Assembly (NCBI GenBank): GCA_025966175.1
Contig: JAOPVN010000108.1
Coordinates: 1-41,587, forward strand
Direction of reading: 5' to 3'
Source: Modestobacter sp.
GTDB lineage: Bacteria > Actinomycetota > Actinomycetes > Mycobacteriales > Geodermatophilaceae
Length of the DNA: 41,587 bases
Shown: in pieces, positions 1-41,587 of the stretch
Position numbering within the stretch: position 1 is the first letter of the stretch
Layout of the letters: every line of letters begins with the position of its first letter
The notes under the pieces: model-generated
What the model was told of the DNA's origin: nothing
What the model saw: the letters and a program-made list of their open reading frames with translations, nothing else
Database searches by the model: none
Program-made: the position numbers and the translations under genes

Positions 1-13
1 ACGGGGTCCTTCG

Positions 14-150
14 TCAGTCGCGCTCGGCCAGGGTGACCTCGAGGCCACCGACCAGGTCCGAGCACAGGTTGTAGACGAACGCCGCCACGGTGCACAGCGC
101 GGTCAGCAGCACGATGTTCACCGCACCGATCACCGCGGCACCGCCGACGC
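14..150 (-). pseudogene. Inverted partial copy of the DUF3566-protein C-terminus ([43 protein letters not shown])
   Basis: Minus-strand translation nearly identical to the C-terminus of the + strand gene at 156-559; junction near 145-155. Confidence 0.8.
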
Positions 151-155
151 CGGCC

Positions 156-559
156 GCAGCGCCGGGGGCAAGGTCCGTGGCGTCGGGCGCGGTCCGCGTC
201 GTGCTCGCCTGCAGTTGCGACACATCGACACCTGGTCGGCGCTGAAGATCTCGCTGGTCGTCTCGATCGCGCTGTTCTTCGTCTGGATGGTCGCGGTCGG
301 CATCCTCTACGGGGTGCTGAGCGGACTGGGTGTCTTCGGCACCCTCAACGACCTGATCGGCCAGCTCAGCAGCCCCGCGGGCAACCAGGGCGGCGGCGGT
401 GACGTCATCACCGCCGGGGTCGTCTTCGGTGGGGCTGCGGTGATCGGCGCGGTCAACATCGTGCTGCTGACCGCGCTGTGCACCGTGAGCGCCTTCGTCT
501 ACAACCTGTGTTCGGACCTCGTCGGTGGCCTCGAGGTCACCCTCGCCGAGCGGGACTGA
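156..559 (+). CDS. DUF3566 transmembrane protein, 5' truncated at the inverted junction
   Basis: Reads [54 protein letters not shown]...; open upstream of the ORF-track TTG at 215; followed by tRNA-Ile/tRNA-Ala as in many actinobacteria. Confidence 0.85.
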
Positions 560-562
560 AAG

Positions 563-619
563 AGGACCCCGCTGCCCCCCGCCACTCGCGAGCTCGGGGC
601 GGGACCCTGCAGCGGGGCC
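563..619. terminator. GC-rich hairpin, member of a recurrent intergenic terminator-like family
   Basis: ggaccccgctgcccc...ggggcgggaccctgcagcggggcc just after the DUF3566 stop. Confidence 0.55.
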
Positions 620-689
620 GTTCCAGCACATCGCCTGGCCCCCCGCGTCGGGGGCCCCGAAGGGCCAGGTAAGCTCGTCCACGGTCCAC

Positions 690-763
690 GGGCCTGTAGC
701 TCAGACGGTTAGAGCGCATCCCTGATAAGGATGAGGCCGGAGGTTCAAGTCCTCCCAGGCCCA
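690..763 (+). tRNA. tRNA-Ile(GAT)
   Basis: Cloverleaf: GGGCCTG/CAGGCCC acceptor, anticodon loop CTGATAA, GGTTCAAGTCC T-loop. Confidence 0.95.
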
Positions 764-879
764 CCCGTGCACCGACGGCGGGACGACCCGGACCCCATCC
801 GGGGCCGGTCGCCCGCCACCCGGTCGCCCGCAGCGGTCACCGGAGCCGCGGTGATCACCACCGTTCGAGGAGGTCCCGC

Positions 880-1023
880 GTGCTGAAGAAGCTGGCTCTC
901 GCAGCGCTCGCTGCCAGTGCCGTGGTCGCCGTCCGCAAGCGCAGCGCCGGGAAGGGCGATGCCGACCTGTGGGCCGAGGCCACCAGCGGACCGGGTGCGG
1001 TCAGTACCCCTCGCAGCTCCTGA
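880..1023 (+). CDS. DLW-39 family microprotein (47 aa): MLKKLALAALAASAVVAVRKRSAGKGDADLWAEATSGPGAVSTPRSS
   Basis: GTG start with AGGAGG upstream; hydrophobic N-terminus and conserved DLWAEAT motif; located between the two tRNAs; absent from ORF track. Confidence 0.85.
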   Translation: MLKKLALAALAASAVVAVRKRSAGKGDADLWAEATSGPGAVSTPRSS

Positions 1024-1054
1024 GACGGCGGCGCGGCCGGTCCGCGCCACCTCC

Positions 1055-1127
1055 GGGGACGTAGCTCAATTGGCAGAGCACCGCCTTTGCAAGGCGGGGG
1101 TTAGGGGTTCGATTCCCCTCGTCTCCA
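1055..1127 (+). tRNA. tRNA-Ala(TGC)
   Basis: GGGGACGTAGCTCAATTGGCAGAGCACCGCCTTTGCAAGGCGG...CGTCTCCA cloverleaf. Confidence 0.95.
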
Positions 1128-1227
1128 CTCCTCCACCCGGTCCGGGCGGCCGCCGCACAGCCTTGCGCACAGCCCGGGCAGACCGGGTGCCCGGCGCACT
1201 CCCGCCCAGCAGTGGGAGAGTAGAGCC

Positions 1228-1764
1228 GTGACTGAACAGACCCCCGCCGCACGGCGCGCCGTCCTGCACACCAACCGCGGCGACATCACCGTCGACCTGT
1301 TCCCCGACCACGCACCCAAGACGGTCGCGAACTTCGTCGAGCTCGCCGAGGGCAGCCGCGAGTGGATCGACCCCCGCACCCGCGAGAAGACCACCGACAA
1401 GCTCTACGACGGCACGGTCTTCCACCGGGTCATCGGCGGCTTCATGATCCAGGGCGGCGACCCCCTGGGCCAGGGCACCGGCGGCCCCGGCTACCGCTTC
1501 GGCGACGAGTTCCACCCGGACCTGGCCTTCAACCGGCCGTACCTGCTGGCGATGGCCAACGCCGGCCCCGGCACCAACGGCTCGCAGTTCTTCATCACCG
1601 TCACCAACACCCCGCACCTGACCAACAAGCACACGATCTTCGGTGAGGTGGTCGACGAGGCCAGTCGCCAGGTCGTCGACGCGATCGCCACCACCCCGAC
1701 CTCCCGCGGTGACCGCCCGGTCGAGGACGTCGTGATCAACTCCGTCGAGGTGCAGCGCAGCTGA
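1228..1764 (+). CDS. ppiA: Cyclophilin-type peptidylprolyl isomerase
   Basis: [63 protein letters not shown]. Confidence 0.95.
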
Positions 1765-2651
1765 CCGCCCCAGACGGCACCGAGGGCACCGGGGGCGCCG
1801 GCGCGGGAGATCCGCAGCCGGCGTCCCCGGCCACCTGCTACCGCCACCCCGACCGGCCCACCGGGGTGCGCTGCGTCCGCTGTGGCCGACCGATCTGCCC
1901 GGAGTGCATGCACCCGGCGGCGGTCGGCTTCCAGTGCCCTGACGACGTCGCCGCCGGCAACGCCGATGTGCGGCTGCCGCGGCGCACCGGCGGGCTCCAG
2001 CGGGCCGGACGCCGCTGGGGGCCCGTCACGCTGACCCTGATCGGGATCAACGTCGCGATGTTCCTGCTGACCGCGGGCCTCACCGCGATCAACGGTCAGG
2101 ACCCGCTGCAGAACTACCGGACCGAGCTCTTCCAGCGGCTGGCGCAGGTGCCGGTGTTCGTCGACGCCGGGGACTGGTGGCGCCCGTTCACCGCAGCCTT
2201 CCTGCACTACGGCGTCCTCCACCTGGCGCTGAACATGATCTCGCTGCTGATCTTCGGCTCCGAGCTGGAGCGGCTGCTGGGCCGTGCCCGCTTCCTCACC
2301 GTCTACCTGGTGTCGGTCGTCGGCGGTGCGGCCGCGATCCAGCTGCTCGGCGCCCCGTTGGGGCAGGTGGCCGGTGCGTCCACCGCCATCTACGGGCTCA
2401 TGGGCGCGCTCGGCGTGGTCCTGGTGCACCAGAAGCACGACCTGCGCGGGCTGCTCACCCTGCTCGCGATCAACCTCGTGGTCAGTTTCCTGCCCGGGGT
2501 CTCGCTGATCGGCCACCTCGGTGGCCTGGTCGGGGGCGCGGCCGCCGCGGCGGTCCTGATCGCCGCCCGCCGCCGGCGACCGCTGGCCGTGGGTGGCGTC
2601 GTCGTGCTCGTCCTCGTCCTGCTCGGGCTGGTCTTCGGCGGGGTGGGCTGA
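1761..2651 (+). CDS. Rhomboid family intramembrane serine protease with N-terminal zinc ribbon
   Basis: [35 protein letters not shown] ribbon, then TM segments with [11 protein letters not shown] and HLGGL; start uncertain (CTG 1761 or GTG 1866). Confidence 0.85.
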
Positions 2652-2660
2652 CCCGGGCTG

Positions 2661-3059
2661 TCAGGAGGCGCCGGCGGCGCGCAGTGCCTCGGCCACGGTG
2701 TCCGGGTCGGTGCCGAGCTCACGGCGGCCCAGCACGACCAGGACGGCGTCGTCCGTCCGGTCCTCCAGCTCCAGGGTGCGGGCGCGCAGCCCCCAGCGCC
2801 GGTGGGTGCGCACCCGTACGCGTGCGTGCGGCCAGGCGATCGTCGTCGGGCCGGTCAGTGCCCGCACCGTCAGCCCCTCGGCGCCGGCGCTCAGCCGGGG
2901 ACGCAGCACGGCGTCCCGCGCTGCCAGGGCGAGCAGCAGCAGGGCGGCGCCGCCGACCAGCACCCGGCCGACCGGGTCCACCAGCAGGACGGCGAGGGCC
3001 AGGCCGAGGCCGGCGGCCGCCGTCGCGACCACCTCGCCGGTCCGGGGCGACCACTGCAC
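2661..3059 (-). CDS. PH domain-containing protein
   Basis: 132 aa, two hydrophobic segments then a PH-like region (TTIAWPHARVRVRTHRRWGLRARTLELE). Confidence 0.7.
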   Translation of the reverse strand: MQWSPRTGEVVATAAAGLGLALAVLLVDPVGRVLVGGAALLLLALAARDAVLRPRLSAGAEGLTVRALTGPTTIAWPHARVRVRTHRRWGLRARTLELEDRTDDAVLVVLGRRELGTDPDTVAEALRAAGAS

Positions 3060-3148
3060 GCCCCCAGCTTGTCAGCACCTCCGGATGGCCCGGTCGCCGG
3101 CGCCTAGCATCGCCGCACAGGCAGTGGCGCCGAACGAGGAGCAGATCC

Positions 3149-4309
3149 ATGCGTGATGCCGTCATCTGTGCCGCGGTCCGTACGCCGGTGGGCAGACGCG
3201 GAGGGGGTCTGTCCGGCGTGCACGCCGCCGACCTGTCCGCCGCCGTGCTCACCGCGCTGGTCGAGCGCACCGGCCTGGACCCTGCCGTCGTCGACGACGT
3301 CTTCTGGGGCTGCGTGAGCCAGGTGGGCGAGCAGACCGGCAACATCGGCCGCGTCGCCGCGCTGGCCGCCGGCTGGCCGGAGTCGGTGCCGGGCACCACG
3401 ATCGACCGCCAGTGCGGCTCGTCCCAGCAGGCGGTGGCCTTCGCCGCGGCCACCGTGGTCAGCGGACAGGCCGACGTCGTCGTCGCTGGTGGCGTCGAGT
3501 CGATGAGCCGCGTGCCGATGGGCTCCTCGTCCGGCGACGGGTCGTGCGGCCGCCCGCTGGGGCCGGCGTTCCTGGCCCGGTACGGCGGGGTGGCCCCCAA
3601 CCAGGGCATCGGGGCGGAGATGATCGCCGCCCGCTGGGGGTTCTCCCGCACCCAGCTGGACGAGTTCGCGCTGCGGTCCCACGACCGGGCGGCCAAGGCG
3701 CAGGCCGACGGTGCCTTCGACGCCCAGATCGTCGCCGTCCACACCCCCGAGGGCGGCGTCGTGGCCGCCGACGAGGGCATCCGCACCGGGGGAACCCTGG
3801 AGAAGCTGGCGGCGCTGAAGACGCCGTTCCAGCCCGACGGGGTGATCAGTGCCGGGAACGCCAGCCAGATCTCCGACGGCTCGGCCGCCCTGCTGGTCAC
3901 CACCTCGGAGAAGGCCCGGGAGCTCGGCCTGACGCCGCTCGTACGGGTGCACACCACGGTCGTCGCCGGCGACGATCCGGTCATCATGCTCACCGCCCCC
4001 ATCCCGGCGACCCGCAAGCTGCTCGAGCGGTCCGGTGTGCGGCTGGGTGACATCGGCGTCTTCGAGGTCAACGAGGCGTTCGCGCCCGTGCCGCTGGCCT
4101 GGCAGTACGAGATCGGTGTCGATCCCGAGGCCGTCAACCCGCTCGGCGGCGCCATCGCGCTGGGGCATCCGCTGGGCGCCTCGGGAGCGCGCATCATGAC
4201 CACCCTCGTCCACCACATGCAGGCCTCCGGCACGCGGTACGGGCTGCAGACCATGTGCGAGGGCGGCGGGATGGCCAACGCCACGCTGCTGGAGCTGCTC
4301 CCGGGCTGA
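3149..4309 (+). CDS. Acetyl-CoA C-acyltransferase (thiolase)
   Basis: IDRQCGSSQQAVAFAA active-site Cys, NEAFAPVPLAW, GGAIALGHPLGASGARI, CEGGGMANATLLE. Confidence 0.95.
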   Translation: MRDAVICAAVRTPVGRRGGGLSGVHAADLSAAVLTALVERTGLDPAVVDDVFWGCVSQVGEQTGNIGRVAALAAGWPESVPGTTIDRQCGSSQQAVAFAAATVVSGQADVVVAGGVESMSRVPMGSSSGDGSCGRPLGPAFLARYGGVAPNQGIGAEMIAARWGFSRTQLDEFALRSHDRAAKAQADGAFDAQIVAVHTPEGGVVAADEGIRTGGTLEKLAALKTPFQPDGVISAGNASQISDGSAALLVTTSEKARELGLTPLVRVHTTVVAGDDPVIMLTAPIPATRKLLERSGVRLGDIGVFEVNEAFAPVPLAWQYEIGVDPEAVNPLGGAIALGHPLGASGARIMTTLVHHMQASGTRYGLQTMCEGGGMANATLLELLPG

Positions 4310-4330
4310 GCCGCCCACCACGTTCGTCCA

Positions 4331-4359
4331 CAGCCCTCGTCCCCTGCGGACGGGGGCTG
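4331..4359 (+). terminator. Hairpin after thiolase
   Basis: CAGCCCTCGTCC ccctgc GGACGGGGGCTG. Confidence 0.5.
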
Positions 4360-4506
4360 CGTCGTCCGCGGGCAGGCGCCAGCCTGCCGAGGTGTCGACA
4401 ACACGCCCGGGACCGGCCCGTCACGCAGTCCGTTTGCGCTCCTGGCCGACCGGTAGTAGGGCCGTTCGACGCGTCGAGCCGGTGGGTCCGGACCCCTGGT
4501 TACCCA

Positions 4507-4524
4507 CAGCTGTGTACACAGCTG
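4507..4524. promoter_or_regulatory. Perfect 18-bp palindrome CAGCTGTGTACACAGCTG
   Basis: Self-reverse-complementary, in a ~600-bp intergenic region. Confidence 0.6.
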
Positions 4525-4844
4525 GGGACGAAGTTCCAGCGATGTAGTTACCCCTGTGCCGTTTCCGTCCCAGTGGTCACATGCAGAGCATCGGCGCTGG
4601 TCAACGACGTGTGGGTCACCCCGTCCGCTCCACATGTCGTGGACAAGCCTGAGGACGGCCGACCGGGGGATCTGTGGACGACGACGGGCGCTGTGCACAG
4701 ACGATCTTCAGCCACCGGACGGGGTGGCCGCCTGACCTGCGGGTTGACCGCTTGTCGACTCCAGCAGACGGGTAGTCGGGCCGCTGCGCTCGGTCACCGC
4801 ACCCGGTCGGCGGGAACGGGTGCGGTGGGGCGCCCCGCACACGA

Positions 4845-4881
4845 CACAGGCCCCCGTCCCGGAGCGGGACAGGGGCCTGTG
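4845..4881 (-). terminator. Strong hairpin downstream of crgA
   Basis: CACAGGCCCCcGTCCCG gag CGGGACaGGGGCCTGTG. Confidence 0.7.
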
Positions 4882-4907
4882 GACGGCGCAGGTGCGGTGC
4901 GGGCGGG

Positions 4908-5180
4908 TCAGCGCCAGCGCATCGACATCACCAGGCCGGCGACCATCGCGCCGAAGCCGATCGCGAAGTTCCACGCGCCCAGCGACACCATCAGCGGGAT
5001 CTGGTCGCCGGCGACGTAGTAGACGACGATCCACAGGAGCCCGATGAGCATCAGGGCGACCATCAGGATGGCGTACCAGCGCGGGCTGGGTTCGGCGGCG
5101 CGGGCGCGGGCCGCGCGTGAGGGCAGCACACCCTCCGGCGGCGTGTACACCGACTTCTTGCGCACCTTCGACTTGGGCAC
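4908..5180 (-). CDS. crgA: Cell division protein CrgA
   Basis: MPKSKVRKKSVYTPPEG...SPRWYAILMVALMLIGLLWIVVYYVAG...LGAWNFAIGFGAMVAGLVMSMRWR. Confidence 0.95.
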   Translation of the reverse strand: MPKSKVRKKSVYTPPEGVLPSRAARARAAEPSPRWYAILMVALMLIGLLWIVVYYVAGDQIPLMVSLGAWNFAIGFGAMVAGLVMSMRWR

Positions 5181-5335
5181 CGTGCGGACTCCCTCCCGGG
5201 CCGGTGGCCTGTCGCCCCGGCGTGAACTGTCACCAGCCTAAGCTGCAGGCCGAGAAGCGCGGCCCCCGCGCACGGGGCGCGTCACCCCCCCAGGCCGTTC
5301 GCCGGGCGGCCGAGGACCCCAGCCAGGAGGTGGAC

Positions 5336-6085
5336 ATGCGCTCCGTTCGGTTCCGTCGGCCCTCCCTGTGGGCCGTCCTCGTGCCGGTGGTCGCGCTGGC
5401 CGCCGGGCTCCTCTTCGCCACCTCCAGCCGGACCGCGCTCGGCACGGACCTGCGGGCCGGGGAGAGCTCCCAGCTGTCCGGCCTGATCGAGCAGCGCGAC
5501 GCGGCGGTCGCCCGGCAGCAGGAGCAGTTGGCCCTCCTGCAGCAGCAGGTGCAGGCGCTGACCGACCAGGCCGCCTCCCGTGACGGCGAGGTCGCCGCCG
5601 CCCTGACCGAGGGCCAGCAGGGAGTGGTGTCCGCCGGCGTGACTGCGATCGTCGGGCCGGGTGTCTCGGTCACCCTGGACGACGCACCCCCGCAGGCCGG
5701 TGGTGGCCTGCCCAGCGGGGCCACCGCGGACGACCTGGTCATCCACCAGTCCGACGTCCAGGGCGTCGTCAACGCCCTGTGGGCGGCCGGGGCGGACGGG
5801 GTGGCCATCATGGGCCAGCGGTTGATCGGCACCAGCGCCGTCATCTGCGTGGGCAACACGCTCCTGCTGCAGGGCCGCAAGTACTCACCGCCCTTCATCG
5901 TCACCGCCGTCGGCAACGCCACGCAGATGCGCCAGCAGCTCTCCGCCTCCTACGAGGTCCAGCTGCTGAAGCGCGCCGTGGACGACTACGGCCTCACCTA
6001 CGAGGTGGCCGACCAGCGGCAGGTGTCGCTGCCGGCGTACGACGGCCCGCTGGTGATGCAGTACGCCCGGCCCGGCGCCGGCTGA
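5336..6085 (+). CDS. DUF881 domain protein
   Basis: N-terminal TM, coiled coil, GPGVSVTLDDAP...NALWAAGADGVAIMGQRL. Confidence 0.9.
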   Translation: MRSVRFRRPSLWAVLVPVVALAAGLLFATSSRTALGTDLRAGESSQLSGLIEQRDAAVARQQEQLALLQQQVQALTDQAASRDGEVAAALTEGQQGVVSAGVTAIVGPGVSVTLDDAPPQAGGGLPSGATADDLVIHQSDVQGVVNALWAAGADGVAIMGQRLIGTSAVICVGNTLLLQGRKYSPPFIVTAVGNATQMRQQLSASYEVQLLKRAVDDYGLTYEVADQRQVSLPAYDGPLVMQYARPGAG

Positions 6086-6255
6086 GCCCGCGCGCACGCC
6101 CCCGCACGCGCGACCGCGGATGACGGGACGGGCCGCGGACGTGTACACCTGACTGGACGACATCGGACCGGATCCGGCCGGGGTCGTCGCGTCCCTGCCC
6201 GCCGTCCCCCCTGGAGCGAGACCACCGTGCCCCTTCCCGACGTGAGGGTCGACCG

Positions 6256-6918
6256 ATGAGCCGGCCCACCCCGCGGCCGGTGCTCGTCGTCGACAACTTC
6301 GACAGCTTCGTCTACAACCTGGTCCAGTACCTCGGCCAGCTGGGCGTGCCCAGCGTGGTGCGGCGCAACGACGCCGTGACGATCGCCGAGCTCGCCGACC
6401 TCGATGTCGCGGGGGTGCTCCTCTCCCCTGGCCCCGGCACCCCCACCGATGCCGGCGTCACGGTCCCGATGGTGCGCGCGGCCGCCGACGCCGGCATCCC
6501 GGTGCTCGGGGTGTGCCTGGGCCACCAGGCGATCGCCGAGGCCTTCGGCGGCGTCGTCGGCCGCGCGCCCGAGTTGCTGCACGGCAAGACCAGCCAGGTG
6601 GTGCACGAGGGGGCCGGCGTGCTCGCCGGGCTCTCCTCGCCGTTCACCGCGACGCGGTACCACTCGCTCGCCGTGGAGTCCGACAGCATCCCGGCCGAGC
6701 TCGAGGTCACCGGCCGGACGCCGTCCGGGATCGTCATGGCGCTGCGGCACCGTGAACTGCCCATCGAGGGCGTGCAGTTCCACCCCGAGTCGGTGCTCAC
6801 CGAGGGCGGGCACCAGCTGCTGGCGAACTGGCTGACCAGCTGCGGCCTCGCGCCGGACCCGGCCGTGGTGGAGGCGGCGGCCGCCACCACCCGCCGGCTG
6901 ACCGTGGCCACCGTCTAG
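6256..6918 (+). CDS. Anthranilate/aminodeoxychorismate synthase component II (glutamine amidotransferase)
   Basis: VVDNFDSFVYNLVQYLGQLG, LSPGPGTP, VLGVCLGHQAI, GVQFHPESVLTEGG. Confidence 0.93.
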   Translation: MSRPTPRPVLVVDNFDSFVYNLVQYLGQLGVPSVVRRNDAVTIAELADLDVAGVLLSPGPGTPTDAGVTVPMVRAAADAGIPVLGVCLGHQAIAEAFGGVVGRAPELLHGKTSQVVHEGAGVLAGLSSPFTATRYHSLAVESDSIPAELEVTGRTPSGIVMALRHRELPIEGVQFHPESVLTEGGHQLLANWLTSCGLAPDPAVVEAAAATTRRLTVATV

Positions 6919-6931
6919 CGCCTGATCTGTC

Positions 6932-6980
6932 GGCCCCCTCCAGGGCGTCCCCGGGCCTCAGATGGCCCTGGAGGGGGTCC
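6932..6980. terminator. Bidirectional hairpin between convergent amidotransferase gene and pknB
   Basis: GGCCCCCTCCAGGGC...GCCCTGGAGGGGGTCC then TTCC. Confidence 0.8.
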
Positions 6981-7004
6981 TTCCATCAGGAGGGGGTTCC
7001 TCCC

Positions 7005-8789
7005 TCAGCCCGCAGCGGGGCTCGTCGACGGCGAGGACGTCGTGGCCGTGGCGCTGGTCGTGGCCGACGACGAGGTGGGTGCCGTCGTCGGCGGGGCCTG
7101 GCTGGGGATGGGGACCGCGACGAGCAGCGTGATGACGTCGCCCGCTCCGACCGGGGACCGGGGTCCGGGGTCGGTGCCGACCACGTTGCCGGGCGCCACG
7201 GTGTCGCTCTCGGCGTTGGTGGCGTCGATGTTGCCGTTGTCGATGCCGGCGGCCACCAGCTGCTCACGGGCCGCGGCCTGGGTGAGCCCCCGCACGTCGG
7301 GCATCGGGATGGTCCCGGTGGAGATGCCCAGCCGGATCGCGACGTCCGGTGCGGCCTGGCTGCCCACCGCCGGGTCGATCTGCACGACGGTGCCCTGGGG
7401 AGCGAGGTTGTCGACCTGGTCGGTGCTGATGCTCCCGGTGAACCCGGCGCTCTTCAGCTTCGCGATCGCAGCGGTCTGGTCCAGATCGACCACGTTGGGC
7501 ACCGCGAGGGTGTTGGGGCCGCCGCCGATGACCAGGGTGACGGGCGTCTGCTTGTCGGCCTTGCTGCCGCCGGGCGGGTTCGAGCTGAGGACCTTGTCCT
7601 TCTGGGCCTCGGTGCTCGTCTCCCGGCTGACCGTGCCCAGGATCAGACCGGCGTCCTTGATCTTCGCGGTCGCGGCTTCCTGGGTCAGGCCGGTGAGGTC
7701 GGGCACGGTGACCTGGGCGACCGCGGGCGTCTGGTTGCCCCCGCCCGAGGTGAGCGCGATGGCGATGCCGACGGCGCCCACGATGAGCACGATGCCGGCG
7801 ACCACCAGGGCGATGATCCGGTTCCGCTTGCGCCGGCGGCCCGCCTCGTCGTCGTCGTCCCAGTTGTCGTCGTACCCGTATCCGCCTGGGGTGGCGCCGA
7901 TGATCGTCGTCTTCTCGGCGTCGCTCATCACCGGCGTCGCCTCGACCCGCTGGCCGGCGACGGCGCGGAGCAGGTCCGCGCGCATGTCGGCGGCCGACTG
8001 GTAGCGGTTGGCCGGGTTCTTGCTCATCGCCTTGAGCAGGATGGCGTCGAGCTCCGGGGGGATCTCCGGGTTGATCGACGACGGCGTCCGCGGATCCTCG
8101 CGCACGTGCTGGTACGCGACGGCCACCGGGGAGTCGCCGGTGAACGGCGGCGTGCCGGTGACCAGCTCGTAGAGCAGGCAGCCGGCCGAGTAGACGTCGG
8201 AGCGGGCGTCGACGCCCTCGCCGCGGGCCTGCTCGGGGGAGAGGTACTGGGCGGTGCCGATGACGGCGGCGGTGGAGGTCATCGTCGCGGCGGAGTCGGA
8301 GACGGCCCGGGCGATGCCGAAGTCCATCACCTTGACGGTGCCCTGCGGCGTGATCATCACGTTCCCGGGCTTCACGTCCCGGTGCACGATGCCGTTGCGG
8401 TGGCTGAAGTCCAGGGCCGCGCAGATGTCGGCGGTCAGCGACATGGCGCGCTCGGGCGTGAGCCGTCGCTCGCGCCGCAGGACGTCGCGCAGGGTCTCGC
8501 CCTCGACGTACTCCATGACGATGTACGGGGTGGCCCCGCTGGGGGTGCGGTCCTCGCCGGTGTCGTACACGGCGACGATCGCGGGGTGGTTCAACGAGGC
8601 CGCGGCCTGCGCCTCGCGGCGGAAGCGGACCTGCGACGACGGGTCGCGGGCGAGGTCGTGACGCAGCACCTTGACGGCGACCTCGCGGCCCAGCCGGAGG
8701 TCCCGGCCGCGGTGCACCTCCGCCATGCCGCCACGGCCGAGCACCCCGCCGATCTCGTAGCGCTCACCGAGCACTGAGGGCGTGGTCAT
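7005..8789 (-). CDS. pknB: PASTA-domain Ser/Thr protein kinase PknB
   Basis: Kinase motifs HRDVKPGNVMI, DFGIA; TM; three PASTA-like repeats. Confidence 0.95.
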   Translation of the reverse strand: MTTPSVLGERYEIGGVLGRGGMAEVHRGRDLRLGREVAVKVLRHDLARDPSSQVRFRREAQAAASLNHPAIVAVYDTGEDRTPSGATPYIVMEYVEGETLRDVLRRERRLTPERAMSLTADICAALDFSHRNGIVHRDVKPGNVMITPQGTVKVMDFGIARAVSDSAATMTSTAAVIGTAQYLSPEQARGEGVDARSDVYSAGCLLYELVTGTPPFTGDSPVAVAYQHVREDPRTPSSINPEIPPELDAILLKAMSKNPANRYQSAADMRADLLRAVAGQRVEATPVMSDAEKTTIIGATPGGYGYDDNWDDDDEAGRRRKRNRIIALVVAGIVLIVGAVGIAIALTSGGGNQTPAVAQVTVPDLTGLTQEAATAKIKDAGLILGTVSRETSTEAQKDKVLSSNPPGGSKADKQTPVTLVIGGGPNTLAVPNVVDLDQTAAIAKLKSAGFTGSISTDQVDNLAPQGTVVQIDPAVGSQAAPDVAIRLGISTGTIPMPDVRGLTQAAAREQLVAAGIDNGNIDATNAESDTVAPGNVVGTDPGPRSPVGAGDVITLLVAVPIPSQAPPTTAPTSSSATTSATATTSSPSTSPAAG

Positions 8790-8925
8790 CGGGGGTCCTC
8801 TCGGCGAGTGTGGTGCGGCGGGCGCGGCTCCGGTGCGGTGGGCCCGGGGGGCGTCACGCAGTCGGGGAGCCTAATCGCTGGCCGGGCACCCGACGGCGCG
8901 ACGCGAGCAGCGCGGGACGGGTGTG

Positions 8926-10653
8926 TCACTGGGTGCCTGCGAGGTCGTTCTGGCGCGATGCGGCGCCCTCGGCGCCCGGCTGGGCGACGCTCGCACCTTC
9001 GCTGGGGAGCGGCTCACCGGGATTCCCGGAGGGCGGGCTGGACGAGGTCGAGCTGCTGGTCGTCGCGGTGCTGGAGGTGCTACTCGAGGACGACGTGGAC
9101 GTGCTCGTGGTCGCTTCCGACGTCAGGGTCGGGGCGGGGCTGTTCCCGCCGCCACCGCCGGGAGGCGCGGGCGGGGTCGTTTCGCCGTCTGTGGGCTCGG
9201 CGGTCGTCTCCTCACCGGTGTCCTCGGGGGTGTAGGCCTCGCCGATGACGTACAGCGTGACCAACGTGCCCTTCGCCAGGTGACCCTTGGCGGGGTCCGC
9301 GGTGACCACCGTGTCCGCGTCCAGGGCGCGGGTCACCGCGGCGAGCTGGGCGTCGCTCGCGTCCTTCCGCCGGACCACGAGGCCGAGACCCTCGAGCTGC
9401 TGCTGGACGGTGTCCGCGTCGCGACCGACGTAGCCGGTGACATCGAAGTCGACGCCGCCGGTGGCGTTGGTGCTCGCCGGGGCCGAGGAACGCGCCGAGG
9501 TGGTCGCACTCGGCGCGGCGGAGCCGCTCCCCTTGTCCCCGGAGAGCACCACGGCCACCCCGGCGCCGACGAGCAGCAGCAGGGCCAGGGCGGCCGCGGC
9601 CCAGATCATCCGGGTCCGTCGGCGCCGCCGCGGGGCCGCGTCGGGCTCCTCGCCGTCGGCCCAGTCGGCCTCGTCGTCCACCGGCGGCCCCTGCAGCGGG
9701 GGCATGACGCGGGGGGCGGTCGACGGTGCGCCGGTGCGCGGGCCCCCAGCTGCCGGGATCATGGCGGTGGCGGTGGCGTCGCCGCCGAGCACCTGGGTCA
9801 TCGCCGTCGGCGGGGGCACGGCGCCGCCGGCTGCGACCTGCCGCACGGCGTCGGCGAAGGCGCCTCCGTCGGGGAAGCGGGCGTCCGGGTCCTTGGCCAG
9901 CGCGCGCTCGATCAGCGCCCGCACCTGCCAGGGGACGTCGGGCGGCAGCGGCGGGGGCGGCCGGTTGATCTGCGCGAGCGCGATGGCCACCTGGGACTCG
10001 CCGTCGAACGGCCGGACACCGGCCACGCACTCGTAGCCGAGCACCCCGAGCGAGTAGACGTCGGATGCGGCGGTCACCACGTGCCCCTGGGCCTGCTCGG
10101 GGGAGAGGTACTGCGCGGTGCCGACGACCATGCCGGTCCGGGTCAGCGGCGCGGCGTCGCGGGCATAGGCGATGCCGAAGTCGGTCAGCTTGACCACGCC
10201 GTCCGGCCGGACCAACAGGTTGCCCGGCTTGATGTCCCGGTGCACCATCCCGGCCGCGTGCGCGGCGGAGAGCCCGTCCCCGGCCTGGCCCAGGACGTCG
10301 AGGGTCTGCTCGGGCGTGAGCCGGCCCCGCTCGGCCAGGATCGTGACCAGCGGCTTGCCCTCGACGAACTCCATGATCAGGTAGGCCAGCCGCTGGCCGT
10401 CCTCGGTGGTCTCGCCGTAGTCGTAGACCGAGGCGATGTTCGGGTGCGACAGCGCCGCGGTGTGTCGTGCCTCGTTCCGGAAGCGGATCAGGAAGCTGGA
10501 GTCGCCGGTGTACTCGCTGCGCAGCACCTTCACCGCGATCGTCCGCCCCAGGGTGCGGTCGCGGGCCTTCCAGACCTCACCCATCCCGCCGGTGGCGATC
10601 GGGGCGGTGACCTCGTACCGGCCGGCCAGCAGGCTCCCCACGCGGACGGCCAT
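8926..10653 (-). CDS. pknA: Ser/Thr protein kinase PknA-like with one PASTA-like domain
   Basis: MAVRVGSLLAGRYEVTAPIATGGMGEVWKARD..., HRDIKPGNLL, DFGIAYA; TM; ATGA overlap with pbpA. Confidence 0.93.
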   Translation of the reverse strand: MAVRVGSLLAGRYEVTAPIATGGMGEVWKARDRTLGRTIAVKVLRSEYTGDSSFLIRFRNEARHTAALSHPNIASVYDYGETTEDGQRLAYLIMEFVEGKPLVTILAERGRLTPEQTLDVLGQAGDGLSAAHAAGMVHRDIKPGNLLVRPDGVVKLTDFGIAYARDAAPLTRTGMVVGTAQYLSPEQAQGHVVTAASDVYSLGVLGYECVAGVRPFDGESQVAIALAQINRPPPPLPPDVPWQVRALIERALAKDPDARFPDGGAFADAVRQVAAGGAVPPPTAMTQVLGGDATATAMIPAAGGPRTGAPSTAPRVMPPLQGPPVDDEADWADGEEPDAAPRRRRRTRMIWAAAALALLLLVGAGVAVVLSGDKGSGSAAPSATTSARSSAPASTNATGGVDFDVTGYVGRDADTVQQQLEGLGLVVRRKDASDAQLAAVTRALDADTVVTADPAKGHLAKGTLVTLYVIGEAYTPEDTGEETTAEPTDGETTPPAPPGGGGGNSPAPTLTSEATTSTSTSSSSSTSSTATTSSSTSSSPPSGNPGEPLPSEGASVAQPGAEGAASRQNDLAGTQ

Positions 10654-12113
10654 CAGCCCCCGCCTCCCTGGCCGTTGAGGTAGGCCTCCATGACCGCCTT
10701 GGCGATCGGCGCGGAGGTGTCGCCGCCGGTGCCGCCGCCGTTGCGGATGAAGACCGCCACGGCGATCTTCGGGTCGGCGGCGGGGGCGAAGCCGATGAAC
10801 CAGTTGTGGTCGGGGCCGGCGTTCTGCGCCGTCCCGGTCTTCCCGGCCACCTCGACGCCGTCGATCCGGGCCTTCCGGCCCGTGCCGTGGTCCACGACGC
10901 TGGTCATCATCGTGGTCAGCTCGTGGGCGATGTCGGCGGAGACAGGCCGGCTCATCTCCGCGGGGTCGGTCTGGTCGACGACCGTGAGGTCCGGGGCCTG
11001 GATCGAGTCGACCAGGTAGGGCTTCATCAGCCTGCCGTCGTTGGCGACGGCGGCGGCGATCATCGCCGCCTGCATCGGGGTCACGGCCACGTCCTTCTGA
11101 CCGATCGAGGTCTGCGCCAGTGCGGCGTCGTCCGCGACGTCCCCGATGGTGCTGGGCGCCACCGTCAGGGGGATGTCGAAGCCCTTGCCGTTGATGCCGA
11201 ACGCATCGGCCATGTCCCGGACGGCGTTCTCGCCGAGGTTCATGCCGAGCTGGCCGAAGGCGGTGTTGCAGGAGGTCGTCAGGGCCGCGATCAGCGTCTG
11301 GTCGGCGCCGCCGTTGCAGCTCTCGCCGTTGTAGTTGATCAGCGGCCGGGAGCTGCCGGGCAGGGTCAGCTGATCCGGCGCCGGCACGGTGGTCTCCGGC
11401 GTGTAGCGGCCGGAGGCCAGTGCGGCGGCGGAGACGACGACCTTGAAGATCGACCCGGCCGGGTACCGCTCGGAGATGGCCTGGTTGATCCGCGGGTCGG
11501 GCTGGTCGGAACCCTCGGGCGGGGTGATCGACTCGGCGTAGGCGCGCATCGCGGCCGGGTCGTGGCTGGACAGCTGCGCCGGGTCGTAGGTCGGCGTGCT
11601 GGCCAGGGCGAGGATCGCACCGGTCGAGGGGTCCAGGGCGACGACGGCCCCGGTGACGCCCTTCAGGCTGTCCATCGCCGCCTGCTGCGTGGCCGGGTCC
11701 AGGGTCAGCTCGACGTTGCCGCCCGAGGGGTCGCGGCCGGTGAGGATGTCGCCGAGCCGGCGCAGCGCCAGCCGGCTGTCGGTGCCGGCGAGTACGGGGT
11801 TCTCGGCCCGCTCGAGCCCGGTCCGGCCGAACAGCACGGAGTAGTAGCCGGTGACGGCGGCGTACAGCGGGCCCTGCGGGTACTGCCGCAGGTAGTTGAG
11901 GGTCTCCCCGGTCGGGATCGAGGAGGCGATCTCGTTGCCGGCGACGACGATCGCGCCGCGCTCCCGGTCGTACTCCTCGGTCAGCACCCGGGTGTTGCGC
12001 GGGTTCTCCCGCAGCGACTGGGCGCGCACCACCTGGATGATGTTGACGTTGACGATCAGCAGGGTGAACAGCACCAGCACGCTGATGGCCACCTTGCGCA
12101 GCGGGGCGTTCAC
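10653..12113 (-). CDS. pbpA: Penicillin-binding protein PbpA
   Basis: Signal anchor; PAGSIFKVVVSAAAL (SxxK), KTGTAQNAG (KTG). Confidence 0.93.
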   Translation of the reverse strand: MNAPLRKVAISVLVLFTLLIVNVNIIQVVRAQSLRENPRNTRVLTEEYDRERGAIVVAGNEIASSIPTGETLNYLRQYPQGPLYAAVTGYYSVLFGRTGLERAENPVLAGTDSRLALRRLGDILTGRDPSGGNVELTLDPATQQAAMDSLKGVTGAVVALDPSTGAILALASTPTYDPAQLSSHDPAAMRAYAESITPPEGSDQPDPRINQAISERYPAGSIFKVVVSAAALASGRYTPETTVPAPDQLTLPGSSRPLINYNGESCNGGADQTLIAALTTSCNTAFGQLGMNLGENAVRDMADAFGINGKGFDIPLTVAPSTIGDVADDAALAQTSIGQKDVAVTPMQAAMIAAAVANDGRLMKPYLVDSIQAPDLTVVDQTDPAEMSRPVSADIAHELTTMMTSVVDHGTGRKARIDGVEVAGKTGTAQNAGPDHNWFIGFAPAADPKIAVAVFIRNGGGTGGDTSAPIAKAVMEAYLNGQGGGG

Positions 12114-13531
12114 GGGCGCACGACCTCCGTCGGGGCGTCGGTGAGCTTGGGCGGGGTGGCCTGCGGGGGCGCGACCGGGCGGCGGGCGGCGTCACTGATC
12201 CGGATCAGCAGCGCGACCAGGCCGAAGTTCGCCACCAGTGAGGAGCCTCCGTAGGCGAGGAAGGGGGTGGTCAGGCCGGTCAGCGGCAGCAGCCCGGTGA
12301 CCCCGCCCAGGACGACGAAGACCTGCCAGGCGACGGCGAACGCCAGCCCGGCGGCGAGCAGCTTGCCGAAGCCGTCCCGGACGACGAGGGAGGTCCGCAG
12401 CCCCCGCTCGACCAGGACCAGGTAGAGCACGATGACCGCGACCAGGCCGAACAGGCCCAGCTCCTCGCCGATCGCGGAGGCGATGAAGTCGCTCTTGGCC
12501 ACCGGTACCTGGTCCGGTCGCCCGCCGCCCAGCCCGGCGCCGAACAGGCCCCCGGTGCCGAGGCTGAACAACGACTGGACGATCTGGTAGCCGCCGGTGT
12601 CCTGGTAGGCGAAGGGGTCCAGCCAGGTGTCGACCCGGACCCGCACGTGGCCGAAGACCTGGTAGGCCACGTACGCGCCGCCGGAGAACAGGATGACGCC
12701 GATGACCAGCCAGCTGGCCCGCTCGGTGGCGACGTAGAGCATCACCACGAAGATGCCGAACAGCAGCAGCGAGCTGCCCAGGTCGCGCTCGAAGACCAGC
12801 ACCAGGATCGAGGCCACCCAGGCCAGCAGCACCGGGCCCAGGTCGCGGCCGCGGGGCAGCTCCAGGCGCAGCACCCGGCGGCTGGCCAGCGCCAGCACGT
12901 CGCGCTTGTCGACCAGGTAGGCGGCGAAGAAGACGACCAGGCAGATCTTGGCGAACTCACCGGGCTGGATGGAGAACCCGGCGACCCGGATCCACAGCTT
13001 GGCGCCGTAGACCTCGGAGATCGAGGCGGGCAGCACCGCCGGGATGGCCAGCAGGACCAGGCCCACCAGGGCCAGCGTGTAGGCGAACCGGGCGAGCACC
13101 CGGTGGTCCCGGACGACGACCAGGACGGCGACGAACAGCGCCAGCCCCACGGTCGCCCACAGCAGCTGGACCGGTGCGTCCTCCCCCCCGGAGTTCTTGC
13201 CACCGAGCTGGTCCCCGGCGATGTCGAGCCGGTGGATCATCGTCAGGCCCAGGCCCATCAGCACCGCGACGCAGGGCAGCAGCAGCGGGTCGGCGTAGGG
13301 GGCGAACCGGCGGACGACGACGTGGGCGACCACCCAGAGCGCGGTGAACCAGGTGCCGAAGGTGGCCAGCTCCGGGCTCAGCGAGTCGGTGACGGTGAGG
13401 TCGACGATGCACTGCGCGGCGAGCGTGATGAGCACCGCGAAGCCGAGCAGCGCGAGCTCGGTGCCTCGCCGCGTGGGGGTAGGGGTGCTGCCGGCCGCGC
13501 CGACGCGGGGGTCGGTCCCGGGACCGGTCAC
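12110..13531 (-). CDS. rodA: SEDS-family glycosyltransferase RodA/FtsW
   Basis: Multi-TM; VFERDLGSSLLLFGIFVVMLYVA, TTPFLAYGGSSLVANF; GTG start inferred. Confidence 0.93.
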   Translation of the reverse strand: MTGPGTDPRVGAAGSTPTPTRRGTELALLGFAVLITLAAQCIVDLTVTDSLSPELATFGTWFTALWVVAHVVVRRFAPYADPLLLPCVAVLMGLGLTMIHRLDIAGDQLGGKNSGGEDAPVQLLWATVGLALFVAVLVVVRDHRVLARFAYTLALVGLVLLAIPAVLPASISEVYGAKLWIRVAGFSIQPGEFAKICLVVFFAAYLVDKRDVLALASRRVLRLELPRGRDLGPVLLAWVASILVLVFERDLGSSLLLFGIFVVMLYVATERASWLVIGVILFSGGAYVAYQVFGHVRVRVDTWLDPFAYQDTGGYQIVQSLFSLGTGGLFGAGLGGGRPDQVPVAKSDFIASAIGEELGLFGLVAVIVLYLVLVERGLRTSLVVRDGFGKLLAAGLAFAVAWQVFVVLGGVTGLLPLTGLTTPFLAYGGSSLVANFGLVALLIRISDAARRPVAPPQATPPKLTDAPTEVVRP

Positions 13532-13562
13532 GGCCTCGCCCGACGCGTCGTTCTGCGGGTCA

Positions 13563-15011
13563 TCAGTCGGCCTCCCGGCAGTCCACTCCCGGCTCGCCGG
13601 TCCGGGTCTGCGCCGTGCCCGTTGCCGAGCTCGTCGCGGCCGGTGCCGTGGTCGGTGCCGCGGTGGTGGCCGGAGGCGCGGTGGTGGCCGGAGGCGCGGG
13701 GACACCGGCGGTCAGGGCCGGGTCGACCGCGCCCGTGGGCGCGGCGGCGGTGGCGGCGGCGGGGGGCGAGGAGGTGCTGGAGGCGTTGCTCGGGGTGGTC
13801 GGGCAGACCGGCAGCCGCTGGCCGCGCAGGTTGGACAGGATCCGGTCGGCGTCGTCCCGGTCGGTGGCGGCGATCCCGCCGGTGACCCGGCTGCGGGCGG
13901 CCTGGGTGAGGTCGGTGGTGGCCAGCCCGGTCGCCTGGTCCAGCCGGTAGAGGTCGATGCCGACGATGGAGGCGTCCAGCCCCTGGAAGACGGCGACCTG
14001 GTCGCCGTCGGCCGCCGGGGCGACCCCGACGAACCAGTGGCCCATGACGAACAGGTACCCGCCGACGGCGGCGGCACCGAGGACCACGACGGCGGCCAGC
14101 GCGATCAGCGCGGTGCGCAGCGGGCGGCGACGGCGCGGGGGCGGGGAGCTGGCGGCCAGCGCGGAGCTGGGCTGGGCCGGCTGCGGATCGGCGAGGGCGG
14201 CCCGGCCGGCGGCCGACCGGGGATCGACCTCCCGCTGACCGATGTTGTCCCCGGCGGCCCCGTCGACGACCGGGTCGATGAGGACGCCCCGGCCGTCGTC
14301 CTCGACGACGTCGGCGACGATGCAGGTGATGTTGTCCGGACCGCCGCTGCGCAGTGCCAGCTCGATCAGCCGGTCCGCGGTGGCCTGCGGGTCCGGTTCG
14401 TGCATCGCCTGGGCGAGGGTCTCGAAGGTGACCACACCGGAGAGCCCGTCGGAGCACAGCAGGTAGCGGTCGCCGGCACGCGCGTCGCGCATCGACAGGT
14501 CGGGCTCGACGTCCTGGCCGTTGAGGGCCCGCAGCAGCAGCGAGCGCTGCGGGTGGCTGTTGGCCTCCTCCTCGGTGATCCGGCCGTCGTCGATGAGGGT
14601 CTGCACGAACGTGTCGTCGTGGGTGATCTGGTTGAGCTCGCCGTCGCGCATCAGGTAGGCGCGCGAGTCACCGACGTGGCAGAGCCCCAGCCGGCCACCG
14701 GCGAAGAGGACGGCGGTGAGCGTCGTCCCCATGCCCTCCAGGTGCGGTGCCTCGCGGATGACCTCGCGCAGGTGCTCGCTGCCGTCGAAGACCGCCTGCC
14801 GCAGCGCCTGCAGCAGGTCGCCGGAGGGGGCGTCGTCGTCCAGGTGCTCGAGGGCGGCGATGACGACCTTGCTGGCGACGTCGCCGGCCGCGTGACCGCC
14901 CATGCCGTCGGCGACGGCGAGCAACCGGGGGCCGGCGTACACCGAGTCCTGGTTGGTGCCGCGGATGAGCCCGCGGTCGGAGCGGGCGGCGTAGCGCAGG
15001 ACGAGAGTCAT
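13563..15011 (-). CDS. pstP: PP2C-type phosphatase PstP
   Basis: RGTNQDSVYAGPRLLAVADGMGGHAAGDVAS..., LCHVGDSRAYLMRDGEL, GGPDNITCIV; TM. Confidence 0.95.
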   Translation of the reverse strand: MTLVLRYAARSDRGLIRGTNQDSVYAGPRLLAVADGMGGHAAGDVASKVVIAALEHLDDDAPSGDLLQALRQAVFDGSEHLREVIREAPHLEGMGTTLTAVLFAGGRLGLCHVGDSRAYLMRDGELNQITHDDTFVQTLIDDGRITEEEANSHPQRSLLLRALNGQDVEPDLSMRDARAGDRYLLCSDGLSGVVTFETLAQAMHEPDPQATADRLIELALRSGGPDNITCIVADVVEDDGRGVLIDPVVDGAAGDNIGQREVDPRSAAGRAALADPQPAQPSSALAASSPPPRRRRPLRTALIALAAVVVLGAAAVGGYLFVMGHWFVGVAPAADGDQVAVFQGLDASIVGIDLYRLDQATGLATTDLTQAARSRVTGGIAATDRDDADRILSNLRGQRLPVCPTTPSNASSTSSPPAAATAAAPTGAVDPALTAGVPAPPATTAPPATTAAPTTAPAATSSATGTAQTRTGEPGVDCREAD

Positions 15012-15466
15012 GAGCGGAGCTCCAGCACGGTCTGCCCGATCCGGATCGGCTGGCCAGGGGAGACCAGCAGCGGGCCCTGCACGCGCTGCTGGTCGAGGTA
15101 GGTGCCGTTGGTCGACCCGAGGTCCTCCACGTACCACTGGCCGCTGCGGTTGGTCAGCCGCGCGTGCCGGGAGGAGGCGAAGTCGTCGGTGAGCACGAGG
15201 GTGGAGTCGTCGGCGCGGCCCACCAGGATCGCCTGCTCTCCGAGGGTGATGCGGGTGCCCGACAGCGGGCCGGCGGTCACGACGAGGTGCCGCGGGCCGC
15301 GGCTGCCGCGCTTGCGCCCGGCGGGTGCGCGGGGAGGCACGGAGGCCACCCGCCCGGCCCGGCCGCCGAACAGGTCGGCCCGGACCACCCGGAAGGCGGC
15401 GAAGATGAACAGCCAGAGCAGCAGCAGGAAGCCGAAGCGGAAGGCCTGTAGGACGATCTCCGCCAT
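15008..15466 (-). CDS. fhaB: FHA domain protein FhaB
   Basis: N-terminal TM; FHA core SSRHARLTNRSGQWYVEDLGSTNGTYL. Confidence 0.93.
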   Translation of the reverse strand: MAEIVLQAFRFGFLLLLWLFIFAAFRVVRADLFGGRAGRVASVPPRAPAGRKRGSRGPRHLVVTAGPLSGTRITLGEQAILVGRADDSTLVLTDDFASSRHARLTNRSGQWYVEDLGSTNGTYLDQQRVQGPLLVSPGQPIRIGQTVLELRS

Positions 15467-15500
15467 CAGCCGGCCACCCCGGGCCCACGCGCGAGCTCGC

Positions 15501-16307
15501 TCACGTGCCGTCCTGCCGGTAGACGAGCACCGAGTGGCCGATCCGGATGACGTCGCCGTCGGCGAGCTCCTGGCGGGCGACCCGCCGGCCGTTGACCAGG
15601 GTGCCGTTGGTCGAGCCGAGGTCCTCCACGACGACGGTGCCGCCGGAGAGCTGGACGTCGGCGTGCTTGCGGCTCACCCCGGTGTCGGGCAGCCGGACGT
15701 CGGCCTCCGTGCCGCGGCCCAGGACGTTGCTCCCCGGCTCGAGCACGTGCTTGGTGCCCGGCCCGTCGACCACCAGGACGTGCGCGACCCGCTGGCCCCG
15801 ACGGCCCACGATCGAGGGCTCCTGGGCGCCGGTGTCGGTGGCGCCGACGCGCAGGGAGGGCAGCGGCGGCAGCGGGGGCAGCCCGGGCGGCGCCGGCGGT
15901 GCGGCGGCGGCCGGCTCGGCCCGCTGACCGGCACCGGTGTCGCTGACGTGCCCGGCCACCTCGAAGACCCCGGTGCGCAACTCCTCGTCGCGCTCCAGCC
16001 GGACCTGGATCTCACCGAAGGTCTGGTAGCCCTCGGTCTCGATGTGCTCGGCGACCATGTCGGCCAGCTCGGCGGCCAGCTGCTCGGACCACTCGGCGAG
16101 GTTGTCGAAGTCGACCGGGCCGAGGGTCACCACGAACAGGTTGGGGGACAGCACCCGACCGCCACTGAGCACCGAGCGCTGCTCGTCGGCCTCACGCTGC
16201 AGGGCGTGGGCGATCTCCGCGGGGTGGACCTTGCCCTTGAAGACGCGGGCGAACGCGAGTCCGACCATGCCCTCGAGGCGTCGCTCGAAGCGCTGCAGCA
16301 CACCCAC
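15501..16307 (-). CDS. fhaA: FHA domain protein FhaA (DUF3662)
   Basis: VGVLQRFERRLEGMVGLAFARVFKGKVHPAEIAHALQREAD..., C-terminal FHA. Confidence 0.93.
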   Translation of the reverse strand: MGVLQRFERRLEGMVGLAFARVFKGKVHPAEIAHALQREADEQRSVLSGGRVLSPNLFVVTLGPVDFDNLAEWSEQLAAELADMVAEHIETEGYQTFGEIQVRLERDEELRTGVFEVAGHVSDTGAGQRAEPAAAAPPAPPGLPPLPPLPSLRVGATDTGAQEPSIVGRRGQRVAHVLVVDGPGTKHVLEPGSNVLGRGTEADVRLPDTGVSRKHADVQLSGGTVVVEDLGSTNGTLVNGRRVARQELADGDVIRIGHSVLVYRQDGT

Positions 16308-16556
16308 AGTCGCTCCCTCGCGTTCGGCTGACCTCCCACTGCCCTTGAGCGCTGATCGTAACCGGGGGAGGGTCGCCGGACCGGTCGGGAAGCGCGGGAC
16401 GCCCCGGACGATCTGGTCCGGGGGAGTCCCGGGGCACTGTCTACCAGCGGGACGCCACGGCGCCACCGGGCCGCGCCGCAGCGGGCCGGATGCTCCGGCG
16501 GCCCGGGGGTGGGGGCAGGAGGCCGGAATCCCGGCTGCTACTGTTCTTCCTCGCCA

Positions 16557-16639
16557 GGGCAAGTGGCGGAATGGCAGACGCGCACGGTTCAGGTCCGTGT
16601 GTCCGAGAGGACGTGGGGGTTCAACTCCCCCCTTGCCCA
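16557..16639 (+). tRNA. tRNA-Leu(CAG)
   Basis: Class II tRNA; GGGCAAG/CTTGCCC acceptor, anticodon loop TTCAGGT, long variable arm. Confidence 0.93.
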
Positions 16640-16667
16640 CCCCAGGTCCCCGTGTCGGGAGGCCCAG

Positions 16668-16700
16668 AGAGCGCCGGTGACCATCTGGTCCCGGCGCTCT
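16668..16700 (+). terminator. Hairpin downstream of tRNA-Leu
   Basis: AGAGCGCCGG...CCGGCGCTCT then TTCTG. Confidence 0.65.
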
Positions 16701-16723
16701 TCTGCTGTCCGGGGTCCTCGGCC

Positions 16724-17479
16724 TCAGCGCCGTCCGGGCCGGGCCGGCGCGGCCGGCACGTCGAGGGCGCGGTGCAGCACGGAGAGGTCCTCGTCCACCA
16801 CGACGGCGAGCGGACTCTCCGCCGCCTTGCCGTTCTCGGTGACCACCAGCGCAGACGGCCGGGATCCGCCCCGCAGCGGCCGGCCCAGCAGGTCGATCGC
16901 CTCGGCGGCCGTGGTGCTCCGCGGGACGTGCAGCGCGGTGTCCAGGTCCTCGGCGCAGGTGAGGACGGCCGCCACGGTCTCCTCTCCCGTCGTCACCTCG
17001 TCGTCGTCCATCTGCTGGGCGAACCAGCGGGCGATCGCGTTCGTGGTGATCAGGCCGGCCCAGCCGTGGTCGGCGTAGACGGGGAACTGGGAGTAGTCCA
17101 GCGTCCGCACCAGGTGCAGCACGGCGCGGATCGGCTGCTCGGCGCGGACGGACACCACGGGCCGGCCCGGCAGGGCGGTCAGCACGGTCGGTGGGCGGAG
17201 CAGCAGGTCGCGGATCTGCTGGATGTGCTCGATGACCCCGGGAGCGGGATCGGCGATCGGCCGTCCCGCGTAGTACCGCTGGTGGCTGATCACGTTGCGC
17301 AGGTCGGCGAAGGTGCCCAGGTCGCGCAGCACGGAGCGGGGGAGCCGGGCCCGCTCGGCGTACGCGCTGGCCAGCCCGGCGAACGGCTCGTGTTCGGCGC
17401 GGCCGAGCACCGTGCGCAGGTGCTGCTCGATCTCGGTGAAGAGGTCCAGGAACTGCCCGGCCCGGGAGGAGTCGGTCAT
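16724..17479 (-). CDS. CBS-pair protein with N-terminal helical domain carrying an RNVISH (Rx4H) motif
   Basis: CBS-like VSVRAEQPIRAVLHLVRTLDYSQFPVYADHGWAGLITTNAIARW; N-terminal ...FADLRNVISHQRYYAG. Confidence 0.7.
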   Translation of the reverse strand: MTDSSRAGQFLDLFTEIEQHLRTVLGRAEHEPFAGLASAYAERARLPRSVLRDLGTFADLRNVISHQRYYAGRPIADPAPGVIEHIQQIRDLLLRPPTVLTALPGRPVVSVRAEQPIRAVLHLVRTLDYSQFPVYADHGWAGLITTNAIARWFAQQMDDDEVTTGEETVAAVLTCAEDLDTALHVPRSTTAAEAIDLLGRPLRGGSRPSALVVTENGKAAESPLAVVVDEDLSVLHRALDVPAAPARPGRR

Positions 17480-17997
17480 CGATCCCGGGGGGCGGTGGCG
17501 TGGCGGTCCGGATTCCGGCCACGGTCCCGGCCGCTGTCGCCGCCGAGGGACTGGGCGAGCAGGACGATCCCCCACGGACCGACCACCCACAGCGGCCACG
17601 GGTAGATCCAGTCGGCCGAGCCGATCGAGCTGAGGGCCCAGATCCCGACGACGATCACCGCGGTGGTCATCCAGCTGCGCCACGCGGCCCGCCGACCGCT
17701 GCCGCCGGCCCACGGCCCCCAGCCGGTCCAGCTCCGCGCCCATCCGGCACCTCCGCACCCGGTGTACCCGTCGGCGGGCGCGGGGATGGGGGACGGCTGG
17801 GCGACCCGCGGGGGGTCGGTCGTCGGCAGGTCCGCGGTGAGCGGGGCGAGGTCGCCGTACGTGCGGGCGGCGTAGGCCCGGGCCAGCCGGTCGTCGTACT
17901 CGGCGACGGTCAGCCGCCCGGTCGACATGTGGGTGCCCAGGACGTCGGCGACCGCGGCACGGTCGGCATCGGACGCGCGCAGGTGGGGCTCGGGCAT
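17476..17997 (-). CDS. DUF1707 (SHOCT-like) membrane protein
   Basis: LRASDADRAAVADVLGTHMSTGRLTVAEYDDRLARAYAARTYGDLAPLTADLP, then TM region. Confidence 0.9.
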   Translation of the reverse strand: MPEPHLRASDADRAAVADVLGTHMSTGRLTVAEYDDRLARAYAARTYGDLAPLTADLPTTDPPRVAQPSPIPAPADGYTGCGGAGWARSWTGWGPWAGGSGRRAAWRSWMTTAVIVVGIWALSSIGSADWIYPWPLWVVGPWGIVLLAQSLGGDSGRDRGRNPDRHATAPRDR

Positions 17998-18104
17998 CTC
18001 CGGACTCCTCGGGTTGGTCGCAGGGCCCAGTCTGGTGCCGCACGACCGCCTGAGGCCACTGACGTCTGTCACCAGTTCCGCGCCCGGGTCGCGCGTGCTC
18101 AGGG

Positions 18105-18118
18105 GTTCCACGTGGAAC
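18105..18118. promoter_or_regulatory. parS: parS-like palindrome GTTCCACGTGGAAC
   Basis: Perfect 14-bp palindrome, 12/14 to GTTTCACGTGAAAC; identical copy at 31765. Confidence 0.75.
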
Positions 18119-18171
18119 AGCGGGCGAGGCGCTGTGATGAGCTGTCCGGGACCGTTCCCGAGGAGGACCCC

Positions 18172-19107
18172 ATGCCGCTCGACCCGCTCTGGCCGTCCAC
18201 CGAGCCCCGCGACGCCGAGGTGTCCGTGGGAGAGGTCCGCCTCGCCGTCGACCTGCGCGGCGGTGGGCTGCGCGACCTGGTCGTCGGCGACTGGCACCTG
18301 CTCGACGACTACCCCTCCGGCACCGTGCCGGCCGCGCGCCGAGGCGGCGTGCTGCTGCCCTGGCCGAACCGGCTGCGCGGCGGCCGGTGGAGCTGGCGCG
18401 GCCGGGAGCTGCAGCTGGACGTGGTCAGCGAGCAGTCGCCGAACGCGGTGCACGGCCTGGTCAGCGCCCAGCCGTGGACGGTCCTGGCCGAGACCGACGG
18501 CGCGGTCACCGTGGGCACCGTGGTCGAGCCGCGGACCGGGTACCCGTTCCGGCTCGCCGCGGCGATCGACTACGAGCTGACGCCGGAGCGGCTGTCGGTG
18601 ACGGTGCGGGTGCGCAACGCCGGGGATGCCGACGCCCCGCTCGGCGTCGGCATGCACCCCTACTTCTCCGTCGGTGGCGGGTCGGTGGGTGAGCTGCCCG
18701 AGGGGGTGCTGGCCGACCACGAGGTCTCCGTCCCGGCGCGGACGGCGATGGTGACCGACGGTGGACTGCCCACCGGGGAGAGCCGTCCCTTCGACGGCTC
18801 GATCGGCCGGATCGGCGACCGCGTCATCGACGTCCCGCTCACCGACCTGGTCCGGGACGACGACGGCTGGGCGCGGGTGCGCCTGCGCGGGCCGGCCGGG
18901 TCCCTGGAGGTCGCCGTCGACGGTTCGTGGCCGTGGCTGCAGGTCTTCTCCGGCGACACCCTCCCGGCGGGGCAGCGGCGCCGGAGCCTCGCCGTGGAGC
19001 CGATGACCTGCCCGCCCAACGCGCTGGCCGACGGCGTGGACCTGGTCGTGCTGCCACCCGGCGGCACCTGGTCGGGCACCTGGACCCTCGGGTGGACGCC
19101 GGCGTGA
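18172..19107 (+). CDS. Aldose 1-epimerase family protein
   Basis: LLPWPNRLRGGRWSWRGRELQL, NAVHGLVSAQPW, LGVGMHPYF. Confidence 0.9.
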   Translation: MPLDPLWPSTEPRDAEVSVGEVRLAVDLRGGGLRDLVVGDWHLLDDYPSGTVPAARRGGVLLPWPNRLRGGRWSWRGRELQLDVVSEQSPNAVHGLVSAQPWTVLAETDGAVTVGTVVEPRTGYPFRLAAAIDYELTPERLSVTVRVRNAGDADAPLGVGMHPYFSVGGGSVGELPEGVLADHEVSVPARTAMVTDGGLPTGESRPFDGSIGRIGDRVIDVPLTDLVRDDDGWARVRLRGPAGSLEVAVDGSWPWLQVFSGDTLPAGQRRRSLAVEPMTCPPNALADGVDLVVLPPGGTWSGTWTLGWTPA

Positions 19108-19832
19108 GCGGGGACCTGCGGGTGCTGGAGATCTGGCGGTTTCCGGTGAAGTCCCTGCAGGGCGAGCGCCTCGACCGCACCGAGGTCGGCCCGGAGGGGG
19201 TCGCCGGTGATCGGGGCTGGGCGCTGTTCGACGTGGAGACCGGGTTCGGGCTGACCGCCCGCCGGGTGCCCGAGCTGCTGTTCGCCGCGGGCCGATCCCG
19301 CCCCGACGGCGGGGTAGAGGTGGTCCTGCCCGACGGCACGGTCACCGCCGATGACGCCGTCCTCTCCACATGGGCCGGCCGGCAGGTCGCGCTGCGCGCG
19401 GCCGCGCAGGTGGAGGGCGCCCGCCGCTACGAGAGCACGGCCGACCTCGAGCACGAGGACGCCGCACGGTGGAACCCGTTCGGGGGCGCGGACGGCGCCT
19501 TCCACGACAACGCCGACGCCCGGGTGACCCTGCTGTCCACCGGCACCCTCGGCGGCTGGGACCGGCGCCGTTTCCGGGCCAACGTGGTGCTGGCGGGGGC
19601 GGGGGAGGACGCGTTGGTCGGTGCCCGGGTGCGGGCGGGGACCGCGGAGCTGGACGTCGTCGGCCGGGTGCCGCGCTGCGTGATGACGACCCGCCCGCAG
19701 GCCGGGGGCATCGGGCGGGACACCGGGGTGCTCAAGACGATCCACCGGGAGTTCGGCGGGGCCCTGTCGGTCGGTGCCGTGGTGGCCCGGCCGGGCATGC
19801 TCGCGGTGGGCGACGCACTCACCCTGGCTTGA
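19104..19832 (+). CDS. MOSC domain protein
   Basis: LEIWRFPVKSLQGERLDRTEV...GDRGWALFD...RRRFRANVVL...RCVMTTRPQ; GTGA overlap with epimerase. Confidence 0.88.
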   Translation: MSGDLRVLEIWRFPVKSLQGERLDRTEVGPEGVAGDRGWALFDVETGFGLTARRVPELLFAAGRSRPDGGVEVVLPDGTVTADDAVLSTWAGRQVALRAAAQVEGARRYESTADLEHEDAARWNPFGGADGAFHDNADARVTLLSTGTLGGWDRRRFRANVVLAGAGEDALVGARVRAGTAELDVVGRVPRCVMTTRPQAGGIGRDTGVLKTIHREFGGALSVGAVVARPGMLAVGDALTLA

Positions 19833-19837
19833 GTTCG

Positions 19838-19885
19838 GCAGCAAGGTGACTTCGCAGCAAGGTGACTTCGCAGCAAGGTGACTTC
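19838..19885. repeat. 3 perfect tandem copies of GCAGCAAGGTGACTTC (16 bp)
   Basis: Direct reading; overlaps left TIR. Confidence 0.97.
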
Positions 19886-19968
19886 CAGGTGGGAAATGCG
19901 CCGAGCCGACGGCGTGCTGCCCTCGGGTGGGCGGAGTGCTGGCGGGTGGTCCTCACCGGGGGTGAGCC

Positions 19969-20665
19969 CTACCAGGGGCACGACGCCGTGGCGGTCGAAG
20001 AAGCCACCGGGGGGCCCGTCCGGACCGATGGAGGCCATCGCCACGATGGCCTCGGCGCCTTCCTCGACGGACTGGGTGCCGCCGTGCCCGTTGAGGTCGG
20101 TGGCGGTGTAGCCGGGATCGACGGCGTTGATCCGGATCTGCGGGAAGCTCTTGGCGTACTGACTGGTGAGCATGTTCAGCGCGGCCTTCGACGACGGGTA
20201 GGCGAGCCCCCTCCACGCCGACCAGGGCAACGTCGGATCGGTCGTCACCGCAAGGGAACCCAGACCGCTGCTCACGTTGACGATCGCCGGTGCCGGCGAG
20301 CGCAGCAGCAGCGGCAGGAAGGCGTGCGTCACGCGAACGACGCCGAGGACGTTGGTCGCGTGGACCCGCTCCACGTCGTCGGCGGTCGTGTCCTCCGCGG
20401 GCACGGCCCCGCCGCTGATGCCGGCGTTGTTGACGAGCACGTCGAGGGCGCCGCTCTCCGCCTCGACAGCGGCGGCCGCGGCGGTGACGGAGTCGTCGTC
20501 GAGGACGTCAAGGACGACGAACCGGCAGCCGAGCTCGCGCGCCGCGGCCGCGCCGCGCTCGGAGTCACGGGCGACGAGGTAGACGTCGTGGCCTGCCTGA
20601 ACCAGCCGGCGGGCCGCCTCGCGCCCCAGTCCCTTGTTCGCTCCGGTGATCAGTGTGGTGGTCAT
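19969..20665 (-). pseudogene. Short-chain dehydrogenase/reductase, stop lost by apparent +1 in a C-run
   Basis: MTTTLITGANKGLGREAARRL, NNAGIS, YPSSKAALNML; removing one C at 19975-19978 gives ...GVVPW* at 19969. Confidence 0.85.
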
Positions 20666-20710
20666 GTCCACGACCTTGCGCCCGCTCGCGGGCGGCCGGC
20701 CGGCCTGGAC

Positions 20711-20737
20711 GGTGGTGGTACCGCTGGTACCACCACC
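20711..20737. promoter_or_regulatory. Perfect inverted repeat GGTGGTGGTACC-gct-GGTACCACCACC
   Basis: 12-bp arms, 3-bp spacer, in the divergent SDR/XRE promoter region. Confidence 0.75.
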
Positions 20738-20766
20738 GCGCCGCGACGGCGGGCGAGACTGGGCGG

Positions 20767-21117
20767 GTGGACGGAGACGGGTTGGGCGCGGCGCTGCGCG
20801 CATGGCGCGCCCGGGTGCGCCCCGAGGTCGCAGGCGTGCCGTACCGCGGTGCGCGGCGGACCCCCGGGCTGCGCCGCGACGAGGTCGCGATGCTCGCCGG
20901 CGTCTCGGTGGAGTACGTCATCCGGCTGGAGCAGGACCGCGCGAGGCATCCCTCCCGGCAGGTCCTCGACGCGCTCGCACGGGCGCTGCGTCTCTCGGCG
21001 GCCGAGCGGGAGCACCTGCTGCGGCTGGGCGGTGTGACGCCCGCCGAGCCGGGCACGGCCGAGGCGGACGCCCTGGCACTGCTGCGCGTCGTCGGAACGC
21101 AAGCGTTCTCCACCTGA
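20767..21117 (+). CDS. MmyB-type XRE regulator, apparently truncated to the HTH domain (116 aa)
   Basis: RRTPGLRRDEVAMLAGVSVEYVIRLEQDRARHPSRQVLDALARALRLSAAEREHLLRLGG; C-terminal ligand domain absent. Confidence 0.85.
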   Translation: MDGDGLGAALRAWRARVRPEVAGVPYRGARRTPGLRRDEVAMLAGVSVEYVIRLEQDRARHPSRQVLDALARALRLSAAEREHLLRLGGVTPAEPGTAEADALALLRVVGTQAFST

Positions 21118-21356
21118 CCCATCGCCGCCCTCTCACGAGAGCGTTGTCGCCCGCCGTGGGCCACCGATGAGCCCGGCCGACGGAGAGCACACGCCGGCAC
21201 GCATCTCGCCGCCGGTGGCCGTGGTTGCCGTAGGGGCTCCCTGAGGCCGCTCAGCCCGGGAGGCCGGCGACAGCCGCGCCCGAACTCACGGCCTTTCCCA
21301 CCCACAAGTCACCGTGCTGCCGAACTTGCCCTGGCTTGAGGGGGGAGGATCGGCTG

Positions 21357-21572
21357 GTGCGCACCATCGAGCTCCGCTCCGGCGAGAAGTCCATCCGGCT
21401 CGGTCAGCTGCTGAAGCTGGTCGACGCCGTCCCTTCTGGCGCCCAGGTCAAGGACGTCCTGACCGCAGGCGACGTCGCGGTGAACGGCGAGCCCGAGGAG
21501 CGCCGTGGCCGGCAGCTGCACCGCGGCGACGTCGTCTCGGTGGCCGGTCAGGAGGACCTGCGCATCGGCTGA
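21357..21572 (+). CDS. S4-domain RNA-binding protein (71 aa)
   Basis: IRLGQLLKLVDAVPSGAQVKDVLTAGDVAVNGEPEERRGRQLHRGDVVSV. Confidence 0.88.
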   Translation: MRTIELRSGEKSIRLGQLLKLVDAVPSGAQVKDVLTAGDVAVNGEPEERRGRQLHRGDVVSVAGQEDLRIG

Positions 21573-21690
21573 CCGCGCTGCGTCAGTGATCGAATGCGGA
21601 GAGTCACCCCGCGCGCGGAGATGCTGTCACGCACAGATGTCACACAACTCGCGCGTGCAGACCGCCGACCTGGGGGGCATGCCCTCGATG

Positions 21691-21725
21691 CCCGGGCGGC
21701 GGTGGTGCGGAACCCGCCGCCCGGG
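21691..21725. terminator. Hairpin between convergent S4 and EEP nuclease genes
   Basis: CCCGGGCGGCG...CGCCGCCCGGG. Confidence 0.65.
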
Positions 21726-21746
21726 GCTCTCTTCCCGCCGGTGACG

Positions 21747-22793
21747 TCAGCCCGGCGGCAGCCGCAGGTCGGCGATCAGCGCCCGGTGGTCGGTGCCCGG
21801 CATGTGCACGATCTGCAGGGCGGCCACGCCGATCCGCGGGTCGACCAGCACGTGGTCCAGGCTCAGCCGCGGGAACGGGCACCTCAGCGGTGTCCAGGTC
21901 GGGCGCAGCGCCTGCCCGGTCGCCCGGGCGGCATCGACCCACCCACGACGCAGCAGCCGGCGGAAGGCCGCATGGTCCGGGGTGGCGTTGAAGTCACCGG
22001 CCAGCACCCGCAGCACGCCGTCCTGCGGATGGGGGAGCCGGTCGAGGTCACGGTGCCAGGCGCGGACGTCGTCGGGCGAGCGGGTCGGCGCGTGGGTGTG
22101 CACCGCGGTGACCTCCAGGGGCGGTGCGCCCGGCGGTGCCAGCCGCACGGTCGGCTGCTCGAAGTGCCCGGCGAGCTGGGCGCGCGCCAGCACCGGCAAC
22201 CGGGTCCACACGGCTCCGCCGGCACCGGGCCGGGCGGGGTCCGCGGCCGCCAGGTGGTGGCCGTGGGGCAGCAGCTCGCCGAGGCCGACGGACCGCAGCG
22301 CCTCGTCCGCCTCGGGGGTGACCTCCGAGAGCGCCAGCACGTCGACGTCGGCGGCGAGCGCGAGGACGGCGGCCGGGTCGGCCCGCCCGTACAGCATGTT
22401 CAGCGAGGCCACGCGCAGCGGCGTCCCCGAGGTGGCGGTACCCGGCGTCCGCCGTGCCGTGCCGAGCACGGAGCCGCCCAGCACGGAGCCACCCAGCAGG
22501 GAGCCACCCAGCAGGGAGCCACCCAGCAGGGAGCCACCCAGCACGGAGCCACCCAGCACGGAGCCGCCCAGGACCGCGGCTGCTCCACCGGCCAGCCAGG
22601 TCGCCCGGCGCGAGCGGGCGAGGAGCGCGACGGCGACCGGCAGCACGCTGGTGCCGGCCGCGTAGCGGGTGAAGGCGGTCGCCGGCACCAGCGGGTGGCC
22701 GCGCTCGACGCCGGCGGCACGCAGCACCGCCCAGCCGGCCCAGGGTGCGGCCAGGGCCAGGGCGGCTCGTCTCGGTACGGTCGGCAGCGGCAT
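21747..22793 (-). CDS. Endonuclease/exonuclease/phosphatase family protein with N-terminal TM region
   Basis: VASLNMLYGR, LALSEVTPEADEAL, VTAVHTHAP, LAGDFNATPDHAAFR, LSLDHVLVD, GTDHRALIADL. Confidence 0.88.
   Translation of the reverse strand: MPLPTVPRRAALALAAPWAGWAVLRAAGVERGHPLVPATAFTRYAAGTSVLPVAVALLARSRRATWLAGGAAAVLGGSVLGGSVLGGSLLGGSLLGGSLLGGSVLGGSVLGTARRTPGTATSGTPLRVASLNMLYGRADPAAVLALAADVDVLALSEVTPEADEALRSVGLGELLPHGHHLAAADPARPGAGGAVWTRLPVLARAQLAGHFEQPTVRLAPPGAPPLEVTAVHTHAPTRSPDDVRAWHRDLDRLPHPQDGVLRVLAGDFNATPDHAAFRRLLRRGWVDAARATGQALRPTWTPLRCPFPRLSLDHVLVDPRIGVAALQIVHMPGTDHRALIADLRLPPG
22466..22570. repeat. 7 x 15-bp minisatellite encoding LGGS(V/L) in the EEP protein
   Basis: Units gcacggagccgccca / gcacggagccaccca / gcagggagccaccca in order A-B-C-C-C-B-A. 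Confidence 0.97.
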
Positions 22794-22935
22794 GGCGACC
22801 ATGATGGTGCCGAGCGCGGCTGTGCACGGCCTGGTGATCACCGACGGGTGCGTCGTTCACCCGCGTGCGGTAGGACGGGAAGTTCACGCAGGCCGGCTGG
22901 ACCGCGGCGGGCCTGGACGAGGAGGAGTGTCGCCG

Positions 22936-24534
22936 GTGGCCGTCGAACAGCTGGAGATCGAGCGCAAGTTCGACGTCGACGAGACGTTCGTTCTGCCCGA
23001 CCTCACCGGCGTGCCGGGGGTGGCCGACGTCCGCGAGCCGGTGGAGCACGCCCTCGAGGCCACCTACTACGACACCGCCGACCTCCGGCTGGCCCGTGCC
23101 CGGGTCACCCTGCGCCGCCGCACCGGCGGCACCGACGCCGGCTGGCACGTGAAGCTGCCCGCCGTCGCGGGGGCCCGCCGGGAGCTGCACTCGCCGCTGG
23201 GCCGGGCGACCAGGACCCCACCGAAGGCGGTGCTGGAGCCGGTGCTGGGCATCGTCCGCCGGGCGCCGGTCGCTCCGGTGGCCACGCTGCGGACCCGCCG
23301 GGTGATCACCGAGCTCGTGGACGCCGCGGGCCGGGTGCTCGCCGAGGTGGCTGACGACCACGTCACCGGCACCGCGCTGCCGGCCGGGCCGGGAGAGGCC
23401 GCCACCGTCATGGTCTGGCGGGAGGTCGAGATCGAACTGGTGGACGGCGACGAGGAGCTGCTCGCCACCGTCGCCACCGTCGTCATCGAGGCCGGGGCCC
23501 GCCCCGCGGACTCGCCGTCCAAGCTGAGCCGGGTGCTCGGTGATCGACTGGCCGCGCTCGAGGCTCCCGAGGCGCCGCCGGCCGCCGTGGCCGAGCCCGA
23601 GGCGACGAAGGCCAAGAAGGCCAAGAAGGGCAAGAAGGAGCGGAAGGACGACGGCCGGACGTCGAGCGCCCCGGCCGGCGAGGTGGTCCGGGCTGCGCTG
23701 GAGCTGCAGGTGCGGGCGTTGCAGGACGCCGACCTGATGGTGCGCACCGGGCAGCTCGACGGCGTGCACCAGGTGCGAGTCGCGTGCCGTCGGCTGCGCA
23801 GCGTGCTGGCCGCATTCCGCCCGGTGCTCGACCGGGCGCACACCGATCCGTTGCGCGAGGAGCTGGCCCAGGTGGGGTCCGCGCTGTCGCCGACCCGGGA
23901 CGCCGAGGTCGCGCTCGCCCACCTGCGTGAGCTCGTCGCCGCCCAGCCGCCCGAGCTCGTGCTCGGTCCGGTCGCCGCTCGCCTCCAGCAGGCGGCGATC
24001 AGGGACGAGCAGGCCGGGGACGAGACCACCCGCAAGGTTCTGAACTCCCCTGCCTACCTGCAGCTGCGCGACGACCTCGATGCCCTCGTGGCCGAGCCGC
24101 CGCTCACCGCGGACGCCGGCCGGCCCGCGGACGAGGTGCTGCGGGAGGTGCTGGCGCTCGCCGCGCGCCGACTGCGGCGCGCCGTCCGCGCGGCGCGGGA
24201 CAGCGATCACGCGGAGGCGCTGCACGAGGTCCGCAAGGCCGCCAAGCGGGTGCGGTACACCGCCGAGGCGGCGGTTCCGGTGCTGGGCCGGCCGGTCGCG
24301 GAGCTGGTGGCGGCGCTCAAGGGCGTGCAGCAGGTGCTCGGGGATCGGCAGGACACCTTCGTCACCCGTCCGCTCTGCCTTCAGCTGGGGCTGCAGGCCT
24401 TCGCGGCGGGGGAGAACGCCTGGACGTGGGGCCGGCTGCACGCGCTGGAGCAGGCGCGCTGCGAGGAGGCGGAGCGGGAGTTCTGGCTGCGCTGGCCGCA
24501 GCTGCGCCCCGTGCTGACGTCCGCGACGGAGTAG
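22936..24534 (+). CDS. CYTH and CHAD domain protein
   Basis: LEIERKFDVDE (CYTH ExExK), then CHAD-like LDGVHQVRVACRRLRSVLAAFRP, ALHEVRKAAKRVRY; Lys-rich linker. Confidence 0.93.
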   Translation: MAVEQLEIERKFDVDETFVLPDLTGVPGVADVREPVEHALEATYYDTADLRLARARVTLRRRTGGTDAGWHVKLPAVAGARRELHSPLGRATRTPPKAVLEPVLGIVRRAPVAPVATLRTRRVITELVDAAGRVLAEVADDHVTGTALPAGPGEAATVMVWREVEIELVDGDEELLATVATVVIEAGARPADSPSKLSRVLGDRLAALEAPEAPPAAVAEPEATKAKKAKKGKKERKDDGRTSSAPAGEVVRAALELQVRALQDADLMVRTGQLDGVHQVRVACRRLRSVLAAFRPVLDRAHTDPLREELAQVGSALSPTRDAEVALAHLRELVAAQPPELVLGPVAARLQQAAIRDEQAGDETTRKVLNSPAYLQLRDDLDALVAEPPLTADAGRPADEVLREVLALAARRLRRAVRAARDSDHAEALHEVRKAAKRVRYTAEAAVPVLGRPVAELVAALKGVQQVLGDRQDTFVTRPLCLQLGLQAFAAGENAWTWGRLHALEQARCEEAEREFWLRWPQLRPVLTSATE

Positions 24535-24699
24535 TCCGCGACGGAGTAGTCGCGACGTGCGGCGCCGGGCTGCGGACAGTGACGTTTCCGACGGCCATCC
24601 AGCGGCCCCACCCAGCTCCACGCGACGTGGGGCGGCCGGCACCGCGGGGACAGGGCGGTGCACGGGCAGCTCTGCTGCGTAGCGACAGGCCAGGGAGCC

Positions 24700-24733
24700 G
24701 CGGTCGCGAGGCCCCCCCGTGCCTCGCGACCGC
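24700..24733. terminator. 13-bp perfect stem hairpin, 8-nt loop
   Basis: GCGGTCGCGAGGC ccccccgt GCCTCGCGACCGC. Confidence 0.6.
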
Positions 24734-24795
24734 AGCATGCGGTTACTACAACTCTCATGTGGCCATGACGTGGCAGTCCAGGAGGCGGGGGGCCG

Positions 24796-25695
24796 ATGCA
24801 GCGGACGGTGGGGCCGGCAGCGCGGCGTCTGGCCGCGTTGCTCTCCGAGCCGCGGTACCGACGGTCGTGGCAGCGGTACAGCAGTGTGCGGCGCGGCGAA
24901 CTGTCCCGGGCCGCCGTGGCCGCGGTGCTCGCCGCGCATCTCTTCGAGACAGGGCAGGTCGGCTGGGACCACCAGCCGCGCAGCCTGGAGAACCGGGTGG
25001 GCCGGGCACTGAACGGCCAGCGGATGTCCGACCGCACGCTCGAGCTGTTCATCGCCGCCTTCGGGATGACCGACGAGCACGCCGACGAGCTGCGGACACT
25101 GGTCCGCGGGGTGCCCACCGCCGAGCGGCTGGTGGTGGCCGCCGCGCTGAGCGGGGAGCGCCCGATGCCGCGGCGGACCGCGCGCACCCTGCAGGTCGCC
25201 GAGCACCACGAGGTCGGCGCCGACCGGTCACCCCGCCGGCACGTGACCCGGCAGCTGCTGGAGGCGGTGGAGGAGACCGACCGCTACCACTACGCGTTCG
25301 ACACCGCGCACGCGGCGATCTCCGTGCGGACCGGCGGCGTGCCGGTGGGTGCGTTCCGGGTGGCGGACACCCCGCTGTTCGCGGTGGAGATCCTCCTGGC
25401 GGAGCCGTTGCTGCCCGGGCAGACGACCCACCTGGAGTACGAGACGACCTTCGACTACCCGGAGCCGCCGGCGCCGGAGTTCCGCCGCGGCGTCACGGCG
25501 AGCGTGCGGCACCTGGCGCTCACCGTCCGGTTCGCCGAGGGGGTCCACCCCCGGGACGTGCTGCGCGCCCGCTGGGACGAGGTGGAGGCGACCGAGCCGG
25601 CCGAGGCCGAGCCGGTCCAGCTCGTCGGGGGGCAGACCTCCCTGGAGGTGGTGCCGGACGGCGAGTGCGTCATCGGCTACGCCTGGCGGTGGTGA
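24796..25695 (+). CDS. Putative HTH protein with C-terminal beta-rich domain, function unknown
   Basis: Long codon-biased ORF; N-terminal helical region, C-terminal FAVEILLAEPLLPGQTTHLEYETTFDY... Confidence 0.7.
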   Translation: MQRTVGPAARRLAALLSEPRYRRSWQRYSSVRRGELSRAAVAAVLAAHLFETGQVGWDHQPRSLENRVGRALNGQRMSDRTLELFIAAFGMTDEHADELRTLVRGVPTAERLVVAAALSGERPMPRRTARTLQVAEHHEVGADRSPRRHVTRQLLEAVEETDRYHYAFDTAHAAISVRTGGVPVGAFRVADTPLFAVEILLAEPLLPGQTTHLEYETTFDYPEPPAPEFRRGVTASVRHLALTVRFAEGVHPRDVLRARWDEVEATEPAEAEPVQLVGGQTSLEVVPDGECVIGYAWRW

Positions 25696-25699
25696 CCCC

Positions 25700-25792
25700 G
25701 GCCCCCTGCAGGGTCGCCGCCGCGAGCCTCGGATGGCCCTGTCCGGAGGCTCGCCCCGCGCGTGCGAGGGGTGAGGGGACAGGGTTCTTCAA
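25700..25792. terminator. Terminator-like repeat between convergent HTH and pfkA genes
   Basis: ggccccctgcaggg...gccccgcgcgtgcgaggggtgaggggacagggttcttc. Confidence 0.55.
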
Positions 25793-25811
25793 GGGGAGCA
25801 GGGGTCCCTCT

Positions 25812-26840
25812 TCAGCCGGTGAAGGCCGCGGTCTCGGCCAGCCGCGAGGCCGGCACGGTCTTCAGCTCGGCGACGGCCTCGGCCAGCGGGACCAGCTCGA
25901 TCTCCGTGCCGTGCAGGGCGACCATCTGGCCGACGTGCCCCTCGTGGGCGGCGATCGTGGCGTGCAGCCCGAAGCGGGTGGCCAACACCCGGTCGAAAGA
26001 GGTCGGGGTGCCGCCCCGCTGCACATGGCCGAGCACCGTCGTCCGCACCTCCTTGCCGGTGCGCCGCTCCAGCTCCTCGCCCAGTTGCTGGGCGACGCCG
26101 GTGAAGCGCCGGTGGCCGTACTCGTCGAGCCCGCCGTCGCGCAGCTGCATGGTGCCGGGCTTGGGCGTGGCGCCCTCGCTGACCACCCCGATGACGTGCC
26201 GGTGGCCGCGGTCGAACCGGGCGGTCACCAGCCGGCAGACCTCCTCGATGTCGAACGGCTCCTCGGGCGTGATCGTCAGGTGTGCCCCCGCGGCCAGCCC
26301 GGCGTTCAGCGCGATCCAGCCGGCGTGCCGGCCCATCACCTCGACCAGCAGCACCCGCTGGTGCGACTCGGCGGTGGTGTGCAGCCGGTCGATCAGGTCG
26401 GTGGCGATGCTGACCGCGGTGTCGAAGCCGAAGGTCAGGTCGGTGCCGTGGATGTCGTTGTCGATGGTCTTCGGGATGCCGATCACCGGCACGCCCTCGG
26501 AGGCCAGCCACGCGGCGGCGGTCAACGTCCCCTCGCCGCCGATCGGCAGCAGCACGTCGACGCCGTGGGCGTCGAGCACGTCCCGCATCCGGCCGAGGCC
26601 GTCGCGAAGCTTCTGTGGTGCGACCCGGGCGGAGCCGAGGACGGTGCCGCCCCGGGTCAGCAGGCCGTTGACCACGGGCCGGTCGAGCACCATGGCGTCG
26701 TCCTCCAGGAGACCGCGCCAGCCGTTGCGGAAGCCGACGACGGTGCTGCCGTACTCCTTCTCGGCGGTGCGGACCACAGCCCGCAGGACGGCGTTGAGGC
26801 CGGGGCAGTCGCCGCCGCCGGTCAGCAGTCCGATGTGCAC
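25812..26840 (-). CDS. pfkA: 6-phosphofructokinase
   Basis: MHIGLLTGGGDCPGLNAVLRAVV, PKTIDNDIHGTDLTFGFDTAV, EVMGRHAGWIAL, LGHVQRGGTPTSFDR. Confidence 0.96.
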   Translation of the reverse strand: MHIGLLTGGGDCPGLNAVLRAVVRTAEKEYGSTVVGFRNGWRGLLEDDAMVLDRPVVNGLLTRGGTVLGSARVAPQKLRDGLGRMRDVLDAHGVDVLLPIGGEGTLTAAAWLASEGVPVIGIPKTIDNDIHGTDLTFGFDTAVSIATDLIDRLHTTAESHQRVLLVEVMGRHAGWIALNAGLAAGAHLTITPEEPFDIEEVCRLVTARFDRGHRHVIGVVSEGATPKPGTMQLRDGGLDEYGHRRFTGVAQQLGEELERRTGKEVRTTVLGHVQRGGTPTSFDRVLATRFGLHATIAAHEGHVGQMVALHGTEIELVPLAEAVAELKTVPASRLAETAAFTG

Positions 26841-26886
26841 GTGCGCTCCTCCGAAAGGGGGGTCGGGCAGCTGAACCGTACGTCAT

Positions 26887-26900
26887 GACGTCTAGACGTC
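26887..26900. promoter_or_regulatory. Perfect palindrome GACGTCTAGACGTC, candidate GntR operator
   Basis: Self-complementary, between divergent pfkA and GntR gene; core GTCTAGAC. Confidence 0.75.
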
Positions 26901-26924
26901 TCCTGGTGCCGTACCTTTCTGGGC

Positions 26925-27665
26925 GTGGCGAACTCCGAGGCGGGGCCCAAGTACCTCGCCGTGCGTGAGGCCTTGCGCCGGCGTGCCTCCGCCCTGCCGG
27001 AGCACACCCTCCTCCCTCCGGAGCCGGTGCTCTGCGCCGAGTACGGGGTCAGCCGGATCACCCTGCGCCGGGCGGTCGACGGCCTGGTCGCCGACGGGCA
27101 CCTCATCCGTGAGCAGGGCCGGGGCACCTTCGTCAGCCGCCCGGGGATCCGCCACGAGTACCGCGAGAGCTTCGTGCACCGGATCGCCGGCTTCCACTCG
27201 GTGATGACCGAGCAGGGCGCCCAGGTGGGCACCACGGTGCTGACCCAGCGGGTCGTGCCGGCCGCCCCGGCGATCGCCGCCGAGCTGAGCATCGGGACGG
27301 CGGACGACGTCGTGGAGCTGGTCCGGCTGCGCAGCGTCGACGGTCTCCCCAACCACGTCGTCCGCAGCTTCCTGCCGGCCGAGAAGTACCCCAAGGCCGC
27401 CACCGAGGACTTCGGCCACGGCTCGCTGTACGAGTTCCTGCGCCGGGCGTACCAGGCCGACCTCGCCCACGCCCGGATCGTCGTCGACGTCGGCACCGCG
27501 GCCGCCGACGAGGCCGAGGTGCTCGACGTCATCACCGGGTCGCCGCTGTTGGTCGTGCGCACCACGGTCCGGGACAGCGCCGGTCATCCGCTCGTGCACA
27601 GCTTCTCCCGGCTGCGCCCGGACGTGAGCCAGGTCGAGTTCGAGGTCTCCGTCGGCGGTCGCTGA
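26925..27665 (+). CDS. GntR/HutC family regulator with UTRA domain
   Basis: LLPPEPVLCAEYGVSRITLRRAVDGLVADGHLIREQGRGTFVS; UTRA-like C-terminus. Confidence 0.93.
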   Translation: MANSEAGPKYLAVREALRRRASALPEHTLLPPEPVLCAEYGVSRITLRRAVDGLVADGHLIREQGRGTFVSRPGIRHEYRESFVHRIAGFHSVMTEQGAQVGTTVLTQRVVPAAPAIAAELSIGTADDVVELVRLRSVDGLPNHVVRSFLPAEKYPKAATEDFGHGSLYEFLRRAYQADLAHARIVVDVGTAAADEAEVLDVITGSPLLVVRTTVRDSAGHPLVHSFSRLRPDVSQVEFEVSVGGR

Positions 27666-27670
27666 ACCGC

Positions 27671-28819
27671 TCAGACCGCCCGGACCGCTCGGGGGGCGAT
27701 GGGCAGCGGCGGCGAGGTCGTCGACAGCAGCAGCCGCTGGTCGCGCAGCAGCACCCGGTCCAGGGCGTGCCCGAGGTGCCGGCCGAGTTCGCCGACGACT
27801 GTCTGGAGCGGGACGTCGAGCTCCCGACGCTGCCCCCAGCCGACCAGCAGCCCGCCGGTCGAGGTGTGCTGACCGAGCACGATCGGCACCGCGATCGACG
27901 TCTCCGCGGCCCCGACGGGCAGCCGCACCATCCCGGGGAACTCCGCCTCACCCGTCGTGCGGGTGGCGACCTGTACCAGCCGCCGCTCTCGCACGGCCGT
28001 GGCCAGCGGGTGCGGATCCCCCAGCTGCAGGCCCGCCGCCACCCGGGTCGACGGCGGGGAGCCGGCGACGGCCGCCCACACCCGCACGTCCGGACAGCCG
28101 GGCTCGGCCACCCCGAGCAGCGTGACCACGGCGCCCAGCGGCGAGCGGAGGAACCGGTCCAGGACCCGCAGCACGTCCAGCAGTGTCTCTGCGGGCAGCA
28201 GCTCCTGGCTGAACCGGGCCACCACCCGTGCCCGGTCGGCGGCGGCCTCCGCGGCCACCAGGGCGGCCCGGGCCGCGCCGGCGGCCTTGCGGGCCGCGTC
28301 GTCCTCCCGCCGGGCGGCCGCCAGTGCCTCCCGCTCGGCCAGCTCGAGGGCCTGGAACCGCAGCCGCCGGGAGGCCTCGGAGGCCAGCCGGCGCAGCGCC
28401 GCCAGCTCCGGCGCCGTCCAGTCCCGCGGCCGGTCATCGGAGACCGACAGCACGCCGATCGGGCGGCCGTGCACGTCCTCCAGGGGCATCGCGGCGTAGG
28501 CGACGACCGCCAGCTCGAGCACCGCCGGGCGGTTGCCCAGCTCCGGGTCCTCGCGCGCGTCCCGCAGCACCAGCGGCCTGCCGCTCGCCGCGACCCGCAG
28601 GCCCATCGAGTGGGTCAGCGGCATCGATCGGCGTGACTCCCAGGGCTCCGGCAGGCCGAACGCCCCCGGGTACACCTGGCCGCCCTTGGAGATCAGGACG
28701 ACGAGTGCCCGGGGTGTGCGCAGCTCGGCGGCCACCCGGCGGGCCAGCTCGTCGAAGCCCGGATCGGCGCGAGCCGGCAGCGCGGCCCACGTGGGCAGCT
28801 CGTACGCGGTGGTCTCCAT
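27671..28819 (-). CDS. GAF domain protein (two GAF-like regions)
   Basis: MPLTHSMGLRVAASGRPLVLRDAREDPEL...YAAMPLEDVHGRPIGVLSVSDDRPRDWT; second GAF-like segment. Confidence 0.85.
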   Translation of the reverse strand: METTAYELPTWAALPARADPGFDELARRVAAELRTPRALVVLISKGGQVYPGAFGLPEPWESRRSMPLTHSMGLRVAASGRPLVLRDAREDPELGNRPAVLELAVVAYAAMPLEDVHGRPIGVLSVSDDRPRDWTAPELAALRRLASEASRRLRFQALELAEREALAAARREDDAARKAAGAARAALVAAEAAADRARVVARFSQELLPAETLLDVLRVLDRFLRSPLGAVVTLLGVAEPGCPDVRVWAAVAGSPPSTRVAAGLQLGDPHPLATAVRERRLVQVATRTTGEAEFPGMVRLPVGAAETSIAVPIVLGQHTSTGGLLVGWGQRRELDVPLQTVVGELGRHLGHALDRVLLRDQRLLLSTTSPPLPIAPRAVRAV

Positions 28820-28938
28820 GGTCGTCGCCCCCGTCCTCCTGGTCGTGCCCGTGGGACAACCGGTGGAGGACGCTGCCGCGCTCACCCCTTGGTGTCAGGC
28901 CGATGCTGTCAGAGTCGAGGCGGGCACGCCCGGGTCCG

Positions 28939-30792
28939 ATGGAGGACGACGTGGACCGTTTTGTGGATGACCCGGCGTCCGTCGTGCGGACGGTGCTCGA
29001 GGACGGGGCCGTCACCAGCCTCTTCCAGCCGATCGTCGAGCTGGACACCGGCCGGGTCGTCGCCTACGAGGCGCTGGCGCGGGGGCCCGAGGGTCCGCTG
29101 TTCGCCCCCGACGCACTGTTCGCCGCCGCGCGTGCGGCGGGGTGCCTGACCGAGCTGGACCAGGCGTGCCGCGCGGCAGCGCTGCGCGGCGCCGTCCAGC
29201 AGGGTCTCCTGGCGCCGCTGACCGTCTTCGTCAACGTCGAGCCCGACGCGCTGGACGACGCGCCGCTGGCCACGCTGTTCGACCGGGCCGACCAGTTTCC
29301 CGACGACCTGCGGGTGGTCCTGGAGATCACCGAACGCGCGCTCGCCGCCCGACCGGCGGAGCTGCTCCGCACGGTGGCGCGGGTCCGCGAGCTCGGCTGG
29401 GCCGTCGCGCTGGACGACGTGGGCGCAGAGTCGCTGTCGTTGGCGTTCATGCCGCTGCTTCGTCCCGACGTCGTCAAGCTGGACCTGCGGCTGGTGCAGG
29501 AGCGCCCCGGTCCGGCGATCGCCGAGATCATGAACGCGGTGAACGCCTACGCCGAGTCCACCGGTGCGGTGGTGCTGGCCGAGGGCATCGAGGACGGCAA
29601 CCACCTGACCATGGCCCGCGCCCTGGGCGCCACGCTCGGGCAGGGCTGGCTGTTCGGCCGGCCCGGTGTCGGCGCCGTACCGGGGCAGCGGATCGGCGCC
29701 CTGCGGCTGCCGGCCGCCCGCTCGTCGGACGCCGAGGCCGCCCAGCTGTCGCCGTTCGCCTGCCTGCCGCCGGAGGTGCCGGTGCGCGAGGCGCCCAAGG
29801 CGCTGCTGATCGAGCTGAGCAAGCAGCTGGAACGCCAGGCGATGCGGCTGGGGGAGACCTGCGTCGTGGCCGCGGCGTTCCAGGAGGCCCGGCACGTCAC
29901 GCCGTCGACCCGGCAGCGGTACCGGGACCTGGTCGAGCGGGTCGGGTTCGTCGCGGCGCTGGGCGAGGACCTGCCGGTCGAGCCGCTGCCGGGCCTGCGC
30001 GGCGCGCACCTGGCGCCCACCGACCCGGTCCGCGGCGAGTGGGACATCGTGGTGCTCAGCCCGCACTTCAGTGCGGCCCTGCTGGCCCGTGACCTGGGCG
30101 ACCAGGGGCCGGACCTGGAGCGCCGGTTCGCCTTCGCGCTGACCTACGAGCGGGACACCGTGGTGCGGGCCGCCCGGGCGCTGCTGTCCCGGGTGGCGCC
30201 GCGCACCGACGAGCTCGTGCTGGCGGCCCCGCCGTCGGCCCGCCCGGCCGTCCCGGTCGCTCCGCAGTTGCTCAGCGGCGCCGGCCACCCCGGTGAGGCG
30301 CTGCTGGAGCGGGCGCTGGGCGCCGTCGGGTCGGGGGTCACGATCGTCGACGTGCGGCTGCCCGACCAGCCGCTGGTCTACGTGAACCCGGCGTTCGAGC
30401 GGCTGGCCGGGTTCGCGGCCGCCGACGTCCTGGGCCGCAACTGCCGGTTCATGCAGGACCCGGACACCGACCCGGCCGCGCTCGCCCGTATCCGCCGGGC
30501 GATCGAGGCCGGGGAGGAGTGCCAGGAGGTGCTGCTCAACCGGCGCGACGACGGCAGCACCTGGTGGAACGAGTGCACCCTGACCCCGGTCACCGATGCC
30601 ACCGGCACCGTGGTCCAGTACATCGGCATCCAGACCGACGTCAGTGCCCGCGTGCAGGCCGAGCGGGCCCTGGCCACCGAGCAGGACCGGCGCCGGCACC
30701 ACGAGGCGCGGATCGCCGAGCTGGACCTCGGGCTCGCCGCCGGCTGCCCGGATCAGACCGCGACGGACTCCCCCGGCGCCAGGCGGGCGTAG
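28939..30792 (+). CDS. EAL domain c-di-GMP phosphodiesterase with central DICT-like and C-terminal LOV domains
   Basis: EAL: FQPIVELDTGRVVAYEALARG, LEITERAL, ALDDVGAES, VKLDL, AEGIED; LOV: VYVNPAFERLAGFAAADVLGRNCRFMQDPDTDP...WWNECTLTPV...YIGIQTDV. Confidence 0.9.
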   Translation: MEDDVDRFVDDPASVVRTVLEDGAVTSLFQPIVELDTGRVVAYEALARGPEGPLFAPDALFAAARAAGCLTELDQACRAAALRGAVQQGLLAPLTVFVNVEPDALDDAPLATLFDRADQFPDDLRVVLEITERALAARPAELLRTVARVRELGWAVALDDVGAESLSLAFMPLLRPDVVKLDLRLVQERPGPAIAEIMNAVNAYAESTGAVVLAEGIEDGNHLTMARALGATLGQGWLFGRPGVGAVPGQRIGALRLPAARSSDAEAAQLSPFACLPPEVPVREAPKALLIELSKQLERQAMRLGETCVVAAAFQEARHVTPSTRQRYRDLVERVGFVAALGEDLPVEPLPGLRGAHLAPTDPVRGEWDIVVLSPHFSAALLARDLGDQGPDLERRFAFALTYERDTVVRAARALLSRVAPRTDELVLAAPPSARPAVPVAPQLLSGAGHPGEALLERALGAVGSGVTIVDVRLPDQPLVYVNPAFERLAGFAAADVLGRNCRFMQDPDTDPAALARIRRAIEAGEECQEVLLNRRDDGSTWWNECTLTPVTDATGTVVQYIGIQTDVSARVQAERALATEQDRRRHHEARIAELDLGLAAGCPDQTATDSPGARRA

Positions 30793-31391
30793 GACGTGGG
30801 CTGCCCGGGCCCGTGCTCGCCGAGCATCCCGGCGACCACGCCGAGACCGGCGTCGTTGAGCAGTCCGTCGTGCACGGCCAGCGCCCGCTCGGCCTTGACC
30901 TCGCGCAGGTAGTCGATCAGCTCGCCGATCTTCGACCAGGGGGCGTGCGCGGGCAGCAGCAGGGTCGGGACGGCGACCTCCGGGACCGTCAGCGCGTCGC
31001 CGGGGTGGAAGACCGTGCCCTCGACGAGGAAGCCGACGTTGCGCACCCGCGGGAGGTCCGGGTGGATGACGGCGTGCCACTCGCCGTGCACGGTCACGTC
31101 GAAGCCGGCCGCGGTGAAGGAGTCGCCCGGGCCCACGACGTGGACGCGGGGGCCCAGGCCCGCCAGCTGCTCGGCCACCGAGGAGTTGGTCCACAGCTCC
31201 AGGGCCGGGTCGGCGTCCAGCGCGGCGCGGACCTTGTCGGGGACGAAGTGGTCGAAGTGCTCGTGGGTGATCAGCAGCGCCGAGGCACCCGCCCAGGCGT
31301 CGTCCGTGGTGAAGGCGCCGGGATCGACGAGCAGTCGGCGGTCGTCGTCGGACAGGACGACACACGCATGTCCGTGCTTGGTGAGCTGCAC
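30753..31391 (-). CDS. MBL-fold metallohydrolase
   Basis: LLVDPGAF, ITHEHFDHFVPDKV, VFHPGDAL, PAHAPWSKIGELIDYLREV. Confidence 0.9.
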   Translation of the reverse strand: MQLTKHGHACVVLSDDDRRLLVDPGAFTTDDAWAGASALLITHEHFDHFVPDKVRAALDADPALELWTNSSVAEQLAGLGPRVHVVGPGDSFTAAGFDVTVHGEWHAVIHPDLPRVRNVGFLVEGTVFHPGDALTVPEVAVPTLLLPAHAPWSKIGELIDYLREVKAERALAVHDGLLNDAGLGVVAGMLGEHGPGQPTSYARLAPGESVAV

Positions 31392-31534
31392 CTGGGCCTC
31401 CTCGGGTGGTGGGACGGTCACCGGCACGGTGCCACGTCCGATGCGGAAACGGGTGGCCCGGAGTGCGTCACCCCTTGGGGTGAGGCGCACGCGCACCGCT
31501 GTGCCGGTGCCGCGGCCGTGCCGACAACAGCTGG

Positions 31535-31753
31535 GTGACCACGCAGACGACCACCCACGTCGCCGCTCGCAGCCGCGCACACGGCCCGACGGCCGCCCTC
31601 TGGCACGCCGTCGAGGTGCACCGGATCGTCGCCGATCTGGACGGCGCGTGCGAGCTCACCGTCTGTGGCGCCCTGGCCCGGGTGACCACCGAGCAGGACT
31701 GGCCGCTGACCGGAACCGACGTCTGCCCGGCCTGCACCGCCCAGGCCCGCTAG
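31535..31753 (+). CDS. Small Cys-containing hypothetical protein (72 aa)
   Basis: MTTQTTTHVAARSRAHGPTAALWHAVEVHRIVADLDGACELTVCGALARVTTEQDWPLTGTDVCPACTAQAR. Confidence 0.65.
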   Translation: MTTQTTTHVAARSRAHGPTAALWHAVEVHRIVADLDGACELTVCGALARVTTEQDWPLTGTDVCPACTAQAR

Positions 31754-31764
31754 CTCCCGTCGCC

Positions 31765-31778
31765 GTTCCACGTGGAAC
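31765..31778. promoter_or_regulatory. parS: parS-like palindrome GTTCCACGTGGAAC (second copy)
   Basis: Identical to 18105-18118; intergenic. Confidence 0.75.
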
Positions 31779-31783
31779 GGTCT

Positions 31784-31840
31784 GGCCCCCTCCAGGGCAC
31801 CGCCCCGAGCGTGCGAGGGGTGGGGAGGAGGGGGTCCTTC
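31784..31840. terminator. Terminator-like repeat between convergent genes
   Basis: ggccccctccagggcaccgccccgagcgtgcgaggggtggggaggagggggtccttc. Confidence 0.65.
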
Positions 31841-31841
31841 A

Positions 31842-32630
31842 TCAGCGGCCGGTGAACTCCGCGGGCCGCTTCGCCAGGAACGCCTCGACGGCCTCGCGGT
31901 GGTCGGCGGTGGCACCCAGACCGGTCTGCAGGCTCGCCTCGAGCGCCAGGGTGTCCTCGAGGGAGTCCGTGGCCGCCGTCGCCAGCACCGTCTTGATCGC
32001 CCGGTAGGCCAGCGTCGGCCCGGCCGCGAGCCGTGCGGCCAGCGCCCGGGACTCGGCGAGCACCTGCTCCGGCGCCACCACCCGGTGCACCAGCCCCCAC
32101 TGCCCCGCGGTCTCCGCGGTGAACGGCTCGGGCAGCAGCAGCAGCTCGGCCGCCCGGGAGCCGCCCACGCAGTGGACCAGCCGGGATGCCAGCCCGGAGT
32201 CGCTGGACAGCCCGATCCCGGCGAACGCGGTGGTGAACTTGGCCCCGGCGGCCGCCACCCGCAGATCACCGGCGAGCGCGAGGCCCAGCCCGGCCCCGGC
32301 GCAGGCGCCGTTGATCCCGACCACGACCGGCACCCGCAGCGCGGCAAGCGCCAGCACCAGCGGGTTGTACTCGGCCTCCACCACCGACAGCGAGGGCGAG
32401 CCGTCCGGCCGCTCGGCGCGCAGCGACTCCAGGTGCTCGGCCAGGTCCTGGCCCACGCAGAAGGCGCGGCCGGTGCCGGTGAGCAGCACCGCGCGCACCG
32501 ACTCGTCGGCGGCGACCTCCCGCACGTGGGTGAGCAGCTCGGTGCGCAGCTGATGGGACAACCCCGGTCGCTGCAGCGTCAGGGTGGCGACGCCGCCGGC
32601 GTCGGTGCGGGTGACGGTGGGTTCGGACAA
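31842..32630 (-). CDS. Enoyl-CoA hydratase/isomerase
   Basis: AVLLTGTGRAFCVGQDLAEH, GINGACAGAGLGLALAGDLRVAA, FAGIGLSSDSG. Confidence 0.93.
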   Translation of the reverse strand: MSEPTVTRTDAGGVATLTLQRPGLSHQLRTELLTHVREVAADESVRAVLLTGTGRAFCVGQDLAEHLESLRAERPDGSPSLSVVEAEYNPLVLALAALRVPVVVGINGACAGAGLGLALAGDLRVAAAGAKFTTAFAGIGLSSDSGLASRLVHCVGGSRAAELLLLPEPFTAETAGQWGLVHRVVAPEQVLAESRALAARLAAGPTLAYRAIKTVLATAATDSLEDTLALEASLQTGLGATADHREAVEAFLAKRPAEFTGR

Positions 32631-32644
32631 CGCTGTCGGCCCTC

Positions 32645-33565
32645 TCAGGTGTAGTCGTGGAAGCCGCGGCCGGTCTTGCGGCCCAGCTCCCCGGCGGCCA
32701 CCTTGTCACGCAACAGCTGGGGCGGGGTGAACCGCTCCCCCAGCGTCCCGGCCAGGTACTCGGCGATCGCCAGCCGCACGTCCAGGCCGACCAGGTCGGT
32801 GGAGCGCAGCGGCCCCATCGGGTGCCGGTAGCCCAGCTCCATGGCGGCGTCGATCGCCTCGGCATCCGCGACGCCCTCCTCGAGCATCCGGATCGCCTCC
32901 AGCCCGAGCAGCACGCCCAGCCGGGAGGAGGCGAAACCGGGGGAGTCCTTGACGACGACGTCGGTCTTGCCCAGCGCCCGCACCCAGCCGCGGGTCGATT
33001 CCACGACGTCCGCGGCGGTCTCCGGGGCGACGACGACCTCGACCAGCTTGGAGGCCGGCACCGGGTTGAAGAAGTGCATGCCCAGGAACCGCGCCGGCCG
33101 CTGCAGCGCGGTGGCCAGCTCGGTGATCGACAGCGAGGAGGTGTTGGTCGCCAGCACGGCGTCCGGCCCGAGGGCGGACTCCGCGGCGGTGAGGACGGCG
33201 ATCTTGAGGTCGGCCCGCTCCGGCACCGCCTCGACGACCAGGCCGGTGTCGGGGGAGAGCTCCGCAGGCGAGTCGACCAGGGTCAACCGGGCGAGCGCGC
33301 TCTGCACGTCCCCGGTGAGCTTGCCGCGGCGCGCGGCCTCCTCCAGGCCGTCGGACACCCGGCCGCGCGCGGCCTCGGCGGCCTCGTCGCCGGCCTCGAC
33401 CACCTCGACCTGTGCCCCGGCGGACAGGAAGGCCTGGGCGATCCCGGCCCCCATCCGACCGCCACCGATCACGCCCACGCGGTCCGGGAGACCGTCCGTC
33501 CTGTCCGCCACGTCGTCCGCCACGTCGTCCTCCACGTCGCTCGTACCGTCGGTGCAGCTGATCAT
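32645..33565 (-). CDS. 3-hydroxyacyl-CoA dehydrogenase
   Basis: VGVIGGGRMGAGIAQAFLSAG, LATNTSSLSITELA, GMHFFNPVPASKLVEVV, GRKTGRGFHDY. Confidence 0.94.
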   Translation of the reverse strand: MISCTDGTSDVEDDVADDVADRTDGLPDRVGVIGGGRMGAGIAQAFLSAGAQVEVVEAGDEAAEAARGRVSDGLEEAARRGKLTGDVQSALARLTLVDSPAELSPDTGLVVEAVPERADLKIAVLTAAESALGPDAVLATNTSSLSITELATALQRPARFLGMHFFNPVPASKLVEVVVAPETAADVVESTRGWVRALGKTDVVVKDSPGFASSRLGVLLGLEAIRMLEEGVADAEAIDAAMELGYRHPMGPLRSTDLVGLDVRLAIAEYLAGTLGERFTPPQLLRDKVAAGELGRKTGRGFHDYT

Positions 33566-33631
33566 GTCCTCCTCCCGGTCGCGCGACGAGCACCCCTGTC
33601 GGCGACCGGCCGCCGAGAGGAAGGAACCCCT

Positions 33632-34060
33632 GTGCCCTCCGACAGTGAGCCGCCCGACGGCCACGCGACCCGCGTCCAGGCCGTCCTGGACATCCCCCTC
33701 CACCGGTTCGTCGGCATCGAGCTGCTGGACCCCGCCGACCCGGCCGTCGGCATCTGGTTCCCGGTCGGGCCGTCCGCGCAGAACCAGGCGCGGCTGCTCC
33801 ACGGAGGCGTGGTGACTGCCCTGCTCGACGTCGCCGCCTACCTGGCGCTGCTCCCGCACCTGGCCGACGACGAGCACGCCGTCACCCACGACCAGGCGGT
33901 CTCCCTGCTGCGCCCGGTCTCCGCCGACCGACGGGTCGAGGTGCGCGGCACGGTGCTGCGCCGCGGCCGCGCGGTGGTCTTCCTCCGTGCCGAGGCGACC
34001 GTCGAGGGCACGCTCGTGGCCACCGCACAGGTCACCAAGACCGTCGTCCCGGCCGGCTGA
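33632..34060 (+). CDS. PaaI-type hotdog thioesterase
   Basis: QNQARLLHGGVVTALLDVAAYLAL...VSLLRPVSADRRVEVRGTVLRRGRAVVFLRAEA. Confidence 0.88.
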   Translation: MPSDSEPPDGHATRVQAVLDIPLHRFVGIELLDPADPAVGIWFPVGPSAQNQARLLHGGVVTALLDVAAYLALLPHLADDEHAVTHDQAVSLLRPVSADRRVEVRGTVLRRGRAVVFLRAEATVEGTLVATAQVTKTVVPAG

Positions 34061-34106
34061 CCGCAGATCGGTCCAGGTCAGGGCAGCGGCCCTCCCGCGC
34101 CGGACC

Positions 34107-34128
34107 CCCTGTGATTGACACCACAGGG
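34107..34128. promoter_or_regulatory. Inverted repeat CCCTGTG-N8-CACAGGG upstream of cyclase/ligase genes
   Basis: Perfect 7-bp arms. Confidence 0.5.
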
Positions 34129-34202
34129 ACGGCTGGTACATCTTCCTCGCACCATCGACCCCGGGCACTGACGCCCGGGGCACGCTCGCCTTGGAGGCCA
34201 CC

Positions 34203-35168
34203 GTGACCGAGCCGAACAGCGCCCCCGACCTCGTCGACCTGCTCAAGGACGCGCCGACGAACTGGGGGAAGTGGGGCGCGGACGACGAGGTCGGTTCGCT
34301 GAACTACCTCGGCCCCGAGCAGGTGCTCGCCGCCGTCCGGCTGGTCAGCTCCGGCAAGGTCTTCACGCTGCAGCGGCTCATCGGCGACCCGAAGGGCGAC
34401 CCGGTGTGGCCGGGCCGGACACCGGCCGAGCGCACCCAGATCCTCGACGAGAGCGACTGGGACGAGGGCGGCAAGGGCCCCGCCTACCCCGGTGGCCTGC
34501 ACTACGCCGACGACAAGATCAACGCGTTCCTGCAGGGCTCCACGCAGTACGACGCGCTCGGGCACCTCTGGTACGACGGCAAGCTCTGGAACGGCTTCGA
34601 CGCGCGCACCACGATCGGCGGCCTGGACAAGGCCAGCGTCGAGCCCATCGCGCAGCGCGGGGTCGTGGGCCGGGCGGTGCTGCTGGACATGGCCCGCTTC
34701 CGCGGCAAGACCACCCTGGACAAGGGCGAGACCTTCACCCACGAGGACCTGATGGCCTGCGCGACGGCGCAGGGCATCGAGATCCAGAAGCGCGACATCC
34801 TGGTCATCCGGACGAACTTCCTGCAGTTGTTCTTCGAGCAGGGCGACGCCTTCTTCGAGGGGTTCAACGAGCCTGGCCTGGTCTACAGCCCGGAGCTCGT
34901 GCAGTGGTTCCAGGAGATGGAGATCCCCAACCTGGTCACCGACACCATCGCCAACGAGGTGACCACCGACCCCAACAACGGGATCGCCCTGGTGCTGCAC
35001 AACGCTCTCATGCGCAACCTCGGCGTCACGCTGACCGAGATCGCCGACCTCGAGCAGCTGGCCGCCGACTGCGCCGAGGACGGGCAGTACACGTTCCTGT
35101 ACGTCGCCGCCCCGCTCAAGGTCGCGAAGGGCAGCGGCTCGCCGGTCAACCCCGTCGTCATCAAGTAG
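34203..35168 (+). CDS. Cyclase family protein (kynurenine formamidase-like)
   Basis: WGADDEVGSLNYLGPEQV, QYDALGHLWYDGKLWNG, GVVGRAVLLDMARF; C-terminal LHNALMRNLGVTLTEI. Confidence 0.88.
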   Translation: MTEPNSAPDLVDLLKDAPTNWGKWGADDEVGSLNYLGPEQVLAAVRLVSSGKVFTLQRLIGDPKGDPVWPGRTPAERTQILDESDWDEGGKGPAYPGGLHYADDKINAFLQGSTQYDALGHLWYDGKLWNGFDARTTIGGLDKASVEPIAQRGVVGRAVLLDMARFRGKTTLDKGETFTHEDLMACATAQGIEIQKRDILVIRTNFLQLFFEQGDAFFEGFNEPGLVYSPELVQWFQEMEIPNLVTDTIANEVTTDPNNGIALVLHNALMRNLGVTLTEIADLEQLAADCAEDGQYTFLYVAAPLKVAKGSGSPVNPVVIK

Positions 35169-35175
35169 CGGACCG

Positions 35176-36822
35176 ATGAGCGTCTACGACGAGCGTCCGT
35201 GGCTGGCGCGCTACGGCGACCAGCCGGCCGACTACACGCTGGAGTACGACAGCGCCCTGGACATGTTCCGGGCCGGGGTGGCGCGGGATCCCTCCGCCGT
35301 CGCGCTGCAGTACTTCGACGGCACGGTCACCCGCCAGGAGCTCGACGAGCTCAGTGACGCGCGGGCCAGCGGGCTGCTGGCCAGCGGCTTCTCCGCCGGC
35401 GACCGGCTGGCGGTGTACCTGCAGAACGTCCCGCAGTTCGTCATCGCCATGGTCGCGGCCTGGAAGGCCGGCGGGGTGATGGTGTCGATCAACCCGATGA
35501 GCCGGGAGCGGGAGCTGTCCTACCTGCTCAAGGACTCCGGGGCGACGGTCCTGGTGGCGCTGGAGGCCCTCTACGACGAGATCGGCCGCACCGTCGTCCC
35601 GGACACCGACGTGCGGCTGGTGCTCACCACCAGCGAGCTGGAGTTCCAGACCCGGGCCGACGAACGGCTGTTCGCCGGGATGACCCGGCAGCGGCCCGAG
35701 GGCACGACCGACTTCAGCGAGTTCATCGCCCAGCACCGGGGCGAGGTCCCGCCGCCGGTCGCGCTCACGCCGGACGACGTCGCGTTCCTCACCTACACGT
35801 CCGGGACCACCGGGGTGCCCAAGGGCGCGATGAACACCCACCGCAACGTGGTCTTCACCGCCCAGGTCTACCGCGACTGGGTCCGGGCCGGACGGGGCGG
35901 CGCGATCTTCGGCATCGCCCCGCTGTTCCACATCACCGGGCTCATCGGGCACATCGCGGTGAGCATGCTGGCCCCCGCACCGCTGGTCCTCGCGTACCGC
36001 TTCGAGCCGCAGGTGGTGCTCGACGCACTGCTCGAGCACCGGCCCACGTTCACCATCGGGGCCATCACCGCGCTCAACGCACTGCTCAATGCACCGGGGT
36101 TCACCAAGGACCACTTCGCCTCGTTCACCTCGGTGTACTCCGGCGGCGCGGCCATCTCCCCGACCGCCGAGAAGGCCTTCCTGGCCGCCACCGGGAAGCA
36201 GGTGCACAACGCCTACGGCCTGACCGAGACCACCTCCCCGATGACCGTGACGCCGTTCGGCGCCCCGTCCCCGGTGGACCCGACGTCGGGCGCGCTGTCG
36301 GTCGGGGTGCCGGCGCCGAGCACGATCGTGCGCATCCAGGGCGAGGACGGCCAGGACCTGCCGCTGGGTGACGTCGGCGAGATCGTCGCCGACGGGCCGC
36401 AGGTCGTCGCCGGCTACTGGGGCAAGCCCGAGGAGACCGCGGCGAACCTGCCCGGCGGTGCGCTGAAGAGCGGTGACGTCGGGTTCATGAACCCCGAGGG
36501 CTGGGTCTTCATCGTCGACCGCAAGAAGGACATGATCAACGCCTCGGGGTACAAGGTGTGGCCCCGTGAGGTGGAGGACGTGCTGGCCGAGCACCCCGCG
36601 GTGCGCGAGTCGGCGGTCGTCGGCGTCCCGGACGAGAAGCGCGGGGAGACCGTCAAGGCGTTCGTGAGCCTCATGCCCGGTGCCTCGGTGACACCCGAGG
36701 AGCTCATCGCGCACTGCAAGCAGCGCATGGCGGCCTACAAGTACCCGCGCAGCGTCGTGCTGATGGACGAACTCCCCAAGACGGTGACCGGGAAGATCCT
36801 TCGCCGGCAACTGCGGGAGTGA
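35176..36822 (+). CDS. Class I adenylate-forming acyl-CoA ligase
   Basis: LTYTSGTTGVPKGAMNTHRN, NAYGLTETTSPMT, GYWGKPEETA, KDMINASGYKVWPREVE, PKTVTGKILRRQLRE. Confidence 0.94.
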   Translation: MSVYDERPWLARYGDQPADYTLEYDSALDMFRAGVARDPSAVALQYFDGTVTRQELDELSDARASGLLASGFSAGDRLAVYLQNVPQFVIAMVAAWKAGGVMVSINPMSRERELSYLLKDSGATVLVALEALYDEIGRTVVPDTDVRLVLTTSELEFQTRADERLFAGMTRQRPEGTTDFSEFIAQHRGEVPPPVALTPDDVAFLTYTSGTTGVPKGAMNTHRNVVFTAQVYRDWVRAGRGGAIFGIAPLFHITGLIGHIAVSMLAPAPLVLAYRFEPQVVLDALLEHRPTFTIGAITALNALLNAPGFTKDHFASFTSVYSGGAAISPTAEKAFLAATGKQVHNAYGLTETTSPMTVTPFGAPSPVDPTSGALSVGVPAPSTIVRIQGEDGQDLPLGDVGEIVADGPQVVAGYWGKPEETAANLPGGALKSGDVGFMNPEGWVFIVDRKKDMINASGYKVWPREVEDVLAEHPAVRESAVVGVPDEKRGETVKAFVSLMPGASVTPEELIAHCKQRMAAYKYPRSVVLMDELPKTVTGKILRRQLRE

Positions 36823-36872
36823 GCCCGGACATCTCACAGGCACCCCCGGTGTACGACGGGCAGCCCCCCATC

Positions 36873-36891
36873 TAAGGTGAGGCTGCCCTTC
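36873..36891. promoter_or_regulatory. Candidate IdeR/DtxR iron box TAAGGTGAGGCTGCCCTTC
   Basis: About 15/19 to TWAGGTWAGSCTWACCTWA; immediately upstream of efeU. Confidence 0.7.
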
Positions 36892-36907
36892 GTCGCCTGA
36901 TGCAGGG

Positions 36908-37837
36908 ATGTCCCTGCTCGTGTCCGGAGGTGCAGCCGTGGGTCAGGTGTTCGCCGCCAGTTACCTCATCGGTCTGCGTGAGGGCCTGGAGATGGTCCTC
37001 ATCGTCAGCGTTCTCGTCGCGTACCTGGTGAAGACCGGTCGCCGGCAGCACCTGCTGCCCGTCTGGGGCGGGGTCGGGGCGGCCGCCGGGCTCTCGATCG
37101 CCTTCGGCGGGGCGCTGAGCTACGTCTCCACCACGGTGCTGGGCGGGCCGGGCCAGGAGCTGTTCGACGCGATCACCTCGACCGTCGCGGTGGCCATGGT
37201 GACCTGGATGGTCTTCTGGATGCGGCGCACCGCCCGCAAGCTGTCCGGCGAGCTGCGTGGCCGGCTCGACGGCGCGATCGGCCTGGGGGTCGGCGCCGTC
37301 GTCGGGATCGCATTCCTGTCCGTGGCCCGCGAGGGTCTGGAGACGACGCTGCTCTTCTTCGCCTCCGCCCAGGGCGCGACCTCCGCGGCGCCACTGCTCG
37401 GCCTCGCCGCCGGCCTCGTGAGCTCCATCGTCCTGGGCGTCGGCCTCTACGCCGGGGCCATCCGGATCAACCTCTCCCGCTTCTTCATGGTCAGCGGCGC
37501 CCTGCTCGTGCTGGTCGCCGCCGGGATCTTCAAGTACGCGGTGCACGACTACCAGGAGGCCGGCGTCCTGCCCGGCGCCAGCACCTACGCCTTCGACGCC
37601 ACCGGCTGGCTGGACCCGACCAGCTGGTACGGCGCCCTCGCCTCCGGGCTGTTCAACATCACTCCCCGGCCGAGCGTGCTGGAGACGATCGCCTGGCTGG
37701 TCTACCTGGTCCCGGTGCTCGTGCTCTTCCTGCTCCCCGCGCGCAGCGCCCGCAAGACCCCGGCCGCCGGCAGCACGCCGCAGCCGGTCCCCAACGTCGT
37801 CTCGGAGAAGCCGCACCATGTCGAAGCCCGCGCGTGA
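36908..37837 (+). CDS. efeU: FTR1-family iron permease EfeU
   Basis: ASYLIGLREGLEMVLIVSVLVAYL and second REGLETTLLFF (REGLE motifs). Confidence 0.94.
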   Translation: MSLLVSGGAAVGQVFAASYLIGLREGLEMVLIVSVLVAYLVKTGRRQHLLPVWGGVGAAAGLSIAFGGALSYVSTTVLGGPGQELFDAITSTVAVAMVTWMVFWMRRTARKLSGELRGRLDGAIGLGVGAVVGIAFLSVAREGLETTLLFFASAQGATSAAPLLGLAAGLVSSIVLGVGLYAGAIRINLSRFFMVSGALLVLVAAGIFKYAVHDYQEAGVLPGASTYAFDATGWLDPTSWYGALASGLFNITPRPSVLETIAWLVYLVPVLVLFLLPARSARKTPAAGSTPQPVPNVVSEKPHHVEARA

Positions 37838-38963
37838 GCGCCTGTCCCTCGTCGGCCTCACCGGGCTGACCGCGCTGACCCTCGCTGCCTGCGGCGGCGG
37901 ATCGTCCTCCGGCGACGCGGGCACGGCCGGCGACGACATCGCGGTGGCGGCCGCCGACGACAGCTGCGAGGTCGCCAGCAGCGAGCTGCCGGCCGGCGTC
38001 CACCAGTTCACCGTGACCAACTCCGGCAGCAAGGTGACCGAGTTCTACGTCTACGCCGACGGCGACCGGGTCATGGGCGAGGTCGAGAACATCGCCCCCG
38101 GCGTCGCCCGGGAGCTGCGGGTCGAGCTGCCGGCCGGGAACTACGAGGCCACCTGCAAGCCCGGCATGATCGGCGACGGCATCCGGTCGGCCCTGACGGT
38201 GAGCGGCGAGGCGCCGACGCTGTCCGAGGACGAGACGCTCGCCCAGGCCGGCACCGACTACCAGCGCTACGTGCAGAGCCAGACCGGTGCGCTGGTCGAG
38301 CAGACCACGGCCTTCGTCAACGCCGTCAAGGCCGGTGACATCGAGGGCGCCAAGGCGCTGTTCCCGGTGGCCCGCACCTACTGGGAGCGGATCGAGCCGG
38401 TGGCCGAGAGCTTCGGCGACCTCGACCCGATCATCGACGGCCGCGAGGGCGACCAGGCCGAGGGGGAGGACTTCACCGGCTTCCACCGCATCGAGCAGGC
38501 GCTGTGGCAGACCGGCGACGTGTCGGACATGGGGCCCTACGCCGACCAGCTGCTCACCAACGTGCAGGAGATCGCCACCCGGTCCAACGACGTCCAGCTG
38601 AACGCGCTGCAGCTGGCCAACGGGGCGAAGGGCCTGCTCGACGAGATCGCCACCGGCAAGATCACCGGCGAGGAGGACCGTTACTCCCACACCGACCTGT
38701 GGGACTTCCAGGGCAACCTCGACGGCTCGCAGAACGCCGTCCAGTCGCTGCGGCCCTACCTGGAGAAGGCCGACCCGGCGCTGGTGGGTGAGATCGACGA
38801 CCGCTTCGCGGCGGCGCAGGCGGAGCTGGCGACGTACCGTCAGGGCGACGGTTTCGTCTTCTACGACCAGCTCACGGAGGACCAGTTGCGCGGCCTGAGT
38901 GACACCATCACCGCGCTGACCGCGTCGGTCAGCCAGGTGGCAGAGGTCGTTGCTCAGAAGTGA
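37818..38963 (+). CDS. efeO: Iron uptake lipoprotein EfeO (cupredoxin + imelysin/M75)
   Basis: Lipobox LTLAAC; VARTYWERIEPVAESF, DFTGFHRIEQALW, RYSHTDLWDFQGN. Confidence 0.94.
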   Translation: MSKPARERLSLVGLTGLTALTLAACGGGSSSGDAGTAGDDIAVAAADDSCEVASSELPAGVHQFTVTNSGSKVTEFYVYADGDRVMGEVENIAPGVARELRVELPAGNYEATCKPGMIGDGIRSALTVSGEAPTLSEDETLAQAGTDYQRYVQSQTGALVEQTTAFVNAVKAGDIEGAKALFPVARTYWERIEPVAESFGDLDPIIDGREGDQAEGEDFTGFHRIEQALWQTGDVSDMGPYADQLLTNVQEIATRSNDVQLNALQLANGAKGLLDEIATGKITGEEDRYSHTDLWDFQGNLDGSQNAVQSLRPYLEKADPALVGEIDDRFAAAQAELATYRQGDGFVFYDQLTEDQLRGLSDTITALTASVSQVAEVVAQK

Positions 38964-40270
38964 GTGACTCCGCCCGCCGCGAGCTGCGGCCGGCGGGGCT
39001 CTCGCGTCGCCGCTTCTTCGGACTCGCCGGCGCCGGCACCGCCGGCGTCATCGCCGCCGGTGCCGCCGGCGGTGTGATCGGTCGTGCCACCGCCGAGGAG
39101 CCGGCGACCTCGGCCGCCACCGCAGCGGCGGCAGCGACCGAGGCCGTCCCGTTCACCGGGGCGCACCAGGCCGGCATCGTCACCCCGGCGCAGGACCGGC
39201 TGCACTTCGTCGCCTTCGACGTCATCACCGACGACCGGGCGGAGCTGGTCGCGATGCTGCAGGCCTGGACGGCGGCCGCGCGGCGGATGACCGCCGGGCA
39301 GGACGCCGGCGAGGTCGGTGCGGTCGACGGCGGGCAGTACGCGGTGCCCGACGACACCGGTGAGGCCCTGGACCTGCCGGCCAGCGGCCTGACCCTGACC
39401 GTGGGCTTCGGTCCGACGCTGTTCACCACGGACGACGGCGTCGACCGCTTCGGTCTCGCCGCCCGCCGCCCCGCGCCGCTCACCGAGCTGCCGGCCTTCC
39501 GCGGCGACGCGATCGATCCGGCGATCAGCGGCGGTGACCTGTGCGTGCAGGCCTGCGCCAACGACCCGCAGGTCGCGGTGCACGCCATCCGGAACCTGGT
39601 GCGGCTGGGCGCCGGCGTGGTCAGCGTCCGCTGGTCGCAGCTGGGCTTCGGCCGGACGTCGTCCACCTCCAGCGGGCAGGCCACCCCGCGCAACCTGTTC
39701 GGGTTCAAGGACGGCACCGACAACCTCAAGGCGGAGAGCCCGAAGGCGCTGGACCAGTTCGTCTGGGTCACCGACGGCGACCCGGGGGCGGACTGGCTGG
39801 CGGGTGGCTCCTACGTCGTCACCCGGAAGATCCGGATGCGGATCGAGCCGTGGGACACCTCGACCCTGGCCGAGCAGGAGCAGACGATCGGCCGCACCAA
39901 GAAGGCCGGTGCCCCGCTCGGGCAGCGCGACGAGTTCGACCCGGTCGACTTCACCAAGCAGGTGGACGGCGACTTCGCCATCCCGCAGACCTCGCACGTC
40001 TTCCTCGCCCACCCGACCAACTCCGGAACGGCGATCCTGCGGCGCGGCTACAGCTTCGTCGACGGCTCGGACGGGCTGGGCCGGCTGGCCGCCGGGCTGT
40101 TCTTCATCGCCTACCAGCGCGATCCGGCGACCGGGTTCGTCCAGGTGCAGCAGAACCTGCGCACCGATGCGATGAACGAGTACATCCAGCACACGTCGTC
40201 GGCGGTCTTCGCCTGCCCGCCCGGCATCACCGGGGACGACGACTGGTGGGGTCGCGCGCTCTTCTCCTGA
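38960..40270 (+). CDS. efeB: Tat-exported Dyp-type heme peroxidase EfeB
   Basis: Tat motif SRRRFFG; NLFGFKDGTDN; RRGYSF. Confidence 0.95.
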   Translation: MSDSARRELRPAGLSRRRFFGLAGAGTAGVIAAGAAGGVIGRATAEEPATSAATAAAAATEAVPFTGAHQAGIVTPAQDRLHFVAFDVITDDRAELVAMLQAWTAAARRMTAGQDAGEVGAVDGGQYAVPDDTGEALDLPASGLTLTVGFGPTLFTTDDGVDRFGLAARRPAPLTELPAFRGDAIDPAISGGDLCVQACANDPQVAVHAIRNLVRLGAGVVSVRWSQLGFGRTSSTSSGQATPRNLFGFKDGTDNLKAESPKALDQFVWVTDGDPGADWLAGGSYVVTRKIRMRIEPWDTSTLAEQEQTIGRTKKAGAPLGQRDEFDPVDFTKQVDGDFAIPQTSHVFLAHPTNSGTAILRRGYSFVDGSDGLGRLAAGLFFIAYQRDPATGFVQVQQNLRTDAMNEYIQHTSSAVFACPPGITGDDDWWGRALFS

Positions 40271-40362
40271 GCCCCGGCCCAGGTGCTGACCCGAGCCGTC
40301 GGTGGAAGAGTGGCTGCCCGAGGGGTTGACGGGCCGCTGACGACCACTGCCGCGTCCTGGCC

Positions 40363-40829
40363 GTGATGGACGACTGGTGGGTTCGGCGGTGCCGCCGGTT
40401 CGCGCCAGCGCGCGTGGCTGCTGCCCGGCTGTTCCTCCAGCACTTCACCGAAACGAGCCGGCTCGTCGAACGTCCCGACGGTGGCCTCGTGGCCCTCCTT
40501 GTCGGGTTCCTGTCGGCATCGCAGCCGGGCACGGCCTACGTCCACTTCGTCGGCGTCGACCCGAGCGTGCGTCGCGTCGGACTGGGCGCCGGCCGGTACG
40601 CACGATTCTTCCAGCAGGCCCTCGAACGGGGCGCGAGTGCGGTGACGTGCGTGACGAGCCCGGGGAACACCAGGTCGGTGGCCTGCCACCCCGGCCTCGG
40701 CTTCCAGATCGCTCCGAGCCCGAACCTGCACGACGGTGTCCCGGTGCAGCTGCACCGGGACGGGCCCGGCAGCCCCGGGTCACCTTCACGCGCGCGCTCC
40801 CGGCGCCGACCTGGCAGGCGGCCAGCTGA
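40363..40829 (+). pseudogene. GNAT N-acetyltransferase with apparent C-terminal frameshift
   Basis: AYVHFVGVDPSVRRVGLGAGRYARFFQQALERGASAVTCVTSPGN; expected terminal RVTFTRAL continues in another frame after the C-run at 40773-40776. Confidence 0.75.
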
Positions 40830-41372
40830 TCCGAGCAGCTCGACGGGAGGGGGCGCCGACCGAGGTCGGCGCATCGGGCCGACGCGTCGCCGTCCGGCTC
40901 GTCGGGGCGGGAGTCAGAAAGAGGAAATATCTGTCCCGGAATTGCCCTGGCGGCGCCGAAAGGAGCAACATCCGTTTCGCAATGGGCGATCCCGGTCGTG
41001 GGCCAAAAGCGGATCAACTCCGTGAAGGAAATGTGCCGGGCGTGGCGGTGCCCGGTCATGGCAGGTGTACGTCGCCGGGCTGCGGAAGGCGTCACGGGGC
41101 ACCCGATCGGGCTGTCGAACATGAGGTAACCGCAGGTGGACGGCCGCGAGTCGGCCGGTGTCGGTGACCGTCCGACCATTGTCGACAAGAAGACGAATAC
41201 CTCTGCGGAGAGGGTCGGCAGTTCCGGTCCCATGAATTCTTTCGAAATCCCGCGAATGTGACTTCTTGATGCGGACTTCACCTCAAGGGTGGGGTGGGTG
41301 ATGTCGAGAACCAACCTGTCCGGGAAAGTGCCCTACCGCGCAAGAGGACGCATCAGAAGGGGGCGCGGAGGC

Positions 41373-41474
41373 ATGCGCGGACTGAGCGACATGCCATGTG
41401 CCGGCAGCCCCCTCCGGGTCGACGTGGACCTGATCGATGCAGTCGAGAAGCGCGACCGCGCAGTCAGCAACTGA
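41373..41474 (+). CDS. Possible small peptide MRGLSDMPCAGSPLRVDVDLIDAVEKRDRAVSN (33 aa)
   Basis: ATG preceded by GCGGAGGC; no family recognised. Confidence 0.25.
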   Translation: MRGLSDMPCAGSPLRVDVDLIDAVEKRDRAVSN

Positions 41475-41581
41475 TCCACCCCGGACCCCCAGACAGCACG
41501 CATCCGCCGGTGTCGCCGGCGGCTCTCGTCGTGCCTCAGTCACCCTTCGCCCACCTCGGGCACCTCAAAGGAGCACCACTC

Positions 41582-41587
41582 ATGGCC
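41582..41587 (+). CDS. Start of a CDS truncated by the window end (ATG GCC)
   Basis: AAAGGAG 9-10 nt upstream of ATG. Confidence 0.55.

Follow-up and report, generated by a model that had tools for sequence, protein, structure and literature searches.

Between a MOSC-domain gene and an S4-domain gene, the stretch of Modestobacter sp. DNA considered here (41,587 nucleotides of contig JAOPVN010000108.1; hereafter the window) holds genes for an SDR oxidoreductase and an XRE-type regulator. Two questions are raised by this locus: (i) whether the gene pair arrived as part of a mobile element; and (ii) what could have moved it. By Pfam profile search and reading frames, the interval contains only the SDR cargo and a truncated XRE gene, and no transposase. 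Our reading, to which we assign a probability of about 0.85, is that the interval represents a non-autonomous transposon with a passenger gene, i.e., a mobile insertion cassette, that was inserted by a DDE transposase acting in trans.

The insertion between the MOSC and S4 genes

The element opens with TGAGTTCGGCAGCAAGGTGACTTC and closes with an inverted match to the same sequence (Table 1). A preliminary description of this DNA had reported an inverted pair at 19832-19852 and 21306-21326, which is confirmed at 20 of 21 positions and has no further copy in the window. With up to three mismatches allowed, the TIR motif has only these two sites there (shuffles predict 0.00), and the rest of the host assembly yields a single unrelated match with three mismatches; it is not the ordinary dispersed intergenic motif that the description had considered as an alternative. 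The inverted match continues inward to a GTGGGAAA box at the left and its inverted copy at the right. When an identical 8-mer and inverted tips are scored jointly, the locus reaches 20/24, compared with a maximum of 16/24 in 20 shuffles of a 3.5-kb segment. The CCCTGGCTTGAG repeat that had been noted at 19822-19833 and 21329-21340 is present; however, the duplication is 8 bp long rather than the proposed 10-12 bp. The 12-bp direct repeat is only apparent, because the element tip TGAG copies the TGAG of the target.

Table 1. Features of the element and its surroundings in window coordinates
Feature	Positions	Strand	Remarks
MOSC-domain gene	19104..19832	+	Pfam MOSC_N 5.2e-13, MOSC 6.9e-10
Cargo SDR oxidoreductase frame	19427..20665	-	412 aa from ATG 20665; PF00106 (adh_short) 6e-42
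Outer target triplet TCA	19819..19821		host side
8-bp target-site duplication, left copy	19822..19829		CCCTGGCT
Whole element	19830..21328		transposase-less insertion with inverted ends, 1499 bp
Left TIR	19830..19853	+	TGAGTTCGGCAGCAAGGTGACTTC; tip TGA
Three perfect tandem copies of 16-bp TIR unit	19838..19885	+	GCAGCAAGGTGACTTC; left end only
Left subterminal box	19889..19896	+	GTGGGAAA; inverted pair; also present at type-a ends elsewhere (other genomes)
Cargo XRE-type regulator	20767..21117	+	helix-turn-helix part only, 116 aa; HTH_31 2.8e-9
Remnant DNA, truncated XRE to right end	21118..21290		lacks a convincing coding frame
Right subterminal box	21294..21301	-	TTTCCCAC (= GTGGGAAA inverted)
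Right TIR	21305..21328	-	CAAGTTCGGCAGCACGGTGACTTG; tip CAA in place of TGA
8-bp duplication, right copy	21329..21336		CCCTGGCT
Outer target triplet TGA	21337..21339	+	stop codon used by MOSC in the empty site
S4-domain gene	21357..21572	+	S4_2 3.4e-22; start GTGCGCACC conserved in relatives

Two minor observations concern other repeats in the window. A minus-strand, tip-like TGAGTTCGGGCG lies just inside the right end (21277-21288) and is perhaps a relic of another end. Near the contig start, positions 37-68 and 505-536 form an imperfect inverted duplication (22/24) flanked by CCTCGAGG; it is unlike the TGAGTWCGGC elements described below, and may be an assembly fold-back.

The idea that this is a cargo-only insertion with inverted ends at the MOSC stop codon is supported by related genomes. 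Relatives do not all carry SDR/XRE here: the S4 gene is present in 42 of 59 relatives, and in 24 of the loci examined, including 17 of the same genus, the MOSC gene immediately precedes it (spacing -1 to 47 bp) and SDR/XRE is absent from between them. A typical empty junction reads GTCCCGGCGTGAGGCGGGGAGGATC, and removal of the insert from the window would give CTCACCCTGGCTTGAGGGGGGAGGATC. The insertion is thus real and, on a genus-wide scale, recent. The new stop codon of the MOSC gene is the element's own tip, its first three bases (19830-19832) being TGA, and the S4 gene with its ribosome-binding site (21340-21349) is uninterrupted. With a TGA at the start of the element and the ribosome-binding site of the S4 gene preserved, the insertion has been nearly silent.

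The cargo had been described as a divergent SDR/XRE pair. Both genes are there, but as a 3′-truncated SDR/XRE fragment rather than an intact pair. The SDR enzyme domain is whole; its own stop codon has been lost, and the frame crosses the left TIR into antisense MOSC sequence. Its relative WP_263235448 (61% identity over 227 aa), on a Streptomyces cynarae plasmid, stands beside and divergent to a full-length XRE regulator; the XRE remnant is 52% identical over residues 4-97 (94 aligned) to WP_263235446, a full-length protein of 291 aa. Since the SDR frame has no stop and the XRE gene is reduced to its helix-turn-helix part, the cargo resembles a piece of an ordinary SDR/XRE pair trimmed at either end, and we infer that it was captured from a chromosomal or plasmid copy of such a pair. 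The preliminary interpretation was thus largely right, with corrections; the 16-bp tandem units, the TGAG tip, the XRE truncation and the lack of an SDR stop codon within the element go beyond it.

A family of elements and its target

A search for the end sequences in 115 genomes of the same family (Geodermatophilaceae) found paired inverted ends in G081, G082, G090, G110, G111, G062 and G068. Twenty-three elements were mapped with both ends. They have TGAGTWCGGC tips and range from 136 bp to 4.4 kb, with gene-free units of 136-319 bp among them. The tip is TGAGTTCGGC or TGAGTACGGC, followed by one of several subtype sequences, either that of the window element (GCAAGGTGACTTC..GTGGGAAA) or GCAAGATGAGTTGGTGGGTATAAA, TMATGAGGGTGATGGATCGGGCC, AAACAAGGGTGATGGATGGGTCC, GCAAGGGGTGAAACGGGT or GCAAGCGTTGTTCTGGGTGGGAAAG. 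The flanking 8 bp are identical in 17 of the 23 and differ by one base in four; they are clearly different in the remaining two, both of which are MITEs between different arrays. Three units (L188:7170-8214, L169:759-4496 and L190:6490-7364) have two ends of different subtypes, as if neighbors had recombined. Across 800 kb of G110, exact tips that run on into a known subtype sequence coincide with the array loci described below; a looser tip scan of the same DNA gave mostly noise and was set aside in favor of strict tips.

In most copies TCA-N8-TGA forms a direct repeat of 14 bp, and the division of this repeat between element and target can be read from one element that occurs in two unrelated N8s, GCCGGTGG in L132 and GCTCCCGG in L133. 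The two copies are alike in their inner triplets (TCG and CTA) and in their outer triplets (TCA and TGA). Because both sets are kept in different N8s, the inner triplets belong to the element and the outer ones to the target; only the 8 bp vary, and duplications of 12 or 14 bp were rejected on this ground. The target of the family is TCA-N8-TGA. TCA lies outside the left N8 in 10/10 isolated elements found by end sequence alone (the window element, L123, L125-L128, L131, L132, L133 and L135), a count from which array loci found with a TCA/TGA-containing pattern were left out. As a separate observation, the sole gene seen in the 1.9-kb elements L132:4131-6024 and L133:4317-6209 (in G062 and G068) encodes a TnpB-like protein (NF040570, 5.6e-6); these elements have TCG/TAG tips and sit in two different stop-codon sites, and such ends are absent from the TnpB relatives on Streptomyces and Mycobacterium plasmids.

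The element tip (TGA or TAG) serves as stop codon for a frame that has coding composition, as judged by codon-position G+C, at 9 of 12 outer sites, and in L126 it ends such a frame on both sides. As background, the window has 771 TGA triplets, of which only 6.4% end a frame of this kind. Raw open-frame length was rejected as a test, control sites being equally long. With N8 giving the last codons and the tip giving the stop, the host protein is therefore unchanged by insertion, a clear case of an element whose evolution has made its sequence harmless, its tip being the stop codon it replaces. The bias toward stop codons may reflect targeting, or else the removal of harmful insertions by selection.

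Cassette arrays and the mode of insertion

At several loci (L188/L115, L190, L189, L169, L173, L180 and L183) units adjoin in series, separated by a common N8. Blastococcus sp. RYN_119 (JAODNN010000049.1; L115, L188) has GCCGGTGC at three junctions, an array in G110 has GCTCGTGG at three junctions, and in G111 three copies of CCCGGCGA enclose two cassettes. The genome from which the window comes also contains arrays, on contigs C541 and C253 (L169, L168), with GGGTGGCG/CGCCACCC as N8 and RibD_C, GAF histidine kinase, cupin and P450 genes as cargo; the junctions on these contigs are near contig ends and may belong to a single array split by assembly. Cargo elsewhere includes NmrA with cupin and TetR, methyltransferase, RibD_C reductases, mycothiol-S-transferase, SMP-30, GNAT, quinone oxidoreductase, F420-dependent oxidoreductase, metallophosphatase and FGE-sulfatase. 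A third type of end, CCCTCCTTACGGTGA...TCACCGTAAGGGGGG, bounds a 349-bp unit in G110:C8 (L129:4562-4910), which has an 84-aa ORF without a Pfam match and lies in an array between copies of one N8, AGAACAGC.

We propose the following scenario for these organizations. A DDE transposase, supplied in trans, would recognize both ends through the TGAGTTCGGC tip, the GCAAGGTGACTTC segment and the GTGGGAAA box. In the window, insertion would have occurred into TCA-CCCTGGCT-TGA at the 3′ end of the MOSC gene with duplication of the 8 bp between the triplets, the gene retaining its last codons and a stop now supplied by the TGA of the element. Each insertion would yield two new TCA-N8-TGA sites at its borders, alongside which later elements could insert, and repeated insertion would produce cassette arrays separated by identical 8 bp. 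Arrays thus have one N8 because each insertion makes TCA-N8-TGA on both sides, and no assumption beyond this regeneration is needed for array growth. Counting against the scenario are the right tip of the window element, which is CAA instead of TGA, and the results on the ends and homologues of the candidate enzyme given below.

An alternative explanation is a tyrosine site-specific recombinase that inserts circles by crossover at an 8-bp core, in a lox-like site of the form CCGAACTCA-N8-TGAGTTCGG. Array junctions do show inverted arms of 9-10 bp that enclose exactly 8 bp, and a single 8 bp is common to all elements of one array. However, four closely alike MITEs in G082 (L125-L128) occupy different 8-bp sequences, so that core identity is not preserved, and the two copies of the TnpB element likewise have different cores, an outcome that crossover dependent on core identity would not give. 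The TCA/TGA host arms are also too short for a recombinase arm, and no recombinase was seen in any element. We consider this explanation unlikely.

Far less probable is that the SDR/XRE block entered by homologous or illegitimate recombination, its repeats being due to chance or to an ordinary intergenic repeat. SDR/XRE pairs are indeed common loci on actinobacterial chromosomes and plasmids, and the truncation of both cargo genes would fit such an event; yet identical 8-mers with inverted tips matching at 20/24 exceed anything in the shuffles, relatives have empty sites, and the same architecture surrounds unrelated cargo in other genomes, such that common ends and duplications already contradict it. 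An integron-type array with overlooked attC sites and integrase is similarly improbable, for although the cargo has the character of integron cassettes (GNAT, RibD_C reductase, DinB/mycothiol transferase) and comes in tandem arrays of one to three genes per unit, every unit is bounded by inverted ends and a matched duplication of 8 bp, the many insertion sites are unrelated and lack attI, some units are gene-free, and no integrase was seen among the loci read.

Within the transposon reading, the window element is by kind a mobile insertion cassette with MITE relatives. Mobile insertion cassettes, a term already in use (PMC4133298, PMC5444012), resemble this family in their inverted ends, which here may be related to those of an autonomous element, in their passenger genes and lack of a transposase, and in presumed mobilization in trans. 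The window element has the inverted ends, the target duplication and passenger genes without a transposase that are expected of the class. The present elements differ from that class in their end family, in the 8-bp duplication at TCA-N8-TGA stop codons, in their stop-replacing tips and in the arrays of unlike cassettes at one N8. An example of a mobile insertion cassette is IS231-MIC of Bacillus cereus, and to our knowledge no comparable stop-codon or array rule exists for mobile insertion cassettes. By the usual description of a MITE (about 30-300 bp, gene-free) the window element, with its two gene remnants, is not one, whereas other members are. The short members, which carry the family ends and duplications, also recall TIMEs, the miniature elements derived from Tn3, which likewise mobilize adjoining DNA but have 38-bp Tn3 ends and duplications of 5-6 bp (PMC4133298). 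The likeness to integron cassettes lies in small metabolic genes gathered in arrays; no attC or integrase is seen, and the inverted ends and duplications point to transposition.

The open literature searched contains no description of these ends or of the stop-codon rule, nor a matching account under Geodermatophilaceae insertion sequences, cassette arrays or stop-codon-specific transposons. The tips, the stop-codon targeting, the arrays and the transposase discussed below thus appear undescribed there, and inverted-repeat elements that insert at stop codons in soil actinobacteria are apparently an undescribed family; this novelty is provisional, because the search was limited to open literature, with ISfinder and closed literature outside its scope. 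An implication is that bacteria would have a second route, besides integrons, to gather small adaptive genes in arrays. In practical terms, paired TCA-N8-TGAGTWCGGC offers a simple signature for unannotated mobile genes in actinobacteria.

A candidate transposase

Among the elements read, only L123:1330-5706 in G081 carries mobility-like genes; it is flanked by identical 8-bp duplications. The two genes overlap and encode a DDE-like protein of 665 aa and a DEDDh exonuclease of 580 aa (RNase_T 4.5e-13). The 665-aa protein has no match in Pfam, NCBIfam or PDB, and one marginal PHROG hit (E=0.027). Its motifs are LLLDD (357/358), VVADAGTG (436), SLWH (459-462) and STGGLE (564), from which D357/358, D436 and E564 were picked by eye as putative catalytic residues. 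To our eye the core appears Mutator-like: the order D..D-A-x-x-G..W-x-H..E is visible in IS256 transposase as well, and the 8-bp duplication of L123 fits this reading, 8-bp duplications being typical of IS256. The Mutator superfamily is characterized by duplications of 8-9 bp and by D..D..E with a C/W-x-x-H motif after the second D. A sequence-sequence hhalign comparison with IS256 transposase gave no support (probability 0.1%), and no Mutator (p-MULT/IS256) profile in Pfam or NCBIfam matched at E<0.1; given the hhalign result, we do not claim Mutator membership. The p-MULT elements (IS256/ISKra4/ISLre2) have a DDE enzyme, as is proposed here, and some follow strict insertion rules (PMC3942029); those known concern sites upstream of promoters rather than stop codons.

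The preliminary description had suggested looking in the host genome for a transposase with matching ends. The L123 element, from G081, shares the TGAGTTCGGCAGCAAGRTGA tip with the window element, but further in its ends read GATGAGTTGGTGGGTATAA, as against GGTGACTTC..GTGGGAAA in the window. No homologue of the 665-aa protein was found in the window's host genome (assembly 81% complete), in G082, G090, G110 and G111, or in the plasmid and phage collections searched. These genomes nevertheless carry such elements, so either other enzymes serve there or the elements are relics. We infer that the 665-aa protein is a candidate transposase representative of the responsible enzyme, and that the window element would have been mobilized in trans by a DDE enzyme of this kind. 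The family then points to a transposase missed by current family libraries. More tentatively, and at slightly under even odds, we suggest that an unrecognized DDE transposase and a DEDDh exonuclease together define an undescribed actinobacterial transposon superfamily, which would constitute an integrase-free cassette-array system that targets stop codons, restores them and regenerates its own target. The pairing of the 665-aa protein with a DEDDh exonuclease in L123 is in itself a possible new type of transposase.
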